DNA of 55,759 bases. Source: Nitrospira sp. CR1.2. GTDB lineage: Bacteria; Nitrospirota; Nitrospiria; Nitrospirales; Nitrospiraceae. Shown here in pieces: positions 1-55,759 of this stretch (within the stretch, counting starts at the first letter, position 1; every line of letters begins with the position of its first letter). Below the pieces are notes generated by a model, which was not told the DNA's origin, ran no database searches, and saw nothing but the letters and a program-made list of their open reading frames with translations. The position numbers were made by a program, and so were the translations under genes. The stretch lies in the NCBI GenBank assembly GCA_014055495.1, contig WIAG01000023.1, positions 1 to 55,759 on the forward strand, read 5' to 3'.

Positions 1-170
1 CGACGCCGATTGCCTATGAGACGCTGCTGCTCGATCCGACGCGGCCGCCGGAGCGGCCCACGCCGGGGTATGTGCTCTCGGCCGCGGTGCTGGAACGGGT
101 GGCCCGCTTCGGCGCTGCCGGCCAGGCCCCGGCCCGCAGACGGCGACGGACGACAGCAGTCACAACGTAA
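1..170 (+). CDS. C-terminal end of a large-block protein, 5' truncated by the window
   Basis: An open frame enters from the left edge (first full codon at position 3) and stops at TAA 168-170, giving about 55 visible residues. It contains PIAYETLLLDPTRPPERP and ends in an Arg/Thr-rich tail (RRRRRTT). Base use is the same GC-rich, Pro/Ala/Arg-rich style as the next four genes, and the stop lies only 20 bp before the next start, so it is probably the preceding member of the same operon. I do not recognise the family from this tail and give no function. Confidence 0.6.
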   Translation, partial: TPIAYETLLLDPTRPPERPTPGYVLSAAVLERVARFGAAGQAPARRRRRTTAVTT

Positions 171-190
171 TTCACATTGGATGACACATC

Positions 191-2806
191 ATGCCTGAAC
201 TGACCGCAGCCACGTATCGCTTCTACTCCTGGCTTCGCCAAGGACTGCTCGCAGGCCTCTCCGGTCCCGGCGCTTCCAACCCGGCCACGGCGGGACGCCT
301 CGCGCTCCCCATTCGCCTTCGCGTGAACGACCGCACGCCCATCGACGTCAACGTCCAGCTCTATGGGCCCGGCGACATCACGGGACTCGACGCGCGCGAA
401 ATCATTCGCACGGAACCCCACCCCCACATGACCGACTTCGAGCCGAATTATTTTCCGGCCATCGAATTCGATCGCCCAGACTTCCCCTGGCTGTTCACCC
501 CGGCGGCGGCTGACAGCGCGCGGCGACTCCGTCCGTGGATCTGTTTAATCGTCGTTCCCAAGGAACGGGCCACGCTCAAGACCAACCCGCAGCGGCCCTT
601 GCCCACGATCACCTGCGCCCTGGAAGACTTGCCGGACCTCGACCAGTCCTGGGCCTGGGCCCATGCCCAGATCGTGGCCGAACAACGCTCGACGCCCGAT
701 CCTTCACCCCGTGCGACGTTGCAACAGATCCTTCATGATCATCCTGAACGGACGCTCTCGCGGTTGCTGGCGCCGCGACGCCTCGATCCCAATACCGCCT
801 ACTATGCCTGCCTCGTGCCCACCTACGAGGTGGGGAGGAAAGCGGGACTGGGCCAGCCGATCACGCCGGAGGACGAACAGGCCTTGAAACCGGCTTGGGC
901 CAAGACCGCCTCGGCTGGACCGGTCACGCTGCCGATATTTTTCCAGTGGGAGTTTCGAACCGGCCTCGCGGGAGACTTCGAATCGCTCGCACGCCGCTTG
1001 AAGGCCCAGCCCCTGCCCTCCACGGTGGGCTTGCGGCCGGTGGACATCCGAACGCCCGGCTGGGGCATGCCGACGCTGCCGTCTGGCGCACCCGGCGGCC
1101 TGTTGGATCTGGGTGGAGCCCTTCTGACTCCCGAGACCCAGCCGCGTGACTGGCCTGACCAACCGCGCAAGACATTCCAACTGGCCCTCGGCGCGATCCT
1201 CAACGCACCGGCAGCGATGGCCGGTACAAGCGGAGCCCCGGCGCTCCTCGGCCCGCCCCTGTATGGGCAATGGCACGTAGATCGAGACAGCCTGCCGCCC
1301 GCGGACCAACCGCCGCACTGGTTCCGCGATCTGAATCTGGATCCGCGCCACCGCATCGCCGCCGGTATCGGTACGATGGTGATCCAACAGGAGCAGGAGC
1401 CGTTGATGGCCTCGGCCTGGGATCAATTGGAACAAGAACGGCGGGATCGACAGCGGCTCAAACGCGCGCAGTTGGCGGAGGCCGTCGGCGACAGTCTCTC
1501 GAAGAAACACTTCGCCGCGCTCGACCCGGCGAGATTGCTGCAACTCACGGGGCCGGCGCTGCGAGCGTTGACGGGCATCGCCACATCCCCCACGACGCCG
1601 CCGACTTCCGCCACCAGCCTGTTGTCCGGCCACCCGGCAATGACCGGCGCCTTCCGCCGTCTGACCCGCACCAATGGACCAATTGCTTCCCACGCAGCTA
1701 CATTCGACGGCCTTCGGCTCCCCGCCACGTCGCCCGCCTCGACGGCCGGCCAGGCGTTTCGCCCGCTCATGCAATTTTCCGTCGCCACCAAACAGCGGCA
1801 GGCGCCGGCGTTGCGCGAATGGTCGGAGCTCAAGGTGGAGATGCTGCGGCGCCTGACCCCGAAAGAGGCGGTGCTGGCCGCGGTGAAGAAAACAATGCCC
1901 TCCGTCGAGAATACGGAGCTGACGACCTTCGCGCCGAGTTTTCTCCAGCCGATGTACGAACCGTTGCGCGACTACGCACCGGACATGTTGTTGCCCGGCA
2001 TGGACCTGGTGCCCTCGAACACGATTGCACTGTTGAAGACCAATCCCGCATTGATCGAGGCGTACATGGTCGGACTGAACCACGAGATGAGCCGCGAACT
2101 GCTCTGGCGTGGGTTTCCGACCGATCAACGCGGCACCTACTTCCGGCAATTCTGGGATGCCGGTGGCGATGAACTGCCCACGACCGACGCGCAGCGCGAG
2201 GCTCGCTTCGACATCACGCGGATCACCTCATGGGCGGCGGAGAGTCTGCTCGGTTCTCACAGTGCGCGAGGCTCGGCGGTGGGCCAGATGGTGCTCCTCA
2301 TTCGCGGCGACCTCCTGCGGCGCTATCCAAGGGCCATGGTCTATGCGTTGGAGAGCGTCTGGTCTGCGGACGGCACGAGACGTGAGCTGGGCACGACGGA
2401 ACGGTATCCGATTTTCCGTGCGACGCAGGTACCGGACATCACCATGCTCGGGTTTCCGCTCACCGAAGATCAGGTACGCGGAGCGGACAAGCCGACGAAC
2501 GGAGGACATCCGGGCTGGTTCTTTGTGCTGCAGGAACAGCCGACGGAACCGCGATTCGGCATGGACGTCGCCACGACCTATGGCGGTACTCCCGCGCATT
2601 GGCCGGACCTGACGTGGGGCAACCTGGCGCCGGACGAAGCCGCGCTGAAACAAATCGTGTATGTACCGATCGACGGCCTGTTGAAGAATGCTGTCGTCGA
2701 TCAGATTCCGTGGGGAAAAAACTCCGCGCATATGGCCACCATTACCAGACAACCGCCGTTCCGCGTGGCGGTTCATGCGAGAACCTGGCTGCCGGGCCGG
2801 CAGTAG
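191..2806 (+). CDS. Large conserved protein of unknown function, 871 aa, block member 1
   Basis: Long open frame starting at ATG 191, 20 bp after the previous stop. No signal peptide or membrane helix is visible, so it is probably cytoplasmic. The N-terminal third has aromatic and proline-rich stretches (DFEPNYFPAIEFDRPDFPW, then RLRPWICLIVVP) followed by a Trp-rich segment (DQSWAWAHAQ) and NTAYYACLVPTYEVG. The middle (about residues 405-560) is charged and Ala-rich. The C-terminal part resumes a conserved-looking globular pattern (RGDLLRRYPRAMVYA; LTEDQVRG; GWFFVLQEQPTEPRFG). These look like family motifs, but I cannot name a domain. It is followed 20 bp later by the coiled-coil gene and shares its orientation and codon style, so it probably acts with the next three products. 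Confidence 0.85.
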   Translation: MPELTAATYRFYSWLRQGLLAGLSGPGASNPATAGRLALPIRLRVNDRTPIDVNVQLYGPGDITGLDAREIIRTEPHPHMTDFEPNYFPAIEFDRPDFPWLFTPAAADSARRLRPWICLIVVPKERATLKTNPQRPLPTITCALEDLPDLDQSWAWAHAQIVAEQRSTPDPSPRATLQQILHDHPERTLSRLLAPRRLDPNTAYYACLVPTYEVGRKAGLGQPITPEDEQALKPAWAKTASAGPVTLPIFFQWEFRTGLAGDFESLARRLKAQPLPSTVGLRPVDIRTPGWGMPTLPSGAPGGLLDLGGALLTPETQPRDWPDQPRKTFQLALGAILNAPAAMAGTSGAPALLGPPLYGQWHVDRDSLPPADQPPHWFRDLNLDPRHRIAAGIGTMVIQQEQEPLMASAWDQLEQERRDRQRLKRAQLAEAVGDSLSKKHFAALDPARLLQLTGPALRALTGIATSPTTPPTSATSLLSGHPAMTGAFRRLTRTNGPIASHAATFDGLRLPATSPASTAGQAFRPLMQFSVATKQRQAPALREWSELKVEMLRRLTPKEAVLAAVKKTMPSVENTELTTFAPSFLQPMYEPLRDYAPDMLLPGMDLVPSNTIALLKTNPALIEAYMVGLNHEMSRELLWRGFPTDQRGTYFRQFWDAGGDELPTTDAQREARFDITRITSWAAESLLGSHSARGSAVGQMVLLIRGDLLRRYPRAMVYALESVWSADGTRRELGTTERYPIFRATQVPDITMLGFPLTEDQVRGADKPTNGGHPGWFFVLQEQPTEPRFGMDVATTYGGTPAHWPDLTWGNLAPDEAALKQIVYVPIDGLLKNAVVDQIPWGKNSAHMATITRQPPFRVAVHARTWLPGRQ

Positions 2807-2826
2807 CGACGGAAAGAGACGAGACC

Positions 2827-3636
2827 ATGCCCTATTTAGAACAAGAGACCGTGCGACTCCAGACGGCCCTGCAGGCCTTGGCCGCGCAACAGACGACGTT
2901 GACCACCCAACTCACCACCCAACAGCAGGCGGTGACGGCGGCCCAGGCCCAACGCACCAACGCACAGAACGGCGTGGCCCAGGCCCAGGCGCGCATTCCG
3001 CCGCTGCAGGCCGCCGCCGCCGCCGCAGATGCTCAGGTCGCAGAGGCACAACAAAATCTGCTCGATGCGTCCGAACCGCCGCAAGGCATCCCCCCGGCCA
3101 CATGGAGGGCACGCCTGGCCGCGCTGCGAAAACAACTCGCCCTGGCCCAGACTGCCGCAACCGCGGCCCATGCGAAGGTGACTGAAGCGCAGCAGGGGGT
3201 AGCGCAAGCGCAGGCACACGTACGGGCGACAGATGTTCAGGTTGCGGCGGCAACCGCTGCGGTGCAGGTCACCCAGGCTGCAATCGCCGCCCTTCAACCT
3301 CGCCGGCAGGAACTGCAAACGAAGCTCGCGGAGATCGAGCGCATGAACGCAGAGATCACGCGCGACCCGCTGGCGAGGGAAACCCTGCAACAGGTAGCGG
3401 CAGACCTGTCGGCCCGCACGGCGACGTTGGAAGATACTCTTCTCACGACGCGGTTCGAGCTGGAGGATGCCGAGATGCTCCTCGCAAGCGTGATCACCAG
3501 GCGCAATGAACTGACGACACTGCTTGCCGACCTTGCCAGGCAGATCCCTGAGGCGGAGGCGCAACAGGCAGCGGCCCAGCAGGCGCTGGCGGCTGCCGAA
3601 GCCGAGGTCAGCGCGCATTTACAGGACGGGCCGTAA
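2827..3636 (+). CDS. Coiled-coil protein, 269 aa, block member 2
   Basis: The frame is open further upstream inside the previous gene, but ATG 2827 is chosen because it follows that gene's stop by 20 bp and has a purine-rich GGAAAGAGACGAG ahead of it. The product is almost wholly Ala/Gln/Glu/Leu with heptad-like spacing, for example LQTALQALAAQQTTLTTQL near the start and AAAQQALAAAEAEVSAHL at the end. A single proline-containing break (SEPPQGIPPATW, around residue 80-90) separates two long helices, as in a helical hairpin. No signal peptide is present. The related coiled-coil segments in the 1772-aa neighbour suggest the two bundle together or scaffold an assembly; that is inference. Confidence 0.85.
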   Translation: MPYLEQETVRLQTALQALAAQQTTLTTQLTTQQQAVTAAQAQRTNAQNGVAQAQARIPPLQAAAAAADAQVAEAQQNLLDASEPPQGIPPATWRARLAALRKQLALAQTAATAAHAKVTEAQQGVAQAQAHVRATDVQVAAATAAVQVTQAAIAALQPRRQELQTKLAEIERMNAEITRDPLARETLQQVAADLSARTATLEDTLLTTRFELEDAEMLLASVITRRNELTTLLADLARQIPEAEAQQAAAQQALAAAEAEVSAHLQDGP

Positions 3637-3663
3637 GTTTATGTCCATGAAAGGATCAGCCGC

Positions 3664-6600
3664 GTGAGACCGATTTCTGAAGGACCAGATATTCCCGAAC
3701 GGGTGCCCCCGGCATTGCTCCGGGCATGGGCGACCAAACTGCGCCAATTGCAGACGGCGCACGACCGGGCCGTTGTGCGAACCCAGGCGGCGCAACGGCG
3801 GGCCGCCCTGCTCATCAGGCAACGGGCGCTCTATCAGGCCGAGTTGTCTCGGGTGAATGCCCAGATCACGGCCACGCAGGAGACGGTGACGCGGAAGACA
3901 ACAGAAGTCGCGGCGTTGTCGGCGCAGGTCGACGAACATCGAACCGCCCGCGATGCCGCGACGGCCCGATTGCTTGGCACGGATCGCCTCAGCGGCACAG
4001 TCGCGACGACGCATCCACTGCTGCTGTTCCCCGTCCGCGTAGAAACCAGGTTTTCCGCGAGGCGGACGGGACCAGGCACCGACCTTCTGCTGCGCGTCTA
4101 TCCCGACGACCTTCATCTCGACAGCCACGAACCGGCTCTCACCGAAGAAGAGGAACGCCGCGGCAAGGAGTTTTGGACCCATGTCGCCGCCGCGCCGGCA
4201 GGTACGGACCGGCAGGAGCATATCAGGCAGGGCTGGCAACGGCTTACCGAACAATTCGGCACGACCCGCGCCGCCTGGATCGCCCATGTACTCGATCCCT
4301 CCCAATCCGGAACGGTCACTCGCCGCAACGATAGTTGGACCCGCGCGCCCCACACGCAGGTCCTGCCGGACCGCTGGGTCGCCGTCGGGTATCGCAACGA
4401 GGCAGCACGTGTCACCGCCTGGGGCGAGGCCATCCCGGAGACCGTGGCGGTCGGCCCTGACCCACGCGACACTGGCCAGCTCGGCAGCAACGGGATGCCG
4501 CCCGTCGATGACGGCATGAAATGGATCACCGATTTCGATACGGCCGAATCGATCGGGATGGGGCTACGTATTCCCATCACGGAGGAAGACGCCCAGGCGG
4601 GATTCGATCGAATCGTGGTGCTGGGCCTCAAGGCCTCATGGGACGCCCCGACCACGGCCGACCGGTTGGCCCGATTGTTCGATGCCCACCATTACACCGG
4701 CAGCCTCGCCCTCGTGGAGCAACAGGTGCCGACGAACAATACCGCGGAAGCCTCAGCCGGGTATCGCTCGACCGGGCGTCATGCCGCCGACAGCATGGGC
4801 GTCGAATTGGGCGCCTCGCTTATCCGCCCCGGGTCCGACGGCGAGCTGCTGGCGCAGGCCTTGGGCCTCCCGGCATCTGTCTTCGCGCATATCCGCGGTG
4901 CCGACGGATCGGAACAGCGCCGATCTTCCCTCATGCAGGCGGCTCTGCTCGCGCTCTGCGACAGTCCTCTCTTGCGCCAACTGCGCGGCACAGCCGGAGC
5001 CGACGCGCTGCGCGACCATTTCATGAAGTACGTCCGTGCCCGAGGGCCACTGCCGGTGTTGCGTGTCGACAGCCAACCCTACGGCCTGCTGCCGGTGGCG
5101 GCGCTCGACCGCTGGATCTCGGCGACCGATCAGGACCAGGACAAGGCTCTGGCCGACTGGTGGCGCGCGCAACGATTGACACGTCGACGCCAGGCGTCAC
5201 AAGTCCTCCAGACCACGGTGGAATCCAATCCCGTCGTACTCTTGGCGCAGGAAGCGAACGCCTTTCGCTACACCTTGCGCGAATTTCCAGAGATCTCCAC
5301 CCAACAACCGCCCGTCCCGCAACGGCTGCTCTCCGAGGCCTTCCGGACGCTGCTGCTGACCCGCGCACTCGCGACACCGCACGAGCCGGCCTGGGATGAG
5401 GTGACGACCCTGCCTAAACCGGTTCAGCAGCAACTGCTCGCCGAGGTGATGGATCTGCTCACCTATCGCCTCGATGCCTGGGGTACGTCCCTGGCCACCA
5501 GACGGCTGGCCGCGGTGCGAAAGGCTGCGCCCAGCGGCCTCAGACTCGGCGCCTACGGCTGGGTGGAACAGGTCCGGCGTGCGGCCCCGCTGCTACCGGT
5601 CCCGGCACTTCCGGCCGGTGTCCCGGCACCACTCGCGCGCTCGGAAGCGAACAAGGGCTTCGTCCACGCCCCTTCGCTGGGGCATGCGGCGGCCGCTGCC
5701 GTGCTGCGAAGCGGCTACCTGTCGAATGAGTCGAATCGCGCACCCGGCGCGTCGCCCTTTGCCGTCGACCTGTCGTCGGAGCGGGTCCATCGCGCCAAGT
5801 GGCTGCTCGACGGCGTGCGCCAAGGACAGTCCCTGACCGCCCTGCTCGGGTATCGATTTGAACGTCGCCTCCACGAACGCGGGTTGGACCGCTACATCCA
5901 GCGCTTCCGCGCCCTCACGAGCTTCACCGGCACCGACCGCTTCGCCGACATTCGCGCGACCCTGACACGGGCAGAACGGCTGGCGCAAGAGGTCACCTTG
6001 CTGACGGCGCAACGTGACCAGGCCCTGCGCCGGGCGGAAGACGCCCGTGGCTTGAAGGCCGAACGAGAACGTCGCGCGGAGACCTATCGCGCTGAACTGG
6101 GAACAATCGCCACGCTCGCACAACAGGCGCAGGCCGCGCAGACCCAGGTGGCACAGGCAGCCCAGGTGCTGGCGCAGCAACAGGCGGCAAAACCGCAGGG
6201 CAAGGTCATCCAACCCACCGTGCGGCGGTATGCCGTCCAGCTGTTGGAAGCGCGGGATTTGGATGAGTGGGACAACCGCGTGGAACAGTTGACCCAGGTC
6301 CATGCCACCGCCCTGGCCCAAGCCGCCGCCGCACAGCAGGCCGTCAGCGCACGGGATGGCGCTCGCCAGCTCGCGGAACGGGCCCAGGCCAAGCTGCTCA
6401 ACGCCTCCGATCCGGATTCCATTCCCGCCGCGCAGCAGATCGCAATAGGGCAAGACACGCTCGCCGCAGAACTCGACCGCCAGGCGCTCGCCAAGGAAGG
6501 CGGGCAACGCGGTAAGGCCATGGGCGATCTCCTGGCCGCCAGGGCGGCACTCACCACGAGGCTCGCCGCGCAATGGAATGAGGCGCTGAAATCGTTGCCG

Positions 6601-8982
6601 GCTGCCGCCGTGGTCGATGGACTGGCCCTGCATCGACGATGGACCGCAAGCCAACAACGCCAGGCACCGCAATCTCCCTGGGATGTCACCACCATTCCGT
6701 TCGGCAACGCGACCTTGGGATTTCCACCGCCCGGCAGCCCGGACTTCATGGCGCTGGTGGAGACGCTCAAGGCACTCGACGATCTGGTCGACTCGGTCGG
6801 GGACAGTGTCGTGGCCGAAAGCGTGTATCAGCTCGTGCAAGGCAATCCGCTCCGTTCAGGCGCCACGTTGGATGCCATTGCCGCGGGTGAGGTTCCGCCG
6901 CCGGAATTGGACGTGATTCGCACGCCGAGAAGCGGCGTCGGACTGACGCATCGCCTCTGCACGCTGTTCCCGGCAACTGATGGAACGGCACCGGCCGGCT
7001 GGCCGACGCCCACTCCATCGGCGCGCGCTCAAGCCGAACCGATCCTCAACGCCTGGACGGCGACGTTGCTCCCGAACCCGGCCCAGGTCCGTTGTAAGGC
7101 CGACTACGTCAATCAGCAGGACGGGCAGGTCTATCACACGGTCGAGAGCCCGTTGACTTCGCTCGGACTGGCGCCGCTGGATGCGGCCTTTCTCGCCGAA
7201 GGCAGCACTCGTGCACAGCAAGCCGAACTGGAGCAACGTTGGCGATTCGTGCTGCAACAGATTCGTCCCGCGACCGTCCCGCCGGATGCGATCATTAGGC
7301 TGCAGTTCGGTCGCGAGAGTGGCTGGGGCGCGGAGATCGTCAGCGTGAGTGAATGGTGCGAGGTCGCGACCACGGTGCGGCGGCTGCTTAGCAACGCCCG
7401 CTCGCTTGACGGCCGCGACTTGTCGTTGCCCGAATCACCCGCCGATTCCGGGCTGAACCATGACGAATTTTCCGGTCGCGCGACCCGCGCGGTGCAAGCC
7501 CTGACCGATGCGCGCGGTAAGCTCAACGGCCTCCTGCCGCCGCCCTCGTCGGATGACCTGACTGCCGACCTCGACGAAGTACGCCGCGCTCTGCTCGGTG
7601 TGGCGAACTTCGGCATACCGAGTGCCGTCCCGATGGACATCGGCGGCACGGGCCCGGACGCCCGCTCGTTGCTCCTGACACAGGCACGGTCGGTCGTCCT
7701 CGAAGCACAACGACGGCTGAACCGCGTCACCGAGTCCGACCAGGACTTTGTGCGCGCAACCGCCACGCCGGAAGAACGGCGCGACCACGACCTGGCTCGA
7801 TTGCGCATCATCTTCGGTCAGGACTTCCTGGCACTACCCCGCGTGACCGCAGCCAATGCTGCGCAGTTGAACGAAACGTTCGCCGCCGGACTGTCGCTCC
7901 AAGGCCAGGATCCCATGGCCGCCGTGACCTGGTTCCAGCGCGCCACCTACGTTCGGCCTGGCGCGACGCGGCTGAACGAAGCGATGTTGTATGGCGAAAC
8001 CGTGGGCAGCGCCGCACTCCGGCTTCATGTTGGACAACTACCGTTTCGGCCACAGGATCGCTGGGTGGCCCTGCCGCAGTCGCCGGACCAGCCGTTCCCG
8101 CGCGGGCGCCTCTCGCTGGTGGCGCAGATGGCGTCGGCACAACCGATCCGCTTCGATCAACCCTTTTGCGGGCTCCTGATCGACGAGTGGGTGGAGACGG
8201 TGCCGAGCCCCAAGGAAACGACGGGCGTCGCCTTTCATTACGATCAACCGAACAACGCGCCGCCGCAGGCGCTATTGCTCGCCGTGCCCTCGGACCGGCG
8301 GGCGACCTGGGACCTCAACAGCCTGGAAGCCGTCCTGCAGGAGACGCTGGAATTGGCCAGACTCCGTGCCGTGGCACCAGACAGCGGCGATGAATTGATC
8401 TGGGTGGAGGATCAGCTACCGGAAGGCGCCACGCCCCTCGGCGACGGCGAGGGCTGGAACTGGATTCGCCTGAAACCGGAACCGCTCTCCGGTCGACTCG
8501 CCCATCAATCGGTGTTCGCCGCAGGCATCCACCAACATTTTTTCCAAGGGGCCGATCTCGCCATGTTCGTCAGCGTGGGGGACCGCCTCTTCACACACGT
8601 CTATCTCGATCCCGCGCGTATGCCGCGCCAAGTCATGCTGCAGTGGCATGCAGGCGATTGGCATCACCGCGCCTATTGGGGCGAGAACCTCATTCCCTGG
8701 GGCACCGACAATACCGTCAGCCGTCAGTACATGGGGCCCCTGCCGCCGCCGGGCCGATGGGTGCGGCTCGAAGTGCCCGCCGCTACCGTGGGACTCGAAG
8801 GACAGATCGTGGGGGGCATGGCCTTCACCCTGTTCGACGGCATGGCCACGTGGGATCGGTCCGGCAAACGCGCGTTGCAGCCGGTCGGTTCCGGTGAGCA
8901 GGATCCCTCGGCACCGGTGCTGTTCTTCACCGGCGGCACCCTCGACTTCACCAGCGTCACCGATCCAGCGATAGGAGCCTAG
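3664..8982 (+). CDS. Giant protein of unknown function, 1772 aa, block member 3
   Basis: GTG start at 3664 with AAAGGA about nine bases upstream; the ATGs at 3641 and 3647 are in another frame that stops at once. Visible layout: an N-terminal coiled coil (about residues 15-105); a conserved-looking block with LLLFPVRVETRF and LLLRVYPDDLHLDSHEP (about 118-160); HHYTGSLALVEQQVPTNN (about 340); LPVLRVDSQPYGLLPVAAL (about 460); a second Ala/Gln-rich coiled coil (about 760-965); and a C-terminal region with FCGLLIDEWVETVPS (about 1500) and a beta-rich, Trp-containing end. No signal peptide, Walker motif or membrane helix is seen. The size, alternating globular and coiled parts and coupling to three unknown partners fit a structural or scaffold subunit, but this is unproven. 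Confidence 0.85.
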   Translation: MRPISEGPDIPERVPPALLRAWATKLRQLQTAHDRAVVRTQAAQRRAALLIRQRALYQAELSRVNAQITATQETVTRKTTEVAALSAQVDEHRTARDAATARLLGTDRLSGTVATTHPLLLFPVRVETRFSARRTGPGTDLLLRVYPDDLHLDSHEPALTEEEERRGKEFWTHVAAAPAGTDRQEHIRQGWQRLTEQFGTTRAAWIAHVLDPSQSGTVTRRNDSWTRAPHTQVLPDRWVAVGYRNEAARVTAWGEAIPETVAVGPDPRDTGQLGSNGMPPVDDGMKWITDFDTAESIGMGLRIPITEEDAQAGFDRIVVLGLKASWDAPTTADRLARLFDAHHYTGSLALVEQQVPTNNTAEASAGYRSTGRHAADSMGVELGASLIRPGSDGELLAQALGLPASVFAHIRGADGSEQRRSSLMQAALLALCDSPLLRQLRGTAGADALRDHFMKYVRARGPLPVLRVDSQPYGLLPVAALDRWISATDQDQDKALADWWRAQRLTRRRQASQVLQTTVESNPVVLLAQEANAFRYTLREFPEISTQQPPVPQRLLSEAFRTLLLTRALATPHEPAWDEVTTLPKPVQQQLLAEVMDLLTYRLDAWGTSLATRRLAAVRKAAPSGLRLGAYGWVEQVRRAAPLLPVPALPAGVPAPLARSEANKGFVHAPSLGHAAAAAVLRSGYLSNESNRAPGASPFAVDLSSERVHRAKWLLDGVRQGQSLTALLGYRFERRLHERGLDRYIQRFRALTSFTGTDRFADIRATLTRAERLAQEVTLLTAQRDQALRRAEDARGLKAERERRAETYRAELGTIATLAQQAQAAQTQVAQAAQVLAQQQAAKPQGKVIQPTVRRYAVQLLEARDLDEWDNRVEQLTQVHATALAQAAAAQQAVSARDGARQLAERAQAKLLNASDPDSIPAAQQIAIGQDTLAAELDRQALAKEGGQRGKAMGDLLAARAALTTRLAAQWNEALKSLPAAAVVDGLALHRRWTASQQRQAPQSPWDVTTIPFGNATLGFPPPGSPDFMALVETLKALDDLVDSVGDSVVAESVYQLVQGNPLRSGATLDAIAAGEVPPPELDVIRTPRSGVGLTHRLCTLFPATDGTAPAGWPTPTPSARAQAEPILNAWTATLLPNPAQVRCKADYVNQQDGQVYHTVESPLTSLGLAPLDAAFLAEGSTRAQQAELEQRWRFVLQQIRPATVPPDAIIRLQFGRESGWGAEIVSVSEWCEVATTVRRLLSNARSLDGRDLSLPESPADSGLNHDEFSGRATRAVQALTDARGKLNGLLPPPSSDDLTADLDEVRRALLGVANFGIPSAVPMDIGGTGPDARSLLLTQARSVVLEAQRRLNRVTESDQDFVRATATPEERRDHDLARLRIIFGQDFLALPRVTAANAAQLNETFAAGLSLQGQDPMAAVTWFQRATYVRPGATRLNEAMLYGETVGSAALRLHVGQLPFRPQDRWVALPQSPDQPFPRGRLSLVAQMASAQPIRFDQPFCGLLIDEWVETVPSPKETTGVAFHYDQPNNAPPQALLLAVPSDRRATWDLNSLEAVLQETLELARLRAVAPDSGDELIWVEDQLPEGATPLGDGEGWNWIRLKPEPLSGRLAHQSVFAAGIHQHFFQGADLAMFVSVGDRLFTHVYLDPARMPRQVMLQWHAGDWHHRAYWGENLIPWGTDNTVSRQYMGPLPPPGRWVRLEVPAATVGLEGQIVGGMAFTLFDGMATWDRSGKRALQPVGSGEQDPSAPVLFFTGGTLDFTSVTDPAIGA

Positions 8983-8984
8983 GC

Positions 8985-10703
8985 ATGCCCTCTCGAATCA
9001 GACTCGACCTCAGCACCCAGAACCCCGACTTGCAAGACGGGTTACAAGCGCGCATCCACGACCCGCTCTGGATGTTGGGACGTCAATGGCAGTTCGGCGA
9101 GTTCAACGGGGCCGATGCCGGTTCGCCTGCCGCCGCGCAGGTGATCGTGGACACCGCCGCCGTCACGCGCTACCAGCCGGGACCACGCTCCGGCCCGCAT
9201 CCGGCTAGGCCCTATGCAGCCGCCGGCCTGGCGTTGGAAACACTTGTGGAGGCAGAGCTGGTCACGGATGACGCACGCCCCAACTGGCGGCTCGCGGCCG
9301 AATCGGGGCGGCATCTCCTCCGCCTGCTGGAAACGGCCAGGCTCGGGCCCACCCGCGCCCAGTGGTTGGCTAGTACGTACGTCCTGGCCGCCCCCACCGC
9401 AGAACAGGCCAAGCAGTTCGACGCTGCGAGCCTGTCCTTCATCCGCGTGCTGAGCGGCCGTACCGTTGACGGCTTGCGGTTCGCTGCGCGCATGAGAGGG
9501 CTGCAAGCCGGTAACCGATTGAATGAGGTCTTTCGGGACGTGCCGCTCGATCAGGTGACCGAGGTGGATCGCCCGAAGATTCTCGCTACCCTGACCGCCT
9601 GGCTGACCTGGCTCGACGGGCTTTTTCAACAGGGCACGGCGCCCTCCGCCTGGATTCCTGAACGGATGGAGTACGCCCTCAGTGTCTCCGCCAAGACGAC
9701 GTCGAGCGAAGTGGTGCTCACCGCGCCGGAATATCTGGATGGACGGTTGGACTGGTTTTCGTTCACGACACGTTCAGGCACCGGTCTGGGCGCCACCGAA
9801 AGCCATACCTCTCTTACGGAGTCCTTTCTCCCCGCACCGGTCTCGTTTCGCGGCATGCCCTCCGCGCGCTTGTGGGAATTCGAAGACGGCGCCGTCAATT
9901 TTGCAAGCGTCCAGGCAGCACCGCAGGACCTGGCGCGCCTGCTGCTCGTGAAGTTCGCACTGGAATACAGCAACGATTGGTTCCTCCTGCCGCTCGAACT
10001 TCCCGTCGGGACAGTTTCACGGGTCCGCGCGCTCGTCGTGACCAACACGTTCGGCGAACGGTTCCTCATTTCCCACACGACCGACGTGGATGGGCCCACC
10101 ACGCCCTGGCGCATGTTCAGCCTCACGAACGATACACAGAAGTTGTTCTTCTTACCGCCCGTGTTGGGACCGATGCTGGAAAGCCGGCCGGTGGAAGACC
10201 TGTCGTTGTTGAAAGATGAAATGGCCAACGTGGCCTGGGCCGTCGAGCGAGTCGTCGAAAGCGCCGCCGGTCGCCCGTTAGAGCGTCATGAAGCCTATCA
10301 AGAAACGCTGGCGGAACAGCCGCCTGCCCCTGCCGCTGACGGCGCACCGCTGACGTACCGGCTCGGCACCACGGTGCCGGACTATTGGATTCCGTTGCTC
10401 CCGGTAAAAGACGGCACCACCTTGCGGCTCAAACGCGGCGTCCTTCCGGCATTCGGCGAGGGCGGCATTCAGGGTCTGCAACTTCCGAAGGGGCGTCTAC
10501 TTGAACCGAACCGCGAGTTGCTGCTGTATGAGGAAGAGGTGCCTCGCGAAGGAGCTCGCGTCACCAGAAGCTATCAATACGCGCGCTGGATCGACGGGAC
10601 CACGCATCTCTGGATCGGCCGGCGCAAGAGCCCGGGCCGCGGCGAAGGGTCGAGTGGGCTCCAGTTCGATGTGGCGGAGAAAAGGGAGGAAGGGAATTCG
10701 TAG
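8985..10703 (+). CDS. Conserved protein of unknown function, 572 aa, block member 4
   Basis: ATG 8985 follows the previous stop by two bases, and its Shine-Dalgarno (AGGAG) lies inside the end of the upstream gene, so the two are translationally coupled. The N-terminus has a striking conserved-looking stretch: STQNPDLQDGLQARIHDPLW, immediately followed by MLGRQWQFGEFNGADAGSP (residues 7-47). Later parts contain EYSNDWFLLPLELPVGT and a C-terminal region with YQYARWIDGTTHLWIGRRK. I remember the DPLWM-RQWQ-GEF pattern from uncharacterised proteins but cannot attach a function. It is the last gene of the block; about 420 bp without a gene follows. Confidence 0.85.
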   Translation: MPSRIRLDLSTQNPDLQDGLQARIHDPLWMLGRQWQFGEFNGADAGSPAAAQVIVDTAAVTRYQPGPRSGPHPARPYAAAGLALETLVEAELVTDDARPNWRLAAESGRHLLRLLETARLGPTRAQWLASTYVLAAPTAEQAKQFDAASLSFIRVLSGRTVDGLRFAARMRGLQAGNRLNEVFRDVPLDQVTEVDRPKILATLTAWLTWLDGLFQQGTAPSAWIPERMEYALSVSAKTTSSEVVLTAPEYLDGRLDWFSFTTRSGTGLGATESHTSLTESFLPAPVSFRGMPSARLWEFEDGAVNFASVQAAPQDLARLLLVKFALEYSNDWFLLPLELPVGTVSRVRALVVTNTFGERFLISHTTDVDGPTTPWRMFSLTNDTQKLFFLPPVLGPMLESRPVEDLSLLKDEMANVAWAVERVVESAAGRPLERHEAYQETLAEQPPAPAADGAPLTYRLGTTVPDYWIPLLPVKDGTTLRLKRGVLPAFGEGGIQGLQLPKGRLLEPNRELLLYEEEVPREGARVTRSYQYARWIDGTTHLWIGRRKSPGRGEGSSGLQFDVAEKREEGNS

Positions 10704-11123
10704 TCGCCATTGACTCAAAATCAGTTGGCGGTTTAGACCGAGAGGGATGAGTTTAGAGTGATGCCACCCCGCCACCGGTGCGGATTGATCAAATCTCCTC
10801 CGTGCCTTCACCTGCCTCCAAAGCCACCGCGTAGGAAGAACGCCGACAGCTGAAACCCTACACTCCTATGGATTTCCCCAGACTCCTACCCGAGTCCAAC
10901 CTACAGACATTTCAAAAATCACTGCTACTTTTACAAGATGATGACGTTCGACCGCAGGCTCGTCGCGCCGGTATCCTCCGGCATCATCGTGAACCTGCGG
11001 GCGAGCCATGACGCCTGTGGATGATGGTCAGGACTGCGACGTCTGCAGCACTGATTGGTTACGACTTCCGACTGGGTCCTGTGTCAGCTGAGCCGTAGAC
11101 CGAATGAAGGAGTAAGAAGTCTC
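10704..11123. other. Gene-free interval with a 20-bp-spaced direct repeat and small hairpins
   Basis: No credible reading frame lies here. Two copies of ACTCCTAY (10862-10869 and 10882-10889) sit exactly 20 bp apart, two helical turns, a spacing typical of sites for a dimeric regulator. Further right, GCCGG-TATCCT-CCGGC forms a short hairpin, enclosed by a longer loose GGCTCG/CGAGCC pairing. The stretch is a plausible promoter/regulatory region for the hemerythrin-like gene, but I cannot identify convincing -35/-10 boxes. Confidence 0.35.
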
Positions 11124-11606
11124 ATGACAAATTTAACCTCGACGCTGAGATTACAACATTTGTTCATCTCGAACTTGTTGGAAGCGGCGCAGTGGATTGG
11201 CGTTGAAAAACTGGACGCGCAGAGGAAATTGAAAGCGGCGAAGATCCACCTCTTGGCGCACTTTAAATTAGAAGACACGCTCTTGTATCCCGTCTTATTC
11301 GAAGCCGCCGAAAAGAATACGGAGTTGAAGTACACGCTGCAATTCCTTGAGAAAGACATGGCAGGCGTCTCGAAAGTGATGATGAGCTTTTTTGAACAGT
11401 GCCACATCGGGAGTACGCACCATCACACGACAGTGGACGTTGGGAACATTCTCTTTCTCTTACAAACACGGATACGTCGAGAGGAAGACACGCTGTTCGC
11501 GGAATTCGATAAGCTTCGGACGGCGGCTCGGATCGTGGTCGCTCGACAGATCACTGATTCCGGGCTTCCCATGGGGGCTTCCTGTCCTCCAATCCACCAC
11601 CTGTGA
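11124..11606 (+). CDS. Hemerythrin HHE-like protein, third His motif altered
   Basis: Small four-helix protein of 160 aa. ATG 11124 is chosen over an upstream TTG at 11055 because AAGGAG lies about 11 bases ahead of it. Hemerythrin-like features are RLQHLF (His12), IHLLAHFKLEDTLLYP (His42, His46, Glu50) and a C-terminal helix RIRREEDTLFAEF. In the HHE family the last helix normally supplies His followed by Glu residues that ligand a di-iron centre; here an Arg stands where the His is expected, although the downstream acids and the LF remain. The family binds oxygen, NO or iron. Whether this copy binds a normal di-iron site is doubtful. Cytoplasmic; apparently monocistronic. Confidence 0.65.
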   Translation: MTNLTSTLRLQHLFISNLLEAAQWIGVEKLDAQRKLKAAKIHLLAHFKLEDTLLYPVLFEAAEKNTELKYTLQFLEKDMAGVSKVMMSFFEQCHIGSTHHHTTVDVGNILFLLQTRIRREEDTLFAEFDKLRTAARIVVARQITDSGLPMGASCPPIHHL

Positions 11607-11692
11607 GCGACGTGGTCCCAGAACTCTTTTTGTTGAGCGATGGCGGTGAAAACAGAACCAGAAGGTCGTGTGGTGCTGGACCAATCGCGGGT

Positions 11693-11721
11693 TTGACACG
11701 TTCGTCCCAGGGCGATATCGT
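11693..11721 (+). promoter_or_regulatory. Possible sigma-70 promoter, TTGACA-17-TATCGT
   Basis: A perfect -35 hexamer at 11693-11698, a 17-bp spacer and a 4/6 -10 hexamer at 11716-11721. The expected start point falls about at 11728, the ATG of the small membrane-peptide frame. Confidence 0.3.
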
Positions 11722-11727
11722 GATCGT

Positions 11728-11871
11728 ATGTTCGCTCGTCTCTTCTCAATACTGTCGCTCGCGACCCTGGCGGTCCTGTTCAAGCGACTGGTGACACGCA
11801 AACCTCCATCACGCCCCTACCGCAAGGCAGAATCCAAGTGGCCTAGCCGAAGCTACCGCGAACCTTCCTGA
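11728..11871 (+). CDS. Possible 47-aa single-helix membrane peptide
   Basis: ATG 11728 opens a short frame whose residues 2-18 are hydrophobic (FARLFSILSLATLAVLF), followed by a strongly basic, Pro/Ser-rich tail, the layout of an inner-membrane small protein with a cytoplasmic positive tail. No Shine-Dalgarno is visible, but a TTGACA (11693-11698) and TATCGT (11716-11721) spaced 17 bp would start RNA at or near the ATG itself, which would make it leaderless. Nothing else supports it, so it could be chance. The rest of 11607-11940 shows no gene. Confidence 0.3.
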   Translation: MFARLFSILSLATLAVLFKRLVTRKPPSRPYRKAESKWPSRSYREPS

Positions 11872-11940
11872 ATTCTGCTGCGGCACCAGAGTGAGTCATC
11901 ACCCACAACGGACTCAGACCGATATCCGTTGCGGCATCCT

Positions 11941-12432
11941 TTACCCCTGCAATCGACTCCAGAGTTTCTCGAGCGTGTTGACGAACGTTTTACATTCCTG
12001 GTCGGTCAGGTCGGAAAACAGTTCCGCCACCTGTTCCTTATATTCCGTGCAGCGCGGTGAGAGCTCGGTCATGACTTTGTCGGAGAGTTCAATGACGGTA
12101 GCGCGGCGATCGGTGGGATGTCGTCTCCGCACGACCAATCCGTCATTTTCCAGCGAATCGACCAGCGCCGTGACGTTGGTGGCCGTGACGCCGAGTTCCT
12201 TCTTGAGCTCGCTCATGATCCGGGGGCCGCGCTCGTGAATCGAGCCGAGGATGCGCAACCGTTGCGGCGACAACCCTTTTTCCACCAACAGCGATTCCGA
12301 CCACCGTTGATAGGCCGGAGCGAAGCTCCACAACAGCTCAACCATCCGATGCCGGGGCAACGTCGAGATGCAGGGCGAGACGGAGAGTGCCTTCACGGAT
12401 TTCGATCGCGGGGAAACTTTAAGAGGTTTCAT
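11941..12432 (-). CDS. MarR-family transcriptional regulator
   Basis: About 163 aa with a MarR winged helix-turn-helix: LSPQRLRILGSIHERGP leading into the recognition segment ELGVTATNVTALVDSLENDG, then the wing LVVRRRHPTDRRATVIEL (the DRR motif is characteristic). It would act as a dimeric DNA-binding repressor released by small ligands. It is divergent from the RND efflux genes that begin at 12617, the classic arrangement for local control of an efflux pump. ATG 12432 is chosen; a GTG at 12465 is possible, but its purine-rich site is too close. Only a weak ribosome site is visible for either. Confidence 0.85.
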   Translation of the reverse strand: MKPLKVSPRSKSVKALSVSPCISTLPRHRMVELLWSFAPAYQRWSESLLVEKGLSPQRLRILGSIHERGPRIMSELKKELGVTATNVTALVDSLENDGLVVRRRHPTDRRATVIELSDKVMTELSPRCTEYKEQVAELFSDLTDQECKTFVNTLEKLWSRLQG

Positions 12433-12505
12433 CGTGAGCACCACGGTACTGCAACAACGCGACACCTTTCAATCATAAATTATTCATAGCTGTATCATTC
12501 ATATA

Positions 12506-12535
12506 TTGACTATGTTTTGCAGCGTGCCGGATACT
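12506..12535 (+). promoter_or_regulatory. Putative promoter of the RND efflux operon
   Basis: TTGACT (12506-12511), 18-bp spacer, GATACT (12530-12535). It lies in the AT-rich part of the marR/RND intergenic space, pointing at the adaptor gene, with a predicted leader of roughly 75 bases. Confidence 0.45.
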
Positions 12536-12563
12536 GCACGACACAACATGTCATAACACGTCG

Positions 12564-12577
12564 AGTCAGGCCTGACT
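12564..12577. promoter_or_regulatory. 14-bp perfect palindrome, candidate MarR operator
   Basis: AGTCAGGCCTGACT is a perfect palindrome placed about 20-30 bp downstream of the predicted start point of the RND operon and upstream of its ATG. The position suits a roadblock or repressor site. That the divergent MarR protein binds it is inference; MarR sites are usually AT-richer. Confidence 0.35.
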
Positions 12578-12616
12578 GACTTTAGGATTCTCGACCACTC
12601 TTCCAACGGGTACACC

Positions 12617-13786
12617 ATGCGCACGATCCGATCTACATCCTGGTTTTTCGCAGTGCTGCTGACGGCGGCCGGCTGTAATAACGAACAGGCCAGCAGCGGC
12701 GGCCAAGCGCCTCCTCCCCCTGAAGTCGGGGTCGCGCAGGTGATCTCGAAATCGGTCCAACAATGGGACGAATACACCGGCCGCATCAGCGCCATCGACA
12801 CAGTCGAGTTACGCCCACGGGCCAGCGGCTACGTGCAGAAAGTCGCCTATAAGGAAGGCCAGGATGTGAAACAGGGCGAGTTAATGTTCCTGATCGACCC
12901 CCGTCCCTACCGCGCCGCATTGGACAATGCCCAGGCGCAACTGGCGCGCGCGCGCGTCGCGCAGCAGCTGGAGACCATCCGCAACACACGCGCACAGGCC
13001 CTGATCACCGACAACGCGATCTCGCACGAGGAACTCGACTTGCGGCGTGCCGCCCAGGCGCAAAGCGCGGCGGATGTCCATGCCGCCGAAGCCGCAGTGG
13101 CTACAGCGAAACTCAACCTGTCTTTCACCGAGGTACGGGCCCCGGTCTCGGGACGGGCGAGCCGAGCGTTGGTGACGGTCGGCAATCTCGCAACTGCCGA
13201 CGACACCCTGCTCACGACGGTGGTCTCGCAGGACCCGATGTACGTGTATTTCGACGCCGACGAAAACAGTTACCTGCGCTACAGGGAGCAGGAACGCAAG
13301 AATGAGCGCAGCGCGCAGGACAATGCCGTCCACGTCGGCCTCGCCAACGAAACCGGTTATCCACATACCGGCCGGGTCGATTTTCTCGACACGCAGGTAA
13401 ACCCCACCCTCGGCACCGTCCGCGCTCGCGCCCTGTTGCCCAATCCCGACCGCATCTTGACTCCCGGACTTTTTGCGCGCGTGCGGTTCGTCAGCGGCCA
13501 AAAGGCACAGGCGCTCTTGATCGACGACAAGGCCATTCTGACTGATCAGGATCGCAAATACGTGTATGCGGTCGACAAGGAAGGCAACGCGCAGCGGAAA
13601 GACGTCGTGCTGGGCGGCATGGTCGATGGATTGCGCGTGGTGCAGTCAGGCCTCACACGGGATGACAGAATTGTCGTAGTCGGCCTGCAGAAAGTCTTTT
13701 ATCCGGGCATGCCGGTTACACCGGCGGAGGTCCCGATGGACAAACCGTCGGCGCCGTCCATTCCCCCAGCCATGATCGGGAAGTAG
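12617..13786 (+). CDS. RND efflux periplasmic adaptor (membrane fusion) lipoprotein
   Basis: 389 aa. The N-terminus is a lipoprotein signal, with LLTAAGC placing the lipidated Cys near residue 21. The rest follows the AcrA/MexA plan: a beta-barrel/lipoyl start (VQQWDEYTGRISAIDTVELR, GYVQKVAYKEGQDVKQGE), an alpha-hairpin rich in Ala/Gln (DNAQAQLARARVAQQLE), the second lipoyl half (LSFTEVRAPVSGRASRALV), and a C-terminal barrel (TLGTVRARALLPNP, LTPGLFARVRF). It links the inner-membrane pump to an outer-membrane channel. The pump gene starts 12 bp later, so they form one operon. No outer-membrane factor is encoded in this window. Confidence 0.93.
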   Translation: MRTIRSTSWFFAVLLTAAGCNNEQASSGGQAPPPPEVGVAQVISKSVQQWDEYTGRISAIDTVELRPRASGYVQKVAYKEGQDVKQGELMFLIDPRPYRAALDNAQAQLARARVAQQLETIRNTRAQALITDNAISHEELDLRRAAQAQSAADVHAAEAAVATAKLNLSFTEVRAPVSGRASRALVTVGNLATADDTLLTTVVSQDPMYVYFDADENSYLRYREQERKNERSAQDNAVHVGLANETGYPHTGRVDFLDTQVNPTLGTVRARALLPNPDRILTPGLFARVRFVSGQKAQALLIDDKAILTDQDRKYVYAVDKEGNAQRKDVVLGGMVDGLRVVQSGLTRDDRIVVVGLQKVFYPGMPVTPAEVPMDKPSAPSIPPAMIGK

Positions 13787-13798
13787 GGAGCGCCGGCT

Positions 13799-16700
13799 AT
13801 GGACTTTTCTAAGTTCTTCATCGATCGGCCGATCTTCGCTGCGGTGCTCTCGATCGTGATTTTCGCCGCCGGCTTGATCGCCATTCCCATCCTTCCGATC
13901 AGCGAGTACCCCGAAGTCGTCCCACCCGCCGTGATTGTGCGCGCCATTTACCCGGGCGCCAATCCCAAGGTCATCGCCGAAACCGTGTCCACGCCGCTCG
14001 AAGAACAGATCAACGGCGTCGAGAACATGATGTACATGAAGTCGGTGGCCGGCTCCGATGGCGTGTTGCAGATGACGATCACCTTCCGTCCCGGTACCGA
14101 TCCGGATGCTGCCCAGGTACAGGTGCAAAACCGCGTCAGCCAGGCCTTGTCGCGCCTGCCGTCGGAAGTGGTCAGCCTTGGTGTGACAACGCAGAAACAG
14201 TCGCCGACCTTCTTGGTGATGGTCCAACTTCTCTCCCCGGAGGGGAAATACGACGCCCTCTACCTGCGCAATTACGCCAACATCAAAATCAAGGATGAAC
14301 TGGCGCGCTTGCCCGGCGTCGGCCAGGTGCAGATTTTCGGCAGCGGCGACTATGCGATGCGTATCTGGCTCAACCCCGACAAGATCGCGTCGCGCGGGAT
14401 GACCGCGAGTGACGTCGTCGCCGCCGTGCGGGAACAAAACCTCCAGGTCTCGGCCGGGCAGCTTGGCGCGGAACCGATTGCGAAAGACACCGACTTCCTC
14501 ATTTCCATCAATGCCCAAGGTCGCCTTCGGACGGCCCAGGAGTTCGGTAATGTCGTGTTGAAAATCGGTGCGGGTGGTGAGGTCGTCCGCCTCTCCGACG
14601 TGGCGCGCCTCGAACTCGGCGCCAACGACTATACGTTGCGCGGGCAGCTCGACAATCAAGACGCCCCGCCCATCGGTATCTTCCAGGCCCCAGGGGCGAA
14701 CGCGCTGACCGTCCGCGATGCCGTGATCGCCAAAATGGAAGAACTGAAAACACGCTTTCCTCCCGGCCTCACCTACCGATCGGACTACGACACCACGGTG
14801 TTCGTGCGTGATTCCATTCAGGCCGTCGTCCAGACGCTGATGGAAGCGATCCTGCTCGTCGTACTCGTCGTCATCCTGTTTCTACAAACCTGGCGCGCCT
14901 CGATCATTCCGCTGATCGCCGTGCCGGTGTCCGTGGTCGGCACGTTTGCCGCGCTGTACCTGTTTGGTTTTTCGATCAATACACTCACCCTCTTCGGCCT
15001 CGTCCTCGCGATCGGGATCGTCGTGGATGACGCGATCGTCGTGGTGGAAAACGTCGAACGCAATATCGAAGAAGGACGCACACCGCTTCAAGCGGCACAC
15101 CAGGCGATGCAGGAAGTGTCGGGCCCGATCGTCGCCATCGCGCTCGTGTTGTGCGCCGTGTTCGTGCCGATGGCCTTTCTCAGCGGCGTCACCGGTCAGT
15201 TCTACAAACAGTTCGCCGTGACGATTGCCATCTCGACGGTGATCTCGGCCGTCAATTCACTGACCCTCTCGCCGGCCCTGGCGGCTAAACTGCTCAAAGG
15301 CCACGGGGCACCGAAAGATGTCCTTTCACGGTCGATCGAACGTCTATTCGGCTGGGTCTTCCGGCCGTTCAACCTATTCTTCAAGGCCAGTTCCAGTGGG
15401 TATCAAGGCACGGTCTCACGCACATTGACCCATCGCGGTTCTGTGTTTGCCGTGTACGCCCTACTGTTGGTCGTCACAGGCATGCTCTTCCAAGCAGTCC
15501 CCCGGGGCTTCATTCCCACCCAGGACAAGTTGTATCTGATGGCCGGGGTGAAACTGCCGGAAGGCGCCTCGCTCGACCGCACTGATGCGGTGTTGCGGCA
15601 GGTCGTCGCGATCAGCAAAACCGTGGACGGTGTCGCGCACGTGGTGGCCATGACCGGCCTGAATCCGTTGCAGTTTACGAACACACCGAACTACGGCATC
15701 GCCTTCCTCATCTTGAAGCCGTTCGACGAGCGCCACCGCAGCGCCAAGGACATCAGCGAGGAAATGAATCAGAAGATCTCCGCCATCAAGGAAGGCATCA
15801 CCTTTGTGTTGATGCCGCCGCCGATTCTCGGACTCGGCAACGGCGCGGGATATGGACTCTTCGTAGAAGACCGGGCGGGACTCGGCTTCGGGGCACTGCA
15901 GAATGCCGTCGGCGCCCTGCAAGGGGCGGTCATGCAGACTCCCGGGATGGGGTACCCGATTTCCGGCTATCAGGCCAACGTGCCGCAGCTTGATGCCGAG
16001 GTGGACCGCGTCAAAACCAAGACCCAGGGCATTGCGTTGACGGACCTGTTTGCCACGATGCAGATCTACCTCGGCTCCGCCTACGTGAACGACTTCAACC
16101 TGTTCGGCCGCACCTGGCGCGTGTATGCACAAGCCGACGGCGATTTTCGAGGCAAGGTCGAGGACATCGCCAATCTCAAAACACGCAACGACCGCGGCGA
16201 CATGGTCCCCATCGGCTCGATGGTGAAATTCAGCCAAACCTATGGGCCCGATCCTGTCCTGCGCTACAACGGCTATCCCGCAGCGGATTTTATGGGAGAG
16301 GCCGATCCCACCACGTTCTCATCGGCACAGGCGATGGATACCATTCGCGACATCGCCGGAAGAGTGCTGCCGAACGGGATGACCATTGAATGGACCGATT
16401 TGAGCTTTCAGGAAGCATCGCAAGGAAAGGCAGCCCTGCTGGTGTTCCCCGTCGCCATCCTGTTGGCCTTCCTCGTCCTCGCCGCACTGTACGAGTCCTG
16501 GACCTTGCCGCTGGCGGTGATCCTGATCGTGCCCATGTGCATGCTGTGCGCACTCGCCGGCGTCAAACTCACCGGCGGCGACAACAATACCTTCGTGCAG
16601 GTCGGCCTGGTCGTGCTGATGGGTTTGGCGTGCAAAAACGCGATTCTGATCGTCGAGTTTGCACGTGAGTTGGAACTGCAGGGGATGGGCATCGTCGAGG

Positions 16701-17005
16701 CGGCCCTTGAATCCTGCCGGCTGCGTTTGCGGCCGATCGTGATGACCTCGGTCGCCTTTATCGCCGGCACGATTCCACTCGTGCTCTCACATGGCGCCGG
16801 TGCGGAAGTGCGTTCCGCCACAGGCATCACCGTGTTCGCCGGGATGATCGGCGTCACCCTGTTCGGCTTATTTCTCACCCCGGTGTTTTATGTCGGCCTC
16901 CGCACGCTGTCAGGGCGCGCGCTGATCAGGCACGATGCTGGACTGGAATCAGCACCCATGGAAGGGCAGTTGAGCGGGGGCGCATACGAACGGCATGAAC
17001 CGTAA
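13799..17005 (+). CDS. RND (HAE1-type) multidrug efflux permease
   Basis: 1068 aa, the usual length for AcrB/MexF-type proton-driven trimeric pumps. The start MDFSKFFIDRPIFAAVLS is typical of the family, with the first membrane helix followed by the porter domain, the central helices with the proton-relay signature GIVVDDAIVVVENVERN (paired Asp), a second large periplasmic loop, and the second helix bundle ending GVTLFGLFLTPVFYV. It exports hydrophobic or amphipathic compounds using the proton gradient, together with the adaptor just upstream. Overall character is closest to MexF/OqxB-like pumps (inference). The substrate cannot be read from sequence. Confidence 0.93.
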   Translation: MDFSKFFIDRPIFAAVLSIVIFAAGLIAIPILPISEYPEVVPPAVIVRAIYPGANPKVIAETVSTPLEEQINGVENMMYMKSVAGSDGVLQMTITFRPGTDPDAAQVQVQNRVSQALSRLPSEVVSLGVTTQKQSPTFLVMVQLLSPEGKYDALYLRNYANIKIKDELARLPGVGQVQIFGSGDYAMRIWLNPDKIASRGMTASDVVAAVREQNLQVSAGQLGAEPIAKDTDFLISINAQGRLRTAQEFGNVVLKIGAGGEVVRLSDVARLELGANDYTLRGQLDNQDAPPIGIFQAPGANALTVRDAVIAKMEELKTRFPPGLTYRSDYDTTVFVRDSIQAVVQTLMEAILLVVLVVILFLQTWRASIIPLIAVPVSVVGTFAALYLFGFSINTLTLFGLVLAIGIVVDDAIVVVENVERNIEEGRTPLQAAHQAMQEVSGPIVAIALVLCAVFVPMAFLSGVTGQFYKQFAVTIAISTVISAVNSLTLSPALAAKLLKGHGAPKDVLSRSIERLFGWVFRPFNLFFKASSSGYQGTVSRTLTHRGSVFAVYALLLVVTGMLFQAVPRGFIPTQDKLYLMAGVKLPEGASLDRTDAVLRQVVAISKTVDGVAHVVAMTGLNPLQFTNTPNYGIAFLILKPFDERHRSAKDISEEMNQKISAIKEGITFVLMPPPILGLGNGAGYGLFVEDRAGLGFGALQNAVGALQGAVMQTPGMGYPISGYQANVPQLDAEVDRVKTKTQGIALTDLFATMQIYLGSAYVNDFNLFGRTWRVYAQADGDFRGKVEDIANLKTRNDRGDMVPIGSMVKFSQTYGPDPVLRYNGYPAADFMGEADPTTFSSAQAMDTIRDIAGRVLPNGMTIEWTDLSFQEASQGKAALLVFPVAILLAFLVLAALYESWTLPLAVILIVPMCMLCALAGVKLTGGDNNTFVQVGLVVLMGLACKNAILIVEFARELELQGMGIVEAALESCRLRLRPIVMTSVAFIAGTIPLVLSHGAGAEVRSATGITVFAGMIGVTLFGLFLTPVFYVGLRTLSGRALIRHDAGLESAPMEGQLSGGAYERHEP

Positions 17006-17543
17006 GACGCTGAGCCTAATCGCCACATGATCCTCCTGAAATCCATACCCTTCTCACCCACATTGTCTCCATTGGCGGACATCGTGATCGTGCAGCCCTA
17101 CGCGCTGCAGTGCAATGTCAGGCACTTCGCCGTCGTACTGCCATCCGATGCTCCAACAGTTCGTCGAGCTCTACCGCAGCTCAGACTGTGAAAGAGGACA
17201 TGGTGCAATGATGAACGTGGGCCCCTGCTTCGCAGGCTCCTTCCTCGCAACGCTCCACGGTCAGGTTCGTTGAGGTCCAGCGCTTTCTGTTTCAACCTGC
17301 AACACTGCATCCGCCTGTATCGCTTTTTTTCCTACGCCGTATCTGAAGCGATACGTCATCAGGCAGAGGCACTTGTGACAGCAGCATCGACGAGCCTCGA
17401 CAGGCCTCTCAGGTGAGCTCTTTCTGCTCCCAGGATGACGTGGCATCGATCCTGCTCTGAACACACTACGTACTCACTGTCTCACTCGGTTCGTCACCCG
17501 GCGTCGTGTTTCGCACACACATCGCGCCATGAAAGGAGTTCCC
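17006..17543. other. Long gene-free interval
   Basis: About 540 bp with no convincing gene. A 21-codon frame starting ATGATGAACGTG at about 17211 has no clear support. The notable content is the inverted repeat at 17317-17354, listed separately. The right end carries the ribosome site of the next gene (AAAGGAG, 17532-17538). Confidence 0.4.
17317..17354 (+). repeat. Overlapping alternative hairpins (possible attenuator)
   Basis: GTATCGCTT (17317-17325) and AAGCGATAC (17346-17354) are perfect 9-bp arms around a 20-base loop that holds a run of T. Inside, CGTATC and GATACG form a second, mutually exclusive 6-bp hairpin with loop TGAAGC. Two competing stems in a leader about 190 bp before a secreted-protein gene look like a switch, though no ligand domain is recognised. 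Confidence 0.35.
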
Positions 17544-18536
17544 ATGAACAGACCTATTCCTGTCAGCACACAATCAGCTCGCCGTTTCGCACAGCGGGTC
17601 ACCATCCTTGGAGCCCTCGTCGCAGCAGTACTCTGTGGGGGCGCGTTGTGGTCCGTGCCTGCTGTTCACGCCGATCACGAACCCGATGCCCACTGGCTCG
17701 GCTGGTCGCCGATCAAGATTACCGAGTCGGGATTCGACTTCGGGGGAGAGACCTTTGTCGCCGGAGCCCCAACGAGCTACGGCTGGCTCGGCTGGTATCT
17801 GGAAGACGGTCAGGTGCGCGCGGCCCTGTACGGGCACTTGCACCTCGACGACGTCCGGGATCTCTGTGCCCGCATGCGCATCGACTACTACGTCGGTGAG
17901 CGGTTGTGGCACACCGAGTACGGAGGACAGGTCTGTGCGCCGGACGACAAACATCATCGATGGGAGGTGTCGCTGAACGAGTACCGGAGCAGCAAGACGG
18001 ACAAGGTCCGCGTCGCGATCGAGAAACTCACGGCGACCAAGGACTGGACCATCGTCGGCTCGCAGAGTCAGCCCCTCAGTCCGATACACCACAAGGTCAA
18101 AATCACGGAAGATGGATTTGATTTCGGAAGCGAAGCCTTCGCGCTGGGCGCGCCGACCGGGTCCGGTGAGGTGACGTGGACCAGAAGCGGTGCTCAAGTC
18201 AATCCTCGCTTGAACGGCACCCTTCATATCAACAATGCCGCGTCGGCCTGCGCCCGCATGCGCATTCAATATTTCAGGGTGGACGATACTCAACTTGCGG
18301 AAAAATTCGGGGGGACGGTCTGCGCTCCGGACAATCGCCACCATAGTTGGTCGGTGGATCTTGAACCGTTCAGTGACAACCTCCTGGCGTATGTCAAGAT
18401 CGGCCTCCAGACCCTAGGGACGGACGATGCCTGGCGTACCATCGGCACGGTGAAGTCGGAGTACGTGAAGGTGTACCCTCGCCTCTGCGAGTCCAAGCCC
18501 GGGTGCTTGAAATCGAACGACACCAAGATCGATTAA
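17544..18536 (+). CDS. Secreted protein with two tandem cysteine-paired repeats, unknown function
   Basis: 330 aa. ATG 17544 is preferred to 17529 because AAAGGAG lies just upstream of it. Residues 16-43 form a Sec signal peptide ending SVPAVHA. The mature part is an internal duplication: KITESGFDFGGETF (about 58) matches KITEDGFDFGSEAF (about 186); CARMRIDYY matches CARMRIQYF; GGQVCAPDDKHHRWEV matches GGTVCAPDNRHHSWSV. Each repeat holds one conserved Cys pair, probably a disulfide, and a His-His-x-Trp motif. No family is recognised; a beta-sandwich exported protein is a reasonable guess. Two more Cys lie at the C-terminus (LCESKPGCLK). Confidence 0.8.
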   Translation: MNRPIPVSTQSARRFAQRVTILGALVAAVLCGGALWSVPAVHADHEPDAHWLGWSPIKITESGFDFGGETFVAGAPTSYGWLGWYLEDGQVRAALYGHLHLDDVRDLCARMRIDYYVGERLWHTEYGGQVCAPDDKHHRWEVSLNEYRSSKTDKVRVAIEKLTATKDWTIVGSQSQPLSPIHHKVKITEDGFDFGSEAFALGAPTGSGEVTWTRSGAQVNPRLNGTLHINNAASACARMRIQYFRVDDTQLAEKFGGTVCAPDNRHHSWSVDLEPFSDNLLAYVKIGLQTLGTDDAWRTIGTVKSEYVKVYPRLCESKPGCLKSNDTKID

Positions 18537-18701
18537 TTGATTACGTGGTTCTTCCATCGTCGAATGGTGTGAACATGCGTTGCGCCCGGGGGAGAAGCAC
18601 GGCGGTGTGTGGCGATGACACGACCGGTTCTCGATGAGTTCAATCGAGGCACGCTGGACGTGACACAGGCATCGTACCCCGGGCGGGAAAGGGATGGGGC
18701 C

Positions 18702-19436
18702 ATGAGACGACACCTGACGACTCTCGTACCGAACGGCACGCGTTATTGCGGGCTGGTGGTCGTGGCGCTGATTCTGACTACGACCCTCGCATTTGGGGAG
18801 CGGTTTACCAAAGATGTGCGGTTCACCGGCACGGCTCTTTCTTCCGAGCATGTATCCGGCTTCCAAGGAACGGCTTTTGTGGTTGGAGTACCGGACGCGA
18901 ACGGGAATGACGACTATGCCGTGTTTGGAATCACATCGGAGGAGCAACGAGATCATCCCTGCTTTGTGAAGGTGATGAGCGAAAACATCAACGACTGGAG
19001 TGCGCAACAGGAGCTCGCCAAAGAGCTCTGTGACGGGAGCCCCAGCAGCGCAGAACTGACGGCGGCGTATGGCAATCCCCATTATGGCAAGCGGTCGTTT
19101 GTGACCGGGATTCGTGTCTGCATGAACGATCAGGATGATCGGGTGAAGGGATTCCAGATCCGAGGACGTACCCTGTCCGACTTTGGAACGCTGCAGACGC
19201 TCGAACGCGATGCGCCGGGTAAGAAGGGTGAACGCCATCCGCCGGAACCGAAAGATGAGCGGCCCAACTGCCATGACAATTGGAAACGCTGGGCCCTCTG
19301 CCCGAAGGACGACCAGATCGCGACCGCCGTCGTCCTGCATTTCGGGGCCGGGACGCAACCTCGATCGTTGATTGGGATAGGCCTGCAATGCCGGACGATA
19401 CAGGAACCCGCACCAGTCACCGGAACTCCATTCTAG
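18702..19436 (+). CDS. Secreted cysteine-containing protein of unknown function
   Basis: 244 aa from ATG 18702, preceded by GGGAAAGGG; a longer in-frame start at 18609 would place the signal sequence internally and is rejected. Residues 14-32 are a signal peptide or anchor (YCGLVVVALILTTTLAFG). The mature part has several Cys and two similar-looking elements, RSFVTGIRVCMNDQDDRVKG and RSLIGIGLQCRTI, suggesting a repeated beta-rich fold. The TAG stop coincides with the left end of the MITE-like element, but an uninterrupted CTAG target would also supply that stop, so the protein is probably not truncated. Function unknown. Confidence 0.75.
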   Translation: MRRHLTTLVPNGTRYCGLVVVALILTTTLAFGERFTKDVRFTGTALSSEHVSGFQGTAFVVGVPDANGNDDYAVFGITSEEQRDHPCFVKVMSENINDWSAQQELAKELCDGSPSSAELTAAYGNPHYGKRSFVTGIRVCMNDQDDRVKGFQIRGRTLSDFGTLQTLERDAPGKKGERHPPEPKDERPNCHDNWKRWALCPKDDQIATAVVLHFGAGTQPRSLIGIGLQCRTIQEPAPVTGTPF

Positions 19437-19619
19437 CCCGCATTATTCATGACGGTTCGTCGCGAAATCGCCGAATCACGTGGCGAGACCGGCGCGCAGA
19501 GTCCGGAGGACCTGAGGCGTACTCGTGCAGTACGTCGAAGGTCCGAGGGCCGAGCCCGCCGGCCATAGGCTCGTCGCAGCAGTCATGCAGCAGAAGTGCT
19601 CATGAATAATGCGGGCTAG
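19433..19619. mobile_element. MITE-like element, 187 bp with 20-bp perfect inverted ends
   Basis: The left end CTAGCCCGCATTATTCATGA (19433-19452) is the exact reverse complement of 19600-19619. Because CTAG is itself palindromic, the outer four bases can be read as a target duplication, leaving 16-bp terminal repeats; a 4-bp YTAR-type duplication is what IS5-group transposases make. No transposase is encoded inside. The centre folds into a long hairpin: GGACCT (19508-19513) and CGTACT (19518-19523) pair with AGTACG (19529-19534) and AGGTCC (19539-19544) across a 5-base loop. It is inserted exactly at the stop codon of the upstream gene. Confidence 0.7.
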
Positions 19620-19794
19620 GGCACCCTGGTGAGGCCGGACGTGCCGCCAGGCCTCTTCTCGACAAACCCAAAGCCGCCGTCCGGTGATCCCTCGTTCCCA
19701 GACAAAAAGCCGGTTCCTCATTGGTGGAGGCTACGTTTCGTGCTATCTCATTCAGAATGAGTACAAACCTTCCTGCACTCTTGAGGCAAAATTC

Positions 19795-21282
19795 ATGATG
19801 ATGCGGAACGCCTTCGCATTGGCCGTTACACTGGTATTGCCGACAGAGCTCGCCGGCTACGCTCTGCACCATGCTCATGCTGCGGGCCAGACACAAGCCG
19901 CTCAGCAGTATGAGTTAGCCAGAGGGGCTGGCGAGACACGAGCTGAGTGCGTCGGACAGATCCGAATCGGCCCCGGTATCACCGTCATGGACCTGGAGAC
20001 AACCCGGACGGATTCGGATGATGCGCGGATTTCTTTACGGGGGACCAGAGACTCCGTCGTGTGCGAAGCCATTCTTCACCCTGCTATGCAGCCCGTTCTC
20101 GGACGCAGTGTTGTTCAGTTCCACAATGGCACCACCGTGCCGCTCGCGCAGGTATTGCGGCAGATCCTTGAAGCGGGCAAGCAGCCCCGCATGCCGCAAA
20201 CCATGCGCTCCACAGCGCTCGACAAGATACATGTCCACACGCTTCATGCTGTGGCGGTTTACGAAGGGACGGCGGTTCATCCTACCTCCCATCCTATCGA
20301 GACGCCTCAGGGAATCATTCACCTCACGGTAGAGAGCACCCGCAAACCGGTCACGCTCTTTCTGATGTCGTATTATCCGGTCGACTGGAGAGTCTCCGCC
20401 GCACCTGGTGCACGGATTGGGTCAGTCATTCTCCGCGGCTACTACCGCCAAACCATTCGAGGGCTGGATAACACCGTTCCGATCAATCTCGCATCTGCTG
20501 AGGATGATCGATGGGAAGAGATGTTTCCTCGAACTCTGGTGACATCACGAGACGGACTACTCGACTTTAAGGCCTATGTGCGCTCGATGGTCGGAGTCGA
20601 GCCTGCGACCGTCCAAAGCATCTACACGGGCAATTCGATGGTGATCGACGGAAAGACCACACTGGAGTTTCCGGCTCCAATTGAGGCGCCTATCACGCAA
20701 CCGGTCGTATTCAAGTCGGACCACGAATCGTCGGCACGATTCCGCGGACGGAAGATGATGTCCCCGGATCGCCTGACGGTTGGATATGGCATGAGCGGCG
20801 CTTCGACGGAGAGCATCGCCACGGTGCCGCATAGCAAAGGAAGATGGTACGCCGAATTCATCATCCATGCCGGGGCCGCCAACGCGGTCCCCGACTCGTG
20901 GACCAACGTCGGTATCCGGTCGACGGCCAATGAGTCGGGCGGACTGACTTCACATGACGGGCAATTGGCATACGGAGTGAAGCGGTATCTTCGGAATGTG
21001 GGCGGGCTACGCGACAACGATGTCATAGGACTCGCCATGGACCTGACGCGAGGCCATCTTTATGTTCGACACAATGGCGTATGGGTTGGAGGCTCGCCCG
21101 ACAGTGGCCATGCAATCCTTCAGATTGTCACGGATCGCCAGTATGTCGTCGCAGTCGAGGTCGGCTCACCCGGTGGGGATTATACGAAGACGGACACGTG
21201 GACCGGCAACTTTGGTTCGACACCGTTCCGCCATCTCATACCACAAGGGTTCGAACCCTACGGAGGCGTCCGACCGAAGTAA
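19795..21282 (+). CDS. Secreted protein with C-terminal SPRY-like domain
   Basis: 495 aa from ATG 19795 (GAGG about nine bases upstream; the longer frame from 19684 lacks a ribosome site and buries the signal). Signal peptide FALAVTLVLPTELAGYALHH near the start. The middle contains VTLFLMSYYPVDWRV followed by SVILRGYYRQTIRGL, which I have seen in uncharacterised exported proteins. The C-terminal third reads as a SPRY/B30.2-like beta sandwich: KGRWYAEFIIHAG, SWTNVGIRSTANE, NDVIGLAMDLTRGHLYVRHN, GVWVG. SPRY domains usually bind proteins. In a secreted bacterial protein the target is unknown. No operon partner is evident. Confidence 0.75.
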   Translation: MMMRNAFALAVTLVLPTELAGYALHHAHAAGQTQAAQQYELARGAGETRAECVGQIRIGPGITVMDLETTRTDSDDARISLRGTRDSVVCEAILHPAMQPVLGRSVVQFHNGTTVPLAQVLRQILEAGKQPRMPQTMRSTALDKIHVHTLHAVAVYEGTAVHPTSHPIETPQGIIHLTVESTRKPVTLFLMSYYPVDWRVSAAPGARIGSVILRGYYRQTIRGLDNTVPINLASAEDDRWEEMFPRTLVTSRDGLLDFKAYVRSMVGVEPATVQSIYTGNSMVIDGKTTLEFPAPIEAPITQPVVFKSDHESSARFRGRKMMSPDRLTVGYGMSGASTESIATVPHSKGRWYAEFIIHAGAANAVPDSWTNVGIRSTANESGGLTSHDGQLAYGVKRYLRNVGGLRDNDVIGLAMDLTRGHLYVRHNGVWVGGSPDSGHAILQIVTDRQYVVAVEVGSPGGDYTKTDTWTGNFGSTPFRHLIPQGFEPYGGVRPK

Positions 21283-21332
21283 CGGATGCTCGTCCCGCAA
21301 GGAATCTTTCCGGCTCGCTTGTCGATACGTAT

Positions 21333-21794
21333 CTACTGCGATCGAAAGTGAATCCGTACGGTCAGTTCTCCGTCGACGGGATCGTCGCCTTTGAGTTGAG
21401 GCAGAAACGTCCATTTGTTCAAGGCAATGATGCCGGCGACCGTGAGCTCGCGATGTTTCGCCGGCTCCAATACCACCACCGTGACCTGGCCATCCTTGGA
21501 GACGAGCAGGCGGGCCTTCATCCAATCATCGAGCGGCTTGCCGTCCAGTGAGGATGGAATGGCAGGCCATGGCGTCGCTTTCGGTACCGGCCCCGCCTGC
21601 TGATCCTTGTTCAAGGGCAGGCCGTGCACATGCACTTCCGGCAACTCGATGATGTCCGCATCCAACGCATGATCCGCCTCATGCGTCGCCTCATCACCGG
21701 TCACGGCGAGGGCGTATGCAGGCAGCAAGCACCACATGCTGAGCACTACCATGGGTACTGTCACTGGTCGAATTCCATCGATGACGTTCGTCAT
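21333..21794 (-). CDS. TonB C-terminal-like protein
   Basis: 153 aa. ATG 21794 is chosen because GGAAGAG lies immediately upstream; the TTG at 21806 would overlap that site. An N-terminal hydrophobic segment (PVTVPMVVLSMWCLLPAYALA) serves as signal or anchor. A His/Asp-rich linker follows, then a C-terminal TonB_C-like domain with DWMKARLLVSKDGQVTVVVL and ALNKWTFLPQLKGDDPV, ending in RIHFRSQ. TonB couples the proton gradient to outer-membrane receptors, but this protein lacks the long Pro/Lys-rich periplasm-spanning region of classical TonB. It lies downstream of a TonB-dependent receptor in the same direction, separated by a repeat-rich 300-bp spacer. Confidence 0.65.
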   Translation of the reverse strand: MTNVIDGIRPVTVPMVVLSMWCLLPAYALAVTGDEATHEADHALDADIIELPEVHVHGLPLNKDQQAGPVPKATPWPAIPSSLDGKPLDDWMKARLLVSKDGQVTVVVLEPAKHRELTVAGIIALNKWTFLPQLKGDDPVDGELTVRIHFRSQ

Positions 21795-21845
21795 ACGCTC
21801 TTCCAATCAATCGCAGAATGATGCTGATCACACGAGCCATTCGGC

Positions 21846-21957
21846 AAGGCCGCAGTGTAGCAGCTTCTGACTCCCTCTTATACCATCCGTCCAGCCCGGC
21901 GACATTCCCCCCACTCCGAAACAGATGCCCAACAAGGTTGTCCAGCTAAGGCCGCAA
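21846..21957. repeat. Two degenerate relatives of the palindromic repeat core
   Basis: AAGGCCGCAG at 21846-21855 and AAGGCCGCAAG at 21948-21957 repeat the core AAGGCCGCAGG found at 22006-22016 in the intact element. The second is preceded by TCCAGCT, matching ATCCAGC of the element. They look like decayed fragments of the same repeat family, filling the spacer between the TonB-like gene and the receptor gene. Confidence 0.45.
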
Positions 21958-21981
21958 GCCCTCAACCTTCCTGCCGGAAAG

Positions 21982-22103
21982 GGATGCTCAAACGGGCCAT
22001 CCAGCAAGGCCGCAGGCGACGCATGAACCGGAGGCGTACCCTTGGGGGTACGTTGAGGATTCATGCGAGCCGAGAACGATGCTGGTGGCCCGTTTCAGCA
22101 TCC
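21982..22103. repeat. Palindromic dispersed-repeat-like element, 122 bp
   Basis: GGATGCTCAAACGGGCCATC and following bases at the left (21982-22005) are the near-perfect reverse complement of 22080-22103, with one mismatch and a one-base bulge. Nested inside are GCATGAA/TTCATGC arms and a tight GTACCC-TTG-GGGTAC hairpin. The element ends three bases from the stop of the TonB-receptor gene, so it forms its transcribed 3' end and may act as a terminator or mRNA-stability structure. The design resembles a repeat I recall from Nitrospira genomes (inference from memory). Confidence 0.6.
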
Positions 22104-22105
22104 GA

Positions 22106-24544
22106 TTAAAAGAACCATTGGCCACGGAAGAAAAACGACCGTGGCATCCCCGCATGCGACACCCCCAACCCGATACTCCCCTCTCCCTGATTGATGAAAT
22201 ACCGCTGATCCAACAGATTGACGATATCGAAGCCGAGCAGGAATTTCTGCCCTTCCCACGGCAACGGGAACACATGCGCAATCGAGAGATTGTAGATCGT
22301 GTAGGACGGACTGTGGCTGGAATTCGTCTTGGCGTCTTCATTCTCCGACGTGCGCAGTCCCGAAGCAAACAACATCTGCCCCGTGAACGTCGTCCGGTCC
22401 AACAGTCGGTAACTCACAATGGCCGAACTCGTGAGCGTTTGCATGTGATCGCAAAACACTCCACCCTGTGAATTGATGTCGGCTATTTCTTTCGCTTCCA
22501 ACAGGAAATGCCCGGACTGCAATCCGTAGCCCTTACACTGACCCCAGGCCACGTTGCCCCGTGCCGTCAGGTTCTCGGTGAGTTGCAGTTTCAGCGCCCC
22601 ATCGATGCCGCGCTGCCAGCCGCGTTCGAAGGCAAAATAGTTCAGTAATGGTGTGGTGCCGAACTGTCCCGCATCGGACAGGAAGTTGCTGAGTTTATAC
22701 CACCCGGTGAATTGCAGCGTGGCGTAACGGTTCAACGCATGGTAACTGCCAACCTCGAAGTAATGCGCGCGTTCAGCCCGTACCGTGTTGTTGGTCAGGT
22801 CTTCCGGCTGCGCCCTGGTTCCAAGCGTGTTGAGCTTGGCGAATGAAATCGCTTCCAGATTCGGCGGCGTGAACATGCGGCCATAAAACACGTGGAACAC
22901 GTTCGACGGATTGTACTTATAGCTCACCCCGATGCGCGGGCTGACCTGGCCTTCGTTGCGTTGATACTGCACGATGTCGCCGCGCAGACCAAGATTGAAG
23001 GTCCACTGGTCGTTGGGACTCCACTGATCTTGAATCCAGAACTCCTGCCGGTACCCGATCTGCCGGTTGTCGGCATTGAGACTGAGCAGGTCGCCGGTCG
23101 GATTGCCCGCTCCGTCGTCCAGGAACGTGAACAGCCTGGTCTTATTCACCGACTGCGTCCGGTCGAGCTGAAACCCGGCCTTGATGAGGTGTTGCTTGCT
23201 GTGCACGTAGGTATAGTCGAACCGGATTCCGGTGGAATAGGCGTTCCGATCCTGGTCGGACGCTGAAAACGGCTCGGCCGGATCGGCCGTATAGGCCAGC
23301 AGATTCAGCGGGTCGGTTTTAAATGTGGCGCGCGTATGCCGCATGTAGCCGGACAAGCTGAAGAAGTTGTTGGCATTCACGTCGTGCCGCCACACCATAT
23401 GGCCGTACTGGTTGTTCTCTTTTTGAAACTCGTCGATCGCCTGCGAGGCCACCGGCGAAAACCCGGGCCGCCCCGCTTGCAGGAGCGGCAACATCTGTCC
23501 GCTCGGATCCAGTTCGCCGCCCGGCGCCGTAGGGATCTGATACTTGGCGACGGAGTTGAGGAACAACCAGGTGAAGTTGTTTTTATTGTCGTGTTGATAG
23601 TCGCCCCGGATGAACGTTTGATTGCGTTCACTCTGCCCATGATAGACGGTTCGGCCCAACGTCGGCGGCTCGATACCTCTGTTGGTGGCGGTGTGGCTGT
23701 TCAGGATATAGAACCGGAATTTTTCGCCGATTGTGCCGCCATACTCAAATGACGGGTTAATGGTCTTGTTCGAGCCGCCCATCATCTGCACAGACCCGAA
23801 AGACGGCTTCGTGCCGCTCTTCGTCGTGATATCCAACACCGCCGCCGCTTTGTTCCCGTATTGCGCCTCCATGCCGCCCAGGATGATGTCCGCCCGCTCC
23901 CAGGCCCTGGGACTGATCACATCTGAAAAGGTGGACGACACCGTGTCGGGGATCGGCACGCCATCGATCCGCAATTGCAGATTCGCGTGGTCCTGGCGAA
24001 TATGCACCTGCTTGAGCGACCCATAGACCGCGCTCGGAATCGTGAGCAGCACATCGTGGAGCTCATTGTTGTTCCCGCGCGGGAGCTCTTCGATGTCCTT
24101 TCGACTGAGAGCATAGGTCTCGCTGGAGGCTTTGTATTGGATGGGCGCCAACGGAGACACGACTTCGAGCGCAATCTCCTTGGTCTTCGATAGGGTCAGG
24201 GTCACCGGAACATTCGCCTCAGCCCCGACCTTAATGATGGCATATTCACTGCGATAGGTATCCTGGACCGCACTCACCGAATAGGTTCCCTCGGACGGCA
24301 GATCGACGACAAATTCTCCGGCGTCGTTTGCAACCGCCGTCCCGGCAACCGTCCCCTCCTGGTCTTTCACTTCCACCGTGGCCTGAGGCACCCGGCGGAG
24401 ATCCTGATTCTGCACCGTTCCGGTTATGGTTCGCACGTTGGGAAGCGCCGGCTTCTGCGCGAAGGCCGGCGAAAGACCGGGCACAAGAGCAATCAACAAC
24501 ACCCCAAGACACAGTTGAGACACACCTCGAACCGACGACAACAT
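22106..24544 (-). CDS. TonB-dependent receptor with N-terminal carboxypeptidase-regulatory-like domain
   Basis: 812 aa. ATG 24544 is chosen, with GGGGAGG five bases upstream; the GTG at 24550 overlaps that site. Signal peptide (LGVLLIALVPGLSPAFAQ). Residues about 40-115 form a carboxypeptidase-regulatory-like beta-sandwich (TITGTVQNQDLRRVPQATVE, DAGEFVVDLPSEGTYSV). A plug domain follows (ALSRKDIEELPRGNNNELHD, IRQDHANLQLRIDGVPIPDT, ILGGMEAQYGNKAAAVLDI), then a 22-strand barrel ending in an aromatic C-terminus (FRGQWFF). The ligand is unknown; the small metal-binding-like protein just upstream and the zinc island suggest a metal complex. No TonB box is confidently placed. Confidence 0.9.
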   Translation of the reverse strand: MLSSVRGVSQLCLGVLLIALVPGLSPAFAQKPALPNVRTITGTVQNQDLRRVPQATVEVKDQEGTVAGTAVANDAGEFVVDLPSEGTYSVSAVQDTYRSEYAIIKVGAEANVPVTLTLSKTKEIALEVVSPLAPIQYKASSETYALSRKDIEELPRGNNNELHDVLLTIPSAVYGSLKQVHIRQDHANLQLRIDGVPIPDTVSSTFSDVISPRAWERADIILGGMEAQYGNKAAAVLDITTKSGTKPSFGSVQMMGGSNKTINPSFEYGGTIGEKFRFYILNSHTATNRGIEPPTLGRTVYHGQSERNQTFIRGDYQHDNKNNFTWLFLNSVAKYQIPTAPGGELDPSGQMLPLLQAGRPGFSPVASQAIDEFQKENNQYGHMVWRHDVNANNFFSLSGYMRHTRATFKTDPLNLLAYTADPAEPFSASDQDRNAYSTGIRFDYTYVHSKQHLIKAGFQLDRTQSVNKTRLFTFLDDGAGNPTGDLLSLNADNRQIGYRQEFWIQDQWSPNDQWTFNLGLRGDIVQYQRNEGQVSPRIGVSYKYNPSNVFHVFYGRMFTPPNLEAISFAKLNTLGTRAQPEDLTNNTVRAERAHYFEVGSYHALNRYATLQFTGWYKLSNFLSDAGQFGTTPLLNYFAFERGWQRGIDGALKLQLTENLTARGNVAWGQCKGYGLQSGHFLLEAKEIADINSQGGVFCDHMQTLTSSAIVSYRLLDRTTFTGQMLFASGLRTSENEDAKTNSSHSPSYTIYNLSIAHVFPLPWEGQKFLLGFDIVNLLDQRYFINQGEGSIGLGVSHAGMPRSFFFRGQWFF

Positions 24545-24647
24545 GCGCACCTCCCCAACATAATTCCGCGCAAGTCACAGCCAGACACACAGCCGTAGCC
24601 GAGACGAAGCGGTACAAGCCAAAATAGAATGAACGATGGCGATGAGG

Positions 24648-24968
24648 TTAGGTCAGAGGCGGCGCTCGGGAGGCACGGGATGCAGGGAGCGATTGAGAGA
24701 CGAGAATCGGTGCGCGCACCACTTGCGGCGGCGCATGGGCCAGGAACGCACAGGGAACGGGCACATCACCGATCAGCGAATGACCGGTGTGATACTGCAC
24801 CCACTGGCAGAGGTCGGTGTCGGAATGTTCATGTCCGTCATGATCGGCCGCCGCCAACTCGTGGTGAATCTCCAGTGCGGCAGCGAAGGGCGCCATGGCG
24901 AGCAAGAGGCACGCGACGAACAGCGCGACCACCGAGCAGGATTTGTTGCGGGCACAATGACGAAACAT
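24648..24968 (-). CDS. Small DUF2946/CopL-like His-rich secreted protein (paralog A)
   Basis: 106 aa from ATG 24968 (ATG 24974 is also possible). A hydrophobic signal or anchor (VVALFVACLLLAMAPFAAA) is followed by a His/Asp cluster HHELAAADHDGHEHSDTD and then LCQWVQYHTGHSL, ending near the C-terminus in SRAPPLT. The Cys/Trp/His arrangement and the Arg-Ala/Gly-Pro-Pro ending match three other small proteins in this window (30132, 30901, 41973) and resemble DUF2946/CopL-type metal-binding proteins. It lies 103 bp upstream of the TonB receptor, the same spacing as its paralog before the second receptor. Periplasmic metal binding or handover is the likely role. Confidence 0.7.
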   Translation of the reverse strand: MFRHCARNKSCSVVALFVACLLLAMAPFAAALEIHHELAAADHDGHEHSDTDLCQWVQYHTGHSLIGDVPVPCAFLAHAPPQVVRAPILVSQSLPASRASRAPPLT

Positions 24969-25141
24969 GATCATCCAAGCCGACAGATTTCTAAGGCGTG
25001 AGTTGTAACAAAGGGGCCGCTGCGAATGCAAGCCGGTCCTCCCACGCCTCCACACTGGACTTTATCCTACAGAATTCGATATCTTATCCCGCAATCTTGA
25101 ATTGTCACGCGAACTCGCCGGACTTTTCGATAAGGACCACC

Positions 25142-26200
25142 ATGACCAGGCCGATAGACAACCAGCACGTCATTGAAATCAAGCCGCTGCCCTCACCTCG
25201 CGAGGTCAAGACGCAACTGCCGATCACGGACCCCGTATCCGAACTAGTCTTTCTGACCAGGCAGGCGATCAGAGATATCCTGCACGGCCGTGACAACGAC
25301 CGGCTGATCGTCATCGTGGGTCCCTGCTCGATTCATGACCCTGCCGCCGCGTACGAATATGCCGACCGGCTCAAACCGGTCGCCGATGCCGTGCGCGACA
25401 AACTGCTCGTCGTCATGCGCACCTACTTCGAAAAGCCACGAACGACGGTCGGTTGGAAGGGCCTGATCAACGATCCCCATCTCGACGGCACGTGCGAGAT
25501 TGCCCAAGGCATCCAATTGGCCCGGACAATCCTCCTGAACATCAATGGAAAGGGTCTGCCCTGCGCCACGGAACTGCTCGACCCCGTCACCCCGCAGTAC
25601 ATTGCCGACCTGTTGAGCTGGACCGCAATCGGCGCGCGGACGACTGAGAGCCAAATCCATCGCGAAATGGCGAGCGGCCTCTCCATGCCGGTCGGATTCA
25701 AGAACGGCACGGAAGGCAGTCTACAGGTGGCCATCAATGCGATGATTACCAGCCGCAGCCCGCACCATTTCGTCGGCGTCAACGCCGACGGGATCACCTC
25801 GATCATCAAGACCACCGGCAACCCCGACCACCATATCGTCCTGCGCGGGGGCGGCGGACGCACCAACTACGGCGTCGAGGATATCGCCAGAGCCGAAGCG
25901 GCGGTCGCCGGCGAAGGTCTTGCCCGTGCGGTGATGGTGGACTGCTCCCACGATAATTCCGGGAAGAATCATCAGCGACAAGTGGAAGTCGCCGGCGAGG
26001 TGCTCAAGCAATTCCAGCAAGGCCGCCGGTCGATCATGGGCCTCATGCTGGAGAGCCACCTGCAAGGCGGACGGCAAAGCTGGGACCCGAACAAGGCCTT
26101 GACCTACGGCATGTCGATCACCGATTCCTGCCTGGGTTGGAGCGACACCGAAGCGTTGCTCTACGGCATGGCGGAATCGCTCGCCGCGAAGACGGTGTAA
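25142..26200 (+). CDS. aroG: 3-deoxy-7-phosphoheptulonate (DAHP) synthase, class I
   Basis: 352 aa, the typical length of AroF/G/H enzymes. It condenses phosphoenolpyruvate with erythrose 4-phosphate, the first step of the shikimate pathway. Signatures: IVGPCSIHDPAAAYEYADRL (metal-binding Cys), YFEKPRTTVGWKGLINDPHL, GARTTESQIHREMASGLSMP, GFKNGTEGSLQVAINA, HHIVLRGGGGRTNYG, and VDCSHDNSGKNH near the C-terminal metal site. ATG 25142 is chosen, with AAGGA about 10 bases upstream; the frame is open back to 24998 but that part is not family-like. It is the only + strand gene inside the metal island, with no obvious link to it; the feedback-sensitive type (Phe, Tyr or Trp) cannot be told. Confidence 0.93.
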   Translation: MTRPIDNQHVIEIKPLPSPREVKTQLPITDPVSELVFLTRQAIRDILHGRDNDRLIVIVGPCSIHDPAAAYEYADRLKPVADAVRDKLLVVMRTYFEKPRTTVGWKGLINDPHLDGTCEIAQGIQLARTILLNINGKGLPCATELLDPVTPQYIADLLSWTAIGARTTESQIHREMASGLSMPVGFKNGTEGSLQVAINAMITSRSPHHFVGVNADGITSIIKTTGNPDHHIVLRGGGGRTNYGVEDIARAEAAVAGEGLARAVMVDCSHDNSGKNHQRQVEVAGEVLKQFQQGRRSIMGLMLESHLQGGRQSWDPNKALTYGMSITDSCLGWSDTEALLYGMAESLAAKTV

Positions 26201-26337
26201 GACCTTGCGATCCTGACAAGAGCCTCCTCCCAGAGTTTCGCCACCCGCCTCGCGCACATCGTCTCTCCTGTGCCGTGGATTCGGATACCCGCCACCCCGC
26301 TTCAGGTCCCGCTCCATACCGCAGTCCGCGACACCCG

Positions 26338-27777
26338 TCAGCGGCGCCTCACCCAGGACCATACTCCCGATACAGTCAGCCCCGCCCCGAACAGGCACCA
26401 CAGCCCCATCAAGAACCGTCGAAGCCCGTCATGTCCCACAAACCAGGGCACATCCCACCGATGTAGGCCGCCAAACAGGCGATGGTACCACCGACGAGAC
26501 GCATCCTGTTGTTCAAGCACCTCCCCGGTCCTCGCATCGACATCGACCCAGCGCGCATCAGTTCCCTCACGCTGCACTCGCACGACAGGTACCCCGGCGG
26601 CAACAGTAAGAACCGACCCGGCCCGACGCAACTCGGACATGATGGTCCGGACCGTCAAACCATCCGTTAATCCGAACATGGCGCCCGCAGCCGAACGCAC
26701 AAGCGACTCGGAAAACAGCTGCTGCCCGGATCCACCTGCCTCAAACAGAGGAATCACGAACTGACGGTCGGAGGATTCCCGGACAATCGCATGTACCGCT
26801 CCTGCCAACTTGCTCACTCGTATTTCCTTTGCGGCCCCTACCACGACTGCCTTCCCCCACTCTGCGCTGTATGACTCGATGTCGCGAGCCGTCAATCGTC
26901 CACCCATCGCCCGTTCACGCTCCGACGCAGCGATCGTTCCATCAGAAAATACCCGCCCATGATCCATCGAGAGCCACCCGCTGAGCACCCAGGCAAGCGC
27001 CGTCACTCCCCCGGTCAGACCAAGCATTCGGTGGAGAGCAGGCCCTCCGGTGACGAACCGCCACCTTCCTTCTCGCATCAGCGCGCGCGCAAGTAGCATG
27101 CAACCGGTGACCATCATCAGCGTCGCCCCACCCCCGAGCCACCAGAGCGTCCGATCCCATAACCCCCACTGCCGCCGCAGCCAGGGCAAATACGCCCAAT
27201 GAAGGACGGCCCCCACCAGGTTCCACCGCCGTTCATGAGCGGTGGTCTGTTGTACCAGTTCGCCGGTCGCGCCGGAAAAGTACCAGACCGGCTCCTCTTC
27301 GCCGGAGAACGACACTTTCCACAACGGGCGATGCGCATTGAACCGCTGATGGACCGTCCACACATCGTCCGCGATCGCTTCGAGCGAGAGGATTGCGCGG
27401 GCCGGCACGATGCCTGCGGCGGCGCGTTGCGCGCCTGGAGCCGACAGCGGCGCAACCGGCTCCAGGGTATCGCCCCAGGCGGCCCCGAGCGATCCATCCA
27501 GGTACTGAGCCACCGCAACGGGGCGCTCGCCGACCTGGATGATGCGGAGGTACTCGATACCCTGCGGGCGATCCATCGCGCCGATGATCCCCTCCAACGA
27601 CGCACAACAGGACTCCGAATCGATCTTGGCGGCTGATTCGAACCACTCGGGTTCCGTCAGGCTCGGATAGGAAACCCGTAGCATCACCACCCCGGAGAGG
27701 AACCAAACCAGCACCACCGGCCCCAATGCGAACGCAAGCCGGCGATGCATCCTTGTCAGACCCCGTGCCGTCTCCAT
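26338..27777 (-). CDS. PepSY-associated membrane protein (iron/siderophore uptake type)
   Basis: 479 aa with four to five membrane helices: one at the N-terminus (LAFALGPVVLVWFLSGVVML), two in the middle (LWWLGGGATLMMVTGCMLLA; GLTGGVTALAWVLSGWLSM), and one at the C-terminus (FLMGLWCLFGAGLTVSGVWS). The periplasmic parts resemble PepSY modules (LWKVSFSGEEEPVWYFSGATG; ARWVDVDARTGEVLEQ). Proteins of this kind commonly sit beside TonB-dependent siderophore receptors and are thought to act as ferric-siderophore reductases or processing partners. It starts four bases after the receptor gene's stop, so the two are surely co-transcribed. Confidence 0.85.
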   Translation of the reverse strand: METARGLTRMHRRLAFALGPVVLVWFLSGVVMLRVSYPSLTEPEWFESAAKIDSESCCASLEGIIGAMDRPQGIEYLRIIQVGERPVAVAQYLDGSLGAAWGDTLEPVAPLSAPGAQRAAAGIVPARAILSLEAIADDVWTVHQRFNAHRPLWKVSFSGEEEPVWYFSGATGELVQQTTAHERRWNLVGAVLHWAYLPWLRRQWGLWDRTLWWLGGGATLMMVTGCMLLARALMREGRWRFVTGGPALHRMLGLTGGVTALAWVLSGWLSMDHGRVFSDGTIAASERERAMGGRLTARDIESYSAEWGKAVVVGAAKEIRVSKLAGAVHAIVRESSDRQFVIPLFEAGGSGQQLFSESLVRSAAGAMFGLTDGLTVRTIMSELRRAGSVLTVAAGVPVVRVQREGTDARWVDVDARTGEVLEQQDASRRWYHRLFGGLHRWDVPWFVGHDGLRRFLMGLWCLFGAGLTVSGVWSWVRRR

Positions 27778-27781
27778 CCGC

Positions 27782-30019
27782 CTAGAACCGGGCCAACAGC
27801 ATCAGCTCGACGGTCCGCGGCGCGCCAATCAACACCTGGCTCGGATAGGCCGGGTCCGCCCACACGGCATACGTCTTGTCGAGCAGATTGCGTCCGCGCA
27901 GCATCACCGCCCAATTCCGATACGGCACGGAGATCCAGGCATCGGCGGTCATATAGGCCTGTAGCCGCACGGCATTGGCATTGTCGGCATACCGGTGGCC
28001 GACATAGCGGAACGCGGCCCCCAGATCGAACGGCACGACACACGGCACCCGGTATACACTCCAGAGATTAGCCATGGTTTCCGGCACGTTCGGCGGCCGA
28101 TTGCCGGTATACGAGAGCAGGGTCGTTCCCGTACTTTCCGAGAAGTCTGCGAAACGCGCCGAGAGGAACGTCAGGTTCCCTTGCAGCCGCCACGCAGCTG
28201 TGGGACGCAGGGCCGCACTCAACTCCACCCCCTTGGAAGTTTGGCGGCCGATATTCAGCGTGGACGTTAGACTGTCTGCAGTAAGGATATTTTTGCGGAA
28301 GATATCGTAGTAGGCCAGGGTCCACTCGCCGCGGTTGTCCCAAAACTTCTGCTTCAGACCGACCTCCCACTGCGCGCCCGTCGCCATGTCGAAGTTCTGA
28401 TTGGCGCGCACGAGAAACAGATTCGCGCCGACGGGGTCGGCGGCGGTAGCATACTGCCCGTACAAGGTCAGGCCGGGCAGCAGGTCGTACACGACACCCG
28501 CCCGCCATGTCGAAGGATTGAAACTCCGAGACAAACTCGTACCGGTATTCAGCACGCCAGCCGTGTTGAACAATTCTCGCTCGAGATCCACATGGTCGTA
28601 CCGGAATCCGGCCACGAGTTTCAATTGCTCGGTCAGACTGAATTGTTCTTCACCGAATACCGCTGTCGTCACGATCAGCGCCGTCTGCCGGGCCGTCGGC
28701 CCGCCGCCGAATGCCCCGCCCGGCAGACCGAACGGGCTCACGCTGTCCGCCGCGCCGTTAAAAAAGCTCGGTCGCGTGAAGTCCAAGTGCGTGAAGTCCA
28801 AACCGACCAAGAATCGATTCGCATGGCCGACGATGGGCTCGTTGACCTGCAGCTCCAATCGATCGCCGATGATCCGTTGATCGTGCTGCACGAGAAACCG
28901 ATCGCGGTCGATCAGCTGGGTGCCTGCGTTGAACCGATAGTTTTCCGCGTTTTGCCAATTCCGATCCGCCGAGTAGTGGTACGCCTGATTGCGGACTTCG
29001 ATGCGGTCCGTCGGACGCCAGGCGGCTTTGAGCTTCGTCCAATGCGTCAACGAACTCATGTCGCCGTCAATCACGCCGAAATTCTGGCGCAAGAATCGTC
29101 CGTCCACGGTGCGCCCGTCCCCTACCGCCACCACGCCATGCACGGCCGCCCCGGACGCGAACGCGCCCGACACCAGCGGCGTCCCCCAGTAGGGCACCGC
29201 TTGATCGTGGGCGATGTCGAAGGACAGTTCGAGATCGAGATCGCGCGTCACGTCGTATCGGACTCCGCTGGTCCAATTCCAATACGTGAACGGCGAGCGC
29301 TGCACGCCCGTGAACTGGTCGCCGCTTTGATAGCTCAGATCGGCTCGATAGTGCAGTTTCCCCGAGCCGCCGATCGCCCCGCCGCTCCCTGCCGCCGCGC
29401 GCAGCGTGTTGAACGTGCCGTACGACAACAGCGCGTCGGTCGTGACGCGATCCTCCAGCGTCGGACGTTTCGTCACGAAATTGATGCCTCCGCCCATAGC
29501 CCCCTCGCCGTACAGGACCGACGCCGGTCCCTTCAGGATTTCGATGCGGTCCAGATTCCAGGTATCGCGCGGCCGCGAGGTCATGCTGGCCGGGCCGATC
29601 GTGAGTCCGTCATACAACAGTCGCAGCTGTTGCCCCGTAAACCCACGCATCGAAAAATTCGCCGGACTGCCGGGAGAATCGCCGAACGACACCCCCGTCC
29701 CACCCTGCGCGGCCTCCGAGATCGTTCGAAATCCCCGTTCCTGCATCATCGTGTGATCGACCACCTCGACGCTGGCAGGAATCGCGCGAATTGAGAGCCC
29801 CAGACGGCTCGCCGACGGACTCGCCTCCTCCAGATGCAACGATCCCGTCCCGGTGGTCTGAATCGATTGGTCTCGCACCTCCACTTCCGGTAATTCCAGT
29901 TCCCCTGCGTCCTCCATGTCCCCGGCGTTCGCCCAGATCGCATCCGGCCCAATAATCTGACTCCACGCCAAACACCCTGCGATGACTATGCCCGTCAGAA
30001 TGTTACGATGCTGAATCAC
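27782..30019 (-). CDS. TonB-dependent siderophore-type receptor
   Basis: 745 aa with a GTG start at 30019, preceded by GGAAGGAG. Signal peptide, then a TonB-box-like stretch ELPEVEVRDQ, the plug (IPASVEVVDHTMMQERGFRT, NFSMRGFTGQQLRLLYDGLT, RIEILKGPASVLYGEGAMGG, GINFVTKRP) and a barrel with YGQYATAADPVGANLF and MLRGRNLLDKTYAVW, ending in a terminal Phe (LLARF). The pattern is that of FhuA/FpvA-like ferric-siderophore receptors. It is flanked by a small DUF2946-like protein upstream and a PepSY protein downstream. In this zinc-linked context the cargo could be a zincophore rather than a siderophore; sequence alone does not decide. Confidence 0.92.
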   Translation of the reverse strand: MIQHRNILTGIVIAGCLAWSQIIGPDAIWANAGDMEDAGELELPEVEVRDQSIQTTGTGSLHLEEASPSASRLGLSIRAIPASVEVVDHTMMQERGFRTISEAAQGGTGVSFGDSPGSPANFSMRGFTGQQLRLLYDGLTIGPASMTSRPRDTWNLDRIEILKGPASVLYGEGAMGGGINFVTKRPTLEDRVTTDALLSYGTFNTLRAAAGSGGAIGGSGKLHYRADLSYQSGDQFTGVQRSPFTYWNWTSGVRYDVTRDLDLELSFDIAHDQAVPYWGTPLVSGAFASGAAVHGVVAVGDGRTVDGRFLRQNFGVIDGDMSSLTHWTKLKAAWRPTDRIEVRNQAYHYSADRNWQNAENYRFNAGTQLIDRDRFLVQHDQRIIGDRLELQVNEPIVGHANRFLVGLDFTHLDFTRPSFFNGAADSVSPFGLPGGAFGGGPTARQTALIVTTAVFGEEQFSLTEQLKLVAGFRYDHVDLERELFNTAGVLNTGTSLSRSFNPSTWRAGVVYDLLPGLTLYGQYATAADPVGANLFLVRANQNFDMATGAQWEVGLKQKFWDNRGEWTLAYYDIFRKNILTADSLTSTLNIGRQTSKGVELSAALRPTAAWRLQGNLTFLSARFADFSESTGTTLLSYTGNRPPNVPETMANLWSVYRVPCVVPFDLGAAFRYVGHRYADNANAVRLQAYMTADAWISVPYRNWAVMLRGRNLLDKTYAVWADPAYPSQVLIGAPRTVELMLLARF

Positions 30020-30131
30020 GATACTCCTTCCCCGTGAGGCGGTTCGCCCCCACTGCTTGCGAAGATGATGAAGATTGTTTCCGGACCGTCACACACCGGG
30101 CGGGTCGGGCTCGACACCGGTACCCAGTGAG

Positions 30132-30431
30132 TTACCAACAGGGGGGCGGACCACGAACAGAAGGAAGAGACACGTCGAAGGATGCGCTGGGGACTTGAAT
30201 CGGACCGGTCGTGGACGCATACCCCTCTAGTGCGCGGGCGACGCACGCTTCCGGCACCTCGCCCACGCCGGCGGCATGATCGAGGCAGGCATGTTCATCC
30301 TGGCTCGTATGTGCCGGATTGCCCGTCAACAGTCCCAGTTGATGATCGAGCAGGACAAGGGGCAACGGTAGCGTCAGCACCAGATAGGCACACAGGAAGC
30401 ACAAACGGAGCATGAGCGTGGCGTTGGACAT
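30132..30431 (-). CDS. Small DUF2946/CopL-like membrane-anchored protein (paralog B)
   Basis: 99 aa, ATG 30431. N-terminal helix LCFLCAYLVLTLPLPLVLLD, then the paralog signature: LLDH, an HTSQDEHACLDHAAG metal-ligand cluster, and a C-terminal VRGPPPCW. Compared with the other copies the Trp of the AC-WLDH motif is missing (here HACLDH). It overlaps the preceding 25-aa frame by TGATG and lies 112 bp upstream of the TonB receptor, matching the arrangement of paralog A with the other receptor. A periplasm-facing metal-binding accessory of the receptor is the likely role (inference). Confidence 0.7.
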   Translation of the reverse strand: MSNATLMLRLCFLCAYLVLTLPLPLVLLDHQLGLLTGNPAHTSQDEHACLDHAAGVGEVPEACVARALEGYASTTGPIQVPSASFDVSLPSVRGPPPCW

Positions 30432-30508
30432 CAGAAGGCCATCCCCACAATCAGGCCGAGCGGCAACCCCAGACGTCGCAACAATCGTTTCACCAACCGC
30501 GTCCGCAT
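30431..30508 (-). CDS. Possible 25-aa hydrophobic/basic peptide
   Basis: ATG 30508 to TGA 30431-30433, a basic start (RTRLVKRLLRRLG) then a hydrophobic end (LPLGLIVGMAF). Its stop overlaps the start of the next gene as TGATG, and it begins 15 bases after the stop of the 55-aa gene. No clear ribosome site is seen, so it may be a coupling leader or chance. Confidence 0.35.
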   Translation of the reverse strand: MRTRLVKRLLRRLGLPLGLIVGMAF

Positions 30509-30523
30509 GGCTTGACGAACGGC

Positions 30524-30691
30524 TCAGTGGCGATGACGGAGACTGATCTGAAGCGCCGAGCCCGTATCCACACGCTCCACATCAGGCCGCACGACGTATC
30601 GTTCTCGCACCCGCCGCCGTTCCTGCATGAACAACCGTTTCACCAACTTCCGTTCACTCTTTCCGCACCACCGAAACTCGCGCTCAGACAT
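30524..30691 (-). CDS. 55-aa basic protein, unknown
   Basis: ATG 30691 with a strong AAGGAG eight bases upstream, stop at 30524. The peptide is rich in Arg/Glu (FMQERRRVRERYVVRPDVER) with one Cys (RWCGKSERKLVKRLF) and ends in RHRH. No membrane segment. It begins the tight run 55 aa - 25 aa - paralog B - receptor - PepSY, so it may be the first gene of that operon; about 210 bp without a convincing gene separates it from the upstream operon. Family not recognised. Confidence 0.5.
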   Translation of the reverse strand: MSEREFRWCGKSERKLVKRLFMQERRRVRERYVVRPDVERVDTGSALQISLRHRH

Positions 30692-30900
30692 TGTGCTCTC
30701 CTTGCGATAGTCATACCGAGAGGGCTACGCCGCCGTCGCGCCACAGGTGCCACACCGATCTGTGGCTCGTCGAAGCTCCCAATGATCCGCGGGGCTTCGG
30801 CCAGAAACATGAACCCTTCCGGCATGTCACGGCGGGTATAGCGGACAGTCTCCTCACGCGGCGTGGGTGAAGCCCGACCACCTGATGAATTGGAGAACTG

Positions 30901-31203
30901 TCAGACGAGGGGTGGACCGCGAGTCAGCTCGAACGTGCGATAGACGCCGAGCGAAGGATTCGGATGAGTCTGGCAGGTCAGGGAGACCGGAAGAGGCCCG
31001 GCGTCGAGAGTGTGTCCGGTTTCAGACAGGCCGAAGCCGGCGGCATGATCCAGCCAGGCATGGCCATCGAGGGTCGTGTGGGATGGGTCCCCCGTAAACA
31101 GACCCAGCTCATGGTCGAGCAAGACCATCGGCAAGGGTAAGGCCAACGCCAGATAGAGACTGAGGATAAGGATGCGGGCGCAAGAGGCGCGGCCTCGAAT
31201 CAT
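30901..31203 (-). CDS. Small DUF2946/CopL-like membrane-anchored protein (paralog C)
   Basis: 100 aa from ATG 31203, which overlaps the stop of the FmdB gene as TGATG, with GAGGAA as ribosome site. N-terminal helix ILSLYLALALPLPMVLLDHE, then LLDHELGLFTGDPSHTTLDG and HAWLDHAAG, ending TRGPPLV. It is clearly the sister of paralog B (LPLPLVLLDHQLGLLTGNP): the two align without gaps through the first half, and the C copy keeps the Trp but lacks the Cys of the motif. It is the last gene of the zinc-type operon. Likely periplasmic metal-binding accessory. Confidence 0.7.
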   Translation of the reverse strand: MIRGRASCARILILSLYLALALPLPMVLLDHELGLFTGDPSHTTLDGHAWLDHAAGFGLSETGHTLDAGPLPVSLTCQTHPNPSLGVYRTFELTRGPPLV

Positions 31204-31520
31204 CACGATTCCTCGCTCGACGAAGTATTGTGGCCGGGGAGCGTGCCATGACCGCATCCCTGGATATTGAGCCCGCCCCCAAAGATGTTCTTCACGGTCG
31301 CCGGAGGCCCTTGCGATCCGGCCTGGGCATCGGCCATCCCGGCGCTGCGCGCGACAAGACCAACCCCGGCCGAAAACAGCGAGGGAATACGTTCCAAGGG
31401 CGCCCGGCATATCACGCAATTCGTGACAGGACCGTCGCTCATCGATTGCCAAAACGCGAATCGCTTCGGGCAGTCAGCCGGCCCCCGGCAATCACGCGCT
31501 TGGTATTCATACACAGGCAT
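31203..31520 (-). CDS. FmdB-type zinc-ribbon protein
   Basis: 105 aa beginning MPVYEYQARDC, the hallmark start of the FmdB/CxxC_CxxC regulatory family, followed by DCPKRFAFWQSMSDGPVTN and CVICRAPLERIPSLFSAGVG. The first Cys pair is spread wider than the usual CxxC by an insertion (DCRGPADC). The C-terminus is a Gly-rich tail with one Cys and His (IQGCGHGTLPGH). Function of the family is poorly known; a small metal-binding regulator is assumed. It starts five bases after the bL33 stop and overlaps paralog C at its end. Confidence 0.75.
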   Translation of the reverse strand: MPVYEYQARDCRGPADCPKRFAFWQSMSDGPVTNCVICRAPLERIPSLFSAGVGLVARSAGMADAQAGSQGPPATVKNIFGGGLNIQGCGHGTLPGHNTSSSEES

Positions 31521-31525
31521 TTGAG

Positions 31526-31684
31526 TTATCGCTTTTCCTTGTGCGTCGCATGCTGGCGGCAGCGCGGGCAGTACTTCTTCAGCTCGATGCGATCCGGATC
31601 ATTCTTCTTATTCTTCATCGTCCAATAGACCGACATGCCCGGCGTCTCACAGCCGGTACAAGCCAGCGCCGCGATTTCGCGCAT
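31526..31684 (-). CDS. rpmG: 50S ribosomal protein bL33, zinc-ribbon (C+) form
   Basis: 52 aa, ATG 31684 preceded by AAAGGAG. The sequence is unmistakable bL33: [20 protein letters not shown], then [17 protein letters not shown]. Both CxxC knuckles are present, so this is the zinc-binding form, which is unexpected beside paralogs that have lost their Cys. It lies between bL28 and FmdB with short spacers on both sides, as part of the large operon. Confidence 0.95.
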
Positions 31685-31705
31685 GATGAAACTCCTTTGC
31701 CCCGG

Positions 31706-31942
31706 TTAGACCTTCTGGCCGTCTGCCCGCATGTCCGCGACGACTCGCGCAAGCCCCTTCTTGTCGATGATTCTCATGCCACGGGTCGACTCCGACAGCG
31801 TGATCCAGCGATTCTCATCCGGCAGAAAATACCGCTTCCGCTGAATGTTCGGCAGAAACCGCCGCTTGGTCCGGTTATCGGCATGACTGACATGGTTCCC
31901 GGCCATCGGCTTTTTTCCCGTCACCTGACAATAGCGTGCCAT
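31706..31942 (-). CDS. rpmB: 50S ribosomal protein bL28
   Basis: 78 aa from ATG 31942 (AGGAG upstream; a GTG three bases earlier also exists). Recognised by [20 protein letters not shown], then [20 protein letters not shown] and [18 protein letters not shown]. Only one Cys is present, so it cannot form the four-Cys zinc site of C+ bL28; together with its neighbours this fits a zinc-independent paralog. It begins 87 bp after the end of the third COG0523 gene. Confidence 0.95.
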
Positions 31943-32029
31943 CACACACTCCTGCTCTTCCTGTCACATGCAGCCGGCTGATGCGGCGGCCGACTCCGAT
32001 TCTTGGCGGTCGTCACCCCTTGACTCCTG

Positions 32030-33277
32030 TCATTCGGACTCCCTCCCATCCTCTCGCGACCCCGCCTCTTCCGTCGCCCGCTCGAACGGGTCGTCGAATC
32101 GGCGCCAGGACTCTTCGCCTAGTAAGAGTTCGTCTCTGGTCAACAGACAATCCCTTAGCCGGGCGAACAGCGCTTCTTGATCCGCCTCATACCCGATACA
32201 TGCCAGTTCCTGACGTCGATCTCCGAACTCGATCGTCCACTGCGACTCCAGGCGGCGCAGAAACGCCTCGTTGGTCGGCCACTCAGACTGCAGCGTCGCC
32301 ACCCACCACTGGCCCACCCATTCGAAGTGCCGGCTGCCGACCGGCTGCTCCCAGGAGAAACAGCGCTCCGGCTTCGATGCCAACCAGAAATACCCCTTGC
32401 AACGCAGGACGCCGGGCCAGTCTTCTTCAATACAGCGCCACAAGCGTTCCGGGTGAAACGGACGGCTCGCGCGGAACACCCCCGTGCTCCATTCTTGTGA
32501 TGGTCCGCATGGCACGCCGGCCTGGTCGATCAACTTGGCCCAGCCCGGCTGGAAGCTGATGCCGTACTCTGCCCCGTCCCTGCGAGCCAGTATGCGCACC
32601 GCCCGCCTCACCCTGTCTTCAGCCAACAGGACCTCCGCCTCCGGATTCAGATAGCGGAGGAGCGTGGTGACCCGTTCACGGCAGTCCGCGTCGATCGCTG
32701 CACTCCGAGTGAGAGCGATCAATGAGCAGTACTCGATCTGCTCCACCAACAACTCCGAGAGCACCCTGGTATCGTCTGCGCCGCCGCTCATTCCCCGGTC
32801 CCCCAAGGCATCGGCACTGCGAATGCCTTGCCAGACGGTCGCGGCATCCACCACCGTCACCAACTGCTCCAGCCTGGCCAGTCCGGCGAGCGGCCCCTCG
32901 TCCGCTATGGCGTCGTTGAAGATCGACGCGACCATGGTGGGTTCGACCAACCCGGAACATTCGACGATCAATCGATCGAATCGACGCATTCCGGCGATGG
33001 ACAGGATCGCGTCCGTCACGGCCTGACAAAACGAACACCCGACGCAGGACCGCATCAACTCGGCTAACGACTCCCCAAACTTAAACAGCTCCACCGCTGA
33101 ACCAGTCTCCTCCGAGGCTTCCCACTCACGCTCGCTGCGGTCATGCACCAGCAACGCCCATCGCTCGGTGCCACGTTCGGCAAGCAACTCCCGAATCACT
33201 GTGCTCTTTCCCGCCCCCACGAATCCGCACACCATCGTGACCGGCAAGGGACACGATGAGATCTGATCAGCCGACAT
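32030..33277 (-). CDS. Divergent COG0523-family GTPase (copy 3)
   Basis: 415 aa, ATG 33277 with GGAGGTGA upstream. N-terminal G domain: Walker A GFVGAGKST (about residue 19), the Cys motif as CVGCSFC instead of the usual GCxCC, and switch-like ECSGLVEP. The NKxD base-recognition motif is not visible; the expected place reads LIALTRSAAID. The C-terminal CobW_C-like region is long and Trp-rich (GYFWLASKPERCFSWEQPVG, FEWVGQWWVATLQS). COG0523 proteins are metallochaperone-like GTPases that deliver zinc or other metals; this copy may have altered nucleotide or metal specificity. It sits among zinc-free ribosomal protein paralogs. Confidence 0.85.
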   Translation of the reverse strand: MSADQISSCPLPVTMVCGFVGAGKSTVIRELLAERGTERWALLVHDRSEREWEASEETGSAVELFKFGESLAELMRSCVGCSFCQAVTDAILSIAGMRRFDRLIVECSGLVEPTMVASIFNDAIADEGPLAGLARLEQLVTVVDAATVWQGIRSADALGDRGMSGGADDTRVLSELLVEQIEYCSLIALTRSAAIDADCRERVTTLLRYLNPEAEVLLAEDRVRRAVRILARRDGAEYGISFQPGWAKLIDQAGVPCGPSQEWSTGVFRASRPFHPERLWRCIEEDWPGVLRCKGYFWLASKPERCFSWEQPVGSRHFEWVGQWWVATLQSEWPTNEAFLRRLESQWTIEFGDRRQELACIGYEADQEALFARLRDCLLTRDELLLGEESWRRFDDPFERATEEAGSREDGRESE

Positions 33278-33307
33278 GGGTCACCTCCGGCGCCTTCCGA
33301 CTCTGTC

Positions 33308-33613
33308 TCACCAACTCGACTTACGCACGCCGGGGATCTCCCCCTTCAGAGCCAGCAGTCGGAAATCGATACGCGACATACCAAACCGTCTCAGATATCC
33401 ACGCACTCGACCGGAAACCCCACAACGGTTACGGACACGCACCGGAGACGCATTGCGCGGCAACGAATTCAGCCTGCTCTGGGCCTCCTGCCTCTCTTCC
33501 TGACTACTGACCTGATTCTTGACGACTGCTTTCAAAGTTCGGCGTTGTTCGGCATACTGTGCCACCAACTGCTTGCGTTTCTCGTTCCTCAACTGACTGC
33601 TCAATTTGGCCAT
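33308..33613 (-). CDS. rpsN: 30S ribosomal protein uS14, zinc-free (C-) form
   Basis: 101 aa starting [20 protein letters not shown], with [34 protein letters not shown] and [18 protein letters not shown]. This is the long, Cys-poor class of uS14 (one Cys only), which does not need structural zinc, unlike the short CxxC...CxxC form. Such copies are classic Zur-controlled spares made in zinc starvation. Spacing to S18 upstream is 41 bp and to the COG0523 gene downstream 30 bp. Confidence 0.95.
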
Positions 33614-33654
33614 GGCTCTGTCCTCATTCGTTCATCAACCGGGTATTCTTCAGA

Positions 33655-33870
33655 CTACGATCCTTCCGGCCCGGCAAACGGTAGCAGCGCCATATGGCGG
33701 GCCCGCTTGATGGCCTGGGCGATCACCCGTTGCCGCTGCAGACTGTTGCCCGTCATTCGCCTCGGCAACACCCTGCCCCGCTCGCTGAGAAATCTCCGCA
33801 ACCACTCGACATTCTTCCAGTCCACCGGCGTGGTATCATCGATGACGCGACGCCGTCGTTCAGGTAACAT
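33655..33870 (-). CDS. rpsR: 30S ribosomal protein bS18, zinc-free (C-) form
   Basis: 71 aa from ATG 33870 with a very strong AAAGGAGGAGG site. Recognised by DWKNVEWLRRFLSERGRVLP, then RRMTGNSLQRQRVIAQAIKR and ARHMALLPF. It contains no Cys at all, so it is the zinc-independent version. Co-located with uS14, bL28 and bL33, as in zinc-responsive ribosomal remodelling sets of other bacteria. Confidence 0.95.
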   Translation of the reverse strand: MLPERRRRVIDDTTPVDWKNVEWLRRFLSERGRVLPRRMTGNSLQRQRVIAQAIKRARHMALLPFAGPEGS

Positions 33871-33906
33871 TCCTCCTCCTTTCAGCTAGAAACGCAGCTC
33901 CGCTAA

Positions 33907-34119
33907 TCACCCCCGCTTCTCGCATGTGAAGTCGCGCCCATCGAATTCCACCGCGCCCACTCCGATCCATTGATTCTTTCGCACGGTAAAACACTGCCGA
34001 CAGGTCTGGTCGGAAAACGGCGAGAGTCCCAGGATCCAGTCGCGCGAGAATTCCCCTTGATATTCTTTGGGGAGAAACGCAAGAAATCCGGACGGCGGCG
34101 TTGCACGCGGTTGAGTCAT
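33907..34119 (-). CDS. 70-aa cysteine protein, unknown
   Basis: ATG 34119 with GAGGAAC seven bases upstream; stop at 33907. Contains LPKEYQGEFSRDWILGLSPF, then TCRQCFTVRKNQW and a third Cys in DFTCEKRG. A CxxC plus a later Cys could ligand a metal. No signal peptide. It lies 25 bp after pyrC and 36 bp before rpsR, firmly inside the operon, which makes it credible despite its size. I do not recognise the family; alternative frames in the same stretch lack ribosome sites. Confidence 0.65.
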   Translation of the reverse strand: MTQPRATPPSGFLAFLPKEYQGEFSRDWILGLSPFSDQTCRQCFTVRKNQWIGVGAVEFDGRDFTCEKRG

Positions 34120-34144
34120 GATGTTCCTCACAGACCATGGTTCA

Positions 34145-35434
34145 TCATTTTGCTTGATGACCCTGATAGACTGTCTTCCCCCCCACCAGGGTGCGTATGA
34201 CCTGTCCCCTCAGTGTCCAGCCGGAGAACGGCGTATTGCGGCCTTTGGATCGAAATCGTCCAGGATCCACCGTCCAGGACACGTCAGGATTGATCAGTGT
34301 GATGTCGGCGGCAGCCCCTGGCTTGAGGATCCCCTTCGGCAGGCCGAGAACTGTAGCGGGGGCACTTGTCAAACAGGTGATCGCCCGCTCTAACGTCAAT
34401 CGTCCTTGCTGGACGAGGCGCAGGGTCAATCCAAGGGCGGTTTCCAGCCCGACGATACCGAAAGGCGCCCGATTCATTCCCCACGCTTTCTCGTATTCGG
34501 CATGCGGAGCATGGTCCGTCGCGATCGCGTCGATGGTTCCATCCACCAATCCCTCAATCAGCGCGGTACGATCCTGGTCACTCCGCAAGGGGGGATTGAT
34601 CTTGGCGTTGGCTCCATACGTAGACACCGCATCGTCCGTAAGCGTAAAGTGATGCGGGCTTACTTCCGTCGTGATCCGCACTCCATCCGACTTGGCCTTT
34701 CGCACCATCGCGACTCCGCCTGCCGTACTCAGATGTGCGACGTGCAATCGGGCTCCGGTCTCCTTGGCCAACCGGATGTCACGGGCGATCATTCGGTTCT
34801 CCGCATCAGCGGGCATCCCCCTCCACCCCATGGCCCGCGACACCGGCCCGTCATTCATGCACCCGCACCCGGAAGCCATGGTATCTTCGCAATGGTCGAT
34901 GACCGGCAGATCCAATTCAGCGGCAGACTGCATCACCCGTCGCATGACCTCATCGCGCATGACCGGCCGGCCGTCATCGGAGACTGCCACGCAACCGGCT
35001 TGTTTCAGTGCGCGCAAATCAGCGAGTTCTCGACCCGCAGACCCCATGGTCATCGCGCCGATCGGATGAACATGGGCCGACGCCGTCGCTCTCGCCCGTT
35101 CGATGATCCAACCTGTCACCGCGATGTCGTCGTTGACCGGCTTCGTATTCGGCATGCAACAGACCGTCGTAAACCCGCCCGCCACCGCGGCGGCGGTTCC
35201 AGTCGCAATCGTTTCCTTATGTTCATATCCCGGCTCGCGGAGATGGACATGGAGATCGACAAAGCCGGGCATGATAAGTACCCCCCGGGCATCGATGCAC
35301 TCCGCATGACGAACATCTATCCGTGCTCCGAGATGCGGTTCCACGCCCACAACAACTCCCTCCGCGATCAAGAGATCGGCCTCGGTCGCACGGGAGCATG
35401 GAGCTACAATCCATCCGCCGTGTATCAAGATCAC
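34145..35434 (-). CDS. pyrC: Dihydroorotase (type I), probable zinc-starvation paralog
   Basis: 429 aa, GTG start at 35434 overlapping the previous stop (GTGA). It cyclises carbamoyl aspartate to dihydroorotate in pyrimidine synthesis. Signatures: MPGFVDLHVHLREPGYEHKE (metal His62 and His64), CCMPNTKPVND, AVSDDGRPV (bridging Asp of type I enzymes), VIDHCED, LHVAHLST, and IDAIATDHAPH with the catalytic Asp. All usual metal and catalytic residues appear present, so it should be active. PyrC copies in Zur regulons are thought to keep pyrimidine synthesis going when zinc is scarce. Whether the genome has another pyrC cannot be seen here. Confidence 0.93.
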   Translation of the reverse strand: MILIHGGWIVAPCSRATEADLLIAEGVVVGVEPHLGARIDVRHAECIDARGVLIMPGFVDLHVHLREPGYEHKETIATGTAAAVAGGFTTVCCMPNTKPVNDDIAVTGWIIERARATASAHVHPIGAMTMGSAGRELADLRALKQAGCVAVSDDGRPVMRDEVMRRVMQSAAELDLPVIDHCEDTMASGCGCMNDGPVSRAMGWRGMPADAENRMIARDIRLAKETGARLHVAHLSTAGGVAMVRKAKSDGVRITTEVSPHHFTLTDDAVSTYGANAKINPPLRSDQDRTALIEGLVDGTIDAIATDHAPHAEYEKAWGMNRAPFGIVGLETALGLTLRLVQQGRLTLERAITCLTSAPATVLGLPKGILKPGAAADITLINPDVSWTVDPGRFRSKGRNTPFSGWTLRGQVIRTLVGGKTVYQGHQAK

Positions 35435-35991
35435 TGCTCCTGTACGGTCGATGACCGCTCCTTCTGACCCGCCAGCGCCGCCACCCGCGTGAGGAAGCCT
35501 CGAACATCCGCAGGCTTCATCTGGTCGTCAGGAATGTCCGCCGCGAGAAACACTCCGTCTCGCAGTCCAAACAATCCATGGGCGATCCTCTGGTGCCCCT
35601 CTACACCGATCCCAAAGGCCTCCACGAACGCGTTTCGGCTCACAGGGTCTGCACAACAGAGCGAGTAGCCTGCCGCCCGGATGTTCGGATGAAACCGGTC
35701 GACCTCACGCCAGTGCGATTCCTGATCAGCCGACACATGGACGATCCGGAGCTCGGGCACCCACTGGTAAGTTCGCTCCTCCAGTTCAACGATCTGTGCC
35801 AGGCAGGCGTGTTTTTCGATGTTCGGGAGCGTGGACACCACCACGAACCCCATTCGTAAATCGGATGCCAGCAGCGGGCCTGCGGCCAACCGCGCCGGAG
35901 GAATCGCAAAGTCCGCCACCAACCGGTCGCCTGTGAGCGGCAACTTCCCCTGCAAGTGAATCTGAGTCGTACCGAGTTGTGCAGTTCTCAT
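35431..35991 (-). CDS. Thiol peroxidase (Tpx)-like redoxin with one cysteine in the active region
   Basis: 186 aa. ATG 35991 is chosen because GGGAGG lies 11 bases upstream; a GTG at 36003 overlaps that site. The Tpx pattern is visible: LQGKLPLTGDRLVADF, FVVVSTLPNIEKHACLAQIV, a strand RIVHVSADQ, and AGYSLCCADPVSRNAFVEAF followed by GIGVEGHQR and GLRDGVFLAADIP. In Tpx the peroxidatic Cys follows a TPVC motif; here KHAC occupies that place and the Pro/Thr are missing, while CC occurs where the resolving Cys region lies. It probably reduces peroxides or acts as a thiol chaperone; activity uncertain. Coupled to pyrC by a 4-base overlap. Confidence 0.7.
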   Translation of the reverse strand: MRTAQLGTTQIHLQGKLPLTGDRLVADFAIPPARLAAGPLLASDLRMGFVVVSTLPNIEKHACLAQIVELEERTYQWVPELRIVHVSADQESHWREVDRFHPNIRAAGYSLCCADPVSRNAFVEAFGIGVEGHQRIAHGLFGLRDGVFLAADIPDDQMKPADVRGFLTRVAALAGQKERSSTVQEQ

Positions 35992-36012
35992 GGTCTCACT
36001 CACCTCCCGCCA

Positions 36013-36819
36013 TCAATGCGGTAACATCGTGAGCGCCCCGATTGTGACCATTCCCGCAATCATCATGGCGAATTGCCACAGGCCCTTGGCGGCGCCGACA
36101 CGCCCGTGCAACCCCGGCACCAGGTCCGCGAGCCCGATGTAGAGGAAGCTGGCAGCCGCCACGCTGAGCGCGTAGGGCACAATCGCTTCTGCATACCCGA
36201 GCCCCCCATAGGCGACCACCACCCCGACGAGGGTGCCCAACCCCGAGACCGTGTTCCAGAAGAACGCCCGCCAACGTGAAAAGCCGCTCGAGAGGAGAAT
36301 CGTGAAATCACTCAACTCTTGAGGCACTTCATGCCCCAACACCGCCAACGTCGTCACCAGCCCCAGGCCCGGCGAGGCCACGCAGGCGGCACCGATGGCG
36401 ATACCGTCCGCCATGTTGTGAACCCCGTCACCGATCAGCACCAGCATTCCGGTTTTCTTCGCCAACCCCTCAGGATGATCGTGGTGATGCGAGTGGCCAG
36501 GCGGGTCTGCTTCCGATCCATCACCGTGCGCATGCCGCCAGATCACTGCCCATTCCAGCACGAAAAACAACACCAATCCGGCCAGCAAGGAGAGGCCCAC
36601 CTCGAGAATGGGAATATATTCCAGCGCTTCGGGAATGAGGCCGATGATCGCGGTGGCCAGCATCGTTCCCGTCGCGTAACTCAGCAGATACGGCATTGCG
36701 CGGTGTCGCCATCCGTCGGGAATGAACAACACGAGACAGGCCGGGATCAAGGCACCCAGACTTCCGAGTAGCCCCATCAGAACGGCAAATCCCCAGGTCG
36801 GCTCGGCAGGGACCATCAT
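36013..36819 (-). CDS. ZIP-family zinc transporter
   Basis: 268 aa with about eight membrane helices. ATG 36819, GGAGG eight bases upstream. The two metal-binding helices of ZIP proteins are plain: VHNMADGIAIGAA and GHEVPQELSDFTILL. A cytoplasmic His-rich loop lies between helices 3 and 4 (HAHGDGSEADPPGHSHHHDH), typical of zinc-carrying ZIPs. It imports divalent metal, here most likely zinc, across the inner membrane. Position inside an operon with COG0523 proteins and zinc-free ribosomal proteins supports zinc as substrate. Confidence 0.92.
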   Translation of the reverse strand: MMVPAEPTWGFAVLMGLLGSLGALIPACLVLFIPDGWRHRAMPYLLSYATGTMLATAIIGLIPEALEYIPILEVGLSLLAGLVLFFVLEWAVIWRHAHGDGSEADPPGHSHHHDHPEGLAKKTGMLVLIGDGVHNMADGIAIGAACVASPGLGLVTTLAVLGHEVPQELSDFTILLSSGFSRWRAFFWNTVSGLGTLVGVVVAYGGLGYAEAIVPYALSVAAASFLYIGLADLVPGLHGRVGAAKGLWQFAMMIAGMVTIGALTMLPH

Positions 36820-36861
36820 GCGAATGCCCTCCGATACCCCACGCCCTGCAGCGAAAAAACG

Positions 36862-37410
36862 TTATGCGTCGACATGCGGCTCCGGTTCATGCCGTACCCT
36901 CGGCAGCAGCTCCACCAGATTGCAGGGCTTATGATTGAGGTTGAGCTGAGGCAGGATGATCTGCTCCATGCCGAGCCGACAGGCTCCGGGACTCCCGGGG
37001 AGCAGAAACACAATCGTGTCCCCACACACCCCGGCATCGGCGCGGGACTGAATCGTGGAAGTGCCGATTTCCGCATAACTCAACCAGCGAAACAGTTCAC
37101 CGAACCCGGGAATCGATTTGGTGAATAGAGAACGGACGGCATCCGGCGTGACATCGCGTTGCGTGACACCGGTCCCCCCGGTCACGATCACGAAGTCGAC
37201 CTTGGGATCGGCGACCCAGGCGGCAATCGTCTCGCGGATCCTGTGGAAATCATCTTTGCACAATTGTCGGTCGGCGACCCGGTGCCCCGCTTGGGTCAGT
37301 CGATCGACGATCATATCGCCGCTCCGATCCGTCTCCGACGTTCGAGTGTCCGACACCGTCAAGACCGCCACCTCCACCGGAGCCCCCGCCTTTGTACTCG
37401 TCGTCGTCAT
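36862..37410 (-). CDS. moaB: MoaB/Mog-type molybdopterin adenylyltransferase-like protein
   Basis: 182 aa, ATG 37410 overlapping the previous stop as ATGA. MoCF_biosynth fold: [20 protein letters not shown], then [36 protein letters not shown], and [21 protein letters not shown]. MoaB/Mog proteins adenylate molybdopterin before metal insertion. Its presence inside a zinc-type operon is unusual, since molybdenum cofactor genes are normally elsewhere; it may serve as a spare or for adaptation of cofactor synthesis. The C-terminus carries a short non-conserved tail ([10 protein letters not shown]). Confidence 0.9.
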
Positions 37411-37760
37411 GATTTGGTGTCCTTTCCCTCCGCGAGCGCATCTTGCAGCACCGCGCTTAAATGCCTGGCTTCCGAGAACCGCACCGACCACCTGATGCTG
37501 CCTTCTCGATCCCCGACGTCGTCCAACAGATGCCGGACCGCATCGGCCAGGGCCGCCGCTTCCGCCGAATGCATCAGGCCGACAAAAGACACTTCTGCCG
37601 CCTGCGCCAGGTCCCAGGCCCGTTGATACAACACGACCAGCGGTAACATGGAGGCCGTTCGGCCGTCTCGGACCTGAGCTGTGTCCAGCGCCAGTTCCCC
37701 TGCCCGCAACTCCGGCCGCTCCGGTATCAGGCGAGCTCCGTCCATCTGGTTGTCATCCAT
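37407..37760 (-). CDS. 117-aa protein of unknown function
   Basis: ATG 37760 overlaps the preceding stop as TGATG, and its own stop overlaps moaB, so it is translationally locked between its neighbours. Acidic, Ala/Leu-rich, no Cys, no signal peptide. Segments include [40 protein letters not shown] and [20 protein letters not shown]. An alpha/beta small domain is likely. I do not recognise a family. Lack of metal ligands suggests a partner or regulatory role rather than metal binding. Confidence 0.65.
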
Positions 37761-38449
37761 CACCACACCTCATGCTGTGAGAGTTCGATCACCCGCGTCT
37801 TGACCGCCCCGTTTTCTCCGAACGACACGCACCGGCGACGCGGTAACCAGATGCCGCCTACGTCCAGATAGTCGTTCACATAACTTTCCATTCCCACGAC
37901 CGATTGGCCATCCAGCGTGAAATAGGTCATGACGTAGTGCGAGGAATACTGCCGACCATCCGGCGCCTGATCGTAGCGTTCGATCGTGTTCACGCGACGC
38001 TCGGTCATGGGGGTGAGACGACCGATCTGGGTATAACGATGATCCTTGATTCGATACCACGATTCGAGTCGCCCGCCGGTGAGCAAGACGCGCCGCCCGC
38101 GCGGATGCGGAACGGCGGGATCCTCGTCCGGGTCGAAAGACAGCACATATTTCCCATCGCCTTCCTCGAACGCCGAATGAGCGAGATGCATACCCTGCGT
38201 CCACAGTCGTTCGCGCACCCACTCCTGGAGTGCCGGGTCGGCGCCGTCCAACTCAACAGTGGTATCTTTCCTGGGCGCGAGCCGGACGCTTCCCGTCCAG
38301 ATCCGCCCGTCCTCGTTCAGCGTCACGTTCGCCCGATAGCCGGCGAAGGAGGCCGGCCATTTGTACATGCGACTGTGTGCGTCCTTGACCAGGAGCCGCG
38401 CAACCGGATCATCCACGAAGGTGTGCCCTGTGCCTGCCGTTGTCCTCAT
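37760..38449 (-). CDS. DUF3386-like protein
   Basis: 229 aa from ATG 38449 (GGGGGGAG upstream); the frame is open to 38536 but the extra part overlaps the COG0523 gene. The body resembles DUF3386, a family I know mainly from cyanobacteria: AHSRMYKWPASFAGYRANVT, WTGSVRLAPRKDTTVELD, ESWYRIKDHRYTQIGR, YVMTYFTLDGQSVVGMESYV, and LPRRRCVSFGENGAV. The predicted fold is mostly beta. Function unknown; no signal peptide. It sits between a COG0523 GTPase (13-bp spacer) and the 117-aa gene (overlap). Confidence 0.7.
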   Translation of the reverse strand: MRTTAGTGHTFVDDPVARLLVKDAHSRMYKWPASFAGYRANVTLNEDGRIWTGSVRLAPRKDTTVELDGADPALQEWVRERLWTQGMHLAHSAFEEGDGKYVLSFDPDEDPAVPHPRGRRVLLTGGRLESWYRIKDHRYTQIGRLTPMTERRVNTIERYDQAPDGRQYSSHYVMTYFTLDGQSVVGMESYVNDYLDVGGIWLPRRRCVSFGENGAVKTRVIELSQHEVW

Positions 38450-38462
38450 GATCACTCCCCCC

Positions 38463-39479
38463 TCATCGCGACAGCTTCTTCCCAGCCCGACGCCGACCAG
38501 CGGTGACTCGCTCCGGCTGCACGAGACACTGTTCAAGCCCTTCCAGAAACCGTTGCCAGGCCACCCGCCGGCCGATCACCACAATCTTCGCTTGCGACTG
38601 CTTCGCACCCCGGTAGGGCGCAATGGACAACGCTCCCATTACCCACTGCACCTCTTGCATCCCTTGACGGCCCTGAACTCTGGCGTATCCCTTCAGCCGC
38701 ACCACGGAGCGTTGATACCGCTTCAACCAGCGCTCCAGCCGTTCCGGCTCGAACGGCCGCAGGATTTTGAAGCTACCGCTCCGGTACCCCGCCGCAGAAT
38801 CCTTCAACGGACCCGTGACCATCTTCGCCCTGCGCCTCTCTGCCGGCACCTCTAACAGTCGATTGATCGGGACATCCGCATGGATCGCCCTAACAATGCG
38901 CGCTGCGGGATTAGCCGCTCTGATCCGTCTCTCCACGAGTGCGGCCTGCCGGTCGTCGACCTGATCGAGCTTATTCAGGACCACCGTATCGGCTCGTTTG
39001 AGATGATCGTGCGCTGCGGGCCAATACGCGCCGAGCTTCAGGAATCGCGGCGCATCGACCATCACGATCACCGAGGCCAGCCTGGCCGTATCCGAATGCC
39101 CAGCCAAGGCCTGCTCGATGCCGGCCACCACCTGGCCGGTGTCCGCCAAGCCGGTGGTCTCGACGAACAGCGGAGCGCCCTGCGTTTTTTTCAAGAGATG
39201 ACCGACCTTCTCGGTAAATTCCCCCGACAGGTCGCAGCAGAGACAGCCGCTCAGCAGCGACTCCAGCTCGATCTCGTTGGATCGGGGATGTTCATGCAGG
39301 ACGGCGCCGTCCACATCGACTTCACCGAACTCGTTCATCAGCACGGCCGGTTTCACGCCACGCTCCAGCTCATGAGCCAGCGCCCGTTTGAGCAATGTGG
39401 TTTTCCCGCTACCGAGAAAACCGGCGATCACATAGACCGGAGAACCGGAGGCTCTGACTCGCGTGGCCTTAATGGGCAT
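38463..39479 (-). CDS. COG0523-family GTPase, putative zinc metallochaperone (copy 2)
   Basis: 338 aa. ATG 39479 overlaps the stop of the 92-aa gene by 11 bases and has GGAGAGGAG upstream. Motifs in order: Walker A AGFLGSGKTT, VLMNEFGEVDVDGAVL, the metal-binding SGCLCCDL, Walker-B-like VETTGLADTGQV, and G4 VVLNKLDQVDD. A shortened CobW_C domain follows (LKRYQRSVVRLKGYARVQG). The C-terminal end is basic (RVTAGRRRAGKKLSR). No His-rich loop is present. Family members hydrolyse GTP and hand metal to client enzymes. Confidence 0.92.
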   Translation of the reverse strand: MPIKATRVRASGSPVYVIAGFLGSGKTTLLKRALAHELERGVKPAVLMNEFGEVDVDGAVLHEHPRSNEIELESLLSGCLCCDLSGEFTEKVGHLLKKTQGAPLFVETTGLADTGQVVAGIEQALAGHSDTARLASVIVMVDAPRFLKLGAYWPAAHDHLKRADTVVLNKLDQVDDRQAALVERRIRAANPAARIVRAIHADVPINRLLEVPAERRRAKMVTGPLKDSAAGYRSGSFKILRPFEPERLERWLKRYQRSVVRLKGYARVQGRQGMQEVQWVMGALSIAPYRGAKQSQAKIVVIGRRVAWQRFLEGLEQCLVQPERVTAGRRRAGKKLSR

Positions 39480-39747
39480 GAGGCGGCTCCTCTCCGGCCG
39501 CCAACGCCTCGACATCCGCTTGAGACACCTCGTCGGCCGCTTTGTGGATTTTGTATTGTGTCGTCCGTCCCGGCCCTTCAAGCACCGCGATGACGGTTTC
39601 GATCGGCGGGCATCCCGGCTCACGGCACTCTAATTCCGTCACCATCACGGTGGTCTCGTCGGACAGTGCCCACAACCTGCGAGCCCAGGCCTTGATGCGC
39701 TCCGCCTGATCCGGAACGATGGTACGACGCCCTCCGAACAGGTTCAT
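39469..39747 (-). CDS. 92-aa cysteine protein coupled to the WD40 and COG0523 genes
   Basis: ATG 39747 overlaps the WD40 stop (ATGA) and the 3' end overlaps the next COG0523 gene. It contains KAWARRLWALSDETTVMVTE followed by LECREPGCPPIETVIAVLEG and ends HAH. The two Cys in ECREPGCPP with nearby acids and the C-terminal His could bind a metal. No signal peptide. I have a sense of having seen ECxxPGCPxxxTVI in small conserved proteins, but cannot name the family. The strict overlap on both sides suggests equimolar production with both neighbours. Confidence 0.7.
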   Translation of the reverse strand: MNLFGGRRTIVPDQAERIKAWARRLWALSDETTVMVTELECREPGCPPIETVIAVLEGPGRTTQYKIHKAADEVSQADVEALAAGEEPPHAH

Positions 39748-40811
39748 GACCGCCCTCCGATCCCTTCCACGGCAAACAGCGACACCACGCCGTCATTCGT
39801 GCCGGTCGCCAGCCATGCGCCGTGAGGACTCCAGGCGACCGAGGACAGACCGCCCGACTTGTTCATTTCCTGGCTGAGAAGCGGCTTCGTGGTCTGCGGT
39901 TCCCAGATACAGAGGAGGCCGTCTTCACCAACCGTCGCGACGAGCGACAGGTTGGGATGACAGGCGATCTCCTGAATCCATCCCAGGTGTCCCTTAAACA
40001 GGCGGCCGCCGGTGCCTTCGAATTTTTTCATGCTCCAGGAGACGAGCGCAGGACCGGAGGCCGTGAAGAGATTCATCCCGCTATGGTCGAACCTGACCGA
40101 GGTGACCTTCATCGGATAGCCGGACATGTGCCAATTCTGCTCGTTGTCCGTGCGAAACAAGTGCACTGAGCCGTCGAGATTTCCCGAGGCCAGATATTCT
40201 CCGCTCGGACTCACCGAGAGGGACAGTAACGCGCCGTCGTACGGGAACGGCCGCACGGGCTCTTGCATTCCAACCTTCCAGAGCCACGCACCGCCATAAC
40301 AGGAGGAAATGACACCGCCCCCATTGGGCATCCAGGACAGCGCCGACACTGTCGTTTTGTGCGCCGGCACTTCCGCAACCAGCTGCGGGCTGCTCGCCGC
40401 ATCCACACCCCAAATCCGGAGGCTCTTCCCTGCCGATGCCGCCAGAAAACGCCCGTCCGGAGACCAGGCCAGATGTTCGACCCACGAACCGGGCTCTCCC
40501 ACGGGAAACACGGCTCTCTCCGCGCTTGCATCGAGGCCCCAGAGCCGGACGACGCCATCCTGCCCGCCCGTCGCCAACTCGCTCCGGCTCGGATGCCAGG
40601 CAAGTGTGAGAGCCGACCGGTCATGTCCCCTGAGATCGCCGATCGGTTGCAACGTCGACACGTCCCATACCGAAACCTGTCCCGATGCGGAGCAGGCCGC
40701 CAGCCCGGCGCCATCGGCAGAGAAGGCCACGCGATTGATGTAATCGCCGAGCGTGACATGCCCCACCGAGCCCAACGTGATGATCGCCTTCGACCTGGCT
40801 AGACGAGGCAT
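39744..40811 (-). CDS. WD40-repeat protein of the zinc operon
   Basis: 355 aa. The frame is open to 41033, but ATG 40811 with GAAAGGA upstream is chosen; it overlaps the stop of COG0523 copy 1 by 13 bases. About seven WD-type blades are visible, for example [80 protein letters not shown], and [20 protein letters not shown]. No signal peptide or enzymatic motif. WD40 propellers are protein-interaction platforms; the coupling to a metallochaperone GTPase suggests a client-binding or scaffold role, which I infer. Confidence 0.9.
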
Positions 40812-41770
40812 GATCGAAATCCTTTCGTCAACGCCGCGCGGTCGAGGTCTTTCCCGATAAACACCAGTTGGTTGTTGCGTATTTCCCCCTTCTTCCAGGC
40901 GCGATCCGCCTTGCCGTCGAACAGCATGTGGACCCCCTGAAACACGAACCGCTGGTCGCGCCCTTCGACGTTCAGAATGCCCTTCATCCGGTAGATCTTC
41001 GTTCCCATCGTGGAGAGCACCTCGCGGAACCAATCGTTGACCTTCCCCTCATCGATCATTCCCTCTTCGACCAACGCCACAGAGAAGACGCTCGGATCAT
41101 GTTCATGGGCTTCTTCGCCCAGGAAATTCGGATCGATTTCCAGTTTCCGACTCAGATCGAACGCGCCGATGTTCAACAACCGGCTGATCTCCACCTGCGC
41201 ATCTCTCGTCCGATGAATCTTTGCCATGACATTGATCGCCCTGATCCGGGCCTCGAGCCGGTCCACCTCGGCCGGCGGCACCAGATCGATCTTGTTCAGC
41301 AGGATCACATCGGCGAAGGCAATCTGTTCTTTCGCTTCCGGACTCTTGTCGAGGTGTTCCCAGATGTGTTTCGAGTCGACGACGGTGACGATCCCGTCGA
41401 GCGACAACCGCCGTTTCATCTCATCGTCCACGAAGAAGGTCTGGGCCACCGGCGCGGGATCGGCCAGCCCCGTCGTCTCGATGACCATGTAGTCGAACCG
41501 GTCTTTTCGCTTGAGGAGATTGCCGATGATGCGGATCAAATCGCCCCGTACCGTGCAGCAGATGCAGCCGTTGTTCATCTCAAAGATTTCTTCGTCGGCG
41601 CCGATGACAAGTTGATTGTCGATCCCCACTTCGCCGAACTCATTCACGATGACCGCCACACGCTTGCCGTGCTCGGTCGTCAAGATTCGATTCAGCAAGG
41701 TCGTCTTTCCTGCCCCAAGAAATCCCGTCAGAACCGTCACAGGAACGGGCGCCATCACCTCGTTAGCCAT
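40799..41770 (-). CDS. COG0523-family GTPase, putative zinc metallochaperone (copy 1)
   Basis: 323 aa, ATG 41770 with GGAGGTGAG upstream; the frame is open to 41959 but the extra part is not family-like. Canonical layout: Walker [15 protein letters not shown] (about 15-28), [28 protein letters not shown] (GCxCC at about 68-72), [18 protein letters not shown]4 [12 protein letters not shown], then a CobW_C domain ([33 protein letters not shown]). It is the most canonical of the three COG0523 copies here and heads the tight gene run. Likely zinc delivery under starvation. Confidence 0.93.
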
Positions 41771-41849
41771 ACTCACCTCCCATGAATGAACATCCTCAAC
41801 CGCGCGCACACCATGCACGCCTTCTGCAGGAGAAGACCGAGCGCTGTTC

Positions 41850-41916
41850 TTCCGGGCGAAGAACAACCCAACCCCGTGAGCTCCTGCCCCACAGGAGGCG
41901 CGAGCAGGCAGCTGCC
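41850..41916. other. Hairpin-rich spacer before the COG0523 operon
   Basis: In the 202-bp gap between the paralog D gene and COG0523 copy 1, three inverted repeats follow each other: GTTCTT/AAGAAC around CCGGGCG, CTCCTG (41881-41886)/CAGGAG (41892-41897), and the palindrome GGCAGCTGCC (41907-41916). No T-run or good promoter is visible, so they may act as RNA processing or partial termination structures within one long transcript rather than as a boundary. Confidence 0.3.
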
Positions 41917-41972
41917 CGGTCTTCCCCTGCACAAGACGCGTGAGGGGGACCATCAGCACAACGAGACAAGTG

Positions 41973-42272
41973 TTAGAGAAGGATGGGAGGACCGCGGACG
42001 GAGACGTGAGAGAGCACAGTGGAACGGTGCGGAGCCGTCAAGACGGAAGAGACGGACGTGATGATCTGCACCAGCAACAGAGGAGGAGCGCTGGAGTGCA
42101 GGCCGGCGCTCGCCGCATGGTCCAGCCAGGCACAGGCATCCTGGTCTGAATGTTCATGCGAGGTGCCTGCTGCAAACGTATGGTCGAGTAGGAGCGGCTG
42201 GAGAGAGAACAGCAGCAGGGCATACAGAGCGACAAGCGCCCACCGTTTCCCGGCCGTCACAAATGCGTTCAT
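41973..42272 (-). CDS. Small DUF2946/CopL-like membrane-anchored protein (paralog D)
   Basis: 99 aa from ATG 42272, whose start overlaps the zur stop (ATGA); ATG 42278 is an alternative. N-terminal helix ([20 protein letters not shown]), then [30 protein letters not shown], and the C-terminal VRGPPILL. All hallmark positions of the four-member group (LLDH, SDxDAC-W-DH, RGPP) are kept. Coupling to the regulator implies control by zinc and a role at the membrane, perhaps binding metal arriving in the periplasm. Confidence 0.72.
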
Positions 42273-42685
42273 CGACATTGCGGACACCAACCGAAAAATT
42301 CCAGGGAATGGCCTTCTACCGCGAACTTGGTTTGGGTCTCGACAAGTTGCGTGAGTTTCTTGAGCGGGCACAGCATGAGATCGACGATCCGACCACACCC
42401 GCGACACTGAATATGATGATGGTGCTCCCGCCCATGCCGTACCTCATATCGCATCTGCCCCTCTCGCAACCCCACCGGATCGACAAGGCCCAGTTCTTGG
42501 AGCATGGTCAGGTTCCGGTAGACGGTGGCAAGATCCATGTGCACATGGGCCTTCTTCAGTCGGGCATGCACCTCTGCCGCAGTGACTGGCAATGCATTTG
42601 ATTCCAGGATGGCCAAGATTGCCTGCCTGGGCTTCGTGAGCTTCTTCCCGCCGGCCTTCAGACTGTCGATGATTGAATCTGCCAT
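42269..42685 (-). CDS. zur: Fur-family regulator, probable zinc uptake regulator Zur
   Basis: 138 aa from ATG 42685; a GTG at 42724 is less likely because the predicted promoter covers it. Winged helix: LTKPRQAILAILESNALPVT, then AAEVHARLKKAHVHMDLATV and YRNLTMLQELGLVD. The metal domain has REHHHHIQCRGCGRIVDL and a C-terminal GWCPQC, giving two CxxC pairs for structural zinc and His-rich regulatory-site ligands. Fur, Zur and PerR are hard to tell apart by sequence; the downstream ZIP, COG0523 genes and zinc-free ribosomal proteins point to Zur. Confidence 0.85.
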   Translation of the reverse strand: MADSIIDSLKAGGKKLTKPRQAILAILESNALPVTAAEVHARLKKAHVHMDLATVYRNLTMLQELGLVDPVGLREGQMRYEVRHGREHHHHIQCRGCGRIVDLMLCPLKKLTQLVETQTKFAVEGHSLEFFGWCPQCR

Positions 42686-42701
42686 TGGCCCCACATCGTG
42701 T

Positions 42702-42716
42702 TGCAAGTGATTTGCA
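42702..42716. promoter_or_regulatory. Candidate Zur operator (TGCAA-N5-TTGCA on the - strand)
   Basis: TGCAAGTGATTTGCA on the + strand has perfect 5-bp arms TGCAA/TTGCA around five bases, inside a longer AT-rich imperfect palindrome reaching TGTT...AACA. It lies exactly between the -10 box and the expected start point of zur, ideal for autorepression. Binding by this Zur is inferred. Confidence 0.45.
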
Positions 42717-42744
42717 TTTAACACTCATCATTAAATCTTGTCAA
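42716..42744 (-). promoter_or_regulatory. Promoter of the zur-led operon
   Basis: On the - strand, TTGACA (42744-42739), 17-bp spacer, TTAAAT (42721-42716). The -35 is perfect and the -10 is 4/6. The start point would fall near 42709, about 25 bases before the zur ATG. Confidence 0.55.
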
Positions 42745-42800
42745 GCGGGCGAGGGTCGGGAGGTCGTCACGACGTTAACAACCATGGTAGGATGCGCCCC

Positions 42801-43580
42801 ATGCTGATCGATACGCATACCCATCTCGACGATGCGCGCTACGAATCGGACCGCGACGCGATGATCGCCAGGGCGCGGGAATCCGGCGTCGATACGATGA
42901 TTACGATCGGCTGTGATCTTGCGACCAGCCGATCGGCAGTCGCGCTCGCCAACCAATACCCCTTCGTCTACGCGTCGATCGGTGTGCATCCCCACGAAGT
43001 CAAACACATCACCGACGGCTGGTACGATGAGTTCCGGACACTGGCGCACGACCGCAAGGTGGTGGCGTACGGCGAGATCGGCCTCGATTACCATTACAAC
43101 CACTCGGATCCGGAGCTACAGCGCCTGCGCTTCCGCGAACAGATCCAGCTGGCGCGTGAGTTGAAACTCCCGGTCATCATCCACACCAGGGAAGCGCAAG
43201 ACGATACGATTCGTATCCTGAAGGAAGAACGGGCATCAGAGATCGGCGGAGTCTTTCACTGTTTTTCCGGGGATGCCTGGTTGGCGAAGGATGCGATCGA
43301 GTTGGGGTTTTACCTGTCGTTCTCCGGCATTCTGACGTTCCAGAATGCCACGATGTTGCGGGACATTGCGAGGACGGTTCCAGCGGATCGGGTGCTCATC
43401 GAAACGGACTGCCCCTACCTCACACCGGTGCCGCACCGCGGCAAACGCAACGAGCCCGCTTTTGTGAAACAGGTCGCAGACGTGCTGGCGACCATCGCCT
43501 CGGACGGGACCACCGTGACGTCGGAGGAGATCGGCCGACGCACCAGCGACAATGCCCGCCGACTCTTCAAAATTCCTTGA
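42801..43580 (+). CDS. tatD: TatD-family metal-dependent deoxyribonuclease
   Basis: 259 aa. ATG 42801 gives the usual family start LIDTHTHLDDARYESDRD (His pair); ATG 42792 is also possible. Further metal ligands: AYGEIGLDYHYN (Glu), PVIIHTREAQDD, GGVFHCFSGD, and LIETDCPYLTPVPHRGKRN (Asp). TIM-barrel amidohydrolase-like nuclease with 3'-5' DNase activity reported for family members; cytoplasmic. It is divergent from zur and shares its promoter region, but is probably a housekeeping gene. Its 3' end overlaps the convergent NYN-domain gene by 14 bp. Confidence 0.93.
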   Translation: MLIDTHTHLDDARYESDRDAMIARARESGVDTMITIGCDLATSRSAVALANQYPFVYASIGVHPHEVKHITDGWYDEFRTLAHDRKVVAYGEIGLDYHYNHSDPELQRLRFREQIQLARELKLPVIIHTREAQDDTIRILKEERASEIGGVFHCFSGDAWLAKDAIELGFYLSFSGILTFQNATMLRDIARTVPADRVLIETDCPYLTPVPHRGKRNEPAFVKQVADVLATIASDGTTVTSEEIGRRTSDNARRLFKIP

Positions 43581-44100
43581 GCTGATGGTTGCGTTTGCGT
43601 TGAGATTTGGGAAGCTTCCGAGGGTTCCCCCCCTTGTCCTTCGACCGTTTCACCACCTCGGCGTCGCCCCGATCCAATTCTTTGAAGGCCAGCGTCGGCC
43701 CCGGTGAAGACCGTTCGTACAGCTTGGTTCGAAACTCCGCCGCCCCGATCACAAACGCGCCGGCGCCCCTCGCCGCGTTGACGACCTCATGATCGGAGGA
43801 GACCACCGCGCAATCCTTGCCAAACACCCGCGCGAGTCGCTGAATCACTTGATCGGCCCGTTCACCGCGTTTCGAGTAGACAACTTCGACCCCCGACTGA
43901 AACTCCCGATGCTCCGCCCCCAGGCCCCCCTGCCAGCCATCGAACACGACGGTAATGGCGTGGCCCTTTCGGCGGCGATACCCGGCCAAGTCCCGGACCA
44001 GCGCCTCACGCGCCATCTCGAGACGGCCTGACCCGCTGGGCCCCGCCATTCCGGCGCCCCCGACGAGGTTATATCCATCGACAAGCAGATGTGTGGCCAT
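43567..44100 (-). CDS. NYN-domain (YacP-like) predicted RNase
   Basis: 177 aa starting MATHLLVDGYNLVGGAGM, the conserved acidic start of NYN/YacP proteins. Other acidic motifs follow: AITVVFDGWQGG, KRGERADQVIQRLA, and CAVVSSDHEVVNAARGAGA. These Asp residues form a PIN-like metal site; B. subtilis YacP is a ribosome-associated nuclease. The C-terminus is highly basic (RSKDKGGNPRKLPKSQRKRN), which suits RNA binding. Convergent overlap with tatD. Confidence 0.88.
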   Translation of the reverse strand: MATHLLVDGYNLVGGAGMAGPSGSGRLEMAREALVRDLAGYRRRKGHAITVVFDGWQGGLGAEHREFQSGVEVVYSKRGERADQVIQRLARVFGKDCAVVSSDHEVVNAARGAGAFVIGAAEFRTKLYERSSPGPTLAFKELDRGDAEVVKRSKDKGGNPRKLPKSQRKRNHQLKEF

Positions 44101-44163
44101 CTAAAATTACGACGTTTCAGAGGTTTTGTTGACAATAGCACAAACATCTGAGAAAAGGCCTAG

Positions 44164-45522
44164 ATGGTACCTCGTCGCTGGGAGTCTCCGTTCCTGCCCT
44201 CCATTGCCGGGCTGCTCCGCACCTGTCTCCTGCTGACGGTTGGCTGGTGGCTGGCAGCGACGATGTCTGTGGCGAACGCCGACGTCCCGTCGGAACCGAC
44301 CTGGCCGGACGCGCCGCACTTTTCTGCCGAACCTGCGTCTCCGCACTTCCTCCTCATCAAACAGGAGAAGGCCGGCAACACACGCTACCCGCTCGTCGTC
44401 CGTGACCTTCGTACCTGGTCCACTCCCGACGGGACACGTCTGGTCCTGGATCTGAATCACAAGGCCTCCTTCACCGAAAGCCACTTGCGCAACCCGGACC
44501 GCGTCGTGATTGAGGTCAGCAATGCGATCCTCGGAAAATCCTCCCGGCAGCGCGTCTCAGGCGGCACTATTCCACAGTCGTTTCACATCGCCCAAAGTCG
44601 GCCCCGCGTCGTCACCATTACCCTGCCGCGGACCCAGGGATTGAAGTACAAGGCTTTTGCACTGACGAACCCGGATCGCCTCGTGATCGACCTGTACCAC
44701 AAAGCGAAGGATCAGATGCGGCAGATCGGCGAGACGTCGTCGACCTCCCCTTCGGCCCCTGCCGTGGCGCTGCCGACACCCCCGACCATCCCGAGTCCCA
44801 CGGTCACAGAGCCGGTCCGGCCGACCGCTCCCAAACCGGCGAGCCAGACACAGACGATCGTCATCGATCCGGGGCACGGCGGAAAGGATCCCGGCACCAT
44901 CGGACAGCATGGCACGACTGAAAAGGACGTCACGCTGAAAGTCGGTCTCCTGCTGAAGGATCTCCTCGCCACGTTGCCCAACACGCGCGTGCTCATGACC
45001 CGCGATCGGGATGCCTTCATCGAGTTGGAAGACCGGGCTAAGTTTGCGAACGGGAAAGACGCCGACCTGTTCATCTCGATCCATGTAAACTCACACCCAC
45101 ACAAGGGTGTACGCGGGTTGGAAATCTATCACTTCGGCGAAGCGAAGGATCAACGAGCCCTGGAAGTCGCTGCGCGGGAAAACGGCACGCCGCTGAACAG
45201 CACCGGCGTGGGATGGGAATACATTGTCGCCGATCTCCTGACCTCGAAAAAAATCGAACACTCCCAGGAGCTTGCCTGGACTGCCAAACAGGCCATGGTG
45301 ACGAACCTCAACGGGCGCTATAGCACGATCGACCATGGCGTCAAAACGGCGCCCTTCTATGTCCTTCGCTTCACCACCATGCCCAGCATCCTCGCGGAAA
45401 TTGCCTTCATGTCGAATCCCGCCGAAGAAGAACAGATGCGCTCCCAACCCTTCCTGGCCCATATCGCCGAATCGATTTTCGAAGGAGTGAAGACCTACCT
45501 TCGCACGAACCCGTCCAGGTGA
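44164..45522 (+). CDS. amiC: N-acetylmuramoyl-L-alanine amidase with AMIN domain
   Basis: 452 aa, ATG 44164 with AAAAGG upstream. Signal peptide ending near TMSVANA. AMIN domain (about residues 75-175): STPDGTRLVLDLNHKASFTE, NPDRVVIEV, ALTNPDRLVIDLYH. A Pro/Thr-rich linker of about 40 residues leads to the catalytic Amidase_3 domain: TIVIDPGHGGKDPGTIG (Zn His), a downstream Glu, DLFISIHVNSHPHKGVRGLE, and LRFTTMPSILAEIAFMSN (catalytic Glu). It cuts septal peptidoglycan during cell separation; AMIN targets it to the septum. Symbol chosen by architecture. Confidence 0.93.
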   Translation: MVPRRWESPFLPSIAGLLRTCLLLTVGWWLAATMSVANADVPSEPTWPDAPHFSAEPASPHFLLIKQEKAGNTRYPLVVRDLRTWSTPDGTRLVLDLNHKASFTESHLRNPDRVVIEVSNAILGKSSRQRVSGGTIPQSFHIAQSRPRVVTITLPRTQGLKYKAFALTNPDRLVIDLYHKAKDQMRQIGETSSTSPSAPAVALPTPPTIPSPTVTEPVRPTAPKPASQTQTIVIDPGHGGKDPGTIGQHGTTEKDVTLKVGLLLKDLLATLPNTRVLMTRDRDAFIELEDRAKFANGKDADLFISIHVNSHPHKGVRGLEIYHFGEAKDQRALEVAARENGTPLNSTGVGWEYIVADLLTSKKIEHSQELAWTAKQAMVTNLNGRYSTIDHGVKTAPFYVLRFTTMPSILAEIAFMSNPAEEEQMRSQPFLAHIAESIFEGVKTYLRTNPSR

Positions 45523-45569
45523 CAGCCATCGCTCCGTTGGGCTAGAGTTCTCCCGTTCCCACGCGCACT

Positions 45570-46331
45570 ATGACCACATTCAAACTTGTCCTCGAGTACG
45601 ACGGGACGCACTACGCCGGCTGGCAACGCCAGCTGAATGTGCCGACCATCCAGGAAACGGTGGAAACGGCACTCGCGGCGATCGCGCAGGCGCGCATCAC
45701 CGTCGTCGGGGCCGGACGCACTGATGCCGGGGTGCACGCGTTGGGGCAGGTCGCCAGCTTTCGCACCGACCGCGGCCTCTCCGAACGGGAGTGGCTGCGC
45801 GCATTGAACGCCCACCTCCCGGCCGACATCAGCGCCCTGTCGGTCGTCGCGGTCACCGATGAGTTTCATGCGCGTTATTCCGCCCAGGGTAAGCTGTACG
45901 AGTACCACGTGCTGAATCGCCCGGAACGCGCGCCGCTGCTCCGTGAACGTGCCTGGATGCTCTACAAACCGCTCGACCTGTCCGCGATGATGGAAGCCGC
46001 CGCGTACCTGACCGGGAAACAGGATTTTTCGTCCTTCGAAACCGCCCCGACCGACAACGAGAACCCGCAGTGCCACATGCAGCATGCCGACCTCCGCAGG
46101 CAGGGCGATCTCATCGTCTGCGCGTTTTATGCCGACCGGTTTCTCAAGCAAATGGTTCGCTCGATCGTGGGGACGCTGGTCGAGGTGGGCCAGGGAAAAC
46201 GGTCGGCCGCCGATATGCCGCGCCTGCTGGCAACCCGCACCCGTGCCGCAGCGGGAAAAACCGCCCCCGCTCATGGCCTCTACCTGGTACGGGTCGACTA
46301 CCCGGACATGCTTATCCAAAATCCCACGTAA
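45570..46331 (+). CDS. truA: tRNA pseudouridine(38-40) synthase TruA
   Basis: 253 aa, standard length. FKLVLEYDGTHYAGWQRQ at the N-terminus, catalytic motif VVGAGRTDAGVHALGQVASF with the nucleophilic Asp, FHARYSAQGKLYEYHV, and a C-terminal FLKQMVRSIVGTLVEVGQGK. It isomerises uridines 38-40 in the anticodon stem. Starts 47 bp after the amidase gene in the same direction. Confidence 0.96.
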   Translation: MTTFKLVLEYDGTHYAGWQRQLNVPTIQETVETALAAIAQARITVVGAGRTDAGVHALGQVASFRTDRGLSEREWLRALNAHLPADISALSVVAVTDEFHARYSAQGKLYEYHVLNRPERAPLLRERAWMLYKPLDLSAMMEAAAYLTGKQDFSSFETAPTDNENPQCHMQHADLRRQGDLIVCAFYADRFLKQMVRSIVGTLVEVGQGKRSAADMPRLLATRTRAAAGKTAPAHGLYLVRVDYPDMLIQNPT

Positions 46332-46414
46332 GGGTCTTCCCCCCTGAGACAGACACATCGACATTTGCTATAGTTTCGCCGACCATCTCCCTCCACCTTC
46401 ACAAGGAGCCGTCG

Positions 46415-46732
46415 ATGAAACATTTGGCCACTACCCTTTTCTCGCTCATGTTGGCAGCCGTGTTGGTTACCCCGTCGCTGAGTGACGCCGGTGCGCAGCA
46501 GAACAAAATGAAGACCTGCAATGCCAATGCGGACGCCAAGGGGCTCAGCGGCGAGGGCAAGGGCGATGAGCGCAAAGCGTTCATGAAAGAATGTCTGTCC
46601 GCCAAACCTGCCAAAGCGGCGGCAGGCCCCTCGCAGCAGAACAAGATGGCAACATGCAACAAAGAAGCAAAGACCAAGAATCTGGCCGGTGACGAGCGGA
46701 AGAAGTTTATGAAGAGCTGCCTGTCGAACTAA
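46415..46732 (+). CDS. PsiF-repeat periplasmic protein
   Basis: 105 aa from ATG 46415, AAGGAG upstream. Signal peptide (LFSLMLAAVLVTPSLSDAGA). Two PsiF repeats: KMKTCNANADAKGLSGEG...RKAFMKECLS and KMATCNKEAKTKNLAGDERK...FMKSCLS, each with a Cys pair. The family was named after phosphate-starvation-inducible PsiF in E. coli; its biochemical role is unknown. No Pho-box was identified. Confidence 0.9.
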   Translation: MKHLATTLFSLMLAAVLVTPSLSDAGAQQNKMKTCNANADAKGLSGEGKGDERKAFMKECLSAKPAKAAAGPSQQNKMATCNKEAKTKNLAGDERKKFMKSCLSN

Positions 46733-46874
46733 CGGAGCGATGGACTCGGGTGACGTCCGCGCGGCGGAGTCGGAGGATGCCGACACCGATGTGGCTGGCT
46801 GAACTGCGGCGCTCTACGCCCTGACCGATTCGGAAGCAGTTGCGGGGATAGCCTTCGAGGAATGGGCTTCTGCG

Positions 46875-47525
46875 TTAACGAGTCCCGTTGGAATCCTGGT
46901 TTTCGAGTTTCTTGCGCAACTCGATGAGCTCCATCTCCAGCGCGGCGAATCGGTCGGCCGTGGGGTCCGGCATATTGGTGTGATCCATCGTGGCATCCGG
47001 AAGTCGCTCGCCCTGCGACTTAATGATCCGGCCAGGCACGCCGATGACCGTGGAATTCGGCGGGACTGATTTCAGCACCACGGAGTTGGCCCCGATTTTC
47101 ACGTTGTCGCCGATCGTGATGCCGCCCAAGATCTTGGCACCGGCCCCGACCACCACATGATTGCCGAGCGTCGGGTGTCGTTTCCCGCGTTCCTTCCCTG
47201 TTCCACCCAGCGTCACGCCTTGGAACAGGGTGACATGGTCCCCGACTTCCGCCGTCTCGCCGATCACCACTCCCATGCCGTGGTCGATAAAAAACCCGCA
47301 GCCGATCTTGGCGGAGGGATGAATTTCGATCCCGGTCAACCAGCGGGCCAGTTGGGAGATCGCCCGCGGTAGAAGCGGCACCTGATGCTGCTTCAGCCAA
47401 TGCGCCAGCCGATAGGCCAGCAGCGCGTGAAACCCCGCATAGGTCAGCACGACTTCCAGCCTGCTGGTCGCGGCAGGGTCGCGTTCGAACACCGCGTGGA
47501 GGTCTTGAGCAATCGTTCTCAGCAT
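46875..47525 (-). CDS. cysE: Serine O-acetyltransferase
   Basis: 216 aa, the shorter EpsC-like type. N-terminal helical part ([20 protein letters not shown]), then left-handed beta-helix hexapeptide repeats: [60 protein letters not shown], and [20 protein letters not shown]. The HGMGVVIGE and KRHP motifs carry catalytic His residues. It makes O-acetylserine, the cysteine precursor. A short Lys/Glu coiled tail ([14 protein letters not shown]) ends the protein. Last gene of the fbp-to-cysE run. Confidence 0.95.
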
Positions 47526-47562
47526 AATCGCGACGGATGCACCATCGAGTGCCGGCCGGCGC

Positions 47563-48045
47563 CTATCCCCGCTCGATCAGGCAGACGGCCTGAGCGGCGA
47601 TCGCCTCTTCACGCCCCACCGCATCCAACCCTTCACCGCTCTTGACCTTCACGTTCACAAGCTCCGGTTCAACCTGCAACACGCCGGCGATGACGGTTTG
47701 CATCGATGCCAGATGCGCACTCAGCCTGGGCGCCTGGGCGATGATGGTACTGTCCACATTGGCCAATCGATAGCCTTTGGCCCGCAACTTCCCGACGACG
47801 TCTTCCAGCAACTTGAGGCTGGAAATATTCTTGAATCGCTGGTCCGAGCTGGGATAGTGGCGACCGAGATCACCTTCTCCCATGGCGCCCAGGAGCGCAT
47901 CGCAAATGGCGTGCACTAGGGCGTCGGAATCGGAATGGCCTTGCAGGCCTTTATGATGCGGAATGTCGAGCCCGCCGAGAATCAACTTCCGCCCTGCCAC
48001 CAAGGGATGAATATCCCATCCGCACCCCACGCGTACCGCCGTCAT
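47563..48045 (-). CDS. ispF: 2-C-methyl-D-erythritol 2,4-cyclodiphosphate synthase
   Basis: 160 aa, typical length. ATG 48045 overlaps the ispD stop (ATGA). Metal-binding and substrate motifs: [19 protein letters not shown] (DxH), [30 protein letters not shown], and [20 protein letters not shown]. It makes the cyclic diphosphate of the MEP isoprenoid pathway, following IspD encoded directly upstream. Confidence 0.96.
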
Positions 48046-48815
48046 TCTGCACTCCTCGCCGCCGTCCGTGAGCGGAGAATGGCTTCTCCGATCACGAGAT
48101 CCTCCGGCCTTGTGACCTTGATGTTTTCCCCGCTGCCCTCGACCACGACGACCGGTTTCCCAAGCAGTTCTACGAGATGCGCGTCGTCCGTCGCCTGTAT
48201 GCCGCCCAGCAAGGCCTTCCGATGGCCTTCCTCCAACCACTCACGGCGGAACGCCTGCGGGGTTTGCGCCAGCCAGAGGGGCCGGCGATCCACCGTCCGT
48301 TCGATCACCTTTCCATCTCCGACGTATTTGACCGTGTCGCGCATCGGCAGCGCGATGATCGCAGCCCCATGCTCGACGGCGGCCTCCACTACCTCACGAA
48401 TCATGGTGCCTGTGAGAAACGGCCGTACCGCATCGTGCACGAGGACGATTTCCGTCTCAGGGTCCACTTCCGCCAGGGCATGGCGCACGGAATCCTGCCG
48501 CTGCTCCCCGCCCGGCACCACCTTGGTGATCTTGGAAAACTCTCCCGTCGCCACGATGTGATCGAGACAGTATTGACGTTCGGACTGCGGAACGGCCAGG
48601 ATGATCTCGTGGATCACGGGCGAGGCCTGCAGCACCATGAGCGACTGCGCCAGGATGGGGCGGCCACCCAGGGTGAGAAACTGCTTGGGGATGTGGCCCC
48701 CCATCCGAAGGCCACGACCGGCTGCGGGAACCAGCGCCACTGTTCGCGGCCCTGTGTGTGCAGGCCCCGCCTTATGAACAGACACAGATCGACTCTCGGA
48801 CGGACAAACGGGCAC
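48042..48815 (-). CDS. ispD: 2-C-methyl-D-erythritol 4-phosphate cytidylyltransferase
   Basis: 257 aa from a GTG at 48815; the true start is uncertain because no ATG lies before the core and no strong ribosome site is visible (GTG 48785 is possible). The family core begins at RTVALVPAAGRGLRMGGHIP with KQF, then VVPGGEQRQDSVRHAL, VLVHDAVRPFLTG, DTVKYVGDGKVIERTVDR, LWLAQTPQAFRREWL, and IQATDDAHLVELLG. It couples MEP to CMP in isoprenoid synthesis. Overlaps ispF by four bases. Confidence 0.95.
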   Translation of the reverse strand: MPVCPSESRSVSVHKAGPAHTGPRTVALVPAAGRGLRMGGHIPKQFLTLGGRPILAQSLMVLQASPVIHEIILAVPQSERQYCLDHIVATGEFSKITKVVPGGEQRQDSVRHALAEVDPETEIVLVHDAVRPFLTGTMIREVVEAAVEHGAAIIALPMRDTVKYVGDGKVIERTVDRRPLWLAQTPQAFRREWLEEGHRKALLGGIQATDDAHLVELLGKPVVVVEGSGENIKVTRPEDLVIGEAILRSRTAARSAE

Positions 48816-48898
48816 AGACGCGGCGATGTCTCCACCAATCAGCCGATCGATGCGAACGACCGGGCCCAGCCGATCCGTCGCCCCTCTTCGTTACCCTG

Positions 48899-49924
48899 CT
48901 ACCCACGCGCAACCTGGTACTCTTCCCGCTCCGACTCTTCCTTCAATCTGGTGAAAATCATGCGCCCCGCCGTCGTTTGGAGCACGCTGGTGACCGTCAC
49001 ATCCACATTGCGTCCGATGCAACGGCGGGCGTTGTCCACGACGATCATCGTGCCGTCATCCAAGTAGGCCACGCCCTGCCCGGCTTCCTTGCCTTCCTTC
49101 AATACGAAGACGCGAATCGTTTCCCCGGGAAGTACCACCGGCCTCAGCGCGTTACAGAGTTCATTGATGTTCAACACGCGAACACCCTGCAATTCCGCGA
49201 CCTTATTCAGATTCAAATCATTGGTGACGATCCGTCCACCCACCTTCTTGGCCAACACCACAAGCTTGGCGTCGACTTCCTTCACATGCGGGAAATCTTC
49301 CTCGACGATGCGCACATCGACATCGGGCATTTTCTGAATCTTGTTGAGAATATCCAGTCCTCGCCGGCCCCGTGCCCGCTTGAGTGAATCGGACGAGTCT
49401 GCAATGTGCTGTAACTCATGCAAGATGAAATGCGGAACCAGAAACGGACCTTCGAGAAAGCCCGTCTCGCACAAGTCCGCAACCCGGCCGTCGATGATGA
49501 CGCTCGTGTCCAACACCTTGAGGCAGGCCGTTGAGGCGCTCGACGAAGCCCCCCCTGTGGGCGCCGAAGGAAATTGCTCGTTCCCGAACCGCGCCCCCAT
49601 GGCAAGCCCGAGATAGGGAAACCCCAACAGGAACACCAAGCCCCCGATATGGAACAGAAAGGTTTCGACGTCGAAGACCGCACTCCCGACCCATTCCACC
49701 AATCCCGTGAGGACTAACCCGCCGGCCAAACCGACCGCACCACCGACAATAATACCGAATGAAAGTCTGCGAAGCGCATGTTCGCCGGCCAAAATGAGAC
49801 CACCGGCCACCGCTCCCATAGCCAACCCGATGAGCAGAAACTCCCGACTAGGATCCTGGGCCCGCAAAAACAGGGCCATTCCTGCAAGAGCGCTGAGAAG
49901 AACAAATATGGCCCGCGCTACCAT
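48899..49924 (-). CDS. PIN-TRAM domain membrane protein (YacL-like)
   Basis: 341 aa from ATG 49924, preceded by GAGGAGG. The N-terminus has four membrane helices (IFVLLSALAGMALFL; FLLIGLAMGAVAGGLILAG; GIIVGGAVGLAGGLVLTGLV; GGLVFLLGFPYLGLAM). A PIN nuclease domain follows with VLDTSVIIDGRVADL, PHFILHELQHIADSSDS, and RIVTNDLNLNKVAEL (acidic metal site), then a TRAM domain at the C-terminus (RVFVLKEGKEAGQGVAYLDD). Family members are membrane-tethered putative RNases, often upstream of ispD, as here. Confidence 0.92.
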   Translation of the reverse strand: MVARAIFVLLSALAGMALFLRAQDPSREFLLIGLAMGAVAGGLILAGEHALRRLSFGIIVGGAVGLAGGLVLTGLVEWVGSAVFDVETFLFHIGGLVFLLGFPYLGLAMGARFGNEQFPSAPTGGASSSASTACLKVLDTSVIIDGRVADLCETGFLEGPFLVPHFILHELQHIADSSDSLKRARGRRGLDILNKIQKMPDVDVRIVEEDFPHVKEVDAKLVVLAKKVGGRIVTNDLNLNKVAELQGVRVLNINELCNALRPVVLPGETIRVFVLKEGKEAGQGVAYLDDGTMIVVDNARRCIGRNVDVTVTSVLQTTAGRMIFTRLKEESEREEYQVARG

Positions 49925-49974
49925 ATTGTTTTCCTCCTCTCTGTGATTGGCCTCAAACGGACGATTCGAAGCAA

Positions 49975-51531
49975 TCACGGCCTCAGCGTCAGATAAATGG
50001 CTCGCCCTTGCCGTTTCAGCAAGAGCAACACCGCCTGGTCCTTCGGCAGATTTGCAGCCACCTGTTCGTACGACTTCACCGTCCCGATCGACTTGCGATT
50101 CACTTCCAGCACGAGATCCCCTTCGCGTACACCGGCTTCCTCCGCTGGGCTGCCGGGTTTAACCCGGACCACCACCACCCCACGGTCGCTCCCCTTTAAT
50201 CCGTACCGGCCGGCAAGTTCTGTGTTCAGCTCCCTCACCTCAATGTCGGAGAGCAATCCCGCAGGTGCAACCGATTCTCCGCCCTCTTCGACACCGGCCT
50301 GCGCCAGATTCTTGGGTTGCTCGGCGATCGTCAGCTCGATGGACTTCGCTTTTTTCTCACGGATGATTTTGACGGAGACCTTTTTCCCGACATGCGTCTG
50401 GGCAACGGCATTGCGGAGGTGCGCCGGCGAATCCATCGGTTTACCGTCATACTCCACGATGACATCGCCACGCTCGAACCCTGCTTTCTTAGCCGGGCTG
50501 TCGTCCATGACGTCACTGACCAGCACACCCTTCACATCTTTGGGCACACCGAATTGAGAAGACAATTCAGGCGTCAGTTCCTGGATGGAGACACCCAACC
50601 AGCCTCGTACGACTTTGCCATGTTGCACCAACTGGTCCATGATGGAATGCGCCATGTTGCTCGGCACCGCGAAGCCGATACCCATGTTTCCACCGCTCTG
50701 GCTATAGATGGCCGTATTGATACCGACCAGTTCGCCGCGCACGTTCACCAACGCGCCGCCGGAATTGCCGGGGTTGATGGCCGCATCGGTCTGGATGAAG
50801 TCTTCGTATTCGGCGATACCCGCCGCACGCCCGAGGGCGCTGACAATGCCCAATGTCACGGTCTGCGTGAGGCCGAACGGATTCCCGACCGCGAGTACGA
50901 ACTCTCCGACTTCCAGTTTGTCGGAATCGGCCCAGGCGACGGTCGGCAATCCAGTCGCTTCGATTTTCAGCACCGCCACATCGGTCTTGGCATCGGTTCC
51001 GACCAACTTCGCTTTGAACTCGCGTTTATCGGACAAGAACACCTTGATGTCGTCCGCCTTGTTCACCACGTGATTGTTGGTGATGATCAGCCCGTTGGCA
51101 TCGACGATGACACCCGAACCCAGTCCCCGCTCCTTGCGTTCCTTGGGTGCCTCAAAGCGCTTCATCCATTCTTCGCCGAAAAATCGCCGGAAGAACGGAT
51201 CTTCGAACGGCGTGCCCTTCCCCTCTTCGCTTGATCCGTTACGCGTCGCGAAAATATTCACCACGGCCGGCTTCACGGCCTTGGCGACATCGACAAAACT
51301 TTGTCCGCCGGCACCGGGCAAGCTAGGCTGCACCGCCGTCGAGACCGGCCGGGGAACAGGAACGGAAGCCGGCGGAGGCACGGAGTCCGGTACAGCATGC
51401 CCGGTCGGCAACCATCCCAGATCGGAGGTCAGAATCACGCCGATCAGCACCCCCGCCGCCAGCAGCATCACGGGAAAGATCCAGGACCGCGTCGAAGGGC
51501 GGGGTTCGGTTGGTAGACGAAAGTCATCCAT
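49975..51531 (-). CDS. degP: HtrA/Deg serine protease with two PDZ domains
   Basis: 518 aa from ATG 51531 (weak ribosome site; a TTG lies six bases earlier). An N-terminal anchor (SWIFPVMLLAAGVLIGVILT) with a Pro-rich linker replaces a cleaved signal peptide, so it is probably tethered to the inner membrane facing the periplasm. Catalytic triad: His154 in TNNHVVN, Asp184 in KTDVAVLKI, Ser257 in GNSGGALV. Two PDZ domains follow (DSPAKKAGFERGDVIVEYDG; PGSPAEEAGVREGDLVLEVN). It degrades misfolded envelope proteins. Symbol is approximate; DegS-like anchoring with DegP-like PDZ pair. Confidence 0.92.
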   Translation of the reverse strand: MDDFRLPTEPRPSTRSWIFPVMLLAAGVLIGVILTSDLGWLPTGHAVPDSVPPPASVPVPRPVSTAVQPSLPGAGGQSFVDVAKAVKPAVVNIFATRNGSSEEGKGTPFEDPFFRRFFGEEWMKRFEAPKERKERGLGSGVIVDANGLIITNNHVVNKADDIKVFLSDKREFKAKLVGTDAKTDVAVLKIEATGLPTVAWADSDKLEVGEFVLAVGNPFGLTQTVTLGIVSALGRAAGIAEYEDFIQTDAAINPGNSGGALVNVRGELVGINTAIYSQSGGNMGIGFAVPSNMAHSIMDQLVQHGKVVRGWLGVSIQELTPELSSQFGVPKDVKGVLVSDVMDDSPAKKAGFERGDVIVEYDGKPMDSPAHLRNAVAQTHVGKKVSVKIIREKKAKSIELTIAEQPKNLAQAGVEEGGESVAPAGLLSDIEVRELNTELAGRYGLKGSDRGVVVVRVKPGSPAEEAGVREGDLVLEVNRKSIGTVKSYEQVAANLPKDQAVLLLLKRQGRAIYLTLRP

Positions 51532-51558
51532 GGTCAATACGGTCGGACAGGTTTCCGC

Positions 51559-52482
51559 TTAGGGTTTCTCGCCTGCGTACAACGCCATAATTGTGTTCAG
51601 AAACTTCACGGCTTCCGCTTTCGGCCGCTGGAACGAATTGCGTCCGATGATCGAACCGAATCCCCCGCCGTCGCGAATCGCGCGCACTTCGTCGAAGACG
51701 GTCTTTTCATCGCTCTTGGCCCCGCCGGAGAAAATGACGATCCGTCGTCCATCGAATGAACTCTGCACGATGTGCTTCACACGTTCGGCCAAGGTTGCGG
51801 CAGGAATCTTTTCCGCCTCATAGACCTTCTTCGCCGCAGCCTGCTCCAGATGGGCCGTGGGTAATTTGACCTTGATGATATGCGCACCCAACTGCGCGGC
51901 GATCTGGGCGGCATAGGCCACCACATCCAACGCGGTCTCGCCCTCTTTGCTCAACGCCGATCCTCGCGGATAGGACCAGACCACGACGGCCAAGCCGCAA
52001 CTCTTGGCTTCCGCCGCGATCGCGCGTAACTGTTCATACATCGGATTGCAGTGAGACGAGCCGGGATAAATCGTGAACCCCACCGCTGAACAGCCCAGCC
52101 GCAAGGCGTCCTGCACGCTGCCGGTGACCGACGGAAGCGGATCCTTCTCATCGTGCAACACATCGTGGTTGTTCAATTTGAGAATGAGCGGAATTCGGCC
52201 GGCAAAGTGGCTGGCACCGGCTTCAATGAAGCCGAGCGGCGCCGCATAGGCGTTGCAGCCGGCATCGATCGCCAGTTGAAAATGGTAATGCGGATGATAA
52301 CCCCCGGGGTTCGGCGCAAAGCTTCTGGCCGGGCCATGCTCGAATCCCTGATCGACCGGCAGAATGACCAACTTGCCCGTCCCCGCCAGTCTCCCTGCGT
52401 TCAGCAGCCGGGCAATATTCGTCTTCGTGCCCGCATTGTCACTCTCGTACCAGCTCACAATTTCCTGGACCCGATTGCTCAT
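51559..52482 (-). CDS. fbaB: Class I fructose-bisphosphate aldolase (archaeal/DhnA type)
   Basis: 307 aa from ATG 52482, GGGAGG upstream. DhnA-type signatures: LVILPVDQGFEHGPARSFAP, LKLNNHDVLHDE, AVGFTIYPGSSHCNPMYEQL, IIKVKLP (Schiff-base Lys region), IVIFSGGAKSDEKTVF, and SIIGRNSFQRPKAEAVKFL. It interconverts fructose 1,6-bisphosphate with the two triose phosphates. It directly follows fructose-1,6-bisphosphatase, which suggests joint use in the gluconeogenic direction. Confidence 0.94.
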   Translation of the reverse strand: MSNRVQEIVSWYESDNAGTKTNIARLLNAGRLAGTGKLVILPVDQGFEHGPARSFAPNPGGYHPHYHFQLAIDAGCNAYAAPLGFIEAGASHFAGRIPLILKLNNHDVLHDEKDPLPSVTGSVQDALRLGCSAVGFTIYPGSSHCNPMYEQLRAIAAEAKSCGLAVVVWSYPRGSALSKEGETALDVVAYAAQIAAQLGAHIIKVKLPTAHLEQAAAKKVYEAEKIPAATLAERVKHIVQSSFDGRRIVIFSGGAKSDEKTVFDEVRAIRDGGGFGSIIGRNSFQRPKAEAVKFLNTIMALYAGEKP

Positions 52483-52518
52483 AATCAACCTCCCAACAAA
52501 CCTCGGTCACATTAGTCG

Positions 52519-53523
52519 TTACGCACGTCCCTGAATATAGGCCTCCGCCTGTTCGACGTCCTCGGCACTGCCGATGATGAGCGGCACCCGCTGATGAAGC
52601 GCCTTGGGCTCCAGGTCCAGGATACGCTCGGTCCCGGTGGTCGCTTTCCCGCCGGCATGCTCCACCACCATGGCCATCGGATTGGCCTCATAGAGCAATC
52701 GCAGCTTCCCGTCCGGCTTGTCGACCTCCCCTGGATAGAGATAGATCCCGCCGCCCAACAGAATCCGATGCACATCCGCGACCAGACAGCCCGAATACCT
52801 GGCGCTGTACGGACGCCCCGCCGCCTTGTCTTTCACTTTCAACGCATCGACATATTTCCGGGTCCCCGACAACCAGCGATGGTAATTGCCCTCGTTCGCC
52901 GCATAGACCCTACCCCTCTTCGGGATCCGGATATCTTCGTGCGACAGCAGGTACTCACCGATGGACGGGTCCAGCGTGAACCCATGCACGCGCTGACCGA
53001 CACTGAACACCAGCATCGTGCTGGACCCGAACAGCAGATATCCGGCCGCCACCTGTTCGGTCCCCTTCCGGAACAACTCCGCTTCCGCCGGGAGCCGCTC
53101 GCGACCGTCGTGTTTCAAAATCGAAAAAATCGCTCCGAGTGGCATGTTGACGTCGGTGTTCGAAGAGCCGTCCAAGGGATCGAACAGCAACATATACTTG
53201 CCCTTCGGCCAATGCTGCGGCAACTGAATGGGCTTTTCCATCTCTTCCGACGCCAGCACACACACCAGGCCGCTGTGCTCGAACACCCGGAGAAACGTGT
53301 CGTTCGCAATCATATCCAGACGCTTGACGACCTCGCCCTGCACGTTGGTGTCCCCGGTGGTCCCGAGGACGTCGATCAGTCCCGCCCGACGAAGGTCATG
53401 GGCGATCAATTTCCCGACCAGCCCGATTTGGGTCAAGAGGACGGAGAACTCTCCGGTGGCTTCCGGATAGGCAGTCTGCTGTTCGATGATAAATCGGCTT
53501 AAGGTCACGGGAAATTTCGCCAT
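52519..53523 (-). CDS. fbp: Fructose-1,6-bisphosphatase, class I
   Basis: 334 aa, ATG 53523 with GAGAGGA upstream. Motifs: VLGTTGDTNVQGEVVKRLD, LASEEMEKPIQLP, MLLFDPLDGSSNTDVNMPLG (metal-binding DPLDGSS signature), GQRVHGFTLDPSIGEYLLSH, and YSARYSGCLVADVHRILLGG followed by GIYLYP. It removes the 1-phosphate to give fructose 6-phosphate, the committed step of gluconeogenesis and of carbon-fixation cycles using it. First gene of the seven-gene run to cysE. Confidence 0.96.
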   Translation of the reverse strand: MAKFPVTLSRFIIEQQTAYPEATGEFSVLLTQIGLVGKLIAHDLRRAGLIDVLGTTGDTNVQGEVVKRLDMIANDTFLRVFEHSGLVCVLASEEMEKPIQLPQHWPKGKYMLLFDPLDGSSNTDVNMPLGAIFSILKHDGRERLPAEAELFRKGTEQVAAGYLLFGSSTMLVFSVGQRVHGFTLDPSIGEYLLSHEDIRIPKRGRVYAANEGNYHRWLSGTRKYVDALKVKDKAAGRPYSARYSGCLVADVHRILLGGGIYLYPGEVDKPDGKLRLLYEANPMAMVVEHAGGKATTGTERILDLEPKALHQRVPLIIGSAEDVEQAEAYIQGRA

Positions 53524-53559
53524 ACTTCGGATTCCTCTCGGGACTGGGGACGACGGATC

Positions 53560-53594
53560 GAAACAACAAGGGCTTCGAACAGAGCCGAAGCCCT
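53560..53594 (-). terminator. Intrinsic terminator after the DUF3108 gene
   Basis: A perfect 9-bp stem, AGGGCTTCG/CGAAGCCCT (53569-53577 with 53586-53594, 8-base loop), followed on the - strand by TTGTTGTTT (53568-53560). It stands about 60 bp after the DUF3108 stop and ahead of fbp, separating the two transcription units. A small CCACG-AA-CGTGG hairpin precedes it. Confidence 0.7.
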
Positions 53595-53656
53595 CCCCAC
53601 GAACGTGGCGTGATTATAGCGGTTTCGGGCCAAGCGAGCAAACCACGGCAGAGCGA

Positions 53657-54487
53657 TCAGGGCCGGGAGACGGTTCCATAGCCCTCGGTAAGTTCGGCCA
53701 CAATGGACCCGATGACGACTTTGGCCTTCATACGGACCGGCACCCGATGCTCATCGGTGGTGAACCAGACGCGAATATTGCCTTCGTTCAGAAAAATGCC
53801 CTGGAACGGCATGATCACGACCACTCGGGCCGTTTCACGTTTCCCCCAGAGCCCTTCCACCGTTTCAAGGCCTTCGACGCGCACGTCCATCTTGTAGTTT
53901 TTCTTATCGTGATGAACCGTCAGGGACAGAGCCGCTCCCGGCACGAAGGGCAGCACCTTCCGGACATAATACAAACAGGACATGGCATCCTGCACATCGG
54001 GCGGGATGGCCAGTTCGTCGGTTTTGCCGTCCTTCACCGCAGTCACCAGGCCTTCGCTGTGCCGAAAGGTATAGTCGAAGTCGTTGAAACGTTTCCCCTC
54101 TCGTCGCGCAAACGTCATGTGCCTGGGAAGAAACGACTCCAGATCGACCTGGGACACGCCGCGATTGTCGACGGGATAAAACTTCGTCACCGTGGGGCTC
54201 GACCGGGCCGTCATGTTCAGCGTGAGCTGCGGTTTTCCCCGGTCGTCGGCACCTTCTTGCACGACCATGGTGGCAATTCCCGCGCGCAGGCCCAACCACG
54301 TCACGTCGTAGGCCAGACGTTCACCGTTGGCGAAGGGAAGGAACGCGGAGGGAGAAGCGGTGGAGACGGGGCCGGTCTCGGCCGATCCCCCCGGCGGCGA
54401 TATGAAACCGGCGAGCGTTGCCGCCAGCAGACACAAAATTGGACTGATTCGAACAGGAAGGGAACTCAGCCTATACCGCGAGGACAC
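53657..54487 (-). CDS. DUF3108-domain exported protein
   Basis: About 276 aa if it starts at GTG 54487; a TTG at 54514 would add nine residues, and neither has a clear ribosome site. The start overlaps the 3' end of the phosphomannomutase gene by 17 bases. Signal peptide (ISPILCLLAATLAGFISPPG). DUF3108 features: PFANGERLAYDVTWLGLRAG, DFDYTFRHSEGLVTAV, PPDVQDAMSCLYYVRKVLPF, VWFTTDEHRVPVRMKAKVVI, and GSIVAELTEG. Predicted periplasmic beta-rich protein; role unknown. Confidence 0.85.
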   Translation of the reverse strand: MSSRYRLSSLPVRISPILCLLAATLAGFISPPGGSAETGPVSTASPSAFLPFANGERLAYDVTWLGLRAGIATMVVQEGADDRGKPQLTLNMTARSSPTVTKFYPVDNRGVSQVDLESFLPRHMTFARREGKRFNDFDYTFRHSEGLVTAVKDGKTDELAIPPDVQDAMSCLYYVRKVLPFVPGAALSLTVHHDKKNYKMDVRVEGLETVEGLWGKRETARVVVIMPFQGIFLNEGNIRVWFTTDEHRVPVRMKAKVVIGSIVAELTEGYGTVSRP

Positions 54488-55759
54488 GCCGTGCCTGCGC
54501 CAGTTCAGTTTCAATGGTCGCGCGAATCACATCCAGCCGGGCTTGCGAAGGAGCTTCAAACCGAAGCACCAATGCCGGTTGGGTGTTCGATGCCCGGATC
54601 AATCCCCACCCGTCGTCGAAAATCGCACGCACCCCGTCGATCGTCACCAATTCGCGCATCTTGAGATTCGAGGCCCCCACAGACTTACCCCCCTCAAGAT
54701 AGGAGGTCAGCTGGGCACGCACCTGATCGACCAGTTGAAATTTGACGCTGTCGGGACAATCCACGCGAATTTCCGGCGTCACGGTGGTCTGCGGCAGATC
54801 GGCGACCAAACTCGACAACGATTGTTTGGTCTTGGCCAAAATTTCCACCAAGCGGCAGGACGCATAGATCGCGTCGTCGAACCCGAAGTACCGGTCGGCA
54901 AAAAACATGTGGCCGGACATTTCGCCGGCCAGCACGGCCGATTCGGCCTTGAGTTTCGCCTTCATCAACGAGTGGCCGGTCTTCCACATGATCGGCCGTC
55001 CGCCTTTGGCGGCGATGTCGTCGTACAAACATTGCGATGCCTTGACCTCGGAAATGAACGTCGTGCCGGGTCTGCGGCTCAAGATCTCGCGAGCATACAC
55101 CACCATCAAGCGATCGCCCCACAGAATGTGGCCCCGCTCGTCGATCGCGCCGATCCGGTCTGCATCACCGTCGTAGCCGATGCCGACATCCGCTTTGTGC
55201 TGCTGCACAGTCGCAATCAGGTCTTGCAAATTGTCCACCACGGTCGGGTCGGGATGATGATTCGGGAAACGCCCGTCTAATTCATCGTAGAGGCCGGTCA
55301 CACGACAGCCCATTTGCTCCAGCGCCTGCTTGGCAACCAACGACGCGGCGCCGTTCCCGCAATCGATCACGACATGAAGATGATCCGCTCGTACGTCGGC
55401 AAAGCTGCGCTTCAGATGCTCGAGATAGTCCGGAATAATGGGGTGAGAGGACAGGCGACCCGCGCCGGTCGCAAATCGCCCAGCCTCCATGACCCGGCGT
55501 AAGTGCTGAATCTCTTCGCCGTGAATGGCTTCTTTACCGATGCAGATCTTGAACCCGTTGTACTCGGCGGCGTTATGGCTCCCCGTGATCATGATTCCGC
55601 CCTGTACCGGCAAGGTGAACAGAGAAAAATACAACAGCGGCGAGGCGCAGAGCCCCAGATCCACGACATCCAGTCCGCCGGCCAGCAGGCCCTTGATCAA
55701 CGCCTGCTGCAACGCGGGCGAACTCAACCGGCCGTCTCTTCCAAGGCTGATCCGTGACG
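54471..55759 (-). CDS. manB: Phosphomannomutase/phosphoglucomutase, 5' truncated by the window
   Basis: The frame runs off the right edge (visible start SRISLGRDGRLSSPALQQAL), giving about 429 residues. Phosphohexomutase signatures: IMITGSHNAAEYNGFK (phosphoserine loop, Ser in TGSHN), GYDGDADRIGAIDERG (Mg site), KTGHSLMKAKLK (sugar-ring binding), and AGEMSGHMFFADRYFG (GEMSGH specificity loop), with a C-terminal RASNTQPALVLRFEA phosphate-binding domain. It interconverts hexose 6- and 1-phosphates for nucleotide-sugar and exopolysaccharide synthesis; the exact substrate is not settled (AlgC/ManB/PgcA type). Confidence 0.93.
   Translation of the reverse strand, partial: SRISLGRDGRLSSPALQQALIKGLLAGGLDVVDLGLCASPLLYFSLFTLPVQGGIMITGSHNAAEYNGFKICIGKEAIHGEEIQHLRRVMEAGRFATGAGRLSSHPIIPDYLEHLKRSFADVRADHLHVVIDCGNGAASLVAKQALEQMGCRVTGLYDELDGRFPNHHPDPTVVDNLQDLIATVQQHKADVGIGYDGDADRIGAIDERGHILWGDRLMVVYAREILSRRPGTTFISEVKASQCLYDDIAAKGGRPIMWKTGHSLMKAKLKAESAVLAGEMSGHMFFADRYFGFDDAIYASCRLVEILAKTKQSLSSLVADLPQTTVTPEIRVDCPDSVKFQLVDQVRAQLTSYLEGGKSVGASNLKMRELVTIDGVRAIFDDGWGLIRASNTQPALVLRFEAPSQARLDVIRATIETELAQARRVLAV

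What the first reader, a model, noticed from the sequence alone, without database searches (positions are those of the whole stretch)
1..10703. Candidate undescribed multi-protein system: coupled block of giant soluble proteins
Five consecutive co-directional frames (tail, 871, 269 coiled-coil, 1772 and 572 aa) with gaps of 20, 20, 27 and 2 bp and coupled ribosome sites. None shows a recognised domain, membrane helix or export signal, yet each has non-random, conserved-looking motifs (PWICLIVVP; VRVETRF and RVYPDDLHLDSHEP; QPYGLLPV; RIHDPLWMLGRQWQFGEF). The combination of a dedicated coiled-coil partner and very large globular subunits suggests a structural assembly or a carrier system.
Basis: partly seen in the sequence, partly recalled or inferred. 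Interest (0 to 1): 0.75.

Follow-up and report, generated by a model that had tools for sequence, protein, structure and literature searches.

The report
Swappable-enzyme giant protein operon
The window holds the fixed half of an apparently undescribed operon, found in scattered bacteria and salt-loving archaea, in which three giant proteins always follow an adaptor protein whose front half changes with whichever protease, phospholipase or phosphatase is encoded beside it.

Summary
In detail: four co-directional leaderless genes (A 871, B 269, C 1772, D 572 aa), preceded by the tail of another, with no Pfam, NCBIfam, PHROG or PDB relative for A, C or D. The block is the 3' half of a larger, fixed-order operon: [hydrolase - DUF6603]1-2 - A - (B, only Nitrospira) - C - D. 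The order holds without exception in about 55 loci from eight bacterial phyla and haloarchaeal plasmids, while the D tree mixes phyla. The hydrolase varies (PLD, M64 peptidase, S8 subtilase, PhoD-like), with catalytic motifs intact in the copies checked. DUF6603 is chimeric. Two copies in one operon are 99-100% identical in DNA over their 3' 1.7 kb, but about 21% identical in protein upstream of a sharp boundary. The core co-diverges with A (r 0.95) and ignores enzyme class; the front half tracks enzyme class across phyla. Best reading: DUF6603 is an adaptor loading exchangeable enzymes onto an A/C/D carrier with variable propeller-like inserts, a polymorphic effector system. Modularity is shown; physical assembly, export and target are inferred. 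It is not a polymorphic-toxin member (no room for immunity genes in two finished operons), and not tied to contractile sheaths.

The parts
1..170 (+). 3' end of a DUF6603 gene (last 55 codons and stop), the adaptor of this operon; the rest lies off the contig
   Evidence: phmmer E 3e-28 to the C-terminus of DUF6603 proteins directly upstream of A in relatives. Contig C104 of the same genome carries a PLD-family gene followed by the first 574 codons of a DUF6603 gene and then ends
191..2806 (+). A, 871 aa; N-terminal part (to about 500) and C-terminal part (from about 570) conserved, with a variable insert between them in other lineages (about 60 to 900 aa, some with FG-GAP/propeller-like or LamG-like sequence)
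2827..3636 (+). B, 269 aa coiled-coil protein, present only in Nitrospira-type copies
3664..8982 (+). C, 1772 aa; conserved blocks at about 110-500, 580-785 and 960-1590, variable insert between the first two in other lineages, own coiled-coil-like stretches in the Nitrospira copies
8985..10703 (+). D, 572 aa; 26 invariant columns over 20 diverse sequences, 7 of them in residues 1-46 (RxE...HDPLWMLGRQWQFGEF)

Best explanation
A polymorphic effector-carrier operon. A, C and D (plus coiled-coil B in Nitrospira) are the invariant carrier. DUF6603 is a two-part adaptor: its front half (about 450-520 aa) is specific for a cognate hydrolase (PLD, M64, S8 or PhoD-like), and its back half, a long amphipathic beta-meander, is specific for the local carrier. 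Enzyme plus front half behaves as a cassette, replaced or added by homologous recombination within the near-identical core. The variable propeller/FG-GAP/LamG-like inserts of A and C would bind targets or surfaces. Shown: fixed gene order, variable hydrolases, the chimeric adaptor with its matching rules, horizontal spread, absence of recognisable leader peptides. Inferred: physical assembly, release by a route other than Sec/Tat (for example lysis), and action on an outside target.
For: Order DUF6603-A-C-D is invariant in about 55 loci from eight bacterial phyla and haloarchaea. D and DUF6603 co-occur in 296 actinobacterial genomes: 7 and 9 carriers, 6 shared, p = 6.6e-10. Hydrolases of four classes sit before DUF6603, with catalytic motifs intact in the copies checked; enzyme and DUF6603 share one frame in L058, and apparently L043 and L060. 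Two DUF6603 genes of one operon: 99.6%, 100% and 98.9% DNA identity over 1.73-1.77 kb of the 3' part, against about 21% protein identity in the front halves. Mantel tests: core~A r = 0.95, core~enzyme r = -0.05 (p 0.68), front~enzyme r = 0.39 (p 2e-4). A and C carry variable FG-GAP or LamG-like inserts. No leaders in bacterial or archaeal copies. D phylogeny mixes phyla, plasmid carriage.
Against: No direct evidence of a complex, of export or of a target. D model is only moderately confident (pLDDT 73.5) and gave no structural relative. Front-half identity also follows A identity (r = 0.37), so part of its signal is common descent. Several copies have an upstream gene with no recognised enzyme domain, and a few have none visible. 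No immunity genes or lysis genes were recognised beside the operon.
Confidence: 0.5

Rival explanations
1. Nutritional or surface hydrolase assembly: a cell-attached scaffold presenting interchangeable hydrolases to degrade polymers or membranes, without being a weapon.
For: The enzymes are generic hydrolases; no immunity genes; environmental hosts. One Streptomyces plasmid copy has a peptidoglycan-binding domain in the upstream gene, and haloarchaeal copies carry a lamin-tail domain on D and PGAP calls a BGTF surface domain on C.
Against: No leader peptide recognised in any copy checked. Recombining cassettes are typical of conflict systems (PMC3482391).
Confidence: 0.2
2. Intracellular defence system: A/C/D sense an invader and release or activate the hydrolase, which kills or arrests the host cell.
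For: Patchy, horizontally moved operon with variable effector and constant core, often on plasmids; no leaders; PLD and subtilase effectors are known in defence systems (the PADLOC models hit are DrmC and subtilase).
Against: No PADLOC model matches A, C, D or DUF6603; the hits on PLD and S8 are to the generic enzyme domain. No ATPase or sensor domain was recognised. FG-GAP/LamG-like inserts are usually extracellular. Near-fixed in Nitrospira.
Confidence: 0.15
3. Cargo or accessory module of an extracellular contractile injection system.
For: Rhizocola hellebori has a sheath gene and a LysM-type tube/baseplate-like gene about 6.5 kb downstream of D. All 16 tested genomes of the genus have a PF04984 hit.
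Against: Six of 28 D-positive Nitrospirota, including closed genomes, lack any PF04984 hit; outside the genus association is not significant (6/12 against 5/19, p = 0.26). The two lie apart in the other genomes; lanthipeptide genes lie between them in Rhizocola. PF04984 may miss diverged sheaths.
Confidence: 0.1

Closest known systems
Polymorphic toxin systems (Zhang et al. 2012, PMC3482391)
   Same: A constant part with variable effector domains exchanged by recombination with cassettes
   Different: The effector is a separate gene upstream, the variable region is at the N-terminus of an adaptor, and no immunity gene fits between the genes of the two operons measured
Multi-subunit leaderless toxin complexes (Tc/ABC toxins; from general knowledge)
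   Same: Several giant leaderless proteins, a variable enzymatic part, VCBS/FG-GAP-type modules in a large subunit
   Different: No Pfam hit in the A, C and D of the window; the enzyme is encoded separately together with a chimeric adaptor
Type VI secretion effector-adaptor pairs (from general knowledge)
   Same: A dedicated adaptor next to each variable effector, joining it to a common carrier
   Different: DUF6603 matches none of the families searched other than PF20248; contractile machinery is not required; also in Gram-positives and archaea
Pfam DUF6603 (PF20248)
   Same: The gene upstream of A is a full-length member
   Different: Pfam describes only a domain of unknown function; its chimeric structure and its partners A, C, D were not found described

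Membership tests
DUF6603 (PF20248), for the upstream gene | Score over the Pfam gathering cut-off | tested here: met
   E 1e-114 to 1e-139 in N. defluvii, Algoriphagus and Salinigranum; the window's own 55-residue tail lies beyond the domain and was matched by phmmer only
Polymorphic toxin system | Variable effector exchanged by recombination against a constant part | tested here: met
   Identical 3' cores with unrelated, enzyme-tracking front halves
Polymorphic toxin system | Toxin domain at the C-terminus of a large secreted protein | tested here: not met
   The hydrolase is a separate upstream gene, or N-terminal where fused
Polymorphic toxin system | Immunity gene beside each toxin | tested here: not met
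   L039 and L078: overlaps or gaps of 13-21 bp except one 282 bp gap without a called gene
Extracellular contractile injection system | Sheath gene in the genome | tested here: not met
   Several D-positive genomes, closed ones included, have no PF04984 match
Known anti-phage defence system | Core protein matches a PADLOC model | tested here: not met
   No model for A, C, D or DUF6603 at E 0.01
Tc toxin | TcA/TcB Pfam domains in the giant subunits | tested here: not met
   No Pfam hit at E 10 in A and C of the window
Tc toxin | Common fold with Tc subunits | tested here: inconclusive
   Only D and the DUF6603 core were modelled; no informative match; A and C were not folded

The most novel reading that the evidence does not exclude
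A new class of effector system shared by Bacteria and Archaea: a chimeric DUF6603 adaptor, built from an enzyme-specific front half and a carrier-specific beta-sheet core, loads interchangeable hydrolases onto a giant A/C/D particle, independently of phage-tail machines and without Sec/Tat signals.
Probability: 0.45. Interest if true: 0.9.

Novelty: categorically new. Interest (0 to 1): 0.78.

Why it matters
Three families of giant proteins with no entry in the libraries searched, and annotated mostly as 'hypothetical' in public plasmid records, form one conserved operon across eight bacterial phyla and haloarchaea, and are nearly universal in the genus Nitrospira as sampled (15 of 16 genomes), key nitrifiers. 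The chimeric adaptor gives a testable role to DUF6603, for which no held paper was found, and predicts from sequence which enzyme class each adaptor serves. If the carrier acts outside the cell, it is a way of handling enzymes that is independent of contractile sheaths and Sec/Tat signals.

Tried and rejected
Fold of D: AlphaFold2 pLDDT 73.5, pTM 0.70; no Foldseek PDB match below E = 0.1, VIA Z at most 4.7, so uninformative and no claim of a new fold. DUF6603 core model: nearest rows are ApoB100, ushers and porins, with rmsd about 9-16 A; read only as 'long amphipathic beta meander', and since copies occur in Streptomyces and haloarchaea an ordinary outer-membrane porin role was rejected. PDB sequence searches for A, C, D and DUF6603: no credible hit. 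Contractile-sheath link: significant across Nitrospirota (p = 0.001) but driven by the genus; not outside it (p = 0.26). Viral origin: no viral contigs relative; the single 'phage' hit is an unverified faecal scaffold carrying DUF6603-A-C-D, most likely bacterial DNA. Literature: no held paper mentions DUF6603 or PF20248; subscription papers are not covered. No RNA family in the window. A and C were not folded, because only two predictions were allowed.

Full report
CHECK. The ORFs, gaps and motifs described are present at the stated places. A, C and D match no family in Pfam, NCBIfam or PHROGs; B gives generic coiled-coil hits only. Codon-position divergence against two other Nitrospira shows purifying selection. 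The tail at 3-167 is the C-terminus of a DUF6603 protein.

DISTRIBUTION. D finds relatives in Nitrospira, Verrucomicrobia, Actinobacteria, a Leptolyngbya-like cyanobacterium, Bacteroidota, Acidobacteria and Proteobacteria, and on plasmids of Streptomyces, Rhizobium, Gemmatirosa and haloarchaea. It is in 15 of 16 genomes of the window's own genus in a sample of 296 Nitrospirota, but in 7/296 Actinobacteria, 6/247 Bacteroidota, 4/199 Acidobacteria, 1/299 Proteobacteria and 1/194 Cyanobacteria; these counts include the genome each search was centred on. The D tree breaks up Actinobacteria and Proteobacteria with strong support (for example Steroidobacter with Rhizocola, Rhizobium with an actinomycete), so the module moves horizontally.

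ANATOMY. Upstream of A there is a DUF6603 (PF20248) protein in every locus with enough sequence and, in most copies, before it a hydrolase: PLD, M64 peptidase, S8 subtilase or PhoD-like phosphatase. Some Nitrospira have two hydrolase-DUF6603 units in tandem (L039 PLD+M64, L076 and L078 PLD+S8, L062 unknown+M64). In Bacteroidota L058, and apparently in L043 and L060, the upstream enzyme-sized region and DUF6603 are one reading frame. Order and strand of DUF6603-A-C-D were the same in every locus with enough sequence, about 55. In 296 actinobacterial genomes D and DUF6603 coincide far beyond chance (7, 9, overlap 6; p = 6.6e-10); that p-value ignores relatedness. Catalytic motifs (PLD HKD, M64 HExxH, the S8 triad) are intact in the copies checked. 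A has a variable insert of about 60-900 aa between its halves and C one between its first two blocks; several are FG-GAP/propeller-like or LamG-like. B is confined to Nitrospira-type copies.

THE ADAPTOR. The two DUF6603 genes of one operon are 99.6% (L039), 100% (L078), 98.9% (L076) and 86.8% (L062) identical in DNA over the 3' 1.73-1.77 kb, but only about 20-30% identical in protein upstream of a sharp boundary near codon 500-620. The front half is closest to that of proteins beside the same enzyme class, even in other phyla: the Rhizocola M64-linked front half is nearest to the Nitrospira M64-linked ones. Over 21 loci core identity follows A identity (Mantel r = 0.95, p = 2e-4) and not enzyme class (r = -0.05, p = 0.68), while front-half identity follows enzyme class (r = 0.39, p = 2e-4) and A about as much (r = 0.37). 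So DUF6603 is a hybrid of an enzyme-specific and a carrier-specific part, and new enzymes appear to enter by recombination in the core. The window's assembly fits: contig C104 of the same genome ends 574 codons into a PLD-linked DUF6603, and the window begins 55 codons before the end of a DUF6603 gene. Whether one or two units lie between them is not resolved.

STRUCTURE. The DUF6603 core is predicted as a long meander of amphipathic strands with an alternating hydrophobic pattern at z = 5.7 and 6.5 against shuffles. Best structural rows are ApoB100, pilus ushers and porins, at large rmsd, so this says 'extended amphipathic beta sheet', not a homologue. Because the protein also occurs in Gram-positives and haloarchaea, it is not an ordinary outer-membrane protein of its producer. 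D gave no structural relative. A very conserved stretch of D (residues 26-36; 7 of 26 invariant columns fall in residues 1-46) is the least confidently modelled part, which I read as a likely docking segment (inference).

EXPORT. No leader was recognisable for A, C, D, DUF6603 or the hydrolases in Nitrospira, Streptomyces, Rhizobium or haloarchaea (first-45-residue hydrophobicity at most 1.8, against 2.9 for a neighbouring protein with a Sec-type leader). This is a hydropathy test, not a signal-peptide predictor. Sheath genes are in all tested genomes of the genus and beside the system in Rhizocola, but closed D-positive genomes without a PF04984 match exist and the association vanishes outside the genus. 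The exit route, if there is one, is unknown.

MECHANISM AND LIMITS. Best reading: an A/C/D carrier with an exchangeable hydrolase attached through a two-part DUF6603 adaptor, acting on outside targets recognised by the variable inserts. Variation, matching rules, order and mobility are shown; binding, export and target are inferred. No immunity gene fits in the two operons measured, which argues against an ordinary interbacterial polymorphic toxin. Defence, eCIS-cargo and nutritional readings are kept as rivals.

COMPARISON. By logic it resembles polymorphic toxins (PMC3482391) and effector-adaptor pairs of type VI secretion, and by size and missing leaders Tc toxins, but membership tests fail or are inconclusive. 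No held paper names DUF6603 or PF20248; subscription literature was not searchable, so prior description cannot be excluded.

Noticed in passing
L009:12176-12553; G234:C51:57099-57260: Fragments of the C-terminal part of D (about residues 450-572, 81% identical in L009) lie downstream of the intact D gene in some Nitrospira, as displaced 3' ends do in cassette systems.
   Followed up: no
L090 (G509), L091 (G566), L092 (G551): Three Actinobacteria have DUF6603 without a detected D; L091 has a 3233 aa DUF6603 protein and a weak A match, L090 and L092 have other large neighbours: possibly a sister system.
   Followed up: partly
L036:11781-18830 (Rhizocola hellebori): Between D and a contractile sheath gene lie a small Cys-rich peptide gene, a LanC-like gene and a lantibiotic dehydratase (LanB).
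   Followed up: partly
L074 (G165), reverse strand 7383-10164: Two similar 465 and 476 aa proteins (MPEKTKEQF...) in place of the hydrolase upstream of DUF6603; no Pfam hit, only weak partial matches to the S8 cassette profile.
   Followed up: no
L016 (contig labelled Gemmatimonadetes): A, C and D are 93-95% identical to the window: probably a mis-binned Nitrospira contig.
   Followed up: no
D of G101, G159, G209, G299: One in-frame stop is reported inside the D match, so some copies may be decaying or read across a boundary.
   Followed up: no
L096 (MT835531.1, unverified faecal 'phage'): Carries DUF6603-A-C-D in order; likely bacterial DNA filed as phage.
   Followed up: partly
window 12617-17005: Next to the block lie a MarR-type regulator on the minus strand (11941-12465) and an RND-type efflux pair (389 aa adaptor and 1068 aa pump, read from sequence and not profiled); a similar pair follows the operon in N. 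defluvii (L011).
   Followed up: no
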